Made by a program: the position numbers and the translations under genes. From Caldilineaceae bacterium (GTDB lineage: Bacteria > Chloroflexota > Anaerolineae > Caldilineales > Caldilineaceae), in assembly GCA_011523365.1 (NCBI GenBank), contig WTGY01000140.1, positions 1 through 64,000 on the forward strand: a stretch of 64,000 bases of DNA, in the 5' to 3' direction. Every line of letters starts with the position of its first letter. Position 1 is the stretch's first letter. Of this stretch, positions 1 through 64,000 are shown piece by piece. The notes beneath the pieces are model-generated. The model did not search any database. It was not told the DNA's origin and saw only the letters and a program-made list of their open reading frames with translations.

Positions 1-420
1 CCCCTAAAACCCCCGCCGCAGCGAGTGTGTGGCAATATGACCTTGACGACCCGCTGCGACCGGGCTTCACCCCTCCCCCCGCATCTTGGCAGATTCCAAG
101 TATGTGCCAGCGCTGGCAAGACAGGCGCGGCAACGCCCATATCTACCCAACGTCCACCGCTATGACCATCGCCAGCCCGCTACAGAAATACCGACGGTAC
201 ACTCCGCCCAGACAGACCGCACATAGGACACACGCAGGGCATGGCTCAGCAGTTGCCTCTGTTGAATGATGTATGAGAGCCGCAGTAACGCCTTCCACTG
301 GATTGTCTGAATCTGTGCGCGAACTTCTCTTCTTCAGATGGCCGCTATCATTCCTTTACCGTGCGCAATATCTGACAAGTCGCCTGGTCATCGGCCGCGC
401 CCCCATGTATGTCTCCAGAA
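1..420. other. Left-edge stretch with no supportable gene
   Basis: One plus-strand frame stays open from base 3 to 269, but the product is rich in Trp, Pro, Thr and Arg, shows no recognisable domain, and no ribosome binding site supports a start. I see no HicA-type toxin here that would partner the HicB-like gene next to it, and no convincing promoter or terminator. It may be decayed sequence or the tail of a gene outside the window. Confidence 0.4.
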
Positions 421-603
421 CTATTCATCCGTCTCGGGCTCTTCACCTCCGAAGGTCTCAATGTGAAACCGAATCGCAGATGCAATGTCGGCCACTGCCT
501 CTTCGAAAGAATCCCCCTCGCCAACGACAGTGCCCTTCAAACCAACTGCATATGAGACATAGCCGTCTTCATGCTTTTCGACTGTGACCTCAAGTGGATG
601 CAT
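421..603 (-). CDS. HicB-like antitoxin-family small protein, orphan
   Basis: The product is 60 residues. It has the HicB-like half-fold: an N-terminal beta strand (LEVTVEKHEDGY), a second strand (GTVVGEGD) and a helix (SFEEAVADIASAIRFHIETF), then an acidic tail. HicB proteins normally neutralise HicA mRNA interferases; many short HicB-like proteins in Chloroflexota and cyanobacteria stand alone with unknown role. The ATG at 603 was chosen because AGAGGAG lies about 10 bases upstream and the protein then begins exactly at the first conserved strand. A TTG at 663 would add 20 residues unlike the family. No HicA-like reading frame is visible on either side, so a working toxin-antitoxin pair is not supported. 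Confidence 0.6.
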   Translation of the reverse strand: MHPLEVTVEKHEDGYVSYAVGLKGTVVGEGDSFEEAVADIASAIRFHIETFGGEEPETDE

Positions 604-729
604 CCGACACTCTTCTCCTCTGAAAATGGATAAGCATCGGTCCGCGAAATCTGTGGGTTTCAATTCCTCCCCTTTCAGAATTCTCTCGGTCTACCTGTTC
701 TGAGCACAGTCACTCTGACGTCCAGTTCG

Positions 730-1527
730 TCACCGCCCAGCGATTATCGGATGAATCGCGTGCTCCCAGGGGCCGCCCACCTCCATCTCCTCCGCCGCCC
801 CCGCCGCGTCATGGGTTCCAGTAAAACGCGTATAGTCCGGAATGTAAATGATGGCGAAGGCCCGCCGTGGCCTGCCCGTACGGTTGGGCCCGGCGTAGTG
901 AAACGTGCAGCCATGGTGAAAGGTGACACCGCCGGCGCGCATCGGCATCGCCACCGGCTCCGGCACCTCATAGCCCTGCTCCTTGAACCGGTCCACGACG
1001 CTGTCGTCCTCGTCAGTCAGGCTGATCGGGTCCAACCTGCCGTGCTTGTGCGTGCCGGGCACAAATTGCAGGCAGCCGTTCTCGACACTCACGTCGTCCA
1101 CCGCGATCCAGGCCGACAGCGCGCCCACCGGGTCCATCGGCCAGTACGGGGCGTCCTGGTGCCAGTTCGTCTGCTTGCTCTCCTGGCCCGGCGGCTTGAT
1201 CATCGCGTGGTCGTGGTATATGCGCACGTGCTTGCATCGGCTCAACTGCCGCGCGTACTCGCCCAAACGCGAGTCAAACGCGATCTCCTTCGCCTGCGGA
1301 TGGTCGGTCCATAAGTTGACCATCTGATTGAAGACGCGTTCATAGTCTTCTGAAAAGCGCCCCCCCATCTCGGCGCCGCGAATTCGCTCGCGTTCGCTGG
1401 CGACCGCATTATCCAGTGCCTTCCTCAACGACGCCATCTCCTCCGGCGAAAAGAAATCGTGATACTGAATGTAGCCATTGTTCTGGAAGTACTCAATCTC
1501 GGCAGGGTCAACCACAATCTCCGTCAT
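730..1527 (-). CDS. Phytanoyl-CoA dioxygenase (PhyH) family protein
   Basis: The 265-residue product is a probable cytoplasmic Fe(II)/2-oxoglutarate-dependent hydroxylase. The iron triad is visible: H123 and D125 in NWHQDAPYW, and a distal histidine at H210 in HGCTFHYAGPN. The arginine-rich RTGRPRRAF just after it fits the 2-oxoglutarate-binding arginine. Length matches bacterial PhyH proteins. The gene lies 77 bases downstream of the OppC-like gene on the same strand and is probably co-transcribed with the two permease genes, suggesting it hydroxylates an imported compound or its derivative. The ATG at 1527 has ACAGGA about 9 bases upstream. Family members act on acyl-CoA, ectoine, chlorinated and natural-product substrates; the substrate here cannot be read from sequence. 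Confidence 0.85.
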   Translation of the reverse strand: MTEIVVDPAEIEYFQNNGYIQYHDFFSPEEMASLRKALDNAVASERERIRGAEMGGRFSEDYERVFNQMVNLWTDHPQAKEIAFDSRLGEYARQLSRCKHVRIYHDHAMIKPPGQESKQTNWHQDAPYWPMDPVGALSAWIAVDDVSVENGCLQFVPGTHKHGRLDPISLTDEDDSVVDRFKEQGYEVPEPVAMPMRAGGVTFHHGCTFHYAGPNRTGRPRRAFAIIYIPDYTRFTGTHDAAGAAEEMEVGGPWEHAIHPIIAGR

Positions 1528-1604
1528 ACTTCTGTGTCCTGTTTCACTGGTTTATCTCCTGTTGGGAATCTCTTTCTCCTGAGCCGCTTCCCGGTCCACG
1601 TCTC

Positions 1605-2768
1605 CTACCGGGCATAGGGATCAGCCGCATCGCGCAGCCCGTCACCCACAAAATTAAAGGCCAGCACCGCGATCACCACCAGCAACCCAGGGGTGAGCAG
1701 CCACGGCGCCAGCACAACCGCCTGCAAGTTCTGTGCCTCCCGCAGCAGCACCCCCCAACTGAGAGCCGGCGGCCGCATCCCCAAGCCCAGAAAGCTGAGA
1801 CTGGTCTCGCTCAAAATCATCGCCGGAACGGCCAGAGTCAGCGAGGCGATTATATGGCTGAGAAACGAAGGCGTCATGTGGCGAATGATGATGCGCCCTT
1901 CCGACGCGCCCGCGAAGCGCGCCGCCTGCACGAAGTCCTCCTCCCGCAACGACAGAAAGCGCCCGCGCACGACCCGAGCCAGCCCGGTCCAGCCAATCAA
2001 GGAGAGAATGATCGTAATGGCAAAATAGACCCTCGTTACCGGCCAGTCCTTGGGAATCGCCGCGCTCAACGCCAGCCACAGCGGGATGCTGGGCATCGCA
2101 CGAATGAACTCGATGATACGCTGTATCAATATGTCGGCCGTGCCCCCGTAGTATCCCGAGATTCCTCCGATCAGAACGCCCAGCACAAAGCTGAGAATCA
2201 CGCCCACCAGCCCAATCGAGACCGATATCCGGGTCGCCGCCAGCAAACGCGACAGTACGTCCCGCCCCAACCGGTCCGCGCCCAAAAGGAATACCGTGCC
2301 CTCGTTGCTCTCCAGCCCGAACAGATGCAGATCCGTCTCCATCAGGCCCCAGAACTTGTAGGGGTCGCCGTGCACCATGAACCTGATCGGATGCTTGACC
2401 GACTCGTCCACTTCAAAAATCTTGCGGAAAGTCTCAGGATCGCGTCCACCTTTCAAGCCGTAAACAAAAGGAGGAAAATGGAACCCCTCCTCATCGAAGA
2501 ACTGCAGCCTCTGCGGTGGCGCGTAGGCCGACTGCACGTCGTGCCGCAACGGGTCATAGGGCGCCAGAAACTCCCAGGTCAGAGCCGCAAGATAGAGCAG
2601 GATCAGCACGACACTACTCAACAGCGCCATCTTGTGCCGGCGAAACCGCCACCACATCAACTGCCCCGGCGTTGCGACAAAGACCCTTTCCCGCTCGCTC
2701 GGAACTTCGTCAAACTCCGCGTCATCCGGATGAGTAAATTCGGGCCGTTCGGCAGTTTCCTGCGTCAT
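1605..2768 (-). CDS. Peptide/nickel-type ABC transporter permease, OppC/DppC family
   Basis: The 387-residue inner-membrane permease would form a channel with the OppB-like product encoded just upstream. A cytoplasmic N-terminus leads to a first membrane segment around residues 50-70. The BPD_transp_1 region follows from about residue 180, with its EAA loop (EDFVQAARFAGASEGRII) and the C-terminal family ending FNFVGDGLRDAADP. Between the first membrane segment and the usual GADRLGRD motif there is an extra stretch of about 85 residues, predicted to be extracytoplasmic. The OppC at 12611-13750 carries an alignable insertion. The start has GGGGAG about 7 bases upstream. No ATPase or binding-protein gene of this type sits in this operon, so the pair may borrow partners, for example from the 11.5-18.2 kb locus. 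Confidence 0.9.
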   Translation of the reverse strand: MTQETAERPEFTHPDDAEFDEVPSERERVFVATPGQLMWWRFRRHKMALLSSVVLILLYLAALTWEFLAPYDPLRHDVQSAYAPPQRLQFFDEEGFHFPPFVYGLKGGRDPETFRKIFEVDESVKHPIRFMVHGDPYKFWGLMETDLHLFGLESNEGTVFLLGADRLGRDVLSRLLAATRISVSIGLVGVILSFVLGVLIGGISGYYGGTADILIQRIIEFIRAMPSIPLWLALSAAIPKDWPVTRVYFAITIILSLIGWTGLARVVRGRFLSLREEDFVQAARFAGASEGRIIIRHMTPSFLSHIIASLTLAVPAMILSETSLSFLGLGMRPPALSWGVLLREAQNLQAVVLAPWLLTPGLLVVIAVLAFNFVGDGLRDAADPYAR

Positions 2769-2820
2769 GGCTTCTCCCCGCGCCGGTACCGGCTAAGAGG
2801 CTCTGGCGTTGACCACCAAC

Positions 2821-3810
2821 TCACTGTGCTTCCATTCGGATTCGAGGGTCGAGAACGGCCAGCAGAAGGTCCGATATCAACGTGCCAACCACCGTCAGCA
2901 CGCTCAACATCAGCAAAAAGCTCGCCGCCAAATACATGTCCTGCGTCATCAACGCCCCCAGCAGCATCGGCCCGGTGGTCGGCAGACTCAGCACGACCGA
3001 GACAATCGTGGCGCCCGAAATCAAATTTGGTAGCGTCCAGCCGACCGTGCTTACGAATGGATTGAGCGCGACCCGCACAGGATATTTTCGGACCAGCACC
3101 TGCTCTTTCAGCCCCTTGGCGCGCGCCGTTTCCACATACGGCTTGTTCAGTTCGTCCAGCAAATTGGCGCGCATCGTCCGGATCATTTCCGCCGTGCCGG
3201 CCGTTCCCAGGATGAGTAAAGGCAGCCACAAATGGGTGAGCATGTCCAGAAACTTGGCCGGGCTCCACGGCGCGCCCCGATACTCCTGTGAAAACAGGCC
3301 GCTCAATCGCAGGCCGAACTGGTCGAACGCGTACCACATGATCACCAGTGCTATCAGGAAATTGGGTAGCCCCAGGCCGATAAAGCCCAGTGTCGTGAAG
3401 ATGTAGTCGCCAATCGAATACTGGTTGACCGCCGAATAGACACCGATCAAGAAGCCTACGACCCATGTAAATAGGATGGTGGACAGACTGATGAAGAAGG
3501 TCAGCGCCAGCCTTTCCCAGATTAGCGCCTCAACCGGTACGTTCCATTCAAAGGAAAAGCCGAAGTTGCCCCGCAATATGTTCGTCAGCCACTGCAGATA
3601 GCGCAACGGGACCGGTTTATCGAGGCCGAACTGCTTGCGTAGCGCCTCCAGCCGCTCCTGGTCGACGGGATCGCCGCCGGCCGCCAGGTTGGCTGCATAC
3701 GCGTCGAGGTAGTCGCCCGGGGGCAACTCGATCACCAGAAAAGTTACAATGGTGATGAAGAAAAGCGTCGGTATCAGGAGCAGGATTCTGCGAACGATGA
3801 ACGCGAGCAT
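2821..3810 (-). CDS. Peptide/nickel-type ABC transporter permease, OppB/DppB family
   Basis: The 329-residue permease has the typical OppB layout. An N-terminal segment (RRILLLIPTLFFITIVTFLV) is followed by a periplasmic loop with the family motif PPGDYLD. Several membrane helices come next, then the EAA loop (KPYVETARAKGLKEQVLV) and a C-terminal DPRIR. It precedes the OppC-like gene by 52 bases and the PhyH gene after that, forming a three-gene minus-strand unit. A good sigma-70-like promoter lies about 58 bases upstream of the ATG. It is clearly paralogous to the OppB at 11555-12541: they share long stretches such as MRANLLDEL and KYPxR. The substrate class (peptide, nickel, oligosaccharide) cannot be assigned without a binding protein. 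Confidence 0.9.
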   Translation of the reverse strand: MLAFIVRRILLLIPTLFFITIVTFLVIELPPGDYLDAYAANLAAGGDPVDQERLEALRKQFGLDKPVPLRYLQWLTNILRGNFGFSFEWNVPVEALIWERLALTFFISLSTILFTWVVGFLIGVYSAVNQYSIGDYIFTTLGFIGLGLPNFLIALVIMWYAFDQFGLRLSGLFSQEYRGAPWSPAKFLDMLTHLWLPLLILGTAGTAEMIRTMRANLLDELNKPYVETARAKGLKEQVLVRKYPVRVALNPFVSTVGWTLPNLISGATIVSVVLSLPTTGPMLLGALMTQDMYLAASFLLMLSVLTVVGTLISDLLLAVLDPRIRMEAQ

Positions 3811-3867
3811 TCCGTTGCCGACTCTGAGTGTCCTTCCGACGAGCTAGCGATGCGCGGGGCGACTGGC

Positions 3868-3897
3868 ATTATATATGTGTTGGAAGGGGAAAAGCAA
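3868..3897 (-). promoter_or_regulatory. Sigma-70-type promoter for the OppB-OppC-PhyH unit
   Basis: Read on the minus strand there is TTGCTT (3892-3897), an 18-base spacer and a perfect TATAAT (3868-3873). The predicted transcript begins about 50 bases before the OppB-like ATG at 3810. The gap between the two transporter operons holds nothing else obvious. Confidence 0.55.
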
Positions 3898-3991
3898 ACG
3901 GGTCGTCCCCGCCGGCACAGGACAATTGGAGTTCGGACTGCCCAAGATCTGTTCTTGCCTGAGGCGGAGAATGGTCGATGCCTTCGACAAG

Positions 3992-4885
3992 CTAACCTTT
4001 GATACCGGTGATCACGATTCCCTGGATGAAGTAACGCTGGGCGACAAAAAAGGCGACCATGAGAGGAATGATCGACACAAGCGTCATCGCCATCAACGGG
4101 CCAAGCCTGACGTAGGTGTCGCCGCCGCCCATCTGTGTTTCGAACAATCGCAATCCCAACGCAATCGGAAACAACCTGGAGTCATTCAGGTAAATCAGCG
4201 GCGTGATGAAATTGTTCCAGTTAAAGGAAAAATTCAGGATCGCCAGCACGCCGATAACCGGTTTGGAAAGCGGCAGAATAATGTGACGGTAGATGCCAAA
4301 CCAGCTGCAGCCGTCGATCCGCGCCGCCTCGTCCAGGTCCGTCGAAATCGTCATATAGAACTGCCGCATCAGAAAGACATCATACGCCGCCGACAGCCAT
4401 TCCGGCGCCATGATCGGCCAGAATGTATTGACCAGCCTCAGACGACTCCAGAACAGATATGTAGGGATCATCGTCACCTGCGGCGGCAGCATCATCGTGG
4501 CCAGTAGGACAAAAAAGATGATCGTGCGGCCCTTGAACGGGATGCGCGCGAAGCCAAAAGCCACCAGTGAATTCGTGATCAGTATGATCGCCGTATTCGT
4601 AACCGTAATAAAGACTGTGTTCCAGTAGAAAAGCAGGAACGGCATCTCCCGCCACGGATCGATGTAGTTCGCCCAGCGCAACTCCGGCGGAATCCAGATG
4701 ATGGGTATGCGGTTGATCAGTTCAGGAGATTTGAGCGAAGTCGAGATCATCCACAGCAGGGGCATGGAAAAAACAAACGCCCCAACTGAAATGACAATAT
4801 ACAGCACGGAGCGCCCCGTAATATGTTCAAGCCGGTAACGGCCCCCCCGCCTATGAATGCCAGGCAGTGACTGTCCCCTGATCAT
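3992..4885 (-). CDS. Carbohydrate ABC transporter permease, MalG-like
   Basis: The 297-residue permease has about six membrane spans. The CUT1-family EAA loop DLDEAARIDGCSWFGIYRHI is followed by LPLSKPV, and the protein ends FIQGIVITGIKG, the usual MalG-type tail. The ATG at 4885 was chosen over an upstream alternative because it overlaps the previous gene's TGA as ATGA and has GGAGAGG 8 bases upstream. That indicates translational coupling to the MalF-like gene. It would pair with that protein to import a sugar or sugar derivative delivered by the binding protein encoded at 5902-7272. No MsmX/MalK-type ATPase is encoded here, which is common because one ATPase often serves several CUT1 systems. 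Confidence 0.92.
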   Translation of the reverse strand: MIRGQSLPGIHRRGGRYRLEHITGRSVLYIVISVGAFVFSMPLLWMISTSLKSPELINRIPIIWIPPELRWANYIDPWREMPFLLFYWNTVFITVTNTAIILITNSLVAFGFARIPFKGRTIIFFVLLATMMLPPQVTMIPTYLFWSRLRLVNTFWPIMAPEWLSAAYDVFLMRQFYMTISTDLDEAARIDGCSWFGIYRHIILPLSKPVIGVLAILNFSFNWNNFITPLIYLNDSRLFPIALGLRLFETQMGGGDTYVRLGPLMAMTLVSIIPLMVAFFVAQRYFIQGIVITGIKG

Positions 4886-5817
4886 CCCCTGACCTCTCCC
4901 GCATAAAAGACCCATGCCTCCGAGCTGCGCACGACCAGCACGGTGAAGAGCATGACGATGGTGAACAGTACCCAGGCTATGGCCGAAGCGTATCCGAAGT
5001 GAAACTGCTGGAATCCCTTACGGTACAGCAGAAGAACCATGGTCAGAGTCGAGTTGTCCGGGCCGCCCGCCGTGATAATGTAGGACTGCGTGAAGATCTG
5101 CCACGCGCCGATGATGCTGATGATCAGATTGAAATAGATCGTGGGTGTCAGCATCGGCAACGTGATCCGCCAGAAGCGGTGCCAAGCATTCGCGCCATCG
5201 ATAGAGGCCGCATGATAAAGATCGGTGGGAATCCCCTGTAGCCCCGCCAAGTAGAGCAGCATATTCCCGCCAGCGGCCCAAACGCCCATCAGAATGAAGG
5301 CCGGCATCGCCCATGTCGTGGAAAAGAGCCACTTTGGTCCTTCAATGCCAAGCAGCGCAAGACCCTGATTGATCAACCCCCAGCGCGGCTGCAGCAGATA
5401 CTTCCACAGGATGGCGACCGCAACGCCGGAAACGATCGAGGGCAGGTAATAGACAACGCGATAAACACCCTGAAACTTGACGTTCTGATTCAACAGCAAG
5501 GCAATCACGAGCGAAAAGACAAGCGCAAGCGGCACCATGCCGAACGCATAGTACGCCGTTACCGAAAGGCTCTTCCAGAACAGGGGATCGCGGAACAGCC
5601 TCGTGTAATTGTCGAATCCGATAAAGTCAAACGTCGTGAAGAAGTCTGTCTTGAACAGGCTGATCCCAAACGAGGCGATCATCGCACCAGCGTTGAGTGT
5701 CAGGAATTTGATGATCCAGGGGGTGATGAAGAGGTAACCTGCAATATTGATTCGTGCCTGTGGCGACAGCGAAAAACGGCGGGGAGCCGGCGAACTGCCG
5801 GACACTGCTTGCGCCAT
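4882..5817 (-). CDS. Carbohydrate ABC transporter permease, MalF-like
   Basis: The 311-residue permease follows the MalF/UgpA plan. A first helix near residues 25-45 (GYLFITPWIIKFLTL) leads to more helices, the EAA loop (LYHAASIDGANAWHRFWRIT), then LPMLTPTIYFN and a C-terminal helix. The ATG at 5817 has a strong GGGAGGA 3-4 bases upstream; a GTG 12 bases earlier is less likely. It lies between the binding-protein gene (gap about 84 bases) and the MalG-like gene (4-base overlap), giving the standard binding protein-MalF-MalG order. Confidence 0.92.
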   Translation of the reverse strand: MAQAVSGSSPAPRRFSLSPQARINIAGYLFITPWIIKFLTLNAGAMIASFGISLFKTDFFTTFDFIGFDNYTRLFRDPLFWKSLSVTAYYAFGMVPLALVFSLVIALLLNQNVKFQGVYRVVYYLPSIVSGVAVAILWKYLLQPRWGLINQGLALLGIEGPKWLFSTTWAMPAFILMGVWAAGGNMLLYLAGLQGIPTDLYHAASIDGANAWHRFWRITLPMLTPTIYFNLIISIIGAWQIFTQSYIITAGGPDNSTLTMVLLLYRKGFQQFHFGYASAIAWVLFTIVMLFTVLVVRSSEAWVFYAGEVRG

Positions 5818-5901
5818 GATTCCTCCCACTGTGACGACAATTACAGAACAGTGAGGAGAGAGAATCTCTCCCTCCCCTCACTCTTGCTCTCTCGCTTTCC
5901 G

Positions 5902-7272
5902 TTACTCCAGGCTGGCCTGGTAAGCCTCCACCTCCGCACATACCTCTATCATGAGACTCGGGTCGGCATCGCCCAGGTTGAAAACCCTCTCCATAGCCGG
6001 TTTGATCATTTCAAACGCCGCCGCATTGTCCTTGAACCAAATCACGTTCTCAAGGTAGCCCATCTCCATCATTTCGGGAATGATCTCGAGATGCTGGCCC
6101 GCAACCGCAGGGAACTCCTCCCGGTACACATCGACCGCCTTACCCATCAGAGACTTGCGGATGGGGAGGGAGCCCTCTGACCGTAACGTGCCCAGCTCCT
6201 GGAACACGGGGCCGGCCAGGAAGTTGATGAACTGCCACGCCTCGTCGGGATGGCTGCTTCCCTTCCAGATTGACCAGGCGTCGGCATCGCCCAGGGCATT
6301 TCGCCGCACCGGTCCGCTGGGAACGTGCGCGTAGTCCCAGTTGATCTCCTGGCCAACCTGCTCCGCCTGCTGCGCCGGCCGCACATTGAACCAGGGAATC
6401 GCCACACGCCCGGAGATAAAGTCGTCGTAGGTGCCGCTCGCGTCCTCCGGACGGATAAACGGGTTCGGCTCCTTGACCCACATGTTCTCGTAAACCCAGT
6501 TCATTGCCTCCTGCGACGTCGGCTCATCCAGCCAGCAGTCGGTGTCGTCGTCTGGATTCACATAGTCCCCGCCGAAAGCGCGCAGCCAGCCAAAGAACTC
6601 TGCCGAAGAGGTGGCAATGATCCTGCTGCCCCAGAGGTCGATGGCGCCGTCGCCGTCCTTGTCCTGTGTGAGTGCCTCGGCCATCGCCGTGAACTCCTGC
6701 CAGTCCCAGTCCGCGCCGAAATTGGAAGGATAGGCGACGCCGTACTCATCGAATATGTCCTTGTTGTAGGCCATGCAGCGCACGTCGATATATTTGGGCA
6801 TCCCCACGCGAATGCCGCGAATGCGTAGCCTTGTCCACTGGGCTTCGATGAAGTCGTCGAGATCCGCCTGCGTCAGGTCGCGGTCAACATAGGGCTGGAT
6901 ATCCAGGATCAGGTCCTTGGCCACCCAGACGTAGAAGATGTCCGGCCAGGCCTGGAAGATGTCAACAGAGTCACCGGCGATCATCGAGGTCACCAGCTTG
7001 TCTGCCCAGCCGCTCGCAGCTGTCTCGACATTGACGCTGATGGTGGGATCCGTATTGGCCGTGAAGTTGTCGTTGATTATGTCGGGGAATACCTCTTGCG
7101 CCAGTTGTGAATGTGGTCGCGACATGAACCGCAGCGTTACGCCTTCAGCAGCCGGCATGTCGCTGGCGGGAGCCGCTGTCTCAGCCGGAATACAAGCCGC
7201 CATGGCTAGGCCGGCCGCGCCAACAGAGGCGCCCTTGAGAAAATCGCGTCGCGTAACTCTCAATCTGTTCAT
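5902..7272 (-). CDS. Sugar ABC transporter substrate-binding lipoprotein (family 1), Tat-type signal
   Basis: The 456-residue extracytoplasmic solute-binding protein begins with a twin-arginine signal (R8-R9 in RRDFLK), a hydrophobic stretch and a lipobox ending at C27 (AMAAC). It should therefore be exported folded and anchored as a lipoprotein. The mature part has the family-1 look: GVTLRFMSRPHSQ at the start, YNKDIFDEYGV, and an EAW-type block near the C-terminus (HPDEAWQFINFL). AGGAGG lies 7 bases before the ATG. It heads the MalF/MalG operon and follows the DegT-family aminotransferase by 146 bases. A Tat-exported sugar-binding protein with an aminotransferase neighbour hints at amino- or keto-sugar import, but this is inference. 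Confidence 0.9.
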   Translation of the reverse strand: MNRLRVTRRDFLKGASVGAAGLAMAACIPAETAAPASDMPAAEGVTLRFMSRPHSQLAQEVFPDIINDNFTANTDPTISVNVETAASGWADKLVTSMIAGDSVDIFQAWPDIFYVWVAKDLILDIQPYVDRDLTQADLDDFIEAQWTRLRIRGIRVGMPKYIDVRCMAYNKDIFDEYGVAYPSNFGADWDWQEFTAMAEALTQDKDGDGAIDLWGSRIIATSSAEFFGWLRAFGGDYVNPDDDTDCWLDEPTSQEAMNWVYENMWVKEPNPFIRPEDASGTYDDFISGRVAIPWFNVRPAQQAEQVGQEINWDYAHVPSGPVRRNALGDADAWSIWKGSSHPDEAWQFINFLAGPVFQELGTLRSEGSLPIRKSLMGKAVDVYREEFPAVAGQHLEIIPEMMEMGYLENVIWFKDNAAAFEMIKPAMERVFNLGDADPSLMIEVCAEVEAYQASLE

Positions 7273-7325
7273 GCTGTTACCTCCTGTACAGCCATGCGTC
7301 CCTCTTCACTGTCGAGGCAAAGACC

Positions 7326-7374
7326 TTCTGTAACGAGATACGATTCACACGGCGTTCATCGAATGTTCTGTAAC
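7326..7374 (-). promoter_or_regulatory. Direct repeat GTTACAGAA upstream of the sugar-binding-protein gene
   Basis: On the minus strand GTTACAGAA occurs twice, at 7326-7334 and 7366-7374, exactly 40 bases apart. Both copies are 50-105 bases upstream of the binding-protein ATG. The spacing of nearly four helical turns would suit two binding sites for a dimeric or tetrameric regulator. No regulator gene lies nearby and no clear -35/-10 pair was found, so this is only a candidate operator. Confidence 0.3.
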
Positions 7375-7418
7375 CGATTCCACCTCCTTTCCCATCTGGA
7401 ACCTGAGTCCTGAATCCC

Positions 7419-8627
7419 TCACGCCTCACATCGAACCTGCTCTACCGCAGCCCACAGGGCCGCAGCCATGTACTCCTGCTCCGCCTCCGTCATTAGCGGA
7501 TGCAGGGCCATGCAGAAAAGACGCGCGCTCAACGCGTCGGAAAGTGGCAATTCCTGGCCGGCAGTCTGTTCGCGCAGGTACCCGGAATCCGCATAGACTG
7601 GCCGGTTGTAGACGCCGCACCCGACCCCGTACGCTTCCTCCATGATGTGCAGCAAACGGTCCCGTTTCTCTCCTGCCCATGCCCGCGGCACGAGCATAGT
7701 GTATAGGTAGTAGGTGTGATCATAGCCGGGCGGCTCGTACGGTAGTGTCAATTCAGGGATGCCCCGTAGCATCTCGTCCCGCTTTCTGGCAGCCTTCACG
7801 CGTTTAGCCGTCATCTCGTCAAGCCGTCGCAACTGCACCAGACCTACCGCAGCCTGCACCTTGGTCATCTTGTAGTTCGTTCCCCATCCGTCGTGGGCCC
7901 CACCGAACTGCCGGATGCCCCGCAGTCTGCGCGCCGCCTCCGCATCGTCGGTAGTGATCGCCCCGCCCTCCCCCAGCGTCGTCATCAACTTCATCGTGTG
8001 AAAGCTGAAAACGGTCATCCATCCCTTGGCGCCAATCTTTGTGCCCTTGTATCCGCCCGCTCCTGCGCGCGCCGCGTCTCCGATCACCTTTAACGCGCCG
8101 TGCCGTGGATGAGGATTCCGCTCTGCAATCTCCAATAGCTCATCCATCGGCGCCGACAATCCGTTCATGTGCACTGGGAAGATGGCCCGCGTCCGCGGCG
8201 TGATCCGCCTCTCCACGTCCTCTGGGTCCACATTGAACGTGCGCGGATCCACTTCGCACCAGACAACCCTTCCCCCTTGCCCGACAACGGCCATCGCCGC
8301 CGCTCGGAAGTTGATCGCAGGCACGATTACCTCATCCCCCGGCTCCAAATCCAGGCACATTATCGCCATGTCCAGACCTGTACCCGCGCCGTTGATGGAA
8401 ATCGCTTCAGCCGCCCCGCAGTACTTCGCAAAGGACTCTTCAAACTCAACGATTTCAGGGCAGATAAAACCGAACCCCACCGTCGTGGGGTCCATTGAGT
8501 CGCGGATTGCTTTGGTGGCCGCTTCCACCTCTTCTTCCGTATACCATCCGCCCAACATCGGCTCTGCAGGCCAGTAGGGGCCCGGCCGTCCTTGTGACAA
8601 AATCTCCTCGCGGCGGCTCTCGTCCAT
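7419..8627 (-). CDS. DegT/DnrJ/EryC1/StrS family PLP-dependent aminotransferase
   Basis: The 402-residue fold-type I aminotransferase most resembles enzymes that aminate keto-sugars or scyllo-inosose-type substrates. Visible family features are the cofactor-binding stretch SINGAGTGLDMAI, the EDAA-like segment (here GDAARA), and the PLP lysine in FSFHTMK, followed by the usual LGEGG. HMNGLSAPMDEL matches the conserved strand-loop before the active site. It precedes the sugar importer on the same strand, so product and importer may belong to one pathway. A promoter with TATAAT lies about 240 bases upstream of the ATG. Substrate is not assignable from sequence. Confidence 0.88.
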   Translation of the reverse strand: MDESRREEILSQGRPGPYWPAEPMLGGWYTEEEVEAATKAIRDSMDPTTVGFGFICPEIVEFEESFAKYCGAAEAISINGAGTGLDMAIMCLDLEPGDEVIVPAINFRAAAMAVVGQGGRVVWCEVDPRTFNVDPEDVERRITPRTRAIFPVHMNGLSAPMDELLEIAERNPHPRHGALKVIGDAARAGAGGYKGTKIGAKGWMTVFSFHTMKLMTTLGEGGAITTDDAEAARRLRGIRQFGGAHDGWGTNYKMTKVQAAVGLVQLRRLDEMTAKRVKAARKRDEMLRGIPELTLPYEPPGYDHTYYLYTMLVPRAWAGEKRDRLLHIMEEAYGVGCGVYNRPVYADSGYLREQTAGQELPLSDALSARLFCMALHPLMTEAEQEYMAAALWAAVEQVRCEA

Positions 8628-8869
8628 GGCTTTACGCTCTTTTCCTTGCTCTGGTCACGTTCGAAATCTGCGGGGCATCGGCAAAAGTCGAGAATCGTCG
8701 AATGTACGTTGCCTCTTGCAGACGCCCTGGACTCTTGACCCTCTCTGTTTCAACGGGGAGCGGCACAGTCGCCGCCTTCAGGCAGTACAACAAAGCGGAG
8801 GGCAAAATATCCTTCTTCAGTGGTGATGGTCCCCCGCTCTCTGAAGAATTCGGTCCAAAGGCCCTCTGA

Positions 8870-8897
8870 ATTATAGAATATCTTTTTCTCCTCTCAA
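8870..8897 (-). promoter_or_regulatory. Sigma-70-type promoter for the DegT-family aminotransferase gene
   Basis: On the minus strand there is TTGAGA (8892-8897), a 16-base spacer and a perfect TATAAT (8870-8875). The leader before the ATG at 8627 would be about 235 bases, long enough to hold a regulatory RNA, though I recognise none. Confidence 0.55.
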
Positions 8898-9011
8898 AAC
8901 GCCCGAAATCGGGGAGGGTGCATCCCAAAATAGGGGGAACTTTCGTATACCTCTGGAAGAAACGATGCCACCCTCAGTTCCCACTCCAGTTTCCGCCAGA
9001 ATAACCGCCGT

Positions 9012-9192
9012 CCCTAACCACTGACCACTGCAGTTCCGGGCGGTCGGGCCTATTCGGCCCTCCCTTGTGCGGGGGCTCCGCCCCCGCAACGCCCCCCTAC
9101 TGCCTACCCGACCTGGTGTCGACATTGGTGACGGGTGCCCAATCGAAAATGTCCAGCCAGACCACGTCCCGCCAGTCCCATCAGATTCCCGT
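9012..9192 (+). repeat. Dispersed intergenic double-hairpin repeat, copy 1
   Basis: A second copy lies at 52134-52340 in the same orientation. The core starting at 9038 is identical for its first 59 bases. It then stays similar through GGTGTCGACATTGGTGAC and CCAGCCAGACC to GCCAGTCCCATC. The core forms two tandem hairpins: GGGCC-TATTC-GGCCC (9046-9060) and CGGGGGC-TCC-GCCCCCG (9070-9086). Weaker resemblance continues on the left to CCCTAACCACT and possibly to GCATCCCAAAA near 8920. No transposase, long open frame or target duplication is visible. It could be a MITE-like or REP-like element or a non-coding RNA. Confidence 0.8.
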
Positions 9193-9461
9193 AGGTGCCT
9201 GCCCTGTGCCCCTCGAAAGGCCGGACCACAATATCGCCCGCCACCGCCGCGCATTCCCCGCCTGGCCCTCTTCGCTCCAAAACTGGGACGCCCACGAAAA
9301 CGCAGCCTGAATGGTTTGGCTGAAACTGTCCACGTGTGCAAAGCTAAACGCCTGCTGCCCTTTGCCGCAAAGGAAGCCGCATTCTCGATACTGAACTGCT
9401 GCTTCGGGCCGGGTTGTCGCTGCAACAGATACAGGTTGCACACCACACAGAGAACCTCGCA

Positions 9462-10274
9462 ATGTCATTCAACCACCCTTTCCCAACGACCCGACCACCC
9501 ATATCCATTGCAGAGAGCGACAAAAAAATAACGCACATCGATCTCCCCGAACTGCAATGGTGGCCCATCGTACCGTCCCTCGGCCACCACTCAATGCAGG
9601 CCACCTACGAGGCCGATTCGCTGGAGCTGAGCGCGGTGACAGAAATGTCCGCAGCCAGCCTCGCCAGAATTCACGACCTGGACTGCGTCGAGATCGCGGT
9701 ACGGGAAAAAGCAATTCGCGAAGACTGGGATGTCCCCGGCAGTCCAAGTCTCTTCTATGCAAGCCTCGATGAGGGCGAGACGAGATGGCTGGGCGTTGTT
9801 CAGCAGATGGACGGCAGAAAGGTGCTGCAAACCTTCAAAGACAAATGGTTCGAAGCAAACTGGGGCCGTGGTGCCAAACGCAAAATCTGTGACGACGTCC
9901 GCTACCAGCCCCAGCCTGATGGCACCTACCGCACGACCCGCGGGCAGGGCATTGGCGCGGGAACCTACGACGTTACCATCGGCGCCCAAACGTTCCACTG
10001 CCTGCGCGTCTGGGACACGCTTGGCTCACCACCGAGCGAACACCAGGAATTGGCCGAAGCGTTCATCGAAGAAGGTGGGCGTGTCGTGTTCTATCGTCAG
10101 TACCGGGGCAGGCAGATGGGCCCAGGGGATACCGACTGGGCCATCAAGTACCCGGAAAACCTGAAGATCGTCATCGATGGCTGCGTCTATGTGCACTGTA
10201 ACTGCACGGGCAGAGCGCACGACCTGATTACGAACACGGCCATCGGTTGCGAGTTGCCGGGATTGAGGTCCTGA
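9462..10274 (+). CDS. Conserved-looking protein of unknown function
   Basis: The 270-residue product has no signal peptide or membrane segment and appears cytoplasmic. Composition is that of a real globular protein. Visible features are a WWPIVPSLGHH segment near residue 30, a central KWFEANWGRG region, and a Cys pair in VHCNCTG near the C-terminus; none is a motif I recognise. The ATG at 9462 was preferred to an earlier in-frame alternative start at 9414 because the earlier part looks like the flanking repeat region. There is no strong ribosome binding site. It lies upstream of the promoter for the sialidase-like/Opp operon, so it is probably a separate transcript. Confidence 0.6.
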   Translation: MSFNHPFPTTRPPISIAESDKKITHIDLPELQWWPIVPSLGHHSMQATYEADSLELSAVTEMSAASLARIHDLDCVEIAVREKAIREDWDVPGSPSLFYASLDEGETRWLGVVQQMDGRKVLQTFKDKWFEANWGRGAKRKICDDVRYQPQPDGTYRTTRGQGIGAGTYDVTIGAQTFHCLRVWDTLGSPPSEHQELAEAFIEEGGRVVFYRQYRGRQMGPGDTDWAIKYPENLKIVIDGCVYVHCNCTGRAHDLITNTAIGCELPGLRS

Positions 10275-10451
10275 CGAAAACCGGGTACTCCAATTCTGTC
10301 GGGTCGCATTTGCCCCTGTTGCCCGAATTCAGTTTCGACCATCACTTAATGCCCGTAAAGATAGAGTACTCTGCGCAGGAGAACGAACTGCGGTATCTCC
10401 CCTGATCCTGCCGCGCCGCTATTCGCGACGCCTCCACCCTTCTCTGCGTGT

Positions 10452-10479
10452 TTGACATCCTTCCGATCTTCCCTATAAT
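10452..10479 (+). promoter_or_regulatory. Consensus sigma-70 promoter for the sialidase-like/Opp operon
   Basis: TTGACA (10452-10457), a 16-base spacer and TATAAT (10474-10479) give a perfect two-box match. The transcript would start near 10486, about 70 bases before the GTG chosen for the next gene. Confidence 0.75.
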
Positions 10480-10554
10480 TCTGACACTGGCAACCCGATA
10501 TGCCGGCCGCAGTCCTCAGATCCGAACTTGTGCTTTCCCACAAGAGCCGCTTTC

Positions 10555-11535
10555 GTGCCCTCCATCCGAGTCAGTTCCGTCCGTCAACTATTCAATGACG
10601 GCAATCACAATGCTTTCACCGATATGTGTCGGTTCAGTGATCGCCTCTATCTGACATTCCGCAGCTGCCCCGACGGCCACATGCTTTTCTCCTCGTCACG
10701 CATCGTTGTGTTGTCAAGCACAGATGGAATCGACTGGAAGCAGGTTCATTCCTTCAGTGCTGCCAACCGGGATGTCAGAGACCCCCACTTTCTGGTCTTC
10801 GACAACAAGCTGTTCGTCTACACCGGCGCTTGGTGGGTGACGCCCGGAAACGCCGAGGATAGGGACGTCAACGATCATCTTGGCTTCTGCGCCTGGAGCA
10901 AAGACGGCGAGAACTGGCACGGGCCGCGCATGTTGGACGGTACCCACGGCCACTACATCTGGCGCGCGGCCGCAAATAACGGATTGGCCTATCTCAACGG
11001 CCGCCGCATCCGCAATTTCGATGTGCTTGGCCGGCGCGACGAGCCCCCGGAGTGGATGGAGTCCTGGCTGCTGCAAAGTTTTGACGGATTCACCTGGACG
11101 CCGCTCAGCCTGATTCAACCCGCCCACGGCGACGAAACCGCGCTCCTCTTCGAAAACAACGACGACCTGCTGGCGGTCGCTCGCGCCGGCGGCCGGCCCG
11201 CGCAACTCTGTAGTTCAAAGCCACCCTACACCGACTGGAAGTGCACCGATCTGGATAGGCACATCGGCGGCCCCCTCCTTGCCCGCTGGGGAAATCAGAT
11301 CCTGGTCGGCGGGCGCAAGCATACTGAGGATGGCCCTGTCACCGCCCTGTATGAGTTGGTCGGCACAGAGCTGGAGGAAGTCGCCATCCTGCCCAGCGGG
11401 GGCGACAACTCCTATCCCGGCTTCGTCGAACTGGGACCGGACAGCGCCTTACTGTCCTACTACTCGAGTCACGAAGGCAGCGGAACGGGCCTGGCGCCCT
11501 CCGCCATCTATCTGGCTTCACTGGAAAAACACTGA
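10555..11535 (+). CDS. Sialidase-like (BNR/Asp-box) beta-propeller protein
   Basis: The 326-residue product carries at least three Asp-box motifs of the S-x-D-G-x-x-W type: SSTDGIDW, SKDGENW and SFDGFTW. These are the turn motifs of sialidase-type beta-propellers. No signal peptide is seen, so it is probably cytoplasmic, unlike secreted sialidases. Such proteins may hydrolyse glycosides or merely bind glycans; catalytic residues cannot be assigned safely. The GTG at 10555 was preferred over a TTG at 10528, but neither has a good ribosome binding site. It is the first gene after a consensus promoter and is followed after 19 bases by the OppB gene, suggesting its substrate relates to what that importer brings in. 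Confidence 0.7.
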   Translation: MPSIRVSSVRQLFNDGNHNAFTDMCRFSDRLYLTFRSCPDGHMLFSSSRIVVLSSTDGIDWKQVHSFSAANRDVRDPHFLVFDNKLFVYTGAWWVTPGNAEDRDVNDHLGFCAWSKDGENWHGPRMLDGTHGHYIWRAAANNGLAYLNGRRIRNFDVLGRRDEPPEWMESWLLQSFDGFTWTPLSLIQPAHGDETALLFENNDDLLAVARAGGRPAQLCSSKPPYTDWKCTDLDRHIGGPLLARWGNQILVGGRKHTEDGPVTALYELVGTELEEVAILPSGGDNSYPGFVELGPDSALLSYYSSHEGSGTGLAPSAIYLASLEKH

Positions 11536-11554
11536 CGCCTGGTAAATACCGAAA

Positions 11555-12541
11555 ATGTGGTCCTTTATCCTTCGCCGCATCCTGCTGATGGTGCCTACCC
11601 TGTTCGTCGTCTCCGTCATCTCTTTCGTCATCATTGAGGCGCCGCCGGGTGATTTCATGGACTCCTACGTGAATGCACTCCTGCAGGAGCAGGAAGCGGT
11701 CGACCCGGCCGAAATCGAATCGCTGCGCAAACGTTACGGTCTGGATGCGCCCACCTACGTGCGTTATTTCCGCTGGCTCGGCAACATCATGCAGGGCAAC
11801 CTGGGGCGCTCGCTGGAATGGAACCAGCCCGTCAGCAAACTCGTCGCCGACCGCCTGCCCTGGAGTCTCGCCATCTCGGTCGCCTCCTTCTTCCTTGCCT
11901 ATGCAATCGCGATCCCGATCGGCCTCTATTCCGCCACCCGTCAATACTCGCTCGGAGACTATTTCTTCACCCTGATCGGATTCATCGGACTGGCCACGCC
12001 CAACTTTCTGCTCGCCCTCCTGATCCTATGGTACTACTTTGTCGCTACCGGCAACGTGGCGGTCGGCCTCTTTTCCGACGAATACCTGATCGCGCCCTGG
12101 AGTTTCGCCAAGTTCATCGATCTCCTTAAGCACCTCTGGCTGCCGGCCCTGGTCGTCGGCACCGCCGGCACGGCCGGCCTGATACGCGTCATGCGCGCCA
12201 ACCTGCTCGATGAGCTGGAGCGGCCCTATGTAATGGTGGCCCGTTCGAAAGGACTGTCCGAGGGCAAGCTCCTTGTCAAATACCCTTTCCGTATCGCCAT
12301 GAATCCCGTCGCCAGCACCATCGGCTGGACGCTGCCGACACTCGTGAACGGCGAACTGCTGGCCTCACTCGTACTGGGCCTGCCCACAATCGCCCCGCTT
12401 TTCGTCGGCGCGCTGCTCAGCCAGGACATGTTCCTGGCAGGCAGTGTCGTCATGATATTAAGCACGCTTACGCTCGTGGGCACGCTGCTCTCCGACATCG
12501 TGCTCGCCTGGCTCGATCCTCGTATTCGCGGCGCCATCTGA
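11555..12541 (+). CDS. Peptide/nickel-type ABC transporter permease, OppB/DppB family
   Basis: The 328-residue permease has an N-terminal helix in RRILLMVPTLFVVSVISFVI, the PPGDFMD motif, several further helices, the EAA loop (RPYVMVARSKGLSEGKLLV) and a final DPRIRG. It is the first membrane component of a complete importer (B, C, D, F, A) encoded in order on the plus strand. It is a close relative of the OppB at 2821-3810. Confidence 0.93.
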   Translation: MWSFILRRILLMVPTLFVVSVISFVIIEAPPGDFMDSYVNALLQEQEAVDPAEIESLRKRYGLDAPTYVRYFRWLGNIMQGNLGRSLEWNQPVSKLVADRLPWSLAISVASFFLAYAIAIPIGLYSATRQYSLGDYFFTLIGFIGLATPNFLLALLILWYYFVATGNVAVGLFSDEYLIAPWSFAKFIDLLKHLWLPALVVGTAGTAGLIRVMRANLLDELERPYVMVARSKGLSEGKLLVKYPFRIAMNPVASTIGWTLPTLVNGELLASLVLGLPTIAPLFVGALLSQDMFLAGSVVMILSTLTLVGTLLSDIVLAWLDPRIRGAI

Positions 12542-12610
12542 GTTTGAAATCCGGGCAAAGAAGGCCTTCCAACTCGAACATGCAAGCCGCAACAGACTGG
12601 TAGAACTGCA

Positions 12611-13750
12611 ATGGCCGTAATCGAAGAGAGATTCCAATCGAGCAACACTGGCGTGGACGCCAGCGACGAGGATCTGTCAGTCGCGACGCAGTGGCAGCTG
12701 ATCCGCTGGAAGTTCCTGAGGCACAAGGTTGCTGTCATTTCGTTAGTGTTGATAGCGATCTTCTATATCTTTGCTATCTTTGCCGAGTTCCTCTCTCCAT
12801 ACGACCCCGCCCACCACGACACCGACTACATGTTCATGCCTCCCCAGCGGCTGCGTTTCTTCGACGAAGGGCAGTTTCAGTTGCGTCCCTTCGTTTACGG
12901 CATGACTTCCAAGATGGACGAAAATACCTTCAGGACGACTTGGGAGTTGGATACAACCCAGAAATTCCCTGTCAAGCTGTTCGTACGCGGCGATTCCTAC
13001 AAACTGTGGGGCCTGTTCGAGAGCAACATCCACCTCATCGGCGTCGAAGAAGGCACCTTCTTCCTCATCGGAACCGACAAGATGGGACGCGACCTTCTCT
13101 CACGCATCATATTCGGCGGCCGCATCTCGCTGTCCGTCGGCCTGCTGGGCATCGCCATCAGTTTCGTGATCGGCGTCATCATGGGCGGCGTCTCCGGCTA
13201 TTTCGGCGGCGTCACCGACCTGGTAATCCAGCGCATAATCGAATTCCTGCGTTCGATTCCCACTCTGCCGCTTTGGATGGCGCTGAGCGTGGCTCTTCCT
13301 CCTACGTGGACCGTCGTGCAGATATACTTTGGCATCGTGGTTATTCTCTCCCTCGTCGGCTGGACGGGGCTGGCGCGCGTCGTGCGCGGCAAGTTCATGT
13401 CTCTTCGCGAAGAGGAGTATGTGATGGCCGCCCAACTCAACGGCTCGAACGAGGCTCGGGTCATCTTCAAGCACATGCTGCCCTCTTTCACCAGCCACAT
13501 CATCGCCTCCCTGACCCTGAGCGTTCCCGGCATGATACTGGGCGAGACAGCGCTGAGCTTTATCGGTCTCGGCCTCCAGAACCCGGCCATCAGCTGGGGC
13601 GTGCTGCTTAAAGACGCCCAGCGGATCATCGTCTTGGCCGACTCCCCCTGGCTGCTCTCCCCGGGCCTGTTCGTCATCATCGCCATTCTCTGCTTCAACT
13701 TCGTCGGCGACGGCCTGCGCGATGCCGCCGACCCGTATTCGTCAATCTAG
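12611..13750 (+). CDS. Peptide/nickel-type ABC transporter permease, OppC/DppC family
   Basis: The 379-residue permease partners the OppB encoded 69 bases upstream. The first membrane helix is near residues 40-60. An insertion of about 85 residues then precedes GTDKMGRD and the permease core. The insertion contains MPPQRLRFFDEG, FVYGM and YKLWGLFESN, and aligns with the one in the OppC at 1605-2768. The EAA loop (EEYVMAAQLNGSNEARVIF) and the ending FNFVGDGLRDAADP are canonical. No strong ribosome binding site precedes the ATG. Confidence 0.92.
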   Translation: MAVIEERFQSSNTGVDASDEDLSVATQWQLIRWKFLRHKVAVISLVLIAIFYIFAIFAEFLSPYDPAHHDTDYMFMPPQRLRFFDEGQFQLRPFVYGMTSKMDENTFRTTWELDTTQKFPVKLFVRGDSYKLWGLFESNIHLIGVEEGTFFLIGTDKMGRDLLSRIIFGGRISLSVGLLGIAISFVIGVIMGGVSGYFGGVTDLVIQRIIEFLRSIPTLPLWMALSVALPPTWTVVQIYFGIVVILSLVGWTGLARVVRGKFMSLREEEYVMAAQLNGSNEARVIFKHMLPSFTSHIIASLTLSVPGMILGETALSFIGLGLQNPAISWGVLLKDAQRIIVLADSPWLLSPGLFVIIAILCFNFVGDGLRDAADPYSSI

Positions 13751-13770
13751 GCAGACCGCGAACCTGTCAC

Positions 13771-14772
13771 ATGACCCAGTCACCACTCCTGCTCAGCGTA
13801 GACAACCTGGCCACCCACTTCTTCTCGCAAGAGGGCATCCTCGAGGCCGTGGACGGCGTCTCCTTTGACATTCACGCCGGCGAGGCGCTGGGCATCGCCG
13901 GCGAGAGCGGCTGCGGCAAGAGCGTTACCGCCCAGTCAATCCTGCGTATCGTGCCCAAGAACGGCAAAATCGTTATGGGCGAAATCTCCCTCTTTCAGAA
14001 CGGTGAATCTGTTGACCTGGTGCAACTGGATGATCGCGGGCAGGAGATTCGCCAGATTCGCGGCGGCGAGATAGCCATGGTCTTCCAGGAGCCCATGGCC
14101 GCCTTCAGCATGGTCTACACGATTGGCAATCAGATCACCGAGGTAATTCGGCTGCACCAGGACTGCAGCCAGAATGAGGCGCGGGACCGGGCGATCGAAA
14201 TGCTTCGGCGCGTGGGTATGCCCAAGCCGGAACAGACCATCGACGCCTACCCCTTTGCGCTCAGCGGCGGGATGCGTCAACGCGCTATGATTGCAATGGC
14301 CCTCTCCTGCCATCCCGCTTTGCTGATCGCCGACGAGCCAACCACCGCCGTCGACGTTACGATTCAGGCCCAGGTGCTCGAGCTGATGAAGGACCTGCAG
14401 CGGGACATGGGCATGGCACTGATTGTCATCACGCATGACCTCGCTGTCATCTCCGAACTGTGTGATCGTGTCATGATCATGTATCTGGGTAAAGACGTGG
14501 AGAGCGCGCCCGCCGATGTCATCTTTCGCGAGCCAAAGCATCCCTACACGATCGGTCTTCTGCGCTCCGTACCCGAGCTGGGAGAAGGCCACAACCAGGA
14601 GCTCGACCCTATTACCGGTTCCGTACCTAGCCCCTACCGCCGGCCGCCGGGCTGTCCCTTCTATCCCCGCTGCCCGGAGTTCATACCCGACGTCTGCGAC
14701 GTCCACCTGCCGCCCCAAATTGAGTTGGCGGGAGGACATCGCGTCCGCTGTCATCTGTATGTCCAGGACTGA
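13771..14772 (+). CDS. Oligopeptide ABC transporter ATP-binding protein, OppD/DppD family
   Basis: The 333-residue cytoplasmic ATPase powers the OppBC channel. Walker A is GESGCGKS (residues 44-51), the ABC signature is LSGGMRQR near 164-171, and Walker B is LLIADEPTTAVD near 186-197, followed by the H-loop in VITHDLA. The Cys-rich oligopeptide-transport C-terminal domain is present (PGCPFYPRCPEF). It lies 20 bases after OppC and 4 bases before OppF. Confidence 0.95.
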   Translation: MTQSPLLLSVDNLATHFFSQEGILEAVDGVSFDIHAGEALGIAGESGCGKSVTAQSILRIVPKNGKIVMGEISLFQNGESVDLVQLDDRGQEIRQIRGGEIAMVFQEPMAAFSMVYTIGNQITEVIRLHQDCSQNEARDRAIEMLRRVGMPKPEQTIDAYPFALSGGMRQRAMIAMALSCHPALLIADEPTTAVDVTIQAQVLELMKDLQRDMGMALIVITHDLAVISELCDRVMIMYLGKDVESAPADVIFREPKHPYTIGLLRSVPELGEGHNQELDPITGSVPSPYRRPPGCPFYPRCPEFIPDVCDVHLPPQIELAGGHRVRCHLYVQD

Positions 14773-14776
14773 GAAC

Positions 14777-15922
14777 ATGGCACAAGCAGATGCTGTTCCA
14801 AACGGCACGAATACAACCACGCATTCTCCGTCTGGCCGGCTTCCCCGGCAACAGGAAGAGAGCCAGCAATTGCCCGGCTCCGACAATGTCCTTGAAGTAA
14901 CCGACCTGCGTAAGTATTTCCCCATCCTGCGTGGCTTCTTCCGTCGCCATGTTGGCGAGGTAAAAGCGGTCGATGAAGTCAGCTTCCACGTCGCACGCGG
15001 CGAGACCCTTGCGCTGGTCGGGGAGAGCGGCTGCGGCAAGACAACAACCGGCCGCTGCGTCATGAGGGCGATCGAGCCTTCCGGTGGGTCGGTCCTGTTT
15101 CGCAAACGCGACGGCGAAGAGATTGAAATTACCTCACTCACCAGGCCGGAACTGCGCTCCGTGCAGCAGCATATGGGGATGATCTTTCAGGATCCCTTCT
15201 CATCGCTTAACCCGCGACTTACAGTCCTCGAAATCATTGGCGAACCTTTTGTCACCCGTAAACTGATCAGCGGCAGGCGCGAACTGGAAGAGAGGGTGGC
15301 CCAGCTCCTGCGCAGCGTCCGCCTGGATCCGACCTACATGCGGCGCTATCCTCATGCCTTCAGCGGCGGCCAGCGCCAGCGCATTGCGATTGCCCGCGCC
15401 CTGGCCCTGGACCCCGACTTCGTCGTCGCCGACGAACCGGTGTCCGCGCTCGACGTTTCCGTGCAGGCCCAGATTCTCAGCCTGCTCAAAGAACTGCAAT
15501 CCGAACTGCATCTGACCTATCTCTTCATCACCCACAACCTGTCCGTTGTCGAATATCTGAGTGACCGTGTCTCGGTGATGTACGTCGGCCAGATCGTTGA
15601 GCTGGGCCGTACCGACTCGATCTTCCGCCAACCCCGCCATCCCTACACCGAGGCCCTGCTCTCGGCCGTGCCCGTAGTAGAAACCGGCAAGACCGGCCGC
15701 CGCCGGGAGCGCATCATCTTGGAGGGCGACGTCGCAGACCCGTCCAATGTGCCGGCCGGCTGCACGTTCCATCCCCGCTGTCCGTACGTCCAGGACATCT
15801 GCCGCGTCGAAGAACCCCAGCTCGTCGATCTGGCGGGGTCGAACGGCAGCCAGCCCCACTTCGTGCGCTGTCACTTCGCAGAGGAGCTGGACCTGCAAGG
15901 CGTACGCAATTCGCCGCAGTGA
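14777..15922 (+). CDS. Oligopeptide ABC transporter ATP-binding protein, OppF/DppF family
   Basis: The 381-residue ATPase is the second nucleotide-binding subunit. Walker A is GESGCGKT near residues 81-88, the signature is FSGGQRQR, Walker B is FVVADEPVSALD, and the OppF C-terminal Cys motif is AGCTFHPRCPY. The ATG at 14777 comes 4 bases after the OppD stop. A much longer reading frame beginning at 14516 inside OppD is not needed, since the protein from 14777 is complete. The first 35 or so residues are low-complexity and polar, slightly longer than usual before the domain starts. Confidence 0.95.
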   Translation: MAQADAVPNGTNTTTHSPSGRLPRQQEESQQLPGSDNVLEVTDLRKYFPILRGFFRRHVGEVKAVDEVSFHVARGETLALVGESGCGKTTTGRCVMRAIEPSGGSVLFRKRDGEEIEITSLTRPELRSVQQHMGMIFQDPFSSLNPRLTVLEIIGEPFVTRKLISGRRELEERVAQLLRSVRLDPTYMRRYPHAFSGGQRQRIAIARALALDPDFVVADEPVSALDVSVQAQILSLLKELQSELHLTYLFITHNLSVVEYLSDRVSVMYVGQIVELGRTDSIFRQPRHPYTEALLSAVPVVETGKTGRRRERIILEGDVADPSNVPAGCTFHPRCPYVQDICRVEEPQLVDLAGSNGSQPHFVRCHFAEELDLQGVRNSPQ

Positions 15923-16077
15923 CCGATCGCTTTCTCTGCGTCTGAACTACCTGTAGACCCACGATGGACCCTTGCCTTCACCACTGGCAAGACATCAATG
16001 AACAAGACAGGAGGTGTGAACTTCACAAATTGACCGAGTTTCGCAAACGTAATCTTTCACGCACAAGGAGCAAAACT

Positions 16078-18210
16078 GTGTCCCGTCGCAAACTTCCCTC
16101 TCAAAGTGGTGGCACCACCGTCGGCGCTAGGCTGGCGAAGAGTGTCTCCAGACTCGTTCCTTTCCTGATCATTCTGTCCCTGCTCTTGGCTGCATGCGGC
16201 GCTGCCGACGAGCCGGCCGCAAGCGAGGAGGCCGCACCTGCGGCCGAAGAATCTGCACCCGCCGCCGATGAGTCTGCCTCGTCGGAAGCTGTCACGATAA
16301 CAGGCCCCGTGCTGACCGACCCACCAGCCGGAGCCGGCGAGCGTGAAGTGCAGAGCGAAGTCTACAACACGCCGGCCGACGCCGGCGGCATCGACTCTTA
16401 CCAGGAGGCGCCCGCCCTCGCCGAAATGGTCGCCAGCGGTGACCTGCCCCCTGTCGAGGAACGGCTGCCGATCAACCCCATCGTCATCAAGCCTGAAGAG
16501 GCCGTCGGCAAATATGGCGGCGCACTCCGCAAAACCGTCGGCGGCCAGCGCACTATGGGAGAGATGGGTTGGTGGGTGATAGAGCCTCTGACTCTCCATT
16601 CACCCAAGGGCGTGATCGTTCCCAACGTGGCCGAGGGTTGGTCCTGGAACGACGACCATACCCAGCTCACCATCAACCTGCGCAAAGGCATCAAGTGGAG
16701 TGATGGCGAGCCCTTCACCGCCAACGACGTCATGTTCTGGTGGCAGGATATCATCCTCAATGAGGATTTGACGCCTTCACCACCTACCCTGCTTAGCCGC
16801 GGCGGCGAAATGGCCGACCTGGCGATGATCGACGACTTCACCGTCCAGTTCTCGTTCGCCAAGTCCTACGCACTTTTCCCCACCTACCTGGGAAGCTGGG
16901 GCGGGCCGCGCACGGGACCGACCACCAGCCCGAAGCACTACCTGTCCAAGTTCCATCCCGACTACGCCGAAATGTCCGACATCGAAGGGATGATGGACGA
17001 TGGCGGCTTCGACAACTGGATGGACCTGTTCGGACAGAAGAACGGTAGTGTCAACACTGAAAAGCCGAGCTTGGCAGCCTGGATTCCGACCACAGTACCC
17101 CCCAATCCGGTCGAAGTGTATGTCCGTAACCCCTACTTCTGGAAGGTGGACACCGCCGGAAACCAGCTGCCTTACATCGATGAGATTCACGAAATCCGCG
17201 TGGCTGACGCCGAAGCCGCGCTCCTGAAGACCATCGCCGGTGAACTGGATTTCGTTCGTGGCCTGGGCACTGCCAACATCCCGGTCCTGGCTGAAAATAG
17301 GGAAAGTGGCAACTTCCGCTTTGCCTACGCCAACTGGATGCCCAACGCCTATGGCAACATCATGTTCAACTATACGACCGAGGACGAGGACAAGCACCAG
17401 CTCTATAACGACAAGAACTTCCGCCGCGCCCTTTCCGTGGCAATCGACCGCGAAGAGATCATCAAACTGATCTATAAGGGCGGCGTATTCGCCTCGCAAA
17501 TCGCGCCCTTGCGAGGGCCTCCGTATCACGGCGAAGATGAGCTCTTCCTGTCCTGGACCCAGTTCGACCCCGACCTGGCCAACCAGATGCTCGATGACCT
17601 CGGTCTCACCGCCCGCGACGATCAGGGCTTCCGCTTGGGACCGAGTGGCAACGAACTGCTCCTCATCATCTCCGCCACAACGGCCTGGCCCTCCGAAACG
17701 CCCGAGCTGATGGAACTGGTCAAGGGCTACTGGGCAGAGGTCGGAATCAATGCCACAGTGACGCCGGAGGCCGGACAGCTGTGGGGCACTCGCCACAATT
17801 CCGGCGAACATGACGTGTCTGCTCGCGGCGGCCACTTCGGAGGAGGCCCTGTCCATCCAACGCTCAATTCGAATACATTCGCTATGCGCGGCTGGCAGTG
17901 GGCCCGTGACTGGGCCGCCTGGCTGGACACCGACGGCGCCGAAGGCGTGGAGCCGCCGGATGATGTGAAGCAGTTGCGCGTGCTGCGCGACCAGATCCTG
18001 GGTGAACCGGACGAGGACACCCGTAATGCTTTGATGCGGGAAGTCTTTGAGATCCACATGGACAATATCTGGTCGATCGGTCTCGTCGTCGACGATCCCA
18101 AGTTCGGCCAGTTGACCCACGTGAACAACCGGCTGCGCAATGTCGTAACCTGGTCGATCTCCGGTGAGTGGACGCCCACCATCCCGGCGCAGTGGTTCAT
18201 CAACGAGTAA
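16078..18210 (+). CDS. ABC transporter substrate-binding lipoprotein (family 5, OppA/DppA-like)
   Basis: The 710-residue binding protein starts with a basic N-terminus, a hydrophobic stretch and a lipobox ending at C40 (LLLAAC). It is therefore a membrane-anchored lipoprotein. An Ala/Glu/Ser-rich linker of about 30 residues follows. The family-5 body includes LRKGIKWSDGEPFTANDV and FRRALSVAIDREEII, both diagnostic. At 710 residues it is longer than E. coli OppA (about 540). The GTG at 16078 was chosen because AAGGAG lies 7 bases upstream; an upstream ATG at 15964 would place 38 extra residues before the signal. It closes the B-C-D-F-A operon, and a strong hairpin follows at 18308. Confidence 0.93.
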   Translation: MSRRKLPSQSGGTTVGARLAKSVSRLVPFLIILSLLLAACGAADEPAASEEAAPAAEESAPAADESASSEAVTITGPVLTDPPAGAGEREVQSEVYNTPADAGGIDSYQEAPALAEMVASGDLPPVEERLPINPIVIKPEEAVGKYGGALRKTVGGQRTMGEMGWWVIEPLTLHSPKGVIVPNVAEGWSWNDDHTQLTINLRKGIKWSDGEPFTANDVMFWWQDIILNEDLTPSPPTLLSRGGEMADLAMIDDFTVQFSFAKSYALFPTYLGSWGGPRTGPTTSPKHYLSKFHPDYAEMSDIEGMMDDGGFDNWMDLFGQKNGSVNTEKPSLAAWIPTTVPPNPVEVYVRNPYFWKVDTAGNQLPYIDEIHEIRVADAEAALLKTIAGELDFVRGLGTANIPVLAENRESGNFRFAYANWMPNAYGNIMFNYTTEDEDKHQLYNDKNFRRALSVAIDREEIIKLIYKGGVFASQIAPLRGPPYHGEDELFLSWTQFDPDLANQMLDDLGLTARDDQGFRLGPSGNELLLIISATTAWPSETPELMELVKGYWAEVGINATVTPEAGQLWGTRHNSGEHDVSARGGHFGGGPVHPTLNSNTFAMRGWQWARDWAAWLDTDGAEGVEPPDDVKQLRVLRDQILGEPDEDTRNALMREVFEIHMDNIWSIGLVVDDPKFGQLTHVNNRLRNVVTWSISGEWTPTIPAQWFINE

Positions 18211-18307
18211 AAATTACGCATCTCGGGCGCGGGCGCTTCTGTCAGTTCTCACGAATGCATACGAAACCTGCGACCCGTCCGCATTGAAGGACTGAAACCG
18301 TAACGGG

Positions 18308-18336
18308 ACAGCGGAGCCAGCAACTGGCTCCGCTGT
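18308..18336 (+). terminator. Strong hairpin after the Opp operon
   Basis: A 13-base-pair perfect stem (ACAGCGGAGCCAG / CTGGCTCCGCTGT) has a 3-base CAA loop and lies about 100 bases after the binding-protein stop. Only a short T/C stretch follows rather than a U-tract. It may be an intrinsic terminator of weak type or a 3'-end stabilising structure. Confidence 0.6.
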
Positions 18337-18374
18337 CTTGAATCTGGAGACAATCACAAAGGAGAGCAGCAGGA

Positions 18375-19298
18375 ATGGAACACGACGCCAGCAAACATCT
18401 CGTCTACATCAACGGCGAGATGTTCCCGCCCGATCAGGCCAAAATCTCCGTCTTCGATACGGCCGTCACCCTGGGCGATACTGTCACCGAATCGACCCGC
18501 ACCTTCGGCCACAGACCATTTAAGCTGAAGAAGCATATCGAACGCCTCTATAAATCCCTCAAAGTGAGCCGCATTAACGCTGGAATGTCCCCCGACGAGA
18601 TGGCAGCCGTCACGCTGAATGTGTTGGAGACCAATCTGCCGCACGTGCCGCCGCAGGAAGACGTCTGGATCGTCCACAACATCTCGCGCGGCATGGGCGC
18701 CGCCGCCGCCGACCCCACCCTGCAGCGCTCCCCTGCCACAGTTATCGTCAACACCGCACCGATGATCCTGCGCGACTGGGCCGGCTTCTACACTGAAGGC
18801 TGCCACGCGGTCACGCCCTTCAGCCGGGCCATTCCCACACAGTCGCTCGACGCCCGCATCAAGAATCGCAGTCGCCTCGCCTATACCCTCGCCGAAGCCG
18901 AGGTCAAGCTGGTCGACCCGCAGGCGCAAAGCATTATTCTGGATACGAACGGAAATGTAACCGAGAACAAGGGGGGCAACTTCTTCATCTGGGCTGACGG
19001 CGTCCTCAAGACGCCCCACGCCCGCGGCGCCCTCGCCGGCATCTCCCGCGAAACCGTCCTCGAACTCGCCGGCGTTGTAGGCATCCCTACGCAGATTACC
19101 GACTTCCAGCCCTACGACATCTACACCGCCGACGAGGCATTCTTCACCAGCACACCCTACTGCATTATGCCCGCGACTAAATTCAACGGTCTGCCCGTTG
19201 GCGACGGCGCGGTCGGCCCCATAGCCAAACGGCTGCTGCAGGCATGGAGCGACCTGGTGGGCATCGATATCGTGTCCCAGGCCCAAGGTCATCTGTAA
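18375..19298 (+). CDS. Class IV aminotransferase (branched-chain/D-amino-acid type)
   Basis: The 307-residue fold-type IV PLP enzyme has YINGEMFPPDQAKISVFD at the start, which matches the family N-terminus. K163 in DARIKNRSR is the likely PLP lysine. VTENKGGNFFIW and GISRETVLELA are the usual phosphate-binding and C-terminal blocks. The family includes branched-chain aminotransferases, D-amino-acid transaminases, aminodeoxychorismate lyases and (R)-amine transaminases. The isolated location, away from any ilv genes, argues against simple housekeeping IlvE. Its ATG follows GGAGAGCAGCAGGA. It is convergent with the methyltransferase gene. Confidence 0.88.
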   Translation: MEHDASKHLVYINGEMFPPDQAKISVFDTAVTLGDTVTESTRTFGHRPFKLKKHIERLYKSLKVSRINAGMSPDEMAAVTLNVLETNLPHVPPQEDVWIVHNISRGMGAAAADPTLQRSPATVIVNTAPMILRDWAGFYTEGCHAVTPFSRAIPTQSLDARIKNRSRLAYTLAEAEVKLVDPQAQSIILDTNGNVTENKGGNFFIWADGVLKTPHARGALAGISRETVLELAGVVGIPTQITDFQPYDIYTADEAFFTSTPYCIMPATKFNGLPVGDGAVGPIAKRLLQAWSDLVGIDIVSQAQGHL

Positions 19299-19332
19299 AG
19301 TGAGGTGGGAGAGGAGACAAGAGGGGGAGGGT

Positions 19333-20010
19333 CTACGCGATTGAACCCGAACTAACCCTTTCATACACGGTGATCTGCCAGAACCCTACCGTTTCCGCAT
19401 GGACCGGCTCCAGTCCATTCCGCTCTGCGATCGAATGCACATCACTGTGGGGATGAACGAAAGTCCGGAAATCTTTACGCTTGATCTTGAGATACACATT
19501 GAACAGCCCGAATGCCAGGCGCACCCACCATCTTTCGCGTGGGTAACTCAGCGCGAGATAGCGCTCGGCCTTGTTCACGGAGGCCCCAAGCAGCTCTTTC
19601 AGATGGGGATAGCAGCAGATTACACGATCCAGGATCACAACCTCAGCTGAATCGATAACTGCGGCCGCGGTGGTGAAATCGCCGTGGACATAGTGCACCT
19701 GGCTGTCCTGTCCCAACCGTTCCCCAATCTCGCGTGCCGCGGCAATATAGGCGGAGGATGCTTCCACCGCGACCGCGCTATCGGCCAGGCCGCGGCGCAA
19801 AAGCTCATGATGCACACCACCGGCTCCGCTGCCAATGTCCAGCACACGAAGCGGCCCGGTACAGTTCTCCAACAAATAGGCAATCAGGCGTTCGGCCCGC
19901 GCCTCCAATCCGTCCCGAACATAGGCGTCGGCCTCCTTGGACGCCCACTCCGTATCGAACATCCCCTCATAGTCGCCGGACGCCGGCGGTTCGCAACAAG
20001 TGCAGGGCAT
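19333..20010 (-). CDS. Class I SAM-dependent methyltransferase
   Basis: The 225-residue soluble methyltransferase has motif I VLDIGSGAGGVHHEL near residues 55-69, an acidic motif around AVEAS, and a post-I segment VHYVHGDF. The sequence opens with a Cys-rich MPCTCCEPP that is not typical of the family. General layout resembles methyltransferases of the BchM/UbiG type, but the acceptor substrate cannot be told. GGGAGGG lies 6 bases before the ATG. It is the last gene of a likely four-gene minus-strand unit (Gfo/Idh/MocA, GH63-like, FAH-family, methyltransferase), with a 73-base gap to the previous gene. Confidence 0.82.
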   Translation of the reverse strand: MPCTCCEPPASGDYEGMFDTEWASKEADAYVRDGLEARAERLIAYLLENCTGPLRVLDIGSGAGGVHHELLRRGLADSAVAVEASSAYIAAAREIGERLGQDSQVHYVHGDFTTAAAVIDSAEVVILDRVICCYPHLKELLGASVNKAERYLALSYPRERWWVRLAFGLFNVYLKIKRKDFRTFVHPHSDVHSIAERNGLEPVHAETVGFWQITVYERVSSGSIA

Positions 20011-20083
20011 CGCAACCCTCCCTGAGTCGACAGGCCCGGCTCAGCCTCCCTTCACGGCCCGAATTCAGACCGGCCTCCCGTCG

Positions 20084-21013
20084 CTAGAGCGCTTCGACCG
20101 TGTTTTCCAGGACGCCCAGGCCCTCGATCTCTCCCCTTATGCGGTCGCCCGGCTCCAACCGCACTTTCTTGGCGTGGCCCACACCGGAGGGTGTGCCCGT
20201 ACTCAGCAGATCGCCCGGCTCCAGCGTGACGAACTGCGAGACGAACGAAAGCGCCTCCGCCGGCGAGAAAATCATCTGGCCTGTGCTGGCGTCCTGATGC
20301 AGCGTATCGTTTTGCCACAGTCGCATGCGCAGGCGGTCTGGATGAGCGATCTCGTCTCGCGTCGTGATCCATGGCCCCATCGGCCCGAACGTGTCCAGCC
20401 ATTTGCCCACCAGCCAGTCAAAGTAATAGTCCCCTTCCTGCTCCGGAAGTTCATTGCGGAAGGTCAATTCCCGTGCCGATATATCGTTGAAAATCGTGTA
20501 GCCCATGATATGCTCTTCCGCCTGTTCAGGCGTCAGGTCGCGGCCGGTCTTGCCAACGACGACCGCCAGCTCCAACTCCCAGTCGGCGAAACCGGTCGAA
20601 GCTGGAATGCGGATCGGCTGCTTCGTTGCCGTGACCGACGAAGTAGGCTTTATAAAGAAGCGCGGTATCATCTTCTCCTTGCCAATGTAGGATCCGCCGC
20701 CTTCTTCAATATGGCTGGCGTAGTTTCCCGCCAGGCACATCAGCTTACCGGGACTGGGCAGAGGCGCACGCAGAGTGACACTGTGAAGTGGAATCTTCAG
20801 TTCCCGCCCGTTCTTGTTCCTGGCCCATTCGAACGAGGCGCGGACGCCCTCCATCGCCGCCTCACCGGCCCCCAACAATGTAACCATGTCCGCGACACTA
20901 GCCGGATCTCCCAACCGGCATGCCTCCATGGCTCCTCGTATGTCGTAAATGTGGTCCCCATCCACGACGCCCACCCGTTCCCCTGCGCTTCCCACATAAG
21001 TCGCCAGTTTCAT
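20084..21013 (-). CDS. Fumarylacetoacetate hydrolase (FAH) family protein
   Basis: The 309-residue protein shows the FAH family core: WELELAVVVGKTGRDL and FNDISARELTF carry the metal-binding acidic residues, and DLLSTGTPSGVGH and LEPGDRIRGEIEGLG form the characteristic C-terminal part. Family members cleave C-C bonds in, or decarboxylate or hydrate, 2-oxo acids; sugar-acid pathway members such as 2-keto-3-deoxy-L-fuconate hydrolase are well known. Placement between a GH63-like hydrolase and a methyltransferase, with Gfo/Idh/MocA dehydrogenases nearby, fits a sugar-acid catabolic step, but that is inference. Confidence 0.9.
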   Translation of the reverse strand: MKLATYVGSAGERVGVVDGDHIYDIRGAMEACRLGDPASVADMVTLLGAGEAAMEGVRASFEWARNKNGRELKIPLHSVTLRAPLPSPGKLMCLAGNYASHIEEGGGSYIGKEKMIPRFFIKPTSSVTATKQPIRIPASTGFADWELELAVVVGKTGRDLTPEQAEEHIMGYTIFNDISARELTFRNELPEQEGDYYFDWLVGKWLDTFGPMGPWITTRDEIAHPDRLRMRLWQNDTLHQDASTGQMIFSPAEALSFVSQFVTLEPGDLLSTGTPSGVGHAKKVRLEPGDRIRGEIEGLGVLENTVEAL

Positions 21014-21091
21014 TGTTTTCTACCTTTATGCGTTAAATGACACTGTGAATTCGGTGATTCTTGGACGTCGTCCCCTGGGGCATTTGGCTCC

Positions 21092-23824
21092 TCATATCCC
21101 CCCAGACTGCTGCAACAGTTTCGCCACCAGGCCCGTCCAGCCTGTCTGGTGGCTTGCCCCCAGACCCGTACCATTGTCACCGTTAAAGTATTCGTGAAAC
21201 AGAATGTGATCCCGCCAGTGGGGGTCCTCCTGCAGGATTGGCGTGTCGCCATTAAATGGACGCCCTCCGTTCTCTTTGCGCAGGAAAAGCCGCATGAGCC
21301 GGCAGGACAGCTCAACGGCAACCTCGTCCAGAGTCATCAGGACGCCCGAACCCGTCGGACACTCCACTTTCAGAGAGTCACCATAGTAGTGGTGAAAGCG
21401 CTGCAGGCTCTCGATAATCAGGAAGTTGATGGGAAACCAGACTGGACCCCGCCAGTTTGAGTTGCCGCCATACATCCCTGAGCGCGATTCGGCCGGTTCA
21501 TATTGAATTTCAAAGGTCCGCTCGCCGACGTGCACGTGATAGGGATGCTTCTCATGAATCTTGGAAAGCGATCGAATCCCATAGGGAGAAAGAAACTCTT
21601 CCTCGTCCAAAAGGTAGCGCAAAATGCTCTCCAGCTTGTCTCGTGACAAAAGCGAGGTCAGATATCGTTGTCCCACGCCCGGTGCGTCGATACTGCTTAT
21701 TGTCGATGCCAATCGCGGCCTGTTCTCAATGAACCAGTGAGTACGTCGGTTGAACTCCGGTAACGAGGCCATCAATCGCGGTTCCAGCGTCTCAACCGCA
21801 AACAGCGGTATCAGCCCAACCATCGACCGAACTTTCAAGGGGATCAGAGTGCCATCGTGCATGTGCAGCAGGTCGTAATAGAATCGGTCCTTCTCATCCC
21901 AGAGCGAGACGCCCCCGCCCCGCTCTTCGTTCATGGCCGTGGCGATACGCAGAAAGTGCTCAAAAAACTTCGTTGCCATGTCCTGATAGACTGCGAAGTT
22001 TGTTGAAATACCATGATAGACCGAGTCCTGCTCGGCCAGTTCCAGCGCGATCTTCATCATCATCAGGCAATAGAAACCCATCCACGCGGTTCCGTCCGAC
22101 TGATCGATGTGGCCGCCTTCCGGCAAGCCTGCGCTGCGGTCGAACACGCTGATATTGTCCAACCCCAGGAACCCGCCTTGGAACACATTGTTGCCGTCCA
22201 GGTCTTTGCGATTGACCCACCAAGTGAAATTAAGCAACAGTTTGTGAAACAGGCTCTCCAGAAAAGGCCGGTCCGGTATCCCGCTCTGGCGGGCGTCAAT
22301 CTTGTAGACCCGCCAGACACCCCAGGCGTGGACAGGAGGATTGACATCGCCGAAATGCCACTCGTAGGCTGGCAATGCGCCGTTCGGATGCATATACCAT
22401 TCACGTGTTGAAAGCGTCAACTGGCGCTTGGCGTAATCTGCGTCCACCAACGAAAGCGGTATGCAGTGAAATGCTGTATCCCAGGTTGCATACCATGGAT
22501 ATTCCCACTTGTCCGGCATCGAAATCACGTCGAAATTGTGCAGATGGTCCCAGTCGCCGTTGCGGCCGTTCCGGCGCCATTCGGGCGCCGGCAATATAGG
22601 GTCGCCTCGCAGCCATTGAGGAATGTCATAGTAGTAGAGCTGCTTCGTCCACAACATTCCTGCAAGTGCCCTTCGTTGGACAAGCAGTTCGTCCTTGCTC
22701 AGGCTCTGCTTCTGTACGGCCTCGTAGAACTCATCCGTCTCTGAAATGCGTTGGCGAAAAGCCCTCTCGAACCCCCTGCCAAACGGTTGACGATGGCTCA
22801 GGTTGGAGAGGCGCCAGCGGTACACCTGCGTTCCTCCCGCTGGAATGAAATCAAAATAGTGTGCCGCCGCCTTCGTGCCCTGTTCCGCGGGATTGACCGC
22901 CTCGTGTTCACCGTTGATCACAAAGCGGTGAAATGCGTCCTTTACGTAGGGCGTCCGGTTCGGCGATCCGAATAACAGCGCCGAATTGGTATCGTTTTCA
23001 GTGAAAAGTATCTCGCGGGCGTCATCAGCCCAAAACTGGTAGGGTCCCAATTCGGAGTGTTCTGCCCTCAGTGCCAGGGTACCGTTGGGGCCCGGCTGCC
23101 GCGACAGAAGTGGACTCCCGTTCACATCGCCCAGTGGGCCGTTCTCATACCCCCAGCTCCATGTGTTCCTGAACCAGAGAGTGGGCAGAAGATGAAATCG
23201 GGCGCCGTCCGGGCCCCGATTGGTCACTGATACGCGGACAAGAATATCGTTTTCGTCCGCCTTGGCGTATTCAACCAGAACGTCGAAGTAACGGCTCTCT
23301 TCGAAAACGCCCGTATCCAATAACTCAAATTCACCGTCTTCGTACCCGCGCCAGCGATTCTCCTCTACCAATTGACCGTATGGGAAGGCAGCCTGAGGAT
23401 ACTTGTACAACATCTTCATGTAACTGTGGGTCGGGCTGCTGTCCAGGTAGTAGTAATACTCCTTCACATCCTCGCCGTGGTTGCCCTCCGGACCTGTAAG
23501 ACCGAAAAGCCGCTCCTTCAATATCGGGTCGTTGCCATTCCACATGGCCAGGGCCAGGCACAGGTACTGATTCCGATCGCAGATTCCACCCAACCCGTCT
23601 TCATTCCAGCGGTAGGCCCGGCTACGGGCCTGATCGTGTGAAAAATAGTTCCAGCAGTCGCCGTTATGGCTGTAGTCCTCGCGCACTGTGCCCCAGGCCC
23701 TTTCGCTCAGATAGGGCCCCCAGTGCTTCCAATTGTTTTTGCGCTGGCGATACCATTCAAGCCGCCTGTGTTCCGCGGTCTGCGGAATGTTCAGCCCCGA
23801 AAGTGTCCCGGTTCTGCTCGTCAC
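21092..23824 (-). CDS. GH63-type glycoside hydrolase (glucosidase-like)
   Basis: The 910-residue protein lacks a signal peptide and is probably cytoplasmic. It has an N-terminal beta-rich domain (about residues 1-350) and an (alpha/alpha)6-barrel region with [15 protein letters not shown] and [14 protein letters not shown]. These are typical of GH63 enzymes of the mannosylglycerate/glucosylglycerate hydrolase and alpha-glucosidase kinds. A C-terminal [17 protein letters not shown] block also matches. The GTG start has GGAG 7 bases upstream and lies 16 bases after the stop of the upstream Gfo/Idh/MocA gene, so the two are co-transcribed. Possible substrates include alpha-glucosides or compatible-solute glycosides. 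Confidence 0.85.
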
Positions 23825-23839
23825 AAACTTTCTCCGCTC

Positions 23840-24910
23840 TCAGATGTCAATTCGCCGCCCGCTGCGGCTCGACTCGTAAGCCGCGTCCACAACTTTGGCG
23901 ACGCGTACAGCGTCCTCGCCCGTGGTCAGTGGCTCGCCCTTCCCTTGGCAGGCATCGATAAATGCACGCAGAAACGTCTCGCCCGAGGCGCCGCCGTATG
24001 CCGGCGAATCCCCGAACGTGTAGTCAAATGTGCGCCGCGGCGCTGACGCCCAACTCGGATGTGTGCTTTCGACCTGTATGCTGGTCGGCGTGCCGTTAGA
24101 GCTGTAGGTGATACGTCCCAGACGGCCGTTGACGCTGACGTACGTGTCATAACCGCCAACGTTGTGATAACCACCGCCACTCATCGCCAGCATATAACCG
24201 GCGTGAAATGTACCGACCGCGCCCGACGCAAACCTCAACGACACCGCGGCCACATCCTCTACGTCAATATCCTCGCCGCTGCGTGTGGCAATCTGCGCCG
24301 CCACCGACACGATCTCGTCCTGCGTGATATTCAGGATCTGATCGATATAATGACAACCCAACCACGAGAGGATCCCACCTCCGGCCTTATCCATATTGAA
24401 GAGCCAGTGACTGGGATCCCGGACCTGCACCTGCGTCGTCACCATGCGCATCTCGACCGAGACAAGCTCGCCGATTAGCCCCTGCTCGACAATGCGCCGG
24501 GCATCTTGGATCGGAGGCAAGGCCCGGTTCTGATAAAATACCCCGAGTTTGCACCCCTCGCGCTTGGCTACTGCCGCAACTTCCGCGCTTTCTACGGCGG
24601 TCTTGCCGATCGGCTTGTCGGTGATTACGTGCTTGCCCGCCTCCAGGGCGCAAGTGAAGATTGGCGGCCCCAGGTCGTTGCGCAACGCCGCCACCACAAA
24701 CAGGATCTGCTCCTCTTCCAGCACCGACGCCAGATCGGTCGTTGTCGCGCTTACCTTCTCGCCCTGGTTCTCCAGGGTCGATCTCAGTAGAGCTTCGTCC
24801 TTGTCCCAAAGCGTTATGCTTGCGATCTCCGGCACCGCTTGGAGCGTGCGCAAGTGGGCCAGTGAGTGAGGATGGGATAGCCCCAAGAGGGCTGCGTGTA
24901 CTTCTTGCAT
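23840..24910 (-). CDS. Gfo/Idh/MocA family oxidoreductase (minus-strand member)
   Basis: The 356-residue NAD(P)-dependent dehydrogenase has an N-terminal Rossmann domain whose glycine motif is unusual (LLGLSHPHSLAHL in place of a strict G-x-G-x-x-G). It has the lysine-containing TDKPIGKT in the EKP position and a C-terminal alpha/beta domain with GGGILSWLGCHYIDQI, the motif that places the catalytic His/Asp. GGGGAGG precedes the ATG. It is distinct from the four plus-strand members on the other side of the divergent promoter region. It heads the unit with the GH63-like gene. Confidence 0.88.
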   Translation of the reverse strand: MQEVHAALLGLSHPHSLAHLRTLQAVPEIASITLWDKDEALLRSTLENQGEKVSATTTDLASVLEEEQILFVVAALRNDLGPPIFTCALEAGKHVITDKPIGKTAVESAEVAAVAKREGCKLGVFYQNRALPPIQDARRIVEQGLIGELVSVEMRMVTTQVQVRDPSHWLFNMDKAGGGILSWLGCHYIDQILNITQDEIVSVAAQIATRSGEDIDVEDVAAVSLRFASGAVGTFHAGYMLAMSGGGYHNVGGYDTYVSVNGRLGRITYSSNGTPTSIQVESTHPSWASAPRRTFDYTFGDSPAYGGASGETFLRAFIDACQGKGEPLTTGEDAVRVAKVVDAAYESSRSGRRIDI

Positions 24911-25095
24911 TGGTACTGGCCTCCCCTGAACTGTGTCCGGCTGGCTTGTCTAACGCGCCGCGTCTTCGAAATCTGTCCGCTTTCCTGGTACATCGGAGAT
25001 CCACCCCTGTCTGGGACGGAGGCAGTTCAGGTCCTGAATTGATTTGGTCGGCGGCTTCATACGCGGTAGCGCAAATTGGAAGAATACGTTAGCAT

Positions 25096-25124
25096 ATCGT
25101 AAAGGCGATTTTACCGCGTGTCAA
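25096..25124 (-). promoter_or_regulatory. Promoter for the minus-strand oxidoreductase/GH63 unit
   Basis: On the minus strand a perfect TTGACA (25119-25124) is followed by a 17-base spacer and TACGAT (25096-25101; four of six bases match TATAAT). It lies about 185 bases upstream of the ATG at 24910, within the 278-base divergent gap. No equally good plus-strand promoter was found for the oxidoreductase array. Confidence 0.5.
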
Positions 25125-25188
25125 CCTGCCGCGAATCCCAGGGACTGCATCCAAATATCAAAAACTGAAAGGCCTAAGGAAGGATTTC

Positions 25189-26298
25189 ATGTACAGAGCA
25201 GCTGTAATCGGTCTGGGACGCATGGGCAGCACTTTTGACGATGAAATTCAGCAGGGCGGCACCATATTTCTGCCCTATTGCCACGCTCCCAGCTACGCGG
25301 CCTCGCCCCACACCGAGTTGGTCGCCGGCGCCGACCTCCATGCCGAGCAAGGCGCCATCTTTGCCGAACGCTGGGGGCTGTCCGCACAGCACATATACAC
25401 CGACTACCGGGACATGCTGGCAACGGAACAGCTCGATTTCGTCAGCATCTGTACTACTGCACGCCACCGGGCCGCAATAATTAAGGACGCAATCGAGGCC
25501 GGCGTCAAGGCAATTTGGGCCGAAAAGCCGATCACTTTGAGCCTCGCAGAAGCCGACGACGTCATCGACCTCGGTGCCCGCAACGGCGTTGCTATCGCCG
25601 TAAACTGCTCCCGCCGTTACAGTCCATTCCTGTCGGAAGCACGCCGCATGGCGCAGCAAGGGGAGCTGGGCGAACTCCTGCAGATTACCGCCTACACGGA
25701 GTGCTATATTTCTCACAATGGCAGCCATGCCATCGACACGATGCGCTATCTTGTCGACGGCGATGTGGATTGGGTTTTCGGCGAGATGGAGTCGGACGAA
25801 GAAGCAGCCGGCGAGGAAGACCTGAGGGGCAACGGCTATCTGGCTTTCGACAACGGAGTACGCGGCTACATTCGCGCCATGCCCACCGGCGCCGCGCCAT
25901 GGGAGTTCGATCTCATCGGCACCGAAGGACGCGTCCGTTCGCTGGCAAACGGAACAGACACGCAGTACTATCGCTGGGTTCCCGGCGGCCTGCGTGACGA
26001 AGGCCTGCCCGCGCGTGCGCCCTTTCCCTTGCCTTTGAGCATTCAGGGCACGGGACTTTCGGTCATTGCCGACCTCGTCAACGCCGTCGAGGCCGGTTCT
26101 GAACCGCACTGCTCGGCTGAAGATGGTCGCAAAGCGCTTGAAATCGCAATCGCCCTCCGCGAGTCGCACCGCCAGGGCGGCCGCCGCGTCGACCTGCCAG
26201 TCGACGACCGTTCTCTGCGCATCCTGTCGGTCGAAATAGGCGGGGACGCCGTGCCCGCTCGTGTACGGCGGCTGCAACAAGAGCCTGTGGTCGCCTAG
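25189..26298 (+). CDS. Gfo/Idh/MocA family oxidoreductase, tandem paralogue A
   Basis: The 369-residue dehydrogenase has Rossmann motif GLGRMGSTFDDE at residues 8-19, the EKP motif (IWAEKPITL) and the C-terminal GSHAIDTMRYL block carrying the likely catalytic His and Asp. It closely matches the two next genes over its whole length, including a C-terminal extension ending VPARVRRL. AAGGAAGG lies 5 bases before the ATG. It is 42 bases upstream of paralogue B. Family substrates are sugars, inositols and their acids; the specific one is unknown. Confidence 0.92.
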   Translation: MYRAAVIGLGRMGSTFDDEIQQGGTIFLPYCHAPSYAASPHTELVAGADLHAEQGAIFAERWGLSAQHIYTDYRDMLATEQLDFVSICTTARHRAAIIKDAIEAGVKAIWAEKPITLSLAEADDVIDLGARNGVAIAVNCSRRYSPFLSEARRMAQQGELGELLQITAYTECYISHNGSHAIDTMRYLVDGDVDWVFGEMESDEEAAGEEDLRGNGYLAFDNGVRGYIRAMPTGAAPWEFDLIGTEGRVRSLANGTDTQYYRWVPGGLRDEGLPARAPFPLPLSIQGTGLSVIADLVNAVEAGSEPHCSAEDGRKALEIAIALRESHRQGGRRVDLPVDDRSLRILSVEIGGDAVPARVRRLQQEPVVA

Positions 26299-26340
26299 CC
26301 GGTAACGATCAGCCTGCCACACGATTTGGGAGAGAAGGGC

Positions 26341-27462
26341 ATGCCAGAGAAGAAATTCCGAGCCGCCGTGATCGGCCTCGGTCGTATGGGAAGCACTTTT
26401 GACGACGAAATCACACGCGGCGGACAGTTCTTCATGCCCTACTGTCATGCCCCCACCTATACGGCTTCCCCCCATACCGACCTGGTTGCCGGCGCCGACC
26501 CACACGCGGAGCAGGGCGAGATCTTCGCCGATCGCTGGGGCCTGGAAAGAGGACAGATATACGCCGACTACCGTGAAATGCTGGAGGCGGAACAGCCCGA
26601 CTTCGTGAGCCTCTGTACGACCGCACGACACCGCGCAGCCATTATGATCGACGCGATCAATGCCGGCGTCAAAGCGATCTGGGCCGAAAAGCCTTTCACG
26701 CTCAGTCTGGCCGAAGCCGACGAGGTGCTCGAACTCAGCACCCGCCAAGGGGTTGCCATCGCAGTCAACTGCTCCCGTCGTTACAACGTCTTCTTCAATC
26801 AAGCGCGCCGCATGGTCGATGAGGGAGAACTGGGCGAGATCCTGCAGATTACCGCCTACACGCAATGCAACCTCTCCCACAACGGCAGCCATGCCATCGA
26901 CGCCATGCGCTACCTCGTCGCCGCAGATGTGGAGTGGGTGTTCGGCGAAATGGAGTCGGACGAAGAAGCTGACGGCGAAGAGGACCTCATGGGCAACGGC
27001 TACCTCGCCTTTGACAACGGGGCGCGTGGATTCATTCGCGGCACACCGACGGGCGCTGCCCCGTGGGAATTCGACCTGATCGGGACCGAAGGACGGGTCC
27101 GGAACCTGGCGCAGGGAATGGAAACGCAGTACTACCGCTGGGCGCCGGGCGGCCTGCGCGACGAGGGTCTGCCGGCCAGGGCCCCCTTCCCACTGCCCTC
27201 GCATATTCCGAGCTCGGGGCTTTCCGTAATCGAAGATCTCGTGGATTGCATTGAAACAGGCAGGCAACCGCGCTGTTCAGGCCTGGATGGGCGCAAAGCT
27301 TTGGAGATTGCTATCGCCATGCGAGAGTCGCACCGCCAGGGTGGGTGTCGCGTTGACCTGCCGCTGGCCGATCGCTCATTGCGCATTCTTTCAGGCGAAA
27401 TTCGCAGCGATGCCGTACCCGCCCGTATCCGTAGACTGCAGAGCAATCGTGTTGCCGCATAG
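26341..27462 (+). CDS. Gfo/Idh/MocA family oxidoreductase, tandem paralogue B
   Basis: The 373-residue paralogue of A and C is closest to C by eye (shared GGQFFMPYCHAPTY, IMIDxINAGVKAIWAEK and GEILQITAYT). The nucleotide motif is GLGRMGSTFDDE, the lysine motif AEKPFTL and the catalytic region SHNGSHAIDAMRYL. The ATG at 26341 was chosen over an alternative 15 bases earlier because GGGAGAG lies upstream and the resulting start matches paralogue C. A 230-base gap separates it from C; that gap shows no gene. Confidence 0.92.
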   Translation: MPEKKFRAAVIGLGRMGSTFDDEITRGGQFFMPYCHAPTYTASPHTDLVAGADPHAEQGEIFADRWGLERGQIYADYREMLEAEQPDFVSLCTTARHRAAIMIDAINAGVKAIWAEKPFTLSLAEADEVLELSTRQGVAIAVNCSRRYNVFFNQARRMVDEGELGEILQITAYTQCNLSHNGSHAIDAMRYLVAADVEWVFGEMESDEEADGEEDLMGNGYLAFDNGARGFIRGTPTGAAPWEFDLIGTEGRVRNLAQGMETQYYRWAPGGLRDEGLPARAPFPLPSHIPSSGLSVIEDLVDCIETGRQPRCSGLDGRKALEIAIAMRESHRQGGCRVDLPLADRSLRILSGEIRSDAVPARIRRLQSNRVAA

Positions 27463-27692
27463 CGAGTGAAGTAAGGTGGCTTGCTACTATTGTGGAATCG
27501 CCAGATCGGCGATGATGACAGTTGCGCTTCCATCGTTTCAACAGTTGAGGGACCGCTGCACACCGCACAACATTGGGTCGCCGCTTGCTCATCGAAAACT
27601 TTCCTTTTCAGCAGTCTTTGGAATCCAGAAGTTCATGTATGCCATGGCCGCTGGGAACGTTGCTCTGGCCGTAGCCTTCAGGAGAAACAGCT

Positions 27693-28802
27693 ATGCCCGA
27701 AAGTACCTATCGCGCCGCCGTCATCGGTCTGGGGCGCATGGGCAGCACTTTCGACGATGAAATTCGGCAGGGCGGGCAGTTCTTTATGCCCTACTGTCAC
27801 GCCCCTACCTATGTGGCCTCCCCCCACACCGAACTGATCGCCGGGGCCGACCCGCACGCGGAACAAGGCGAGATCTTCGCCAATCGATGGGGCCTTGAAA
27901 ACAGGCAGATCTATGCCGACTACCGCGAGATGCTGGAGGCCGAAAAGCCCGATTTCGTTAGCTTGTGCACGACCGCCCGCCACCGCGCCGCGATCATGAT
28001 CGATACAATCAACGCCGGGGTCAAGGCGATTTGGGCAGAGAAGCCTTTCACCCTGAGTCTCGCCGAGGCCGATGAAGTCATCGAGCTCGCCGCCCGCAAA
28101 GGCGTAGCCGTCGCCGTCAACTGCTCCCGCCGCTATAATGTCTTCTTTACCGAAGCGCGCCGCATGGTCGAAGAGGGGGAACTGGGAGAAATTTTGCAGA
28201 TCACCGCCTACACCCGCTGCACGCTTTCCGCCAATGGCAGCCACGCCATCGACACCATGCGCTACCTGGCCGGCGGTGACGTCGAGTGGGTCTTCGGCGA
28301 AATGGAGTCGGACGAAAAGGCAGCCGGCGACGAAGATCTGATGGGCAACGGCTACATGGTGTTCGACAACAATGTGCGCGGCTTTCTGCGCGGCACGCCC
28401 ACTGGCGCCGCACAATGGGAATTCGATCTGATCGGCACCGAAGGACGGGTCCGTTCTCTGGCTCAAGGCATGGAGACGCAGTACTACCGCTGGGTCCCCG
28501 GCGGCCCGCGCGGCCGAAACCTGCCGGCGCGTGCTCCATTCCCGCTGCCAACAACCATCCCCAGCATGGGCCCAGCCGTGATCGAAGACCTTGTGCAGTG
28601 CATCGACACCGGCGCACCGCCCCGCTGCTCCGACCAGGATGGTCGCAAAGCGCTTGAGATCGCGATCGCGATGCGCGAGTCGCATCGACAAGGCGGCCGT
28701 CGCATAGACCTGCCGCTGCCCGACCGCTCACTCCGCCTACTCTCGTCCGAGACCGCCAACGACTCCGTTCCCGCCCGTATTCGCAGACTCAGTGGCCAGT
28801 GA
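27693..28802 (+). CDS. Gfo/Idh/MocA family oxidoreductase, tandem paralogue C
   Basis: The 369-residue third paralogue has the same GLGRMGSTFDDE, AEKPFTL and GSHAIDTMRYL signatures. Divergence from A and B is concentrated in loops (SANGSH instead of SHNGSH, and PRGRNLPAR instead of LRDEGLPAR), which could alter substrate choice. AGGAG lies 8 bases before the ATG. It is followed by the more distant member after 61 bases. Confidence 0.92.
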   Translation: MPESTYRAAVIGLGRMGSTFDDEIRQGGQFFMPYCHAPTYVASPHTELIAGADPHAEQGEIFANRWGLENRQIYADYREMLEAEKPDFVSLCTTARHRAAIMIDTINAGVKAIWAEKPFTLSLAEADEVIELAARKGVAVAVNCSRRYNVFFTEARRMVEEGELGEILQITAYTRCTLSANGSHAIDTMRYLAGGDVEWVFGEMESDEKAAGDEDLMGNGYMVFDNNVRGFLRGTPTGAAQWEFDLIGTEGRVRSLAQGMETQYYRWVPGGPRGRNLPARAPFPLPTTIPSMGPAVIEDLVQCIDTGAPPRCSDQDGRKALEIAIAMRESHRQGGRRIDLPLPDRSLRLLSSETANDSVPARIRRLSGQ

Positions 28803-28863
28803 TCTGTACTGACTTTCTCAATGCCGGTCGAGCCGCTGGCCATCGTCTTCTGGAGAAATGCAC

Positions 28864-29895
28864 ATGACCGACAAAACCTATCGCGTCGCCATCATCGGAC
28901 TGGGTCGGATGGGCAGCACAATCGACGACGAGTTCCCCGACAGGAGTCCACCCTACTCGGTTGCGGCCTCCTGCAATGCCAGCGAACGCTTGCAGGTGGT
29001 CACAGGTGCCGACATCGATGCCTCCAAGCGGGCGGCGTTCTCAGAGCGTTGGGGCGTCGACGCGCTCTACGAAGACTACGTCGAGATGATCCGTCAGGAG
29101 GACCCGGACATGGTTGCCGTCTGCACGCGCGGTCATCTCCACGCCGAGATGGCGACGCGTTCTGCAGAAGAAGGGGTCAAACTGATATTCTGCGAAAAGG
29201 CGATCGCCTGTTCCATGGACGAGGCCGATGGGATCCTCAAGGCGGTCAGGACAAACGGCTCCCTCTTCAACTCAGGTGTCCTGCGCCGCTTTAATCTGCG
29301 TTACCACCAGGCTCGTGATCTGATCAGGAATGGTGAAATTGGCGAACCCAGGGCCGCCGTTCACTATGCCAGCACAAACCTGCTTCACGGACACATTCAC
29401 TCCATCGACACGTTGAGCTTTCTGCTGGACGATCCCAAGGTCGAGAGCATCTGGGGCGAGCTGAACACCATCGATCATCGTATACCTGACAACCGCCTGG
29501 ATGATGACCCGTACGGCATCTTCCAACTTACCTTTGCCAATGGCATCGCTGCTACCAGCGTCCCCGCCGGCAACTGGGAATTCGAAGTGATGGGCGATGG
29601 CGGAAGCGTACGCGTATTCGACAATGGGACCAGCCTGCAGCTGCGAAAGAACCAGGCAGGCAAAACGCGCATCGCTGCCGACGTACCCGTCGAGCCGGTA
29701 CCTGAACACAGCGCAACACAGTACTGCCTGGAGGATCTCGTCTTGGCGCACGAAGAGGGACGGCAAACGCTGGGCCCGGTCGAGGTGGCCCATCATCTGA
29801 CCGAAGTCTGCATGGCTCTCGCGGAGAGCCACCGGCAGGAAAAGAGGGTCAGCTTGCCGCTGGAAAACCGATCGCTCTACATCTTTCACCGTTGA
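28864..29895 (+). CDS. Gfo/Idh/MocA family oxidoreductase, divergent fourth member
   Basis: The 343-residue protein shares the unusual extended nucleotide motif GLGRMGSTIDDE with the three preceding genes but is otherwise much diverged. In the usual EKP motif the proline is alanine (FCEKAIACS). The C-terminal domain has HGHIHSIDTLSFLL in place of GSHAIDTMRYL, keeping His and Asp. The second ATG (28864) was chosen because GGAG lies 8 bases upstream; the ATG at 28858 would be too close to it. It is followed by a hairpin and then the second PhyH-family gene. Confidence 0.88.
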   Translation: MTDKTYRVAIIGLGRMGSTIDDEFPDRSPPYSVAASCNASERLQVVTGADIDASKRAAFSERWGVDALYEDYVEMIRQEDPDMVAVCTRGHLHAEMATRSAEEGVKLIFCEKAIACSMDEADGILKAVRTNGSLFNSGVLRRFNLRYHQARDLIRNGEIGEPRAAVHYASTNLLHGHIHSIDTLSFLLDDPKVESIWGELNTIDHRIPDNRLDDDPYGIFQLTFANGIAATSVPAGNWEFEVMGDGGSVRVFDNGTSLQLRKNQAGKTRIAADVPVEPVPEHSATQYCLEDLVLAHEEGRQTLGPVEVAHHLTEVCMALAESHRQEKRVSLPLENRSLYIFHR

Positions 29896-29915
29896 ACACC
29901 AACAATGCACAAATC

Positions 29916-29934
29916 CAGGGCCGCGGCGGCCCTG
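29916..29934 (+). other. Short GC-rich hairpin between oxidoreductase and PhyH gene
   Basis: CAGGGCCG-CGG-CGGCCCTG forms a perfect 8-base-pair stem 21 bases after the oxidoreductase stop and 35 bases before the next ATG. There is no T-tract, so it is more likely an RNA-stability or partial-termination element than a full terminator. Confidence 0.4.
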
Positions 29935-29968
29935 CAACCAAAGCTTCAACCAAGTAGGGAGGACGACC

Positions 29969-30811
29969 ATGGAAAAAGTGAAAGTCGACGACCGTGACTG
30001 GTCCAAACTGAGCTACGGCCAGCATGTTTACCAGCTGGAAGTGGAAGGCTACACCGTCATCCCCGATCTGCTCACGCAAGAGCAACTGGATACTCTGCGC
30101 ACCGAGACCGCCAAGTTGAATACGTTCGCAGTGGACTACAGCGTCAAACAGCAGGTCCGTCCAAAAGCGCAGTTCACAGGCGGCGCCATAACCGCGCTGA
30201 TCGCCCATCCGCCCACGATCCAGTTTCTGGAGCGGCTGTTTGGCGACGACATTGTGTTCATGTCCTATGCCTACGCCCGCTCCGAACCGGGCCATCCAGG
30301 CATCAGCCTTCACACCGATGGCCAGCCCTATGGCTCCAAAATCTTCGGCTACGAGGGCAGCTGCCCCTGCATGGTACGCGTGCTCTACTACCTCCAGGAG
30401 CTGACAGAAGAGGTCTCACCATTTCGTGTGATTCCTCGCTCTCACCTCGTCATGCACGCGCACGGCAATCCCTACGTTCGCTACGAGTCTCACCCCGAAG
30501 AAGTCATGGTGACCGCCGCGGCCGGTTCTGCCGTGCTGATCAACCATCGGGTCTTTCACGGAAACTTTCCCAACGTCGGTGACTACGCCCGTGAGCTGCT
30601 GGCAATCGCATATCGCCCTGCCTGGGCTGGCCCGGTTGAAGAGGAAGTAGAGCAGTGGCCGGCTGAAGAAATGGCGAAACTGCCGTCCGACGTCAAACGT
30701 TTCTTCATCGACCGCAACACTCGGAAATGGGATTACGGCGGCGGCAACAAACCGCCCGACATGGCCAGCGAGGCCCCCGGCATCAACCCCAGCCGCTGGG
30801 AGCTGGCTTAG
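29969..30811 (+). CDS. Phytanoyl-CoA dioxygenase (PhyH) family protein
   Basis: The 280-residue Fe(II)/2-oxoglutarate-type hydroxylase has iron ligands H115 and D117 in LHTDGQPYG and a distal histidine at about H197 in NHRVFHGNFPN. An arginine follows in YRPAW or just before it. GGGAGG lies 6 bases before the ATG. It differs greatly from the PhyH protein at 730-1527, so the two probably have different substrates. Position directly after four Gfo/Idh/MocA genes and before a cysteine hydrolase suggests one oxidative pathway. Confidence 0.87.
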   Translation: MEKVKVDDRDWSKLSYGQHVYQLEVEGYTVIPDLLTQEQLDTLRTETAKLNTFAVDYSVKQQVRPKAQFTGGAITALIAHPPTIQFLERLFGDDIVFMSYAYARSEPGHPGISLHTDGQPYGSKIFGYEGSCPCMVRVLYYLQELTEEVSPFRVIPRSHLVMHAHGNPYVRYESHPEEVMVTAAAGSAVLINHRVFHGNFPNVGDYARELLAIAYRPAWAGPVEEEVEQWPAEEMAKLPSDVKRFFIDRNTRKWDYGGGNKPPDMASEAPGINPSRWELA

Positions 30812-30888
30812 CCAACTATCCTTGCGCCGCGACTACTTGCTCACTACGAAGCAACCCGTTTCCCGCTGGCTCTGCAAAGGAGGGCCGA

Positions 30889-31521
30889 ATGCAGATTCCT
30901 GGTGAAACAGTAGAAGTTCCTGAAATCCCCTGGCAGTCCACCGTCGAACTGCCTGCGCACAGCACCGCCGTGATCGTCGTCGACATGCAGAACGACTTCG
31001 TCAAGGAAGGCGGCGCCCTGGTCGTGCCCGACGCCGCCGCCACGCTCGACAGTCTGCAAGATCTCTTGACGCGCGCCCGCCGCGCCGGCGTGCCCATAGC
31101 CTACACGCAAGACAGCCACTTCCCCGGCGACCCCGAATGGGATATCTGGCCGCCCCATTGTGAAGCAAATAGTTGGGGCTGGCAGATCGTTGAAGAGCTG
31201 GCGCCGCAACCGCAAGATCTCGTCTGCCAGAAAAGCCGCTATGACGGATTCTACGGCACCTGGCTCGAGCACTTCCTGGCCAACGTATGGAATGTGCGCA
31301 ACCTCGTGATTGTCGGGACAGTTTCCAGCATCTGCGTCCTCCACACGGCTGCCTCAGCTGGCCTGCGCTGGTTCTCCGTCGTCGTGCCGGCCGACTGCAT
31401 CTCCGCATTGACCGAGTTTGACCAGGCCCTTACGCTGCGGCAGGTCTCCTGGCTCTATACCGGCAACGTCACCAGGACGGCCGAGTCTATCTCCTTCAGC
31501 AGCGACGTGAAGGATGAGTAA
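30889..31521 (+). CDS. Isochorismatase-like cysteine hydrolase
   Basis: The 210-residue soluble hydrolase has the family triad visible: D32 in VVDMQNDF, K115 in CQKSRYDGF and C149 in GTVSSICVLHTA. The GTVSS-C segment contains the usual oxyanion-hole cis-peptide region. Members hydrolyse isochorismate, nicotinamide, N-carbamoyl amino acids, ureidoacrylate or biuret; an amide or carbamoyl substrate is most plausible here outside siderophore genes. The ATG at 30889 has AAAGGAGGG upstream; the longer open frame before it runs through the preceding gene. It ends 54 bases before the DinG-like gene. Confidence 0.88.
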   Translation: MQIPGETVEVPEIPWQSTVELPAHSTAVIVVDMQNDFVKEGGALVVPDAAATLDSLQDLLTRARRAGVPIAYTQDSHFPGDPEWDIWPPHCEANSWGWQIVEELAPQPQDLVCQKSRYDGFYGTWLEHFLANVWNVRNLVIVGTVSSICVLHTAASAGLRWFSVVVPADCISALTEFDQALTLRQVSWLYTGNVTRTAESISFSSDVKDE

Positions 31522-31575
31522 ACCGAGACCAGAAACCGTGCACGAAACCAACCGCCTGCCAGCACCCGCCTGAAC

Positions 31576-34500
31576 ATGGGCCCCCGTACATTCGTCGCCT
31601 TCGACCTGGAGACTACCGGACTCAATCCAAAGCGCGATGCCATTATCGAGTTCGGCGCCGTGCGTTTTCAGCAAAACGGCCCGCGCGAATACTACTCGAC
31701 CTGCATCAACCCCGGCCGCCCCCTCCCCGTTCGCATTCAGCAGATAACCGGCATCCTGCCCGCCGACGTTGCTGACGCCCCTGCCATAGAAGAGGTTATT
31801 CCTGATATCCTTACCTTCTTCGGAAACGGCACGCAAGCCGTCGTCGCCCATAGCGCCGGATTCGACATTTCATTCCTGCGTGCAGCCGGCGTAAAGCTGA
31901 AGGCGCCTGTTCTCGACACCCACGAGCTGGCTACGATCCTGATGCCTGGACAGGACAGCTACAGCTTGGGGGAGCTGTGCAAAGCTCTGTCAATCTCACT
32001 GGAGACGGCCCACAGGGCGGGCCAAGACGCCGAGGCGACCGCCGATCTTCTACTGCACCTTCTGCAGCGGATCAACGAACTTCCTGATTCCGTTCTGGAA
32101 ACCTTGAGCGAAGCCGGTCGCGGCGGCAAATGGGACCCGATTCTCCTGTTTGACGAAGAGTTGCAACGCCGTAAGCAGGCGGGGCTGGACAAAAACACGG
32201 TTGGCCTGACCAGGCCGGTCAGGAGAAACGATCCCCCACTAAGGCCTGACCCTTCTCCGCAGGAAATTGCCGGCGAGTTCCTCATCACGGCCTTTTCGGA
32301 TGACGGTCCCCTTGCTATGGAGTTCGATGCCGAGGCAGCCACTGTGTTCGAAAGACGAGACGGCCAGCTGCAGATGTCACTGCAAATACTGGACGCGCTG
32401 AATCGGGGAGATCACAAAATCATCGAAGCGGGAACCGGCACCGGTAAGAGCCTGGCCTATCTCCTGCCCGCCGCAGCTTGGGCAATGATCAACCAGAGCC
32501 GCGTTGTCATCGCCACCCATACCCTTCCCCTGCAGGACCAGTTGCTGGAAAAAGAACTACCCCGCGTGGCCCTGGCCCTGGCTGAAATTGGCGCGGACCT
32601 GGACGGAGGCCGCAGTCAGAATGTCCGGGCGATGGCTTTGAAGGGTCGGTCCCGCTATCTCTGTACGCGCAGGCTGACCAATTGGCTGGAGGCGTCCCAC
32701 GGCCGCGGAGGGCTGTTTCCAGAGAGCCTGACTCCCCTTGAGTTGCGGTTCCTGGCCAAGCTGCTGGTCTGGCTGCCGTATACCCAAACCGGCGACCTGA
32801 GCGAGCTGCCGATTCATGACCGGCAAGAGCGAACTCTGATGGCGAACGTCGCTTCCCATGCCGACGAATGTAGCCTGGAAAGGTGCGTTTTCGCACGCCC
32901 CTCCGGCCGGCATGCCTTTCTCGGCGGCCGCTACCGAGACTTCTACCTGGAAGCGCACCGGCAGGCCAGTTCGTCCCATCTCCTGATCGTCAACCACGCC
33001 CTCCTCTTGGCCGATCTGGCCGCAGACGGCCAGGTCCTGCCCGAATATGACTCTCTGATAGTGGACGAAGCCCACCACCTGGAGGGCGCCGCAACCGAGC
33101 AGTTTACGCGCCAGGTCGATCTGCGCGCACTGACCTATCTCCTTGACGGTCTGGAAAGAGCAGTTGAATACCTTGCAACTCGCCTCGGTCAAGACCATCT
33201 GCTTGAACTGGCCTCCCAAGTGGCTACCGGCAGCCAGGATCTTCGAACCAGCCTCCCTCCCTTTGCCGAAGCCCTTTACGAGTTCGTCCGACGGCACGCC
33301 CAGACCAGGACCCACGCGCGCGGTTCGTCCGGCTTTCCCCAGCAGGTCGCCCTCGACAGCCGCATGCGGGCGCAGCCGGCCTGGAGCGAAATCGAAATCG
33401 AATGGGATGGTATCAGCCGCAGTACTGGCCGCCTTCTGGGTCTTTTGACAGATCTGGCGGAGCAGCTGGACGCATCCCAGTGGTGGCAATACGACGATGT
33501 ATCCGCAGACCCGTCCTCTGCAGGCAGCGGCACAGCACATGCTCTGCGAACCCTGCACTACGGCCAGAACGACCTTGCAGACCTTCTGCAGGTTGCGGAT
33601 GATGCGATTCTGCGCCCCCTCCACCACCAGGAAGAGTCTGTTGCCTGGCTGGAGCTGGCTGGAGAAGGGAGGCCCTCGCCCAGGAGCAGTACGCGCACGC
33701 GCCGTGGCGCCGATTCGGTCGTTCTACGCAGCGCGCCGGTTCAGGTCAGCGAGAAACTGGCTTCCGGACTGTTCAGCAGAAAACGTGCGGTCGTCCTGAC
33801 GGGCGCCACGCTCCAGGCCGGCGACCACTTCGACTATCTGCGCGACCGGCTGGGTTGCTGGGACGCAAACGGGTCCGTGATCGACAGCCCCTTTGACTAC
33901 AAAAGAAATGCGCTCCTCTACCTGCCCAGCGACTTGCCGCCGCCGGACCATCACAACTACCAGCCCGCGTTGGAAGAGGCCATTCAGCAGGCTGCCCTCG
34001 CCGCCGGAGGCAGAACCCTCGTCCTCTTTACCAGCCACAGCCATCTGCGCACCAGCGCGGACGCAATTCGTACCCCCCTCGCTGCCGCCGGGCTGACCGT
34101 GCTTCAGCAAGGTGAGGGCAGCCGCACCCGAAACCTGCGCGACTTCCGCGCCAATCCGAACTCCGTCCTGCTGGGGACCAGCAGCTACTGGGAAGGGATC
34201 GACTTGCCCGGCGACCAGCTGGTCTGCCTGCTCATCGCCCGCCTCCCCTTCGCCGTGCCGACCGACCCGCTCTACGCAGCGCGCAGCCGGCTGTATGAAG
34301 ACCCATTCCACGAATATGCCGTTCCGGAAGCGGTCATCCGCCTGCGCCAGGGCTTCGGGCGCCTCATTCGCAGCACCACCGATCGCGGCGTCGTCGTCCT
34401 GCTGGACAGCCGCCTGTGGCACCGCAGTTATGGCGAGGTCTTTCTTGACGCGCTGCCGGATTGCACCAGGCGCCAGAGCCCGCTTTCTCATCTGGGCGAG

Positions 34501-34593
34501 GCAGTGCACGGCTGGCTGAGCCATCAGGCCCCGACCCTCGCAACCGTCGCGCAGCACTACGAGTTTGAGGCCTGGGATACCGGCGATGAGTGA
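31576..34593 (+). CDS. dinG: DinG-family ATP-dependent helicase with N-terminal DEDDh exonuclease domain
   Basis: The 1005-residue protein combines two parts. The N-terminal DNA-polymerase-III-epsilon-like 3'-5' exonuclease has its metal and catalytic residues at D10, E12, D97, H146 and D151. The XPD/DinG-type superfamily 2 helicase has Walker A (EAGTGTGKS) near residue 291, DEAH at 497-500 and a C-terminal SYWEGIDLPG and RQGFGRLIRS. Three cysteines typical of the Fe-S domain are seen (C363, C432, C437), but the expected fourth position is aspartate (RYRDFYLEAH, near 455). The cluster may therefore be absent or use another ligand. This exonuclease-helicase plan is known from Bacillus-type DinG. 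Its TGA overlaps the next gene's start region by 8 bases. Confidence 0.9.
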   Translation: MGPRTFVAFDLETTGLNPKRDAIIEFGAVRFQQNGPREYYSTCINPGRPLPVRIQQITGILPADVADAPAIEEVIPDILTFFGNGTQAVVAHSAGFDISFLRAAGVKLKAPVLDTHELATILMPGQDSYSLGELCKALSISLETAHRAGQDAEATADLLLHLLQRINELPDSVLETLSEAGRGGKWDPILLFDEELQRRKQAGLDKNTVGLTRPVRRNDPPLRPDPSPQEIAGEFLITAFSDDGPLAMEFDAEAATVFERRDGQLQMSLQILDALNRGDHKIIEAGTGTGKSLAYLLPAAAWAMINQSRVVIATHTLPLQDQLLEKELPRVALALAEIGADLDGGRSQNVRAMALKGRSRYLCTRRLTNWLEASHGRGGLFPESLTPLELRFLAKLLVWLPYTQTGDLSELPIHDRQERTLMANVASHADECSLERCVFARPSGRHAFLGGRYRDFYLEAHRQASSSHLLIVNHALLLADLAADGQVLPEYDSLIVDEAHHLEGAATEQFTRQVDLRALTYLLDGLERAVEYLATRLGQDHLLELASQVATGSQDLRTSLPPFAEALYEFVRRHAQTRTHARGSSGFPQQVALDSRMRAQPAWSEIEIEWDGISRSTGRLLGLLTDLAEQLDASQWWQYDDVSADPSSAGSGTAHALRTLHYGQNDLADLLQVADDAILRPLHHQEESVAWLELAGEGRPSPRSSTRTRRGADSVVLRSAPVQVSEKLASGLFSRKRAVVLTGATLQAGDHFDYLRDRLGCWDANGSVIDSPFDYKRNALLYLPSDLPPPDHHNYQPALEEAIQQAALAAGGRTLVLFTSHSHLRTSADAIRTPLAAAGLTVLQQGEGSRTRNLRDFRANPNSVLLGTSSYWEGIDLPGDQLVCLLIARLPFAVPTDPLYAARSRLYEDPFHEYAVPEAVIRLRQGFGRLIRSTTDRGVVVLLDSRLWHRSYGEVFLDALPDCTRRQSPLSHLGEAVHGWLSHQAPTLATVAQHYEFEAWDTGDE

Positions 34594-35800
34594 AGGTCTC
34601 AATGAGGCGCGTCAAACACCCGTCAAAGCTCCGCCCAAGCGTTCTCGCCATAGGGCCGCACGTCTGAAGATCCTCCTTGACGCCGGACCCGCAGTCCATC
34701 AGAGCGCCGGCCTCGCCCGCTATACCGAGAGCCTTGCCTCTGCACTGTGGCAGCACTGTCGCGATTCAATCGACCTGAAGCTTTTCTACAACAGTCACAG
34801 CGGCCACCAGCTCCCCTCCTCGCTCGCTCCGATTCCCACGCGCGCTTTTTCACTAGGCCAGTATCCTTGGCGGCTGGGTGTGCTCGCATGTCAACTGTTG
34901 AGGGCGCCCGTCGTGGATCGCAGACTCGGTGCAGCAGACATCTACCATGCCACCGAGCATCTGTTACCATGGACCGCGCGGCCGTCTGTCATGACCGTCC
35001 ACGATCTGATCTTCGAGCGCTATCCCCAGCACCACACTCTGGCCAATCGGACCTTCCTGCGCGTAGCGATGCCCTTGTTCGTGCGCCGCGCCGGTGCTAT
35101 CATTGCCGTGAGTAGGCACACGAAACGGGATTTACTGGAACTCTACCGTACTACTCCACACAAAGTACATGTAGTTGAAGAAGGGATCGAAGCGCGGTTC
35201 AGACCGGTCGAAAGAGAAGAAGTCCGGCTGGCGATGGAGACACACTCGATCCGGAAGCCGTATCTCCTGATGGTGGGCACGCTGGAGCCGCGCAAAAACC
35301 ACGCCCTCGCTTTTGAAGCACTTGCTCAGTTGAAGGCCGCGGGATGGCCCCATTCTCTTGTAGTCGTCGGCCGCAGCGGCTGGCTATTTGACTCTGTCCG
35401 GAGCAACGTGGAACGTCTGCAACTGGAGACTGATGTCATCTTCACCGGACGCGTTCCCGACGCAGACTTACCTGCCCTGTACAGTGGCGCCGACTGCCTC
35501 TTGATGCCCAGCCTGTACGAGGGATTCGGAATCCCCGTCCTGGAAGCAATGGCCTGTGGGACACCGGTTGTCTGCAGCAAGGTCAGCAGCCTGCCTGAGG
35601 TTGGGGGCCCGGCAGCCCGCTACATAGAATCGCTGACAGGCGAGGGCTTGGCGGATGCCGTCCTCGACGTCTTGCAGAATCCGCAGTTGGCCGAACAAAT
35701 GCGCACAGAGGGACTGAATAGAGCTGCCCGCTTCTCCTGGCGAGACGCAGCAAGGCAAACGGTAGAAGTCTACAATGCAGTTGCAGGTGTGCACCTTTAA
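34586..35800 (+). CDS. Family 4 glycosyltransferase (GT-B fold)
   Basis: The 404-residue retaining glycosyltransferase begins, after a basic 25-residue leader, with the GT-B start LKILLDAGPAVHQ. The Glycos_transf_1 domain has the MVGTLEPRKNH motif and the E-x7-E pair in YEGFGIPVLEAMACGTPV. The ATG at 34586 lies within the last bases of the DinG gene, an 8-base overlap that suggests coupling. It opens a nine-gene glycan locus running to 45363. It is related in layout to the last gene of that locus (44215-45363): both end with the same YEGFG-PVLEAMACGTPV segment. Confidence 0.9.
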   Translation: MSEGLNEARQTPVKAPPKRSRHRAARLKILLDAGPAVHQSAGLARYTESLASALWQHCRDSIDLKLFYNSHSGHQLPSSLAPIPTRAFSLGQYPWRLGVLACQLLRAPVVDRRLGAADIYHATEHLLPWTARPSVMTVHDLIFERYPQHHTLANRTFLRVAMPLFVRRAGAIIAVSRHTKRDLLELYRTTPHKVHVVEEGIEARFRPVEREEVRLAMETHSIRKPYLLMVGTLEPRKNHALAFEALAQLKAAGWPHSLVVVGRSGWLFDSVRSNVERLQLETDVIFTGRVPDADLPALYSGADCLLMPSLYEGFGIPVLEAMACGTPVVCSKVSSLPEVGGPAARYIESLTGEGLADAVLDVLQNPQLAEQMRTEGLNRAARFSWRDAARQTVEVYNAVAGVHL

Positions 35801-37043
35801 GCCGCTGCGTATTTGCCTGGTGAGCAAGGAATATCCGCCCGAAGGCAGTGGAGGTATCGCCAACTATGTCCATCTTCTGGCCCACGGCCTGGCCGAAGAA
35901 GGACATGACGTCACAGTGATTGCCGGACCTGCTGACAATGGCAGCATGACTCCCTCTAACTGCACCGCTCCACACGCGCCGGAGTTGTACCGTGTGGAAG
36001 ATCGTCGGCTCGCTCTGCCACCCCCAATCCGGCGCAAAGCACGCGGGATCTGGCGCCAACTGGAGCGAAGCTGGACCGTAGACCGCAAGATCGCTCACCT
36101 GGAACATGAACAAGGGCCATTTGACGTGGTCGAAATGCCGAACTGGGGCGCCGAGGGTCTCTGCTACAGTTTTCGTCAACGCGCCCCGCTGGTGATCCGT
36201 CTTTCTACGCCGCTTGCCCAGGTTAGTCTCCTCAAAGAAGGACCTTCGGACAGAATGGGACTTCGTCTGGCTTGTTTTTTCGAAGCTCTTCCCGCGCGGC
36301 GGGCAGCCCATATCATCGCCAACAGCCGGTTCATCGCTCAGTACTGCACTGAACTCTACAAGATACCGAATGCCGAGATGGAAGTAATTCCACATGGCGT
36401 CCCCATTCCAATTTCGCCCCCAGTGGCAAAGAATGTCAGAGAGGGGACGGTTACCGTCCTTTATGTAGGTCGACTGGAGAAACGTAAAGGGATCGACCGG
36501 CTGCTTCACGCCATTCCGAGAGTGATCCGCGAGGCCCCATGCTGCCGGTTCGTCATCGTCGGCGACGACATTGGCGAAGCGCCGCAAGGAAAGTCCTATC
36601 GCGACTACTTCGAGAGATTTGCTTCACCTGCGGCGCAGGCCGCGACGACATTTCTCGGCCATGTCGAAGAGAGTGAACTTTCATTGCTGTACGCAGACTG
36701 CGATGTCTTCGTGGCGCCATCTATTTCTGAATCATTTGGTCTGATCTATCTTGAGGCAATGGCCCGCGCCAAACCGGTAATCGCCTTCCGTACAGGAGGC
36801 GTACCCGAGGTGGTCGCCCACAAAAAGAACGGTATTCTCGTTGAGCTTGACAACGTTTCTGAACTGGCAAATGCCATCATCCAGCTGAGTGCAGATCAGG
36901 AACTGCGGCGCAAGTTTGGGCGTTGCGGATTTGAGCGCGTGCAGGCGACCTTCACTGCAAAGCGCATGGTAAAGGAGACAGTTGCCTGCTACCGGCGAAT
37001 CATTTCAGGCAACGGGAATCGCTCTTCTCATGACCTGGTGTGA
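35775..37043 (+). CDS. Family 4 glycosyltransferase (GT-B fold)
   Basis: The 422-residue glycosyltransferase starts with ICLVSKEYPPEGSGGIANY, the donor-side N-terminal motif of GT4 enzymes. It has the C-terminal nucleotide-sugar motif YVGRLEKRKGIDRL and the E-x7-E pair in SESFGLIYLEAMARAKPV. The ATG overlaps the previous gene by 26 bases. A 93-base gap without visible features follows before the flippase. Confidence 0.9.
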   Translation: MQLQVCTFKPLRICLVSKEYPPEGSGGIANYVHLLAHGLAEEGHDVTVIAGPADNGSMTPSNCTAPHAPELYRVEDRRLALPPPIRRKARGIWRQLERSWTVDRKIAHLEHEQGPFDVVEMPNWGAEGLCYSFRQRAPLVIRLSTPLAQVSLLKEGPSDRMGLRLACFFEALPARRAAHIIANSRFIAQYCTELYKIPNAEMEVIPHGVPIPISPPVAKNVREGTVTVLYVGRLEKRKGIDRLLHAIPRVIREAPCCRFVIVGDDIGEAPQGKSYRDYFERFASPAAQAATTFLGHVEESELSLLYADCDVFVAPSISESFGLIYLEAMARAKPVIAFRTGGVPEVVAHKKNGILVELDNVSELANAIIQLSADQELRRKFGRCGFERVQATFTAKRMVKETVACYRRIISGNGNRSSHDLV

Positions 37044-37136
37044 AACTGGTCCGGCCTCCCCTTTCAGCCTCTGAATGCTGCTGACAGTGGGGCACGATTC
37101 TTCCTGAACTGAGCCTCTTCGCCTGATTTCAATTCC

Positions 37137-38645
37137 ATGAGCGTCTATCAGACCATTGTCAGGAACACATATTGGAGCGCTCTGAGTACAGTTGGTGGTC
37201 TCGTGATGGGAGTGATCACCAATATTGTCATTGCTCGCGCTCTCGGCGCTCCGTTGCTTGGCCGGTACAACTACTGGCTGTGGTTGATAGGTCTCCTCGC
37301 CCTGATCGCCTCCCCAGGTCTTCCGGGGGCCATGACCAAATTCGGAGCCGAGTATCTGGGCCGGGAAGAGAGAGAATCCGCTTCCGCCATATTCGCCAGG
37401 CTTCTGCGCATAGAACTGGTCCTGGGTGCCCTGGTGGGGGGCACCGTACTGGTCTTTTCGTTGCTCGTCCCCGCCAGCGACACCGCCGCTCTGGCCCTTG
37501 TCGCCTTCTCGGTCCTGCTCGTCGTGGTGGAGGTCTTCTTTCAGGCCGCGGCCAAGGGCGCACAGGACTTTCGCGTCTTCAGCCAGGCCAGCCTGATAGG
37601 AGGTTTTCTCTACGCGGTTGCCGCGATAACGATCGTCTCATTTGGCTACGGGATTTACCCGCTCCTGATCGCTTACATTGGGAGGCGTATTCTCACTATC
37701 CTCCTAATCGGCTGGAAGCTGCCGGCGCACTATACGCTTCAGGGATCACCTGCGCCAGCGCTCCCGCCCGAGCTGCGCCAGCGCATAATCCGCTACAGTC
37801 GGGACATCGTCCTCATCTTCGCCACCAGCACCATTCCCTACGAGCGATTTGGCGTATTCTTTCTCAAACTGTTTGCTACAGACGTTGATATCGCCTTCTA
37901 TAGCCAGTCCTTTGACTTGGCAATGAAGTCGATGGCCATTCCCGCAATCTTCACCGCCACGCTGCTCCCTACCTTCGCGTCGCTTCAAGGACAGAACGAT
38001 GTCGAACGCATCGGCCGCGTCTACCTTTCGTCCAATCGCATCGCAGCCGCAGTCGCCATGCCAATCGGGCTGGGAGGCGCCGCGGTCGCCGCTTCGGTCG
38101 CCCTCCTGTACGGTCCGGACTTCCTTGGTATGACCCCCATTCTTGCTATATTCTTTATCGGCAACATAGGTGGTTCCATCGCTTCCGTTAGCGTAGCAAT
38201 GCTATACAGTGCGGAGGAACAGAACTACATGGTCCGTCTGAACGCGGTAGTGGCGCTCTTCAACATAGTTCTCTCATTGCTTCTTGTTCCAGCCCTTGGG
38301 GCAACCGGGGCCGCCCTCGCCACCTGCGGCTGCCAGACGGTATCCAGCGCCATGTGCATTGCCCACGCTGCGCGGCGCCTGCAAGTGGAACTCCCCTTTC
38401 GCATCCTGGGCCGTGTCTTCTTTGCAGCCCTGTCTGCCGCAATCGCAGCATGGCTCATCAGCACTTGGCTGGGCGGACTTGTGGTTGCGGTCGCCGCGGC
38501 GGTCCTGATTTACCCAGTTATGCTGAGAACTTTCGCAGCCTTGGATACTTCAGATCAAGAACTGCTAACCCGTCTCAGCCAGCACGTTCCCCAGAGCTTG
38601 GCCCCGGCCTACCAGGGCCTTGTACAGTTCCTCGTACGCAGCTAA
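37137..38645 (+). CDS. Oligosaccharide flippase (MOP superfamily, Wzx-like)
   Basis: The 502-residue integral membrane protein appears to have 12-14 hydrophobic segments spread along its length. The polysaccharide_synt N-terminal signature is present (ARALGAPLLGRYNYWLWLIG). The family translocates lipid-linked glycans across the membrane. Lying inside eight glycosyltransferase genes, it most likely exports the glycan they assemble. No Wzy polymerase, chain-length regulator or ligase is obvious in the window. Confidence 0.9.
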   Translation: MSVYQTIVRNTYWSALSTVGGLVMGVITNIVIARALGAPLLGRYNYWLWLIGLLALIASPGLPGAMTKFGAEYLGREERESASAIFARLLRIELVLGALVGGTVLVFSLLVPASDTAALALVAFSVLLVVVEVFFQAAAKGAQDFRVFSQASLIGGFLYAVAAITIVSFGYGIYPLLIAYIGRRILTILLIGWKLPAHYTLQGSPAPALPPELRQRIIRYSRDIVLIFATSTIPYERFGVFFLKLFATDVDIAFYSQSFDLAMKSMAIPAIFTATLLPTFASLQGQNDVERIGRVYLSSNRIAAAVAMPIGLGGAAVAASVALLYGPDFLGMTPILAIFFIGNIGGSIASVSVAMLYSAEEQNYMVRLNAVVALFNIVLSLLLVPALGATGAALATCGCQTVSSAMCIAHAARRLQVELPFRILGRVFFAALSAAIAAWLISTWLGGLVVAVAAAVLIYPVMLRTFAALDTSDQELLTRLSQHVPQSLAPAYQGLVQFLVRS

Positions 38646-38648
38646 GCA

Positions 38649-39563
38649 ATGTCTGACTGTCCTTACTGGTCGATCATAGTTCCCACCTACCAACGCGAAC
38701 AGGTCCTGTGCGAAACAATCGAATATCTTCTCCAACTCTCATATCCGCGTTACGAACTGCTGGTCATCGACCAGACTCAAGATCACGAACCGTCGACTGA
38801 ACAGTTCATTCTCGATTGCCAGACACGTTTTCCAGACCGTTTTCGCTGGCACTTCGTCCCAAAGGCCAATCTACCCCATGCGCGCAACGTAGGCGCGAAG
38901 CTGGCCAAAGGCAGTTATCTCCTCTACTGCGACGATGACATCATTCCACCTGTAAATCTGATCGAGCTGCACATGGAAAATCTGCAGCGTCCCGGTATCG
39001 GCGCAGCCACCGGTGGCGTCCATGTGGAAACGAAGAAGCAGCCCCCTCAGCCCAGACCGCTTGTCATCCAGCCCGATGGCAGAATGCGCGCTTACTGGCA
39101 TCACGAAGTTCCCAAAGGGACTACCGATAGCCTGCGGGGCGGCAATATGTCCATGGGTCGCCAGCTGGCTATCGATGTCGGCCTGTTCGACGAAGGATAC
39201 ATTGGCCGTGCCAACGGCGAAGAGACCGACTTCTCACTGCGGATTCTGCGTCGAGGCTACCAGATCGCATACGACCCTGCCGCCGCCATCGTACATCTGG
39301 GTCACCCGAGCGGCGGCTCGCGCGCCGGCAAGGACAGAGATGAGGGCCAGTATTACTTCGAGTCCCACCACAACAACGCCTACTGCTTCGCCAAGAACTT
39401 CCAGCAGCGCTATCTGCCCTGGTTCCTCAAAAGGGAACTGGGCTGGATACTCATTAAGCAGGCAATCATCCAAAAGCATCTGGAGCGGACAATTCCTTCG
39501 CTACGCGGCCTTTGGCGCGGATATTGGGCCGGTTTGCGGAAGCGAAAGCACCGGACGCCGTGA
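38649..39563 (+). CDS. Family 2 glycosyltransferase (GT-A fold)
   Basis: The 304-residue inverting glycosyltransferase has the GT-A start SIIVPTYQREQVLCETI, the metal/nucleotide-binding acidic cluster YCDDDIIPP near residue 98 and the acceptor-side GEETDFSLRILRRGY. It starts 3 bases after the flippase stop, and its own stop overlaps the next gene's GTG. It is the only GT-A enzyme in the cluster. Confidence 0.9.
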   Translation: MSDCPYWSIIVPTYQREQVLCETIEYLLQLSYPRYELLVIDQTQDHEPSTEQFILDCQTRFPDRFRWHFVPKANLPHARNVGAKLAKGSYLLYCDDDIIPPVNLIELHMENLQRPGIGAATGGVHVETKKQPPQPRPLVIQPDGRMRAYWHHEVPKGTTDSLRGGNMSMGRQLAIDVGLFDEGYIGRANGEETDFSLRILRRGYQIAYDPAAAIVHLGHPSGGSRAGKDRDEGQYYFESHHNNAYCFAKNFQQRYLPWFLKRELGWILIKQAIIQKHLERTIPSLRGLWRGYWAGLRKRKHRTP

Positions 39564-40654
39564 AGATCGCCGTACTTTCCTCCCACCTGCCCTCGCCTGA
39601 CCGCGCCAAGACAGGTGGCGTGGCCTATGTAGCCCACAGACAGGCTAATGCTCTGGCGCAACGCGGCCACAACGTGACGGTCTTCACAGCCGATGAACGG
39701 CCACCGGATGCTTGCTACCAGGTGCGAAGAGTCCTTTTTGCGCGCCCTGCAAACCCATTTCGCGCCTGGCTATGGATATGGCAACTGGCCTTTCGCTACA
39801 GCAGGCAGGACTTCAGCGGCTTCGACATCATCCACGCCCATGGCAACAACGCCCTGATCCGAATGGGGGGTCGCCCACTGGTGAGAACGCTTCACGGGGC
39901 CTCCTTGGCCGAAGCAATTCATGCGCCCACGTGGAAAAGGCGGATGTGGTACCTGTCCCTGACCCCCGTTGAACGATGGGAAGCGTCGAGGGCCTCAAAG
40001 GTCGTGGCTGTCAGTGCCCGCACAGGGCAATTCGTGCAAGGCATCGACCATGTCATTCCCAACTCAGTAGACACTGAAGTCTTCTGCCCTGGACCCAATC
40101 TGAACCATCAACATCGGCATAACCATCCCGCAATTCTCTTTGTCGGAACCCTGTCCGGACGCAAGCGAGGGCAGATGCTGTTCGACCTGTTCCAGAACCA
40201 GATTCGACCTGCCCTGCCCAGGGCGGAGCTATGGATAGTGGCCGAGCGTGACCTCCAAGCTCCCGGCGTAGTCTGCTTTGTGAACCCGGACGAGAGAGCC
40301 CTGGCCAATCTATATCGCCGTGCCTGGGTCTTCTGCTTGCCCAGCACCTATGAAGGCTTCGGCATTCCCTATATTGAAGCGATGGCCTGCGGCACGCCCG
40401 TCGTTGCCACGCCAAACGCCGGCGCGCGCGAGCTGCTTGAAGAAGGCAAATGGGGAATCCTGGCCCAACCGTTCGAGCTGGGATCAACTCTTCTGTCTCT
40501 TCTGAACGATCCACACAGGCGACGTTCTCTGGCACAACGTGGAGTTCAGCGCGCCAAGGCTTTCGCACAGGACCGGGTAGTAGACGCTTACGAAGAGCTC
40601 TTCGCCACCATGGTCAACAGCAAGAGTCAACACAATGAAGGCCGGGGGGCGTGA
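39560..40654 (+). CDS. Family 4 glycosyltransferase (GT-B fold)
   Basis: The 364-residue glycosyltransferase starts KIAVLSSHLPSPDRAKTGGV. A nucleotide-sugar site ILFVGTLSGRKRG and the E-x7-E pair in YEGFGIPYIEAMACGTPV are present. The start is a GTG that overlaps the previous TGA as GTGA; 16 extra residues upstream in the open frame lie inside the previous gene and are unlikely to be used. The 4-base overlaps on both sides imply tight translational coupling. Confidence 0.88.
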   Translation: MKIAVLSSHLPSPDRAKTGGVAYVAHRQANALAQRGHNVTVFTADERPPDACYQVRRVLFARPANPFRAWLWIWQLAFRYSRQDFSGFDIIHAHGNNALIRMGGRPLVRTLHGASLAEAIHAPTWKRRMWYLSLTPVERWEASRASKVVAVSARTGQFVQGIDHVIPNSVDTEVFCPGPNLNHQHRHNHPAILFVGTLSGRKRGQMLFDLFQNQIRPALPRAELWIVAERDLQAPGVVCFVNPDERALANLYRRAWVFCLPSTYEGFGIPYIEAMACGTPVVATPNAGARELLEEGKWGILAQPFELGSTLLSLLNDPHRRRSLAQRGVQRAKAFAQDRVVDAYEELFATMVNSKSQHNEGRGA

Positions 40655-41826
40655 AAGACTCTCCCATGTCGACGCGGCCTTCATTCGCATCCCACACACC
40701 TCGCCCCGAAATTGCACTGCTTACACTTGAATTCCCTCCCCGCATCGGTGGCATGCAGCAGTATCTCTTCGAACTATGCAGACGCCTCGGACACGAATGT
40801 AAACTCACCGTTGTACATCCGACCGGCGTCCCGTCACAATTCACCGGAGAACCATTTCAACTGGTCTCTTTCGCAAAAGATGGCAGCGGCCATACATCGA
40901 GTCGCACGCAATCCTTTTATCCGCCGGGCTCCGGCTTGCGAACAGTCTGGCGCCTCGCCCGCCAGTTAGCGAGACTGCGTCCCCACCTCACCATAGTCGG
41001 CCACGCACACCCCCGCCTTCTACTCCCCGCGGCAATGCGCAGGGGGCGGTACATAGCCTTGGCGTACGGCAATGACTTCGAAGCGGCGCAGTTGCGCTGG
41101 CACGCCCCCTTCTACAATCGTCTTCTCGCACGCGCTCACTCCGTGGTGACAATCTCACGCGCCAACGCACAACGTCTGCAGGATCTAGGCCTGCCTGCTC
41201 CCGAGATACTTTATCCCGGAACCCATCCGCATCGATTTGTCCCGCCTGTTTCACCTCACACAGGACCTCCAGTACTCCTCACCGTGGCACGACTTGTGCC
41301 CCGCAAAGGAATCGACACCGTTCTTCAAGCGTTGCCTCCACTTCTCGATCGGTCTCCCGACCTGCAATACTGGATCGTAGGCGACGGCCCCGCACGTGCA
41401 TCCCTTGCGCACCAGTCCCAGGAACTGGGACTCAAGCATGCAGTGCGCTTCATGGATAGCGTATCCGACTCCGAGCTCCCTGACATATACCGCCGCGCCA
41501 CTGTATTTGTAATGCCTTCACGAGCAGACTATCATGCCGGTAGCGTCGAGGGCTTTGGCATCGTCTACCTTGAGGCCAGCGCCAGCGGCCTGCCCGTGGT
41601 CGCAGCGCGCAGCCGCGGAGCCGCCGAAGCCGTGCTCGAAAACCAAACAGGGCTCCTCGTCCATCCTGATGACCCTCAGACGCTGGCGCATGCACTTCTG
41701 CGCCTGCTAAATGACCCGGCGTTGAGGCAACGCATGGGCCGCGCCGGCCGCCGCTGGGTCGAGCGCGAAATGAATTGGGACCGTGCTGGCAGGCAGTTCC
41801 TGTCCATCATAGAACGCGCCCTATGA
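40651..41826 (+). CDS. Family 4 glycosyltransferase (GT-B fold)
   Basis: The 391-residue glycosyltransferase has a start region EIALLTLEFPPRIGGMQQYL, the TVARLVPRKGIDTVL motif and the pair in VEGFGIVYLEASASGLPV. GTG at 40651 overlaps the previous stop as GTGA. An ATG at 40666 is also possible and would lose five residues. The next gene begins with an ATGA overlap. Confidence 0.88.
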   Translation: MKDSPMSTRPSFASHTPRPEIALLTLEFPPRIGGMQQYLFELCRRLGHECKLTVVHPTGVPSQFTGEPFQLVSFAKDGSGHTSSRTQSFYPPGSGLRTVWRLARQLARLRPHLTIVGHAHPRLLLPAAMRRGRYIALAYGNDFEAAQLRWHAPFYNRLLARAHSVVTISRANAQRLQDLGLPAPEILYPGTHPHRFVPPVSPHTGPPVLLTVARLVPRKGIDTVLQALPPLLDRSPDLQYWIVGDGPARASLAHQSQELGLKHAVRFMDSVSDSELPDIYRRATVFVMPSRADYHAGSVEGFGIVYLEASASGLPVVAARSRGAAEAVLENQTGLLVHPDDPQTLAHALLRLLNDPALRQRMGRAGRRWVEREMNWDRAGRQFLSIIERAL

Positions 41827-42983
41827 CACCACGCTCCATACTCTTCGTAGACCACGCAGATGCCCTCGGTGGAGCAGAACAAAGCCTGCTCCTCCTCATG
41901 ACCTACCTGGACCGCTCTCGATGGCAGCCTCAACTGGTTGCGCCCCCCGGTCAGCTTGCCGGAGAGGCGGTGGCGGCAGGTATTCCAGTACACGTCCAGC
42001 CGCTGCCGCGACTCCGCGGCTCCTCCCGTAGTCTGCTCGATCTGTGGAAACAGGCCCGGTGCATTTCGCAAACTGCCCGCGAAATCGGCGCAGCACTGAT
42101 ACACAGCAATACAGTACGCGCCACCGCCTACGCCTCCTTTGCCGCCCGGCTCGCGTCGATTCCCCTGGTCTGGCACATGCGCGACTTCTGGCTTTCGGAG
42201 ACCGAACCAGCCGCCAAATGGTCCGACCGTCTGGGCAAGTACCTCTTCTGCAGCACGGCCGGCCGCGTCGTCACCAATTCACGTGCAGTCGCCGCGCACC
42301 TGCCCTGCGCCAAGAGTGCGTCAGTCCTTCACAACGGAATCGACCTTTCTCACTTCGACCCGGCCCAATACACAGCTGACAATAGGGCCGACATCTGCAA
42401 TGCGGCCGGCTTCCCCCTCGATGCTCCTATTGTCGGCATGATCGGCAGAACTCGACCCTGGAAAGGGCAGGACGCATTCCTGCAAATGGCAGGCCAGCTC
42501 ACCGCCGCCGTACCGGACTGTCACTTCCTGATCGTTGGCGGTGACCCGTTTGGCGTGCAGGACGACTACGAGGCTCGCCTGCTTGAACTTCGTTCCCAGC
42601 CCGGCCTGGAAGGCCGCGTGCACTGGACAGGCCAGCTCGCCGACGTGCGTCCGCCTCTTGCGGCAATGGATCTGTTCGTCCATCCTGGCGCGCCCGAGCC
42701 TTTCGGCCTCGTCAACATCGAGGCCATGGCCATGGGCAAACCGGTCGTCGCCTTCGGACACGGCGCTCTCCCGGAAATCGTATTGCACGAAGAAACCGGC
42801 CTCCTCGCCCAACCCGGCGACACGGCCGCTCTGACCGCATCCGTCTCGCGACTGCTGAGAGATCCCGTACTGTCCCGAAGCATGGGTCGGGCAGGCCGAC
42901 TTCGCGTCCAGGAACACTTCCGAATCGAACGCACTGTTAACCAGCTCGAAGAGCTCTATCAGAAGCTGGTCGAGAGCGAGTAG
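41823..42983 (+). CDS. Family 4 glycosyltransferase (GT-B fold)
   Basis: The 386-residue glycosyltransferase has an N-terminal segment ILFVDHADALGGAEQSLL, the donor motif IGRTRPWKGQDAFL and the pair in PEPFGLVNIEAMAMGKPV. ATG overlaps the previous TGA (ATGA). This is the third gene in a row joined by a 4-base overlap. It is followed by 44 bases before the next glycosyltransferase. Confidence 0.9.
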   Translation: MTPRSILFVDHADALGGAEQSLLLLMTYLDRSRWQPQLVAPPGQLAGEAVAAGIPVHVQPLPRLRGSSRSLLDLWKQARCISQTAREIGAALIHSNTVRATAYASFAARLASIPLVWHMRDFWLSETEPAAKWSDRLGKYLFCSTAGRVVTNSRAVAAHLPCAKSASVLHNGIDLSHFDPAQYTADNRADICNAAGFPLDAPIVGMIGRTRPWKGQDAFLQMAGQLTAAVPDCHFLIVGGDPFGVQDDYEARLLELRSQPGLEGRVHWTGQLADVRPPLAAMDLFVHPGAPEPFGLVNIEAMAMGKPVVAFGHGALPEIVLHEETGLLAQPGDTAALTASVSRLLRDPVLSRSMGRAGRLRVQEHFRIERTVNQLEELYQKLVESE

Positions 42984-43027
42984 AAAATGTCCAGACCCTT
43001 TGTCGCGAGCGGCTGGCGAAACGTCCA

Positions 43028-44152
43028 ATGAAAGTTCTACTGCTGTACAAGGACTACCACCCGGTCGTCGGCGGCATCGAGAACCACATCCGCCTGCTTG
43101 CCCGGGGCCTGCGCAATGAAGGAGTCGACGCTCGCGTTCTCGTCACAAACACCGGGCCGGCTACCCAGCGCCAAACCATCGACGGTGTCCCCGTGACCAA
43201 GACGGGACGCCAATCCACAATCCTGTCCACGCCCATCAGCCTGCCCTTTTTCGTGGAGCTGCGCCGCCAGACGGCGACAGTCGACCTCGTCCACCTCCAC
43301 GCGCCCTATCCTCTTGCCGAACTCGCCCAATTCGTGCTGGGACGCGCAAAGCCAACCGTGATCAGCTATCACAGCGACATCGTTCGCCAGAAAAAGACGG
43401 GAAGACTCTACGCGCCTTTCTTCAAAAAGGTCCTGCAACGCGCCGCACTGATCGCCGCCTCCAGCCCTGCCTACATTGAGTCTTCCCCCTTCTTGCTGGA
43501 CGTGCGCCAGAAGTGCCGCGTCATCCACTATGGCATCGAAACCAAACGCTATGAGGAAACCGCGCAGGTTCGCGGTGACGCAGAAAGCCTGCGCAACAAA
43601 TACGGTGACCTGCCTCTCCTGCTCTTCATCGGCCGCCTCCGCCACTACAAGGGAGTCGATGTGCTCATTCAGGCCATGCACCGCATCCGCGCCCGGCTGC
43701 TGATTATCGGGACCGGTCCAATGCAGGAGGCGTGGCAGAACCTGGCCCATACGCAAAACCTGGCCGAAAAAGTCTTCTTCTTGGGTGACGCTTCAGATAA
43801 AGAAACTCTCGCCGCGCGTTACGCCGCCGACCTGTTCGTACTACCCTCCACCAATCGCGCCGAGGCACTGGGAATCGTGCAGCTTGAGGCCATGGCCTGT
43901 GGCCTGCCCGTAGTCTGTACGGAGCTCGGAACCGGCACATCATACGTCAACCGCGACGGCGTGACCGGCCTGGTTGTGCCTCCCAACGACCCGAACGCCC
44001 TGGCCGCGGCAATCAACAAGCTGCTCGCTGCCCCGGCGATGCGCGCCAAGATGGGAGCCGAAGGACGCATGCGAGTGCGACATGAGTTCTCATTTGGCAC
44101 CATGACTAATTCAACAATCTCCTTTTACCAGGATGCCCTGAGCGAGCGATGA
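43028..44152 (+). CDS. Family 4 glycosyltransferase (GT-B fold)
   Basis: The 374-residue glycosyltransferase begins KVLLLYKDYHPVVGGIENHI. The C-terminal domain has FIGRLRHYKGVDVLI and RAEALGIVQLEAMACGLPV, where the first glutamate of the pair sits in AEALG rather than the EGFG form of its neighbours. The sequence of the substrate-facing N-terminal half (HLHAPYPLAELAQ, SYHSDIVRQKKTG) resembles mannosyl- or glucosyltransferases, but donor and acceptor are unknown. Confidence 0.9.
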   Translation: MKVLLLYKDYHPVVGGIENHIRLLARGLRNEGVDARVLVTNTGPATQRQTIDGVPVTKTGRQSTILSTPISLPFFVELRRQTATVDLVHLHAPYPLAELAQFVLGRAKPTVISYHSDIVRQKKTGRLYAPFFKKVLQRAALIAASSPAYIESSPFLLDVRQKCRVIHYGIETKRYEETAQVRGDAESLRNKYGDLPLLLFIGRLRHYKGVDVLIQAMHRIRARLLIIGTGPMQEAWQNLAHTQNLAEKVFFLGDASDKETLAARYAADLFVLPSTNRAEALGIVQLEAMACGLPVVCTELGTGTSYVNRDGVTGLVVPPNDPNALAAAINKLLAAPAMRAKMGAEGRMRVRHEFSFGTMTNSTISFYQDALSER

Positions 44153-44214
44153 GAGCAGCCCGTAAATGTAATTCTCTCATTCCTCTCTTCTAACCGCTCT
44201 CTTCCCGCCTTCCA

Positions 44215-45363
44215 ATGAGCCAGTACATTCTCGATGCTCGCACTGCAGTGCCCCACTTCCCTGGCATCGGACGCTACGTCAGCAACCTTGCACTGGCTCT
44301 GACGCCCCTGCTCAGCGCCGGAGAAAGCCTGACCATTCTTGACGTCCCGCCACCCTCCGCGCTGCGAGATACGTCAGCGTGCGCCCCGGAGTTGGAGCCT
44401 GACGCCAGACTGCCCGGCACAACTATCACCACGCCTGTATCGCCTTTCGACATCCGGCAGCAGTGGCAGATTCCGTTCCTTCTCAAACGACTTCGGGCCG
44501 GCGCCGCAGCGGCCTACCACAGTCCTTACTACCTGATGCCCTACCGCACAACGCTGCCCACCCTCCTGACCTTCTATGACGTCATCCCCCTCAAATTCCC
44601 GCAGACCGTCCCGGCCAGCGCGAGACTCCTCTTTCGATTGGCCGCCACCCTCGCCCTGCGCGCTTCAAACCATGTCGTCGCCATTTCCAACGCCGCCCGC
44701 TGCGATCTTATCAGCTGCTTTCGCGTCCCTGCCTCCAAAGTCAGCGTCACACCCCTTGCAGCCGCCGCCCGCTACCGACCCCAGCCAGCCAACGAAGTCG
44801 GCCGTGTTCGCCAAAAGTACCGTCTTCCCGAACAGTTCCTTCTCTATCTCGGCATAAACAAACCCCACAAGAACCTGCCCGCCCTCATCGACGCCTACGC
44901 CCAGTTGGCCTCGCGGCATGCGCCCCCACTCGTCATCGCCGGCGCCTGGGATCATCGCTACCCTCAAGCCAATGAGCGCGCCGCACACTTCCAGCTCGAT
45001 GACGCCGTCCGCTTCCTCGGCCCCGTGAACGAGCGCGACCTGCCCGCCCTTTACAGCGCCGCGACACTGTTCGTCTTTCCCAGCCTCTACGAAGGGTTCG
45101 GCCTTCCCGTCCTTGAGGCGATGGCCTGTGGGACGCCGGTAGCCTGCTCAAACACTCCGGGCCTGGCGGAAGTCGCTGGCGACGCCGCCCTCCTTTTCGA
45201 CCCCCTCTCCGTCACCGAGATCAGGAATGCACTGGTCGAGCTTATCGAGGATCGTCGCCAGCGCGCCCGGCGCGCCGAACAGGGGCTGGCGCGGGCCGGC
45301 CTCTATAGCTGGCAGGCGACCGCCCAAGCTACGCTCCGCTGCTATCGCCAACTGCTGGAGTAA
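44215..45363 (+). CDS. Family 4 glycosyltransferase (GT-B fold), end of glycan locus
   Basis: The 382-residue glycosyltransferase starts YILDARTAVPHFPGIGRYV. It has the donor motif YLGINKPHKNLPALI and the pair in YEGFGLPVLEAMACGTPV. It resembles mannosyltransferases such as MtfB by layout. It is the last gene of the locus and is convergent with coaX after 38 bases. No clear terminator separates them. Confidence 0.9.
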   Translation: MSQYILDARTAVPHFPGIGRYVSNLALALTPLLSAGESLTILDVPPPSALRDTSACAPELEPDARLPGTTITTPVSPFDIRQQWQIPFLLKRLRAGAAAAYHSPYYLMPYRTTLPTLLTFYDVIPLKFPQTVPASARLLFRLAATLALRASNHVVAISNAARCDLISCFRVPASKVSVTPLAAAARYRPQPANEVGRVRQKYRLPEQFLLYLGINKPHKNLPALIDAYAQLASRHAPPLVIAGAWDHRYPQANERAAHFQLDDAVRFLGPVNERDLPALYSAATLFVFPSLYEGFGLPVLEAMACGTPVACSNTPGLAEVAGDAALLFDPLSVTEIRNALVELIEDRRQRARRAEQGLARAGLYSWQATAQATLRCYRQLLE

Positions 45364-45401
45364 AGGAGTGAGGGCTGCGAGAGATGAAGTCCGATAAAAC
45401 C

Positions 45402-46220
45402 TTAGTTGCTTACGACATTGAGCCCATAAATGGCGCGGATTCCGGCCAGCGTAAGCCAGGGATCGTAATGGTCGATCGAGTCTGTCATCGGCGTGATGAC
45501 ATGCCCCAGTCCACCTGTGGAAACGACCGTGACAGGGGAATCCAACTCATTGCGGATGCGGGTAAGGAGTCCATCGACCAGTCCCGCATAGCCTAGAACG
45601 ATCCCCGATCGCAGGGCCTCGTCGGTATCGCGGCCGACAGCCGAGGAAGGAGGACTAAATTCGACCGCCTTTGAGGCCGGCGTGAATTCGCCAAACACTT
45701 CTGCCAGTTCTGCCAGGCCCGGGGCGGCGACCTTCAGCGACTCGGCGGCTATAGCAAGGCCTGGGGCAATGGCCCCGCCGCGGAATCGCCCCTCTTCGTC
45801 CACCACATTGAACGTCGTCGCCGTGCCGAAGTCAACGGCAACCGCCGCCCCCGTTGTACGCTCCCGCACCGCCGCTGCGTCGGCAAGCCGGTCCATCCCC
45901 ACATGGTCCGGGTTCCTGACGTCCAGCACCATGCCAAGTTCCATCCGCTGGTGCAGCACCAGCGGCTCGCGGCCAAGGATATCCTGCAACGTCCCCCTCC
46001 ACAGTTCAGTCAACGGAGCCACTACGCTGCACAAAGCTGCCCCCTCAAACTCTGCAGCGCCAAGACCGTTTTCCTGCCAGACTCGGGAGAGAGACCGCCC
46101 GACCGTTTCCGGACGGCTCCGTCGCTCCGTCGGCAGCCGCCAGGCGGCAACGGGGGCATCGTCGTCGCCAAACGCGCCCAGGACGGTGCTGCTGTTTCCG
46201 ATGTCGATAGTCAAGAGCAT
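45402..46220 (-). CDS. coaX: Type III pantothenate kinase
   Basis: The 272-residue kinase phosphorylates pantothenate in the first step of coenzyme A synthesis. The ASKHA phosphate-binding motif TIDIGNSST is at residues 4-12. NPDHVGMDRLADA holds the family's G-x-DR segment (GMDR here, often GADR) and AVDFGTATTFNVVD is the second phosphate motif. Length is normal for CoaX. The ATG has no strong ribosome binding site. It lies 69 bases downstream of the VanW gene on the same strand. Confidence 0.95.
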   Translation of the reverse strand: MLLTIDIGNSSTVLGAFGDDDAPVAAWRLPTERRSRPETVGRSLSRVWQENGLGAAEFEGAALCSVVAPLTELWRGTLQDILGREPLVLHQRMELGMVLDVRNPDHVGMDRLADAAAVRERTTGAAVAVDFGTATTFNVVDEEGRFRGGAIAPGLAIAAESLKVAAPGLAELAEVFGEFTPASKAVEFSPPSSAVGRDTDEALRSGIVLGYAGLVDGLLTRIRNELDSPVTVVSTGGLGHVITPMTDSIDHYDPWLTLAGIRAIYGLNVVSN

Positions 46221-46289
46221 TGTAGGTGGGACAAAACGGGGGGCTTCAAGCGGAGAGAAGGACCTGGTTTCCGGGTAGCGCCGGTTCGC

Positions 46290-48236
46290 TCAGCCACCTC
46301 CGCCACTGTTCCCTTCCGATTGCGGGGTCGCGGACGGCTCCTCTTTGACATCGGTCACGCCGGGGATGACGGTACCTGGACCGTACAAGTACATCGCGTT
46401 CCAGGGCCGGTAGACCGACCTGATCGGATCCTCCCGAGTCTGGCCATTCTCTGTGACCTTGCGAATGACCGTCGCGGTCAGGCCATCATTGGCCCACTCC
46501 ACCTGCTTGATCTGCCCGGCTTCCAGACTGGCGTCTTCCTGGTAAATCGGTTCGCCGGGCTCCTTGATATCCTCGTACACCGCCTCACCGATTTCCACCA
46601 CTCTGTCCGGCCTTGTACCGTAAAACCGGAAAGTGAGAATCCCTTCCACGCTGTCCACTACAGGCTGGATCAGCAGATGCGCGTCAGTATCATTGAGGAA
46701 TCTGAGGTCAACGTACGGAGTGTATATCGTCGCGTCGAATCCAGGGTCGCCGTACCAGCTCACCACGTAGCCGTGATTGTGGCGCTCAAGAAAAGGAAAA
46801 CCCCCTTCCAGCGCCGCCCGGAAAACCGTAGTGCTCACCTGGCAGACGCCTCCACCCACGCCGACAGCCGTGCGGTCCCCCCAGATAATGGCCGAATCCT
46901 CAAATCCGTTGGCCCCGCTCACCGCCTCAATCGCCGAATTGAAACTGAAGACACCGTTGGGTGGAACGACCACGCCCACGAGTTTCTCTGCCGCGACTTC
47001 GATGTTGTAAACGCGCGTGCTGCTGCTGCCCTTAAAGTACGTGCTGCCGCTGGCGACCAGCTCTCTGATTCCCAGTTCGTTCACCCGGCTGGAATCGACC
47101 GCGGGGGGAATGGAGAAAATCGGCAGCGCACCGGTCCGCACGTCGGTGGTCAGCGCGTTGCGAACAGCCTCGATCGTCAGGTCGACGTTCAGGCGCTGGC
47201 CCGCCCTGCTCGGCTGTAGTACCGTCAGCGTTGACGTCGCATCGTCAAAGCGCAGGCGCGCATCCTGGGCGGGATAGGAAACCTGATTCGCCCAGCCCTC
47301 GACCACGAAGCGCAGGGCCTCTTCATTGAGAAAACTGGGATCTCCCCCAGGCATTATTCTCTGCAACAGTGCCGCGTCAAGCGCAAATGCAGTCCCGGAT
47401 GCTTCGTGCCGCAAAACGACCGGCTGCGAGGCCGCGAGACCACCTGAAATGCTATCGAAGGCGGGTGAACCGGCGCTCGCACTGTTCTGTGACGAGTCCC
47501 CAGCCGCGCTCTGGGGCGGCGCAGTGCTGTAAGTCTGCAGAGGCACCGTTCCCGATCGGCCGCTCGCCAGCTGCGCCAGTATGAGGTGAGCCGTCGCAGC
47601 CACATCAACGTCAAGTCCCGGCTGCGGCGGAACCGAAACTTCGCCAATCTGGATGGCAGGGCGGCTCGGCCGCCGCACTTCGGAGGCCGCGTCGCCGACG
47701 GCCTGGCGCACAACGCCTTCACTGATAAACACCTCCGGCCACACCGTCTGTTTGCCGTTGAAGGCCCGCCACTGGCCGAGGATACGCTCCAACAGGCTCC
47801 CCTGCCGCCCGACATGATAAGCGAAGTTGACTGCCCCCTCCAGGTCTGCCTCCGGCGTCAGCAGCTCGGCTCCCAGCGCCCACCGTCTGACCGCAGTTCT
47901 TGCTGCCCCGGTGCCCTCTGTAGTTTGGGGATTGAGTTCGAGGAAGATGGGCGCCAGCGGATAAGGCGTCAACTCACGGTGCAGGCGCAACAGTGCCGAC
48001 GCACGCGTCTCGCCGCCCACGGGCACCCCGGCCACGCGCACGCCGCTGAAGATACGGTCCGTGTGCCAGAACTGCCAGCCGGCAAAGGCGCCGGCAACAG
48101 CCACAACCGCTACGCACAACCAGATTAGAATGAACTCGACGCCGCTGGGGGGCCTGCCCTGAGCCGTAGCTGGGCCGCGAAGATCCCGCATCGGTACAAT
48201 CTGTCGTCCTGGGGGCAATGGGACAGTTGAACTCAT
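46290..48236 (-). CDS. VanW-family cell-surface protein with G5-like C-terminus
   Basis: The 648-residue protein is predicted to be anchored by one N-terminal membrane helix (about residues 33-55) with the rest outside. After the anchor come about 300 residues resembling the peptidoglycan-binding PG_binding_4 domain. The VanW domain follows, with NGVFSFNSAIEAVSG, VGVGGGVCQVSTTVFRA and the conserved HNHGYVVSWYG. Near residues 555-620 is a G5-like domain (EPGEPIYQEDASLEAGQ), and a Gly/Ser tail ends the protein. VanW proteins occur in vancomycin-resistance operons and widely in Gram-positive-like cell walls; the biochemical role is unsettled. A housekeeping envelope role is more likely here than resistance. 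Confidence 0.9.
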   Translation of the reverse strand: MSSTVPLPPGRQIVPMRDLRGPATAQGRPPSGVEFILIWLCVAVVAVAGAFAGWQFWHTDRIFSGVRVAGVPVGGETRASALLRLHRELTPYPLAPIFLELNPQTTEGTGAARTAVRRWALGAELLTPEADLEGAVNFAYHVGRQGSLLERILGQWRAFNGKQTVWPEVFISEGVVRQAVGDAASEVRRPSRPAIQIGEVSVPPQPGLDVDVAATAHLILAQLASGRSGTVPLQTYSTAPPQSAAGDSSQNSASAGSPAFDSISGGLAASQPVVLRHEASGTAFALDAALLQRIMPGGDPSFLNEEALRFVVEGWANQVSYPAQDARLRFDDATSTLTVLQPSRAGQRLNVDLTIEAVRNALTTDVRTGALPIFSIPPAVDSSRVNELGIRELVASGSTYFKGSSSTRVYNIEVAAEKLVGVVVPPNGVFSFNSAIEAVSGANGFEDSAIIWGDRTAVGVGGGVCQVSTTVFRAALEGGFPFLERHNHGYVVSWYGDPGFDATIYTPYVDLRFLNDTDAHLLIQPVVDSVEGILTFRFYGTRPDRVVEIGEAVYEDIKEPGEPIYQEDASLEAGQIKQVEWANDGLTATVIRKVTENGQTREDPIRSVYRPWNAMYLYGPGTVIPGVTDVKEEPSATPQSEGNSGGGG

Positions 48237-48361
48237 CAGATTCAGTGCTTCATGGTAGAGTCGCGGGCGATACGGACAGTTGCTGCAGGATTCCCTACCC
48301 TGTCTTTCCCCGAAACCACTGCTTTTGGGAACCGAGATCGCCGCAAACTGGAATCACAATG

Positions 48362-49966
48362 TTACGAACTCAACTGAGGGACAATATACAGGAACGGTAT
48401 GGCAATGTCCAGAGCAACCACTGCCACGAACAGGCAGATATACACGATCGTACGCAATTCACCGCCATTGCGTAGCCCATCAGACGCGTCCAAAGAAGCA
48501 CCGTCCTGATCCCCAACTCCGATGGCGCCAAAGACCCGGCTAACACGGCCGCAGAGCAGCCTGTAAATCAGCATGCCGAGGCCGGCAATCCCGAACAGCA
48601 GCAGGGTCCACCTGTCGTCCGTTCCACCCGCCAGCGTCGCAAAGGCAAAGTGTGCGCCTGCCCCCGCCAGCAGGACGCCACCCGCGACGAGACTGGCCCG
48701 CCTTTCGAGTACTGCCCACCAACCTATGGCGAAGAGCAGACTCCACGCCGGCAGCGCCGGAAAAAGATAGCGGCCCTGGTGCTGGATGAACCCCAGATTA
48801 TACCAGCCATAGGCACCAAGTGTCGCCAGCCACAGCAGCAACAGAGTCATCCCGGGAGAAGAGAGGAAGCGAGACCACGGCCACTCATTGCGATTCACCC
48901 CCGCCCGCAATCGGAAGAGGATGCCCACCGCTGCCATAGCTGTCAGAATGTATAAAACCGTATAGACGCGGGCATCCATAAAGACGCCCAGCCAGCCAAA
49001 CACGCCCCAGAAGCTCTTGCTGGTAAACGTCCACGCCCTCTCCCAATACGCGCCCCAACCGTGCTCCGCGATCCAGTCCGCCGCCGTCGGCTGCCCGGTC
49101 ACGACCGCATCGTGCCAGTTGAGGCCGAGGATGTCCAGATTCCCGTATACCAGGCTGTTTCGGATCCACCACGGTAATCCGAGCAGCAATGCAGGCCCTA
49201 CTGCCAGCGCCAGCCGCACAGCCAGCTCTACCGCCCGCGTCCTGCCGGCGGACACCGGCCAGACTGACTGAAAGATGACCACAATCAGTGCGACAGGCAG
49301 AAGCGTATACGCAGTCGCCTTCGTGAGAAAGCCAAGTCCAATGAGGATCCCTGCTGACAGCAGATGGCCCGCCGCACTATCAACACCGCTCTCAGCACTC
49401 AACCGCTGCCACCGCAACAGCGCCAGCACCGTTCCGGCGATCAACAGTTCCGCCAGGGCATCGTTGTTGACCGACGCCATCAGCGCCGCGTGCATAGGCA
49501 GAAAGGCTGCAAAAGCGGCCGCCCCCAGCGCGATGTGAGGCGACCCGGGAACTACCTCACGCGCACACAGGAGAACCAGCAGCACGACGCCCCCGCCCAG
49601 CACAACGCCGAAAAGCCGTAAGGCCAGCAGTTCGCCCTGGCCCAACCAGTAGACCGGGACCGCGAGCAGATAGTAAAGAGGAGGCTGATGGGACTCGTAG
49701 CGGACCGCTTCTATCGACAGGTCCGGCGGAAACTTCTCCGCCTTCAGGCGCGCGAGGTACTCTTCGTCATAATCGCCCATCCGCAGCACCGGCAACCGCC
49801 TTTCGGCCGCAATATGGGCAATGTAATTGTAGTGGGCCGGCTCGTCCGGGTTTTGCCAGCGCGGAGTCTTGACTGCGAAGAGTGTGCCCAGGGCCGCATA
49901 GACGATCAGAATCGAAGCCAGAACATAGGCGGATGCATCGAACCCTCTGCGCATGGGCCCTTTCAC
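48362..49966 (-). CDS. Membrane glycosyltransferase, GT39/ArnT-like (GT-C fold)
   Basis: The 534-residue polytopic membrane protein has roughly 11-13 hydrophobic segments. The first extracytoplasmic loop carries the acidic motif NPDEPAHYNYI, and the later YESHQPPLYYLL is typical of lipid-phosphate-sugar-dependent GT-C enzymes. These transfer sugars from polyprenyl phosphate to proteins or lipids outside the membrane. The start is a GTG 3 bases after the metG stop, with GGAG about 12 bases upstream; an ATG 12 bases downstream is a plausible alternative. It is co-directional with metG. Confidence 0.82.
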   Translation of the reverse strand: MKGPMRRGFDASAYVLASILIVYAALGTLFAVKTPRWQNPDEPAHYNYIAHIAAERRLPVLRMGDYDEEYLARLKAEKFPPDLSIEAVRYESHQPPLYYLLAVPVYWLGQGELLALRLFGVVLGGGVVLLVLLCAREVVPGSPHIALGAAAFAAFLPMHAALMASVNNDALAELLIAGTVLALLRWQRLSAESGVDSAAGHLLSAGILIGLGFLTKATAYTLLPVALIVVIFQSVWPVSAGRTRAVELAVRLALAVGPALLLGLPWWIRNSLVYGNLDILGLNWHDAVVTGQPTAADWIAEHGWGAYWERAWTFTSKSFWGVFGWLGVFMDARVYTVLYILTAMAAVGILFRLRAGVNRNEWPWSRFLSSPGMTLLLLWLATLGAYGWYNLGFIQHQGRYLFPALPAWSLLFAIGWWAVLERRASLVAGGVLLAGAGAHFAFATLAGGTDDRWTLLLFGIAGLGMLIYRLLCGRVSRVFGAIGVGDQDGASLDASDGLRNGGELRTIVYICLFVAVVALDIAIPFLYIVPQLSS

Positions 49967-49969
49967 GCG

Positions 49970-51796
<1,827 letters not shown>

Positions 51797-51926
51797 CGGT
51801 CATCCTCCGAGTAGCTTGGGGCGAACTCACCCTCTCGGCTCGTTTCTACGCCAGGTGGACTGCCGGTCAACTCGATTGAAATCTTCCCTGAATCTGAGAG
51901 GATTCGCGCCCTTTGCGTCGGGCAAT

Positions 51927-51946
51927 AGGCGGGGTCTCCCCTGCCT
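51927..51946 (-). other. Hairpin in the metG leader
   Basis: AGGC-GGGG-TCT-CCCC-T-GCCT forms an 8-base-pair stem with a single bulge, about 130 bases upstream of the metG ATG. It could be part of a leader RNA structure. No conserved riboswitch motif is recognised. Confidence 0.35.
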
Positions 51947-52133
51947 CAGGTCAGTTACACCAGCCTGCTTCTGCCCCGCAACTCATTATATCTGTCCCAA
52001 TTCATAAGTAGCAAAAGTATGCGCCAACTCGTCCGCATCCCAAAAAGGACGCAAACTCTCCCATGCCTAACGTCGCAGCCGACCCCCAAACAATCTCGCG
52101 CTCAACTCTGAGCCAGGCCAAGCGCAGAAACTG

Positions 52134-52340
52134 CCCCTAACCACTAATAACTAAAAACTGACTACTAAAAACTGCTTTTATGGGCGGTCGGGCCTATTCG
52201 GCCCTCCCTTGTGCGGGGGCTCCGCCCCCGCAACGCCCCCCCCTAAGACGTGCCTCATCGACCGGGTGTCGACATTGGTGACAGGTGCCTAATCGAAGGT
52301 GCCCAGCCAGACCCCGCCCCGCCAGTCCCATCGAATCCCC
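52134..52340 (+). repeat. Dispersed intergenic double-hairpin repeat, copy 2
   Basis: This is the second copy of the element at 9012-9192, in the same orientation and again in a divergent intergenic gap. The core starts at 52182. Hairpin one is GGGCC-TATTC-GGCCC (52190-52204) and hairpin two is CGGGGGC-TCC-GCCCCCG (52214-52230). The C-run after the hairpins is two bases longer than in copy 1. The left part carries an extra A-rich stretch with ACTAAAAACTG twice. Confidence 0.8.
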
Positions 52341-52520
52341 TCATGGCCAGCCTTTGTGCCAGCCCTGGCCCCACAAATCAAACGACCTCCCAACTGAGGC
52401 TGGCCCTGACGGCTGCCCGCCTCTGCTCCAAAAGCCGGCGCACAATCCCAGCCACCGCCGGCATGGATTCCCAGCCTGTTCCTACCCCAGATCCGGGATG
52501 CCCCCGCCTCAACCGCTCGA

Positions 52521-52550
52521 TTCCGAGAAACAGGGGGCTGCTGCTATAAT
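52521..52550 (+). promoter_or_regulatory. Possible promoter for the YesL-like gene
   Basis: A perfect TATAAT (52545-52550) is preceded at 18 bases by TTCCGA (52521-52526), a weak -35. The ATG at 52640 lies 90 bases downstream. Confidence 0.4.
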
Positions 52551-52639
52551 GGCAAAGAAATTTTTCTCGGGCCTGGGCCAGCCTCGAAAACGGGGCTTCC
52601 CTTGGTCCGCGCAGCAGCCAAGCGGCAGACGGAACTGAT

Positions 52640-53266
52640 ATGAAAGCATTCACAGTCATGTGGCGCACGATTAAGGCGCTCTATGAAGATCTGCTCCTAT
52701 GGGTCTGGCTAAGCGTCCTCTGGTGGGTCGGGATTTTCCTGATATTGCCTGCGGGCCCGGTGACGGCAGGTATCCACAACGCGGCCAACCGCGTCGCCAA
52801 CTACCGCAGGGTGGAGAGCGGATTCTTCTGGGATGGCGCAAAGTCCACGATCGGCAAGAGCTGGCTCCTGCTCGGCATTAACCTGCTGATGATCGCCGGC
52901 GTCTCAGTAAACATCCGTTTCTACGGCGCCAGCACCGCCAGTTGGGCCCAGATCATCAGTATCGTTTGGGTCTGGATCCTGATCATCGTTCTCATGGCGG
53001 GTCAATACTTTTTTCCCTTGCTCTGGCAGCAGGACGAAATGAGTATCAAGATGGTCCTCAGAAACGCCTTCATTCTCGCCCTGCGCCACCCTCTCTATAC
53101 CTTTCTCATGTTCCTCTTCCAGGTCCTGTTGCTCGTCGTCAGTTTCGTTACCGTCTTGCCAATCTTTCTACTCACCCCGGCGGCGGTCGTGTTGGCAATG
53201 AACTTCAGCTTGGTCGGCTTGCTGCAGGAACTGGATCTTGCGCCGGAGCCGCCGCCGGGCGCGTAA
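52640..53266 (+). CDS. YesL-like (DUF624-type) membrane protein
   Basis: The 208-residue integral membrane protein has about five hydrophobic segments (near residues 20-45, 75-95, 105-130, 150-175 and 175-195) and a polar stretch LWQQDEMSIKMVLRNAF, as in YesL/DUF624 proteins. In Bacillus these sit beside carbohydrate ABC transporters and two-component genes, with unknown function. Here it stands alone before the molybdenum hydroxylase genes with a 55-base gap. Assignment rests on topology and the LPAGPVTAG-like segment. Confidence 0.65.
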   Translation: MKAFTVMWRTIKALYEDLLLWVWLSVLWWVGIFLILPAGPVTAGIHNAANRVANYRRVESGFFWDGAKSTIGKSWLLLGINLLMIAGVSVNIRFYGASTASWAQIISIVWVWILIIVLMAGQYFFPLLWQQDEMSIKMVLRNAFILALRHPLYTFLMFLFQVLLLVVSFVTVLPIFLLTPAAVVLAMNFSLVGLLQELDLAPEPPPGA

Positions 53267-53321
53267 CTCCTACACAGGTTATCCGCACCACGTTTCCCAT
53301 TTCCAAAAACTTAGACCAACA

Positions 53322-54140
53322 ATGGCAATTCTCGCGGAATATCACAGACCAAAGACCCTGAACGACGCGCTCGATCTGCTGGCTGATAGTACCGCACGGC
53401 GCCTACCCCTGGCCGGGGGCACCCATCTCGTGGGAGCTCTGGAAACGCGGCAGCGGCGCGACGTCGACGGCGTTGTCGACCTGGCCGCCCTGGAACTGTC
53501 CTACATCAGGCAAGTCGATTCCAGCCTGCATGTCGGAGCGATGACAACCCTCACTGAACTGGTCGAACATCCTCAATGCGCAGATCTGGCCGCCGGCATC
53601 CTGCCGGCTACCGCCCGCTTTGAAGGGCCGCAGAACCTGCGCAACGCCGCCACAGTCGGCGGCCTCGTCGCACTTGCCGAGCCCGACAGCGAACCGTTCG
53701 CCGCCTTACTGGCGCTCAACGCCTCGGTCGTAGCCGTCGACAGAGACGGTGGCGAGTCGCACCGGCTGTTGGAAGATTTCACCCTTTCCAACCCTCGGTC
53801 CTCGCAAGGTCCCATCTTAATTACCGAGATTCAGTTGCCCCTTGTCCATGCCGTAGCCGGCCACGCGCGTATTGCCCGATCGCCGATGGACAGGTGCATC
53901 GTTGCCGCAGTTGCTGTCGCCGCCGCCAACGGCGATCTCTCCCGGAGAGGGACCTCCAGCGGCGGAAACCGCGCAGATTCGACACGGACTGCCCTCTGCG
54001 GCGTTGATACCCGGCCCCGAATTGCTGGTGGACCGCTCCTCCCCACAAGCGATTACAAAGCAAGCGGCGAATACAGGTTGGCCATGGCCGAAGTCGTGGG
54101 CCGGCGGGCGCGGACTGACGCTTCAGGCTCTCACCCATAG
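53322..54140 (+). CDS. FAD-binding subunit of a molybdenum hydroxylase (CoxM/CutM-type)
   Basis: The 272-residue subunit should carry FAD and pass electrons from the Fe-S/Mo subunit to an acceptor. The two FAD loops are recognisable but altered. The AGGTD loop reads AGGTH (residues 31-35), and the T-x-GGN loop reads TVGGL near residue 111. The C-terminal CO-dehydrogenase-flavoprotein domain ends with TSDYKASGEYRLAMAEV. The ATG at 53322 was chosen because the family begins right after it. It is encoded 47 bases before the fused large subunit. The loop changes parallel the cysteine loss in that partner. Confidence 0.82.
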   Translation: MAILAEYHRPKTLNDALDLLADSTARRLPLAGGTHLVGALETRQRRDVDGVVDLAALELSYIRQVDSSLHVGAMTTLTELVEHPQCADLAAGILPATARFEGPQNLRNAATVGGLVALAEPDSEPFAALLALNASVVAVDRDGGESHRLLEDFTLSNPRSSQGPILITEIQLPLVHAVAGHARIARSPMDRCIVAAVAVAAANGDLSRRGTSSGGNRADSTRTALCGVDTRPRIAGGPLLPTSDYKASGEYRLAMAEVVGRRARTDASGSHP

Positions 54141-54187
54141 CCGGGAGACCTTGCAGACCACTGGCCTCAAACCACTACATCCAAATC

Positions 54188-57100
54188 ATGCCCTCTTCAA
54201 TCTCACTCACAGTCAACGGTACCCACCACCATATCGACGTCTACCCCGGAGAGCTGCTGCGTACGGCTTTGCGCCGTCTGCGCATCTTCAGCCTCAAACA
54301 TGGCGACGAAACAGGCGAAACCGGCGCAGATGCAATTCTCTTCACCCGAACGCCGGACGACCCCAAAAGCTACCGCCTTGTCAACAGCGGAATCCTGCTG
54401 GCTGCCCAAGCTGACCGTGCTTCGGTCGTCACACTCGAAGGGCTGGAGGGCGAAGACGCTGAGGACGCAGAAAGGAGCTTGCAGGAACGCCTGTCTCCCC
54501 GCATCTCCACCTTGCAGCAGCAGTTCATCGAGTGCGGCGCAATTCAGTGCGGCTACTGCACGCCCGCGCAGATCCTTGCCGCCCAGCACCTGCTGGACAA
54601 GGAACCCCGGCCCAGCGAAGACGCCGTGCGCGAAGCCATTGCCGGCGTTCTCTGCCGCTGCACAGGCTACCTGAAACCTGTTCAGGCCATCCTCCGCGCC
54701 GCCGCCCAACTGCAGGGAGAGACCCCTCCTCCCCCGGAAATCGACGTGCGCGACGCCCCCGCAACCGGCGAATGGCCGGCCTCGGACCGGCTGCCCTCAA
54801 ACGGCTGGCACGACGGCGGGCCCGACACGCAAACACAGACCCGCACTGTCCCCGTGACCGTCGCGCCTCCTCGGACCCAGGTCGTCAACAAGCCCGAACC
54901 AAAGGTGGACGCCGTCAAACTGGCCAAAGGTCGCCCCGTCTTCGCCGACGATGTCGAGCTGCCCGGTATGCTCTATGGCGGCCTCCTCACCAGCCCCGTC
55001 GCCCATGCCCGCATCCTTTCCATCGATACCGCCGACGCGCTCGCGTTGCCCGGCGTGCACGCCGTCCAGACCTACGCCGACCTTCCCCGCGTCATCTACG
55101 CCAGCGGCGGCCAGAGCTATCCCCAGCCGCCCCCCTACGACCAGGTCTGCCTCGATTCGAAAGTTCGCTACGTCGGCGACAGGGTGGCCACCGTTGCCGC
55201 TGAAACACCGGAGCTTGTACAGGAGGCACTGGAACGCATAAAAGTCGAATACGAAGAGCTGCCCGCGGCCTTCTCACCTGAAGAAGCCATGCAGACCGGC
55301 GCGCCCGTGATTCACGACGAAGATGACGCCCAAATGATTCACGACGCCAAACGCAACGTTGCCGTCAAACTGCTCGTGGACCATAACGACGTCGATGCCG
55401 CCCTGGAATCTGCTTACTTTGTCTTCGAAAGCGAATACCGCGTTCACCAGGTGCAGCAGGCCAGCATCGAGCCCCACGTCGTCATCACCTACTGGGATGA
55501 AGACGACCGGCTCGTCATCCGCACCAGTACCCAGGTCCCCTTCCACGTCCGCCGCATGGTCGCCCCCCTGCTCGGCCTGCCCGTCCGCCGCATCCGCGTC
55601 GTGAAACCGCGCATCGGCGGCGGCTTCGGCGGCAAGCAGGAGATGCTCATCGAAGACCTGTGCGCCCATCTCACCATTGCAACGGGCCGCCCGGTCAAGT
55701 TCGAATACACACGCCAGATGGAGTTTAGCTCCGCCCGCACACGCCATCCCCAGCGGCTGCGATTCCGCAGTGGCGTGGACGCATCCGGAAAACTGGTCGG
55801 GATGGAAGTCCGGGTGGTTGCCGACACCGGCGCCTACGGTACGCACGGTCTCACCGTGCAGATGGTCACCGGCTTCCGCGCCCTCAGCACCTACTGGCTG
55901 CCCGCAGCCCGCTTCGACTGTGACGTCGTCTACACCAACAAACCTGTGCCCGGCGCTTTCCGCGGCTACGGCGCACCCCAGGCCCTCTTCGGCCTGGAGC
56001 AGCACATGGAGGAGATGGCGCTCGCCTTCGGAATGGATCCGACGGAGTTCAAGCGCATCAATTGGGTGAAAGAAGGTGATTCGTTGGTGATGGCGGTGGC
56101 AATGGGAGAGGGGCGCGAGGGTTTTCCGCAAACGGTTGAGAGCAGCGGCCTCGCAGAGTGTGTCGAAACCGGGGCCGAGTCCATCGGCTGGCACCGCCGC
56201 AACGACCCCGATTGGAAGTCACCGCCTGACCGTCCCCATATCCGCCGCGGCATCGGCCTCGCAATCTGCATGCACGGGACCGGCATCGCCGGGCTCGACA
56301 TGGGCGCCGCCAGCATCAAGCTCAACGACGACGGCTCCTTCAACCTCCTCGTCGGCGCAACTGACCTCGGAACCGGCTCCGATACCGTTCTGGCCCAGAT
56401 CGCGGCCGAGGCGCTGGGCGTGCCTCTCGATCAGATCGTCATCTACAGCAGCGACACCGACTTCACACCCTTCGACACCGGCGCCTACGCCAGCAGCACC
56501 ACCTACATCTCCGGCGGCGCCGTACTCAAAGCCGTCGAGGATGTCAGCCTCCAGATCCGCCGCCACGCCGCCGCGCACCTGTTCGAGGGAGTCGACGCCG
56601 ATCAGCTCTGGCTGGAGGATCAGAAGGTCATTGCGCCGGGAGGACAGGCCGTTTCAATTGAAAAAGTCGCCCTCCACAGCATCCACCAGGAGGAGCAGCA
56701 TCAGATCATGGCCACCGCCAGCCACATGAGCTACGTCAGCCCCCCTCCTTTCGCCGCCCAGTACGCCGCGCTGGAAGTGGACACGGAAACCGGCCAAGTG
56801 ACCGTCGAAAAAGCGGTAATGGCTGTGGACTGCGGCATCGCCATCAATCCGGTCACCGCCAGCGGCCAAGTCGAAGGCGGCATGACCCAGGCTCTGGGCT
56901 ACGCCCTCTGCGAGGAGATGCCCTACGACGACAACGGCCGCCTCGAGGTCAGCAGATTCGGCGACTACCGTATCCTGGCCGCAAACGAAATACCCGAGCT
57001 CGACACCATCCTCGTCCAGACCTACGAGCCCACCGGCCCCTTCGGCGCCAAAGCCATAGCCGAAATCCCCATGGACGGCATGGCCCCCGCCATCGCCAGC

Positions 57101-57190
57101 GCCATCTTCGACGCAACCGGCATACGCATCCGCGAGATCCCCTTCACCCCTGAGCGAGTGTGGCGGGCCTTGAAAAGTGAGAAAAAGTAA
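54188..57190 (+). CDS. Fused [2Fe-2S]/molybdopterin subunit of a xanthine-dehydrogenase-family enzyme, first Fe-S cluster ligands lost
   Basis: The 1000-residue subunit joins an N-terminal ferredoxin-like domain (about 1-85), a helical [2Fe-2S] domain (about 95-180), a linker (180-235) and the molybdopterin-binding region (240-1000). The helical cluster is intact: C121, C124 (QCGYC) and C156, C158 (CRC). In the ferredoxin-like domain the four cysteines of the plant-type cluster are replaced at their exact positions by D40, T45, D48 and G68, although KHG, TG and NS around them are kept. In the molybdenum region RIGGGFGGKQEM, GAFRGYGAPQA and the catalytic-type glutamate E959 in GAKAIAE are visible (usually GAKGxGE). 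Substrate is unknown; the family oxidises purines, aldehydes, aromatics and CO. Confidence 0.88.
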   Translation: MPSSISLTVNGTHHHIDVYPGELLRTALRRLRIFSLKHGDETGETGADAILFTRTPDDPKSYRLVNSGILLAAQADRASVVTLEGLEGEDAEDAERSLQERLSPRISTLQQQFIECGAIQCGYCTPAQILAAQHLLDKEPRPSEDAVREAIAGVLCRCTGYLKPVQAILRAAAQLQGETPPPPEIDVRDAPATGEWPASDRLPSNGWHDGGPDTQTQTRTVPVTVAPPRTQVVNKPEPKVDAVKLAKGRPVFADDVELPGMLYGGLLTSPVAHARILSIDTADALALPGVHAVQTYADLPRVIYASGGQSYPQPPPYDQVCLDSKVRYVGDRVATVAAETPELVQEALERIKVEYEELPAAFSPEEAMQTGAPVIHDEDDAQMIHDAKRNVAVKLLVDHNDVDAALESAYFVFESEYRVHQVQQASIEPHVVITYWDEDDRLVIRTSTQVPFHVRRMVAPLLGLPVRRIRVVKPRIGGGFGGKQEMLIEDLCAHLTIATGRPVKFEYTRQMEFSSARTRHPQRLRFRSGVDASGKLVGMEVRVVADTGAYGTHGLTVQMVTGFRALSTYWLPAARFDCDVVYTNKPVPGAFRGYGAPQALFGLEQHMEEMALAFGMDPTEFKRINWVKEGDSLVMAVAMGEGREGFPQTVESSGLAECVETGAESIGWHRRNDPDWKSPPDRPHIRRGIGLAICMHGTGIAGLDMGAASIKLNDDGSFNLLVGATDLGTGSDTVLAQIAAEALGVPLDQIVIYSSDTDFTPFDTGAYASSTTYISGGAVLKAVEDVSLQIRRHAAAHLFEGVDADQLWLEDQKVIAPGGQAVSIEKVALHSIHQEEQHQIMATASHMSYVSPPPFAAQYAALEVDTETGQVTVEKAVMAVDCGIAINPVTASGQVEGGMTQALGYALCEEMPYDDNGRLEVSRFGDYRILAANEIPELDTILVQTYEPTGPFGAKAIAEIPMDGMAPAIASAIFDATGIRIREIPFTPERVWRALKSEKK

Positions 57191-57451
57191 ATGACTCTAA
57201 AGGAATACCTGTTGCGCCTTGTCGACAACATCCCCTTACTGGAAAAACTGAGAGAATATTGGGCGATTCGGCGCGCCGTGCGAGCTTTGGAAGAGTGGAA
57301 GTCTGACCCGTCGACAGCCCGACCCTGGCGGGAAGTCTTCGCTGAAATGGGCGTAAACGTCAGCGACGAAAAGTCGCTGACCAGTCGTGCATCAAGTCTG
57401 GGAAAGAAGAGCGAGGAAGATTCCGGCGAGACTCGGTATGTAGCCCAATGA
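57191..57451 (+). CDS. Small hypothetical protein abutting the molybdenum hydroxylase gene
   Basis: The 86-residue product is charged, with a helical first half (LLEKLREYWAIRRAVRALEEWK), a tryptophan-containing WREVFAEMG segment and a polar tail. No family is recognised. Its ATG directly follows the TAA of the molybdenum subunit without a spacer, so translation would depend on reinitiation. There is no clear ribosome binding site of its own. It could be a small partner protein, or not a gene at all. Confidence 0.45.
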   Translation: MTLKEYLLRLVDNIPLLEKLREYWAIRRAVRALEEWKSDPSTARPWREVFAEMGVNVSDEKSLTSRASSLGKKSEEDSGETRYVAQ

Positions 57452-57943
57452 CCTGCGAGTCCTGAAGACACTTTCGGCGCAGTTCAGTGCAATCGGATCC
57501 CCATCACTCACCACGCCTAACAAAAAGCACAGTTGGCCTAGCTAACGCTTTAAGCGTTCTCTGTCAGTCTCCTCCGTTTTGGCCTACGAAGACTGTCCTT
57601 GCGAAAGACATTTCAGAGCTGTTTGGGGCTCACTAACACTTCCTTACAACCAGGCATCCATCGTAGGGGCACCCCTTGTGGGTGCCCAAGCCCGCCTCAG
57701 AGGGCGCCAACCTGCCCTACCTCCCGTAGGGGCACCCCTCGTGGGTGCCCAAGCCCGCTGCCCAAGAGTGTGCCAACCTGCCCAACTCCCCCGTAGGGGC
57801 ACCCCCTTGAGGGCGCCCAGGCCTGCCCAAATATGCGCCATTTTACCCTATCCACCGTAGGGGCACCCCTTGTGGGTGCCCGCTTGGTAGCCTCATCCTC
57901 GATGGCGCTTCGTGAAACCTTCTGTCCCTCATTGAAGGACAAC
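57452..57943. other. Intergenic region with tandem hairpin array
   Basis: Between the small hypothetical gene and the zinc-finger gene there is no credible coding sequence. Open frames across the array repeat the peptides GAPLVGAQ or RGTPCGCPS, which are translated repeat sequence. The array itself spans 57663-57881. Confidence 0.6.
57663..57881 (+). repeat. Four-copy tandem array of a hairpin unit
   Basis: The unit GTAGGGGCACCCC-x-x-GTGGGTGCCC starts at 57663, 57726, 57793 and 57857 (periods 63, 67 and 64). Copies 1, 2 and 4 form the hairpin GGGCACCC-loop-GGGTGCCC; copy 3 is degenerate (GAGGGCGCCC arm). The spacers are themselves related (AAGCCCGC and GCCAACCTGCCC recur), so this is true tandem duplication and not a CRISPR. 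Confidence 0.85.
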
Positions 57944-58246
57944 ATGTCGCATTCACCGCTTAACACCCTGACCCAAGCCGTAGAATCAAAGAGAGCGTAC
58001 GGAGCACAGACAATTGATGCCATTAAAAAATGTCCGATCTGTGGAGGTGAAATGGTCGAGAAGGAAGTTGAGAAGCTACTGCGTGGTGGCGTAAATGTCG
58101 CAACTGCGACCGCCCCTGCCGAGGTATGTCTACATTGCGGTGAACGACTCTACTCTGCCGAAACTGTCAGCCGATTCCAGCAGGTCCGTGCCACACTTTC
58201 TTGCCATGAAGTTGCCGATCTTAAGCCCTTGGGACAGTCCTTTTAG
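57944..58246 (+). CDS. YgiT-type zinc-finger protein (MqsA N-domain-like)
   Basis: The 100-residue product has a zinc ribbon with two CxxC pairs (CPICGG and CLHCGE) about 37 residues apart and a following helix ETVSRFQQV, matching the YgiT/MqsA zinc-binding domain. No helix-turn-helix DNA-binding domain follows, unlike full MqsA. Such proteins are often paired with DUF4258 or MqsR toxins, but no such partner is visible. The ATG at 57944 has AAGGA 6 bases upstream; the open frame starting at 57833 would translate the repeat array. The N-terminal 28 residues are extra relative to typical YgiT proteins. Confidence 0.75.
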   Translation: MSHSPLNTLTQAVESKRAYGAQTIDAIKKCPICGGEMVEKEVEKLLRGGVNVATATAPAEVCLHCGERLYSAETVSRFQQVRATLSCHEVADLKPLGQSF

Positions 58247-58258
58247 ACAACTGTCTAA
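58243..58258. promoter_or_regulatory. Palindrome overlapping the zinc-finger gene stop
   Basis: TTAGACA-AC-TGTCTAA is a perfect 7-base inverted repeat that includes the stop codon. It could be an operator, or an RNA hairpin acting as a weak terminator between this gene and the convergent SDR gene. There is no T-tract. Confidence 0.35.
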
Positions 58259-58313
58259 CCGGTAAAAATGTTTGCCGGAATCTGAACCTTAAGCAAACGT
58301 AGCCTTCAGCGAA

Positions 58314-59081
58314 CTACTGCGCAGTATACCCCCCATCCACCGGCCAAACACTCGCCGTCACAAACGACGCCTCGTCCGACGCCAAAAACGCCACCACCGC
58401 TGCAATCTCCTCAGGCTGCCCCATCCGCCCCATCGGATGCAACCGCTTCATCTCCGCATGCACCTCCGGGTTTCCAACAACGTTTTCCGTTAGCGGCGAA
58501 TAGACGAACCCGGGCGCAACCGCATTGATGCGCACACCCTCGACCGCAAACCGCACGCCCATCTCCTTGGTCATCTGCGCCACCGCCCCCTTGCTGTGCG
58601 GATACGCCGTAAAACCGTCCGAAAACGGCAGCGACGTCGGGTAGCCAACCATGCTCATCACCGAGACAAGATTCACAATCGACCCACGGCCTGCAGGTCT
58701 CATAACCTCCAACGCCGCGTACGACATTAGAAATACACCCTTGGCATTGACCTCCATCACCGCGTCCCAACGCGCCTCAAAATCGGCCTCAGGCGGCAGC
58801 GTACGCGGCGTGATGCCGGCCGAATTCACAAGACAGTCCAGCCTGCCGCCTACCGAGAGCGCCTTCCCGACGCTCGACTCCGCGTCAGCCCTCTTCGTCA
58901 CGTCACAAAGAACCGTATGAAGACGGCCCTCGCCTGTTTCGGCCGCCAGTTGCTCCAGCCCGTCACCGTCAATGTCGCAGGCCAGCACGGTCGCCCCTTC
59001 ATCCACAAAACGCTGCGCGCAAGCCCGCCCGATGCCGGACGCCGCTCCTGTGACAATTGCAACTTTCTCGTTGAGGGTCAT
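58314..59081 (-). CDS. Short-chain dehydrogenase/reductase (classical SDR)
   Basis: The 255-residue NAD(P)-dependent oxidoreductase has the cofactor motif TGAASGIGRA at residues 11-20, the NSAG motif, a catalytic serine in SVMSMVG and the YPHSK active site. The C-terminal DGGYT is typical of the FabG-like group. The ATG at 59081 was chosen because the family starts MTLNEKVAIVTG; the 24-residue upstream extension is not domain-like. Acidic D39 (CDIDG) at the end of the second strand suggests NAD rather than NADP preference. Substrate is unknown. Confidence 0.9.
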   Translation of the reverse strand: MTLNEKVAIVTGAASGIGRACAQRFVDEGATVLACDIDGDGLEQLAAETGEGRLHTVLCDVTKRADAESSVGKALSVGGRLDCLVNSAGITPRTLPPEADFEARWDAVMEVNAKGVFLMSYAALEVMRPAGRGSIVNLVSVMSMVGYPTSLPFSDGFTAYPHSKGAVAQMTKEMGVRFAVEGVRINAVAPGFVYSPLTENVVGNPEVHAEMKRLHPMGRMGQPEEIAAVVAFLASDEASFVTASVWPVDGGYTAQ

Positions 59082-59481
59082 TTGACTCTCTAGGGCTAGT
59101 CGACGACTGGCTGAACACAATTTACTAGAGCAAAGTGCGGCTGCCCCGCACATTCAAGCTAAGGAGAATCCCCATAGCCTCTGCTGTTCTTCGCGGCCTT
59201 TCGTGGATGAAAAGGTGTTCTTCGCGCCCCTTCGCGTGCCTTCGCGGAAAGAAAGGTGTTCTTCGCGCCGCTTCGCGTGCCTTCGCGGAAAGAAAGGTGT
59301 TCTTCGCGGCCCTTCGTGGCCCTCCGTGGATCAAAAGGTGTTCTTCGCGCCGCTTCGCGTGCCTTCGCGGATAGAAAGATGTTCTTCCCGGCGCTTAGCG
59401 GCCCGTCGCGGATCAAAAACGAACCCGCGCTGAATCCAAACGTCAGCGGCGGAGGCGCATCCACATCGCTGCTGTAGCCAC
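59082..59481. other. Intergenic region with 41-base tandem array
   Basis: This 400-base gap lies between the SDR and PPK2 genes. It holds the array at 59186-59421 and no credible gene. Open frames on both strands run through the array, but the 41-base period is not a multiple of three and the frames show no domain. Confidence 0.6.
59186..59421 (+). repeat. Six-unit tandem array, mostly 41-base period
   Basis: Units begin with GTTCTTC at 59186, 59217, 59258, 59299, 59340 and 59381. The first is shortened (31 bases); the rest are 41. The consensus is GTTCTTCGCGCCGCTTCG then CGTGCCTTCGCGGA and GAAAG, with many TTCGCG repeats. Internal arms CGCG and TTCGTGG vary between units. It is non-coding, and no unique spacers are present. 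Confidence 0.85.
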
Positions 59482-60216
59482 TCAGCCCAATGCGGCCTCA
59501 ATTTTCTGATTCACCGTCTCCAGCACCTTGATCCGCGCAAATCGCTTCTGTTCCGCGGCCACGATCGTCCACGGCGCCAACACCGTATCCGTCTTCTCCA
59601 CCATCTCCACAATCGCCTCTTCGTACTCCTTGCGCTTTTTCCGGTTGCGCCAGTCCTCATCCGTTAGTTTCCACTGCCGCAAATGGTCGACGGCCCGGCT
59701 GTCGAAGCGCTTCTTCTGTTCCTTCGAGGAGATGTGTAGGAAAAACTTGATCAGAATCGTCCCGTCCGAGACCAGGAGCGACTCCCAGTGACGGATCTCC
59801 TCATAGGCCCGCCGCCAGTCCGGGACGCTGGCGAATCCTTCAACACGCTCCACCAACACCCGCCCATACCACGTACGGTCGAAAATGCACATACCCCCCC
59901 TGCCCGGAACCGCCGGCCAGAACCGCCACAGAAAATGGTGTCGCTTTTCTCGATCGGTGGGCGCCTGGTACTGGTGCACCGAAAAATGGCGCGGGTCCAG
60001 CGGTGCCGTCAGCCGCCGTATGCAGCCCCCCTTCCCGGCCGCATCCCACCCCTCAAATAGAATGAGCAGTGGAGGACCAATCTTGCCTCCAATCTGCCCG
60101 CCCAACTGCAAGCGCAACGCCAGGAACTGCTCCTGGCGCTCCACAAGCAGCTGTTCGTAATCTTTCCGCTTCAACCGCTGGCTCAAGTCGACATGACTCA
60201 GGAGCGAATGTTCCAT
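59482..60216 (-). CDS. ppk2: Polyphosphate kinase 2 family protein (PPK2)
   Basis: The 244-residue soluble enzyme transfers phosphate between polyphosphate and nucleotides. Walker A is FEGWDAAGKGG near residue 54, and the lid and Walker B regions are visible as HHFLWRFW and FDRTWYGR. The size is typical of the single-domain, class I-like or AMP/ADP-phosphorylating PPK2 proteins. Direction of reaction and nucleotide preference cannot be told. It is followed after 216 bases by the glutaredoxin-like gene on the same strand. Confidence 0.92.
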   Translation of the reverse strand: MEHSLLSHVDLSQRLKRKDYEQLLVERQEQFLALRLQLGGQIGGKIGPPLLILFEGWDAAGKGGCIRRLTAPLDPRHFSVHQYQAPTDREKRHHFLWRFWPAVPGRGGMCIFDRTWYGRVLVERVEGFASVPDWRRAYEEIRHWESLLVSDGTILIKFFLHISSKEQKKRFDSRAVDHLRQWKLTDEDWRNRKKRKEYEEAIVEMVEKTDTVLAPWTIVAAEQKRFARIKVLETVNQKIEAALG

Positions 60217-60432
60217 GTCTGGGCACCTGACCTTTCAATTCCGAAAATCTGAAGGGTGAAAATAGGGGCCTCTCCGGGCCGCCAGAATCGCGAACACGCA
60301 TCTTGTCGGTAACCGGCCGGCATTCACGCCGTCCGGCTGCCGGTCCCGCACATTGGCGGAACAAGCCTGGCTCAGGAAGTTGAGGCCGGGGCCGAAACCG
60401 TTGGCCGCCCAGACGGGGCGGCACAGTGGCCC

Positions 60433-60699
60433 CTATAGCTTCGAAAGCTTTGCCATCAACGCCGTCGTCGAGGGTTCGGTCAACACGTCGCCGTCGGGGA
60501 AGACGATCGTCGGCACAGTCATGTTGCCCTGATTGAGCTTCTGCACCAGCTCCCTGGCCTCTTCATCGCTCTCGATATCGATCTCCTCGAACTCGACACT
60601 GTTTCCCCTCATCACCGACTTCGCCCGCCAGCAATCCGGGCACCAGCTGGTCGTGTACATTTTGATCTGCGCGCCGTTTCCGTTTACGCTAGTGGACAT
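60433..60699 (-). CDS. Glutaredoxin-like / mycoredoxin-type protein
   Basis: The 88-residue thioredoxin-fold protein has the redox motif CPDC (SWCPDCWRAK), the cis-proline in MTVPTIVF and the C-terminal GDVLTEPS. This pattern matches NrdH/mycoredoxin-type small disulfide reductases. The N-terminus has about 11 extra polar residues. It is divergent from the large oxidase gene at 60949. Confidence 0.9.
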   Translation of the reverse strand: MSTSVNGNGAQIKMYTTSWCPDCWRAKSVMRGNSVEFEEIDIESDEEARELVQKLNQGNMTVPTIVFPDGDVLTEPSTTALMAKLSKL

Positions 60700-60809
60700 T
60701 CAACTCTCCTGTTGTTCGCGAATCAGCCCATAGTGCGGCTTCGCAGCGCAGGCATGCGCCAAGTCCTGACCCGACTATCTGCAAAGCCTTGTCCCTGCAA
60801 TGATACGCG

Positions 60810-60838
60810 AGTATACCGCAAAGCTGGATTCTGTTAAA
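60810..60838 (-). promoter_or_regulatory. Possible promoter for the glutaredoxin-like gene
   Basis: On the minus strand TTTAAC (60833-60838), a 17-base spacer and TATACT (60810-60815) lie about 110 bases upstream of the ATG at 60699. The -35 is weak. Confidence 0.4.
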
Positions 60839-60948
60839 GTGCACAGCAATCCACGCCTTTCTCGCTGGAGTCTTGAATCGGAGCACGTAGAATTCCGTTG
60901 GCGTCCCCGATCCCGCACGAACTCGTGAACCTATAGGATAACCCCGCC

Positions 60949-63900
60949 ATGACGCAGCACACCTTGATTCAGGATCCAGCCACCATCCCGTCATCCTCCT
61001 TTCGTGGACCTCTGCAGGAGACGCAGGAGCTGGTCCATGAGTTGGAGCAGGTTGTCGAAGGCGAGGTGCGCTTCGACGGCTACAGCCGCATGCTCTACAG
61101 CACCGACGCCAGCCAGTATCAGATTCAACCCCTCGGCGTTGTCATCCCCCGCTCCGCCGATGACGTACAGGCTGCTGTTGAGCTCGCCGCACGCCACAAT
61201 GTTCCGCTGCTGCCTCGCGGCGGCGGAAGTTCGCTCGCCGGCCAGTGCGTAGGCGCCGGGCTGGTCATCGACACCACCAAATACATGGATCGCATTCTGG
61301 CAGTGGATGAGGAGGCCGGGACAGTTACCGTTCAGGCTGGCATCTCCATCGGAGTGCTCAACCGCACACTGGGCCCCCTCGGCCTGATGCTGGGCCCCGA
61401 TCCGGCCAGTGCCGACCGCGCCTCCGTCGGCGGCTCGATCGGTAACAACGCCACCGGCAGCCACAGCATCCTCTACGGCATGCTGGCCGACAACCTGCTG
61501 GAAACCAACGTCGTCCTCAGCGACGGCTCTGCAACGCGCTTCGGCCCGGTCTCCTCCACGGAACTGGAAATCCGCAGCCGCGGCGACTCTCTTGAATCGC
61601 AGATCTATCGTGAAGTCCCCGGCATCGTGCGCGCCCAGTTTGAGCAGATTCTGGAGCGCTGGCCCCGTCACTGGCGCCGTGTCTCGGGCTACGGCCTCGA
61701 CCGTCTCCTGCACGGGCTTCTCCAGGACGAAGCCGCAACCAACGGAGACAGCCGGGCCGGTGATCAGGCCGCTCTCCTGCGCGCCCAACTCGGTTTCGAT
61801 AAACTCTACCGCTCCCAATTCTGCGACGCCTCCCAGATCGACCGGTTCAACCTCAGCCAGCTACTCGCCGGCAGCGAAGGCACGCTCGCAACCGTTACCA
61901 GCGCAAAGTTGAAACTGGTTCCCAAACCGCAGATGACCGCCCTCGCAGTCGTCCACTTCGATCGCCTCGTCGACGCCTGCGCCGCCATTCCCGACATCCT
62001 TGAAACCAGCCCCAGCGCCTCCGAGCTCCTCGACAAGCATCTCATCGACCTGGCCCGCGCCCAGCCCGAGTGGGCCAAGCGGCTCCACTTCGTCGTCGGA
62101 GACCCCGAGGCCGTGCTCCTGACCGAATTCTACGGCACCGAAGAACGCGAGCTCTCCGCCAAATTGGACGGCCTTGAACGCCTCCTTAACGCACGCGGCT
62201 GGCGCAGTACTGTCGTAAAGATTCTGGATCCGACCCGCCAGAAAGACGTATGGGATGTGCGTAAGGCCGGCCTCAACATTCTCATGGGCCGCCGCGGCGA
62301 CTACAAACCTGTCCCCGGAATCGAAGACACGACCGTGCCGCAGGAAAAGCTTGCCGAATACCTGCAGAAAATCCTCGACTTCTGCGGCGAACAGGAAGAT
62401 GTACCCGGGATCGCCGTCTACGCCCACGCTTCAGCCGGCTGCCTTCATGTGCGGCCCCTCCTCAATCTCAAGAACCAGACCGGCATCGACACACTTCGCA
62501 TAGTCGGAGAGCATGCTTGTGATTTGGCGCTAAACTACGGCGGCGCCATGAGCGGCGAACACGGCGACGGCCTCGCCCGCAGCTATCTCCATCCCCGCCT
62601 GTTCGGCCCCGAACTCTACGACGCCTTGCGCCAGGTGAAAGAGGTCTTCGACCCCGACAACCGCATGAATCCCGGCAAAATCATCGACGCACCGCCCTCA
62701 ACAGAGAATCTCCGCTTCGGCAAAGAGTACGACACCATTCAGTTGCAGACCGTCTTCGACTGGAGCAGCGACTTCGGCTACGACGGCGCCATCGAAATGT
62801 GCAACGGCGCCGGCGTCTGCCGCAAGCTCGGCGCCGGCACAATGTGCCCCAGCTACATCGCCACCAAAGACGAGAAGGACACGACCCGCGGCCGCGCCAA
62901 TGCCCTGCGCAACGCCATGGCCGGGCGCATTCCCCCAGAAGAGCTCTTCTCACCGCAAATGTACGACGTGATGGACCTCTGCATCGGCTGCAAAGCCTGC
63001 AAGAGCGAGTGCCCCTCCGCAGTCGACATGGCGCGCATAAAGGCCGAGTACTTGGTCCACTACTACGACCGCAACGGCCTTCCCCTCTTCAACCGGCTCA
63101 TGGGACTCCTGCCCACACTGAACCGTATGCTGTATCGGTTCGGCCGCCCACTGGTCCCACTTGTCAACTGGGGAATGAAGTCCGCGCCCGCCAAAGCGGC
63201 TTTCGCCCGCGCCGGCATCGACCCGCGCCGGACCCTGCCCGCCTACGCCCGGCAGCCGCTGTCAACCTGGTTTGCCCGCCGCGCCGCGACCGCAAGGACT
63301 GGCGCCGCAAACGGCAAAAGCCCGTCCACAGTCATTCTCTTCCACGACACCTGGGCCGAATACAACCATCCGGAGATAGGACAGGCTGCGGTAAAGGTCC
63401 TGGAGGCCGCCGGATACGAGGTGCGCCTGGCCGAGGGACGCGCCTGCTGTGGACGCCCTCTCATCACCGGCGGTCAGGCCAACAAGGTACGCGGCTGGGT
63501 CGACAAAAACGTAACCCTCCTCGCACCCTACGCGCGTCAGGGCCTGCCCATCGTCGGGCTGGAACCCAGCTGTATCCTCACCCTGCGCGACGAATACCTG
63601 GACCTGGCTTCCGATCCCGAGGCCGCGCAAACAGTGGCCGCAAACGCACTGACCTTCGACGAATTCATCGCCCGCGAAACAGCCGCTCCCGAGACGAACG
63701 GGAACGGCAGTGATGAGGGTAAAACCGGTCTTGGATCGGGCTTTTCTGCAATCTGGCGCGACGAGCCGGGAACGGCATGGCTCCACGGTCACTGCCACCA
63801 AAAAGCGCTGATCGGAAACGAGGCAAGCGTGGCCGCGCTCCGCGCCGCCGGCTACACAGTGCAGGTGATCGACAGCGGCTGCTGCGGAATGGCAGGTGAC

Positions 63901-64000
63901 TTCGGCTATGGAAAGGGTCACTTCGAAGTGAGCCGCGACATCGGCGAGGAGCGGCTCTTCCCTGCCGTGCGCGAAATGCCCCCGGGCGCACACCTTGTGG
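60949..64000 (+). CDS. FAD-linked oxidase with C-terminal Fe-S and CCG domains (YdiJ/glycolate-oxidase-like), cut at window end
   Basis: At least 1017 residues are present and the gene runs off the window. The order is a FAD_binding_4 domain (PRGGGSSLAGQCVGAG near 90-105, ASVGGSIGNNATGS near 160), the FAD-oxidase C-terminal domain (to about 585, with SGEHGDG), a ferredoxin-like region with two Cys groups (CNGAGVC from 618, CIGCKACKSECP from 678) and two CCG cysteine-rich repeats (ACCG, GCCG). This is the plan of E. coli YdiJ (D-2-hydroxyglutarate dehydrogenase, about 1018 residues) and of D-lactate/glycolate dehydrogenases, so only a short C-terminal part should be missing. The ATG at 60949 has AGGA about 11 bases upstream. 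It probably feeds electrons from a 2-hydroxy acid to the respiratory chain. Confidence 0.9.
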   Translation, partial: MTQHTLIQDPATIPSSSFRGPLQETQELVHELEQVVEGEVRFDGYSRMLYSTDASQYQIQPLGVVIPRSADDVQAAVELAARHNVPLLPRGGGSSLAGQCVGAGLVIDTTKYMDRILAVDEEAGTVTVQAGISIGVLNRTLGPLGLMLGPDPASADRASVGGSIGNNATGSHSILYGMLADNLLETNVVLSDGSATRFGPVSSTELEIRSRGDSLESQIYREVPGIVRAQFEQILERWPRHWRRVSGYGLDRLLHGLLQDEAATNGDSRAGDQAALLRAQLGFDKLYRSQFCDASQIDRFNLSQLLAGSEGTLATVTSAKLKLVPKPQMTALAVVHFDRLVDACAAIPDILETSPSASELLDKHLIDLARAQPEWAKRLHFVVGDPEAVLLTEFYGTEERELSAKLDGLERLLNARGWRSTVVKILDPTRQKDVWDVRKAGLNILMGRRGDYKPVPGIEDTTVPQEKLAEYLQKILDFCGEQEDVPGIAVYAHASAGCLHVRPLLNLKNQTGIDTLRIVGEHACDLALNYGGAMSGEHGDGLARSYLHPRLFGPELYDALRQVKEVFDPDNRMNPGKIIDAPPSTENLRFGKEYDTIQLQTVFDWSSDFGYDGAIEMCNGAGVCRKLGAGTMCPSYIATKDEKDTTRGRANALRNAMAGRIPPEELFSPQMYDVMDLCIGCKACKSECPSAVDMARIKAEYLVHYYDRNGLPLFNRLMGLLPTLNRMLYRFGRPLVPLVNWGMKSAPAKAAFARAGIDPRRTLPAYARQPLSTWFARRAATARTGAANGKSPSTVILFHDTWAEYNHPEIGQAAVKVLEAAGYEVRLAEGRACCGRPLITGGQANKVRGWVDKNVTLLAPYARQGLPIVGLEPSCILTLRDEYLDLASDPEAAQTVAANALTFDEFIARETAAPETNGNGSDEGKTGLGSGFSAIWRDEPGTAWLHGHCHQKALIGNEASVAALRAAGYTVQVIDSGCCGMAGDFGYGKGHFEVSRDIGEERLFPAVREMPPGAHLV

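Follow-up and report, generated by a model that had tools for sequence, protein, structure and literature searches.

Members of the xanthine oxidase family are normally taken to contain two [2Fe-2S] clusters; in the structures known from the family the distal cluster lies between the proximal cluster and FAD and links them, and a direct jump from the proximal cluster to FAD would be too long. Desulfovibrio aldehyde oxidoreductase (Mop; PDB 1sij and 1dgj), which has both clusters, is a single chain combining its Fe-S and Mo domains, and 4-hydroxybenzoyl-CoA reductase (alpha subunit, PDB 1rm6) is a member of the family that works reductively. Mop is without FAD (PMC3958847). Another member, E. 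coli XdhD, is the enzyme to which a recent report assigns an NADH-driven reduction of urate in the breakdown of uric acid in the gut (PMC12507026). As that report describes its assay, XdhD, which co-purified with a ~30 kDa band that is putatively YgfM, converts urate to 2,8-dioxopurine (yanthine) when 1 mM NADH is present in the mixture; the controls given in this description are omission of enzyme or of substrate, and an NADH-free control is not described there (PMC12507026). The report also proposes that E606 of XdhD orients urate, and points out a putative F420-dependent reductase in the SsnA clusters of Chloroflexota (PMC12507026). We describe here a relative of these enzymes encoded in the window, the 64,000-nucleotide stretch of Caldilineaceae contig WTGY01000140.1 that was analysed (Table 1).

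Table 1. Coordinates in the window of the molybdenum hydroxylase gene, its upstream neighbours and the sites discussed in the text
Feature	Position	Strand	Evidence
Membrane protein, family unassigned	52640..53266	+	no Pfam or NCBIfam match
YgfM-like FAD-binding subunit, 272 aa	53322..54140	+	Pfam FAD_binding_5
Molybdenum hydroxylase, probably XdhD-type, 1000 aa	54188..57190	+	Pfam Fer2_2, Ald_Xan_dh_C, MoCoBD_1, MoCoBD_2
Former distal [2Fe-2S] ligand positions	54305..54391	+	sequence, codons, alignment with cysteine-bearing homologues
8-residue insertion, ~residues 54-61	54347..54370	+	alignment; exact edges alignment-dependent
Proximal [2Fe-2S] ligands C121, C124, C156, C158, intact	54548..54661	+	codons all TGC
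Invariant Mo-site residues Q484, R592, E641, G728-T729-G730, E959	55637..57064	+	156-row alignment

Distal cluster ligands are replaced in a conserved Mo-subunit gene

The Mo subunit is a single fused chain made up of a ferredoxin-like domain without its ligands, the proximal [2Fe-2S] domain and the Mo domains. The first-pass annotation had claimed that all four distal cysteines are replaced and all four proximal cysteines intact, and both statements stand: D40 (GAC, 54305-54307), T45 (ACC, 54320-54322), D48 (GAT, 54329-54331) and G68 (GGA, 54389-54391) align with the canonical C-x4-C-x2-C...C of cysteine-bearing homologues at the same spacing, and Pfam gives no Fer2 (plant-type ferredoxin) match in the 1000-aa protein. 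The 8-residue insertion between the third and fourth ligand positions is common to the whole Caldilineaceae clade. The protein has the Ald_Xan_dh_C and MoCoBD_1/2 domains of the xanthine oxidase family, its proximal ligands and an FAD subunit, and lacks the distal ligands; its fold, its sequence and its Mo site place it in this family, and we therefore regard it as a variant. The missing ligands suggest that no cluster is bound at the distal site.

The AlphaFold2 model of the window protein has a mean pLDDT of 87.5 (~92 in the distal domain) and indicates that the distal domain keeps its fold despite the ligand loss; in the model of a double-loss relative both former cluster domains are likewise folded. 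Such predicted models contain no metals, and any filling of the former sites is not visible in them. By Foldseek, Desulfovibrio aldehyde oxidoreductase matches the window model along the whole chain, with the same fold at 26-27% sequence identity. The best PDB sequence match to the Mo domain is the alpha subunit of 4-hydroxybenzoyl-CoA reductase, which differs from the window enzyme in its separate Fe-S subunit and its substrate. The Moco-binding motif GGGFGGKQ is kept, as are R592 and E959. Q484, R592, E641 and G728-T729-G730 are identical in 156/156 rows of the family alignment, and E959 in all 154 rows that reach that position. The usual GQG triplet is GTG (window 56369-56377) in 156/156 family members, E. 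coli XdhD and Cetobacterium.

The gene for the FAD subunit, whose start was set by alignment, lies 47 bases upstream of the Mo gene. Its product is 26% identical to E. coli YgfM and retains the AGGT and TVGG motifs, so the suggested link between ligand loss and an altered FAD subunit is not supported. The membrane protein encoded further upstream is conserved in this position, ahead of the FAD gene, within the genus (87-100% identical) and probably does not belong to the enzyme.

Is the replacement a property of a working gene? We are close to certain that it is, on the following grounds. The distal site reads D/[STA]/D/G in 27/27 orthologues found within this genus and family (GTDB record names place the clade in Caldilineaceae, Chloroflexota), and all 27 also keep the insertion and the four proximal cysteines. 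Shared by 27 orthologues, with position 45 alone varying, this pattern is far beyond chance. The first-pass annotation had asked whether a clade shares the D/T/D/G pattern, and the clade shares it in this broader form. T45 itself is rare, which is why the exact-motif nucleotide pattern matched only the window in the phylum sample; the orthologues were found instead by protein searches. The frame of the Mo gene is intact with zero internal stops, and dN/dS (Nei-Gojobori, against ten relatives) is 0.05-0.27 for residues 1-85 and 0.05-0.17 for the Mo domain, values that indicate strong purifying selection. The Chloroflexota data are almost all metagenome assemblies; independent assemblies agree, and sequencing error, which the first-pass annotation had already judged implausible for four positions, is rejected. 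Decay to a pseudogene is rejected as well on the low dN/dS, the conservation and the intact frames. The annotation's view that the ligands are gone from a retained domain is thus borne out by the folded model and the 27 orthologues, and a search for a close cysteine-bearing homologue at the same locus found none. None of the eight cysteines is missing from sister enzymes (65-69% identity); of two more distant Caldilineaceae members, one (L083) has lost both clusters and the other (L084, incomplete at its start) has kept the cysteines.

Recurrence of ligand loss in the family

Of the 396 genomes sampled from the class, 236 encode the fused enzyme (E <= 1e-170), almost always in single copy; additional loci of the class and 80 named GTDB loci were used to read ligand states. 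The sites were readable in 153 non-redundant sequences: both clusters are kept in 64, the distal cluster alone is lost in 34, both are lost in 53 and the proximal cluster alone is lost in 2. Distal-only loss, as first described, is therefore right for the window and too narrow for the family. Cysteine-complete Chloroflexota relatives (for example L115, L119, L225 and L226) share the architecture and Mo site of the window enzyme and differ from it in having all eight cysteines. Double loss is seen in Anaerolineae, Caldilineales, Promineifilum, Aggregatilineales and Acidimicrobiia (Actinomycetota). The actinobacterial members (Acidimicrobiia MAGs and MedAcidi-G1) are double-loss in 11/11 cases (L249, L250, L252, L256-L258, L268, L277, L283, L284 and L287), and no cysteine-bearing form was found among them; the MedAcidi-G1 copy (L287:4001-6919) has one stop within the matched stretch, which is either a real stop or the match overrunning the gene end.

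Trees were built from residues 236-1000 alone, so that the ligand columns had no influence on them. The minimum numbers of changes were 7 for the distal state, 5 for the proximal state and 9 for the combined state with FastTree (155 rows), and the same minima were obtained with IQ-TREE under a mixture model (47 rows). Such counts carry no direction by themselves; we interpret the changes as losses, given that the outgroups have the full set of cysteines and that four ligands are unlikely to have been regained again and again. One clade for all proximal losses is rejected (AU test, p-AU 0.0009), and with it a single ancestral loss common to all as far as the proximal losses are concerned; on the trees the distal losses also appear independent. 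Domain swapping was considered as a cause of the patchiness; a tree of the Fe-S domains with the ligand columns masked, which is weakly resolved, gives a similar count (7 distal and 4 proximal changes).

The FAD subunit varies as well. Its motifs are retained in the window clade and in most STAD-group double-loss loci, and the DTDQ/DSSA group and some cysteine-complete relatives have an FAD subunit without the second FAD motif. The TxGG flavin motif is lost from the YgfM-like ORFs of L118, L120, L122, L145, L164, L167 and L172, and also in some relatives that retain both Fe-S clusters. No FAD subunit was detected near the genes of the SSCE subclade; in one of its loci a dihydroorotate-dehydrogenase-like gene (PRK07565, L203:7135-8271) that recalls C. 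difficile UacX lies immediately upstream.

Kinship to E. coli XdhD and purine-gene context

The best NCBIfam matches of the window protein are XdhA and TIGR03313 (XdhD type), both below cut-off (603 bits for TIGR03313 against a curated cut-off of 1101.9), and it is 38% identical to E. coli K-12 XdhD. E. coli XdhD-YgfM resembles the window system in its fused Fe-S-type and Mo chain, in the FAD gene directly upstream and in the GTG triplet, and window E641, invariant in 156 rows, aligns to XdhD E606. The distal cysteines are absent from both enzymes; XdhD differs in having lost the proximal cysteines too and in having Q at the R592 position. The first 170 residues of XdhD contain zero cysteines, its distal site being D/A/D/S and its proximal site S/N/S/D. 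The RefSeq label of K-12 xdhD (L303:9317-12187) is molybdopterin- and Fe-S-binding, yet all eight ligand positions are replaced. In the open-access literature we found nothing on point about Fe-S-less members of the xanthine oxidase family, and no paper noting the missing XdhD cysteines. A Cetobacterium somerae relative, surrounded by purine genes, shares the architecture and Mo site of the window enzyme and differs in its complete set of eight cysteines; because E. coli XdhD groups with this protein, its cluster loss appears to be a further separate event, a placement made less sure by long branches.

A purine/XdhD-type function is reasonably likely for the window enzyme, and its substrate is probably a purine (urate/yanthine). 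The window Mo gene lies outside any purine (ssnA) cluster, and some of its relatives sit within such clusters. The window genome encodes SsnA elsewhere (499 bits, cut-off 455.5), adjoining an F420-dependent NADP oxidoreductase, and XdhC-type proteins away from the window gene; F420-linked enzymes are found near several relatives. The purine locus L195:2214-15338 contains a double-loss enzyme, a cysteine-complete Se-dependent XDH, SsnA and 8-oxoguanine deaminase, together with an FAD-like subunit, XdhC and a luciferase-family enzyme that is possibly F420-dependent.

Electron flow to and from the Mo centre

Loss of the distal cluster would sever the relay that runs from Mo through the proximal and distal clusters to FAD. 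Passage of electrons straight from the proximal cluster to FAD, one of three options that the first-pass annotation had named, is unlikely on the distances known in the xanthine oxidase family, and it would leave the relatives without a proximal cluster unexplained. In the family as a whole the relay would have been severed repeatedly at differing points: at the distal cluster, at the proximal cluster, at both, or by a degenerate or missing FAD subunit, with the Mo site all the while under strong selection. Since these variants cut the chain at different places, a Mo site that no longer needs the relay is the simplest common denominator, and we consider it quite probable that the relay is unused. 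Our leading, though tentative, explanation is that the window gene encodes a functional XdhD-type enzyme in which the distal cluster is permanently lost, the Mo-to-FAD relay is cut and the Mo centre carries the two-electron chemistry to its end by itself.

In its most economical form such chemistry could proceed as follows: one purine would be hydroxylated, reducing Mo, and a second purine would be dehydroxylated, re-oxidising Mo (for example, xanthine via urate to yanthine), so that external electrons would be unnecessary. Oxygen exchange of this kind would need no relay and would offer a reason for selection to favour a severed one, since relay loss would stop electron leakage. Oxygen exchange between purines is unproven, and we regard it as somewhat doubtful. 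Pyrogallol-phloroglucinol transhydroxylase is a Mo enzyme with a net redox-neutral oxygen transfer; it belongs to the DMSO-reductase family and has an unrelated fold, so that the likeness is a functional analogy alone. The broader idea that XdhD-type enzymes, that of E. coli included, are electrically isolated purine transhydroxylases in which selection for insulation of the Mo centre has removed Fe-S and FAD is speculative and, in our estimate, unlikely.

Completion of the chemistry at Mo is consistent with the conserved ligand loss, the low dN/dS, the invariant Mo site, the recurrent losses and the folded domains, and also with the L195 purine locus, SsnA in the window genome, the absence of all eight ligand cysteines from XdhD beside their presence in its Cetobacterium relative, and the invariant equivalent of E606. 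Against it stand the position of the window gene outside a purine cluster, its TIGR03313 score below cut-off, possible ligation of some metal by Asp or Ser, and the FAD subunits with retained motifs in the window clade and most STAD-group loci, which an insulated enzyme should not need. NADH was, moreover, present in the E. coli XdhD assay as published (PMC12507026).

The alternative that best survives is a replacement electron route, in which a two-electron donor or acceptor (NADH, reduced F420) or a partner protein acts directly at Mo or at the remaining cluster and bypasses those that were lost; direct donation to the Mo site by F420H2 or NADH is the chief competitor of oxygen exchange. We hold this to be a genuine possibility, if not a probable one. 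It would fit the often-kept FAD subunits, the F420-linked enzymes near several relatives and beside SsnA in the window genome, and the dihydroorotate-dehydrogenase-like gene that stands upstream in a subclade without the FAD subunit. The formation of yanthine from urate by XdhD-YgfM in an NADH-containing mix also favours it, but the assay description does not include a control with NADH omitted (PMC12507026), and no conserved new partner shared by every loss type was found within the flanks examined.

A working relay with different chemistry, in which another metal or an unusually ligated cluster is held by Asp, Ser, Glu or Thr, would account for the polar and recurrent replacements: several lineages have D-[ST]-D at the distal site and another has S-T-[AS]-[DE], and within the Chloroflexota/Actinomycetota set each proximal loss shows S121 together with E158. 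This is improbable, however, as G68 has no side chain, the fourth distal position varies between clades (G, Q, H, A, V, Y, S, D or E), A is found at several former ligand positions, and spare cysteines near the lost sites are rare. Catalytic decay, with the enzyme on its way out or a non-enzymatic remnant, could be read from the loss of redox ligands (a classic sign of decay) and from the gene's absence from some genomes of the same genus and family, but is very improbable given the low dN/dS throughout, the identical Mo-site residues, the wide single-copy occurrence in the class and the activity published for E. coli XdhD (PMC12507026).

One family thus keeps its Mo site and sheds one or both clusters many times, in Chloroflexota, in Actinomycetota and in E. 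coli. For E. coli XdhD this means either that electrons reach Mo without Fe-S clusters or that the reaction differs from its appearance, and either outcome would be new. A laboratory E. coli enzyme, with a natural control that has all eight cysteines, makes the question accessible to experiment.
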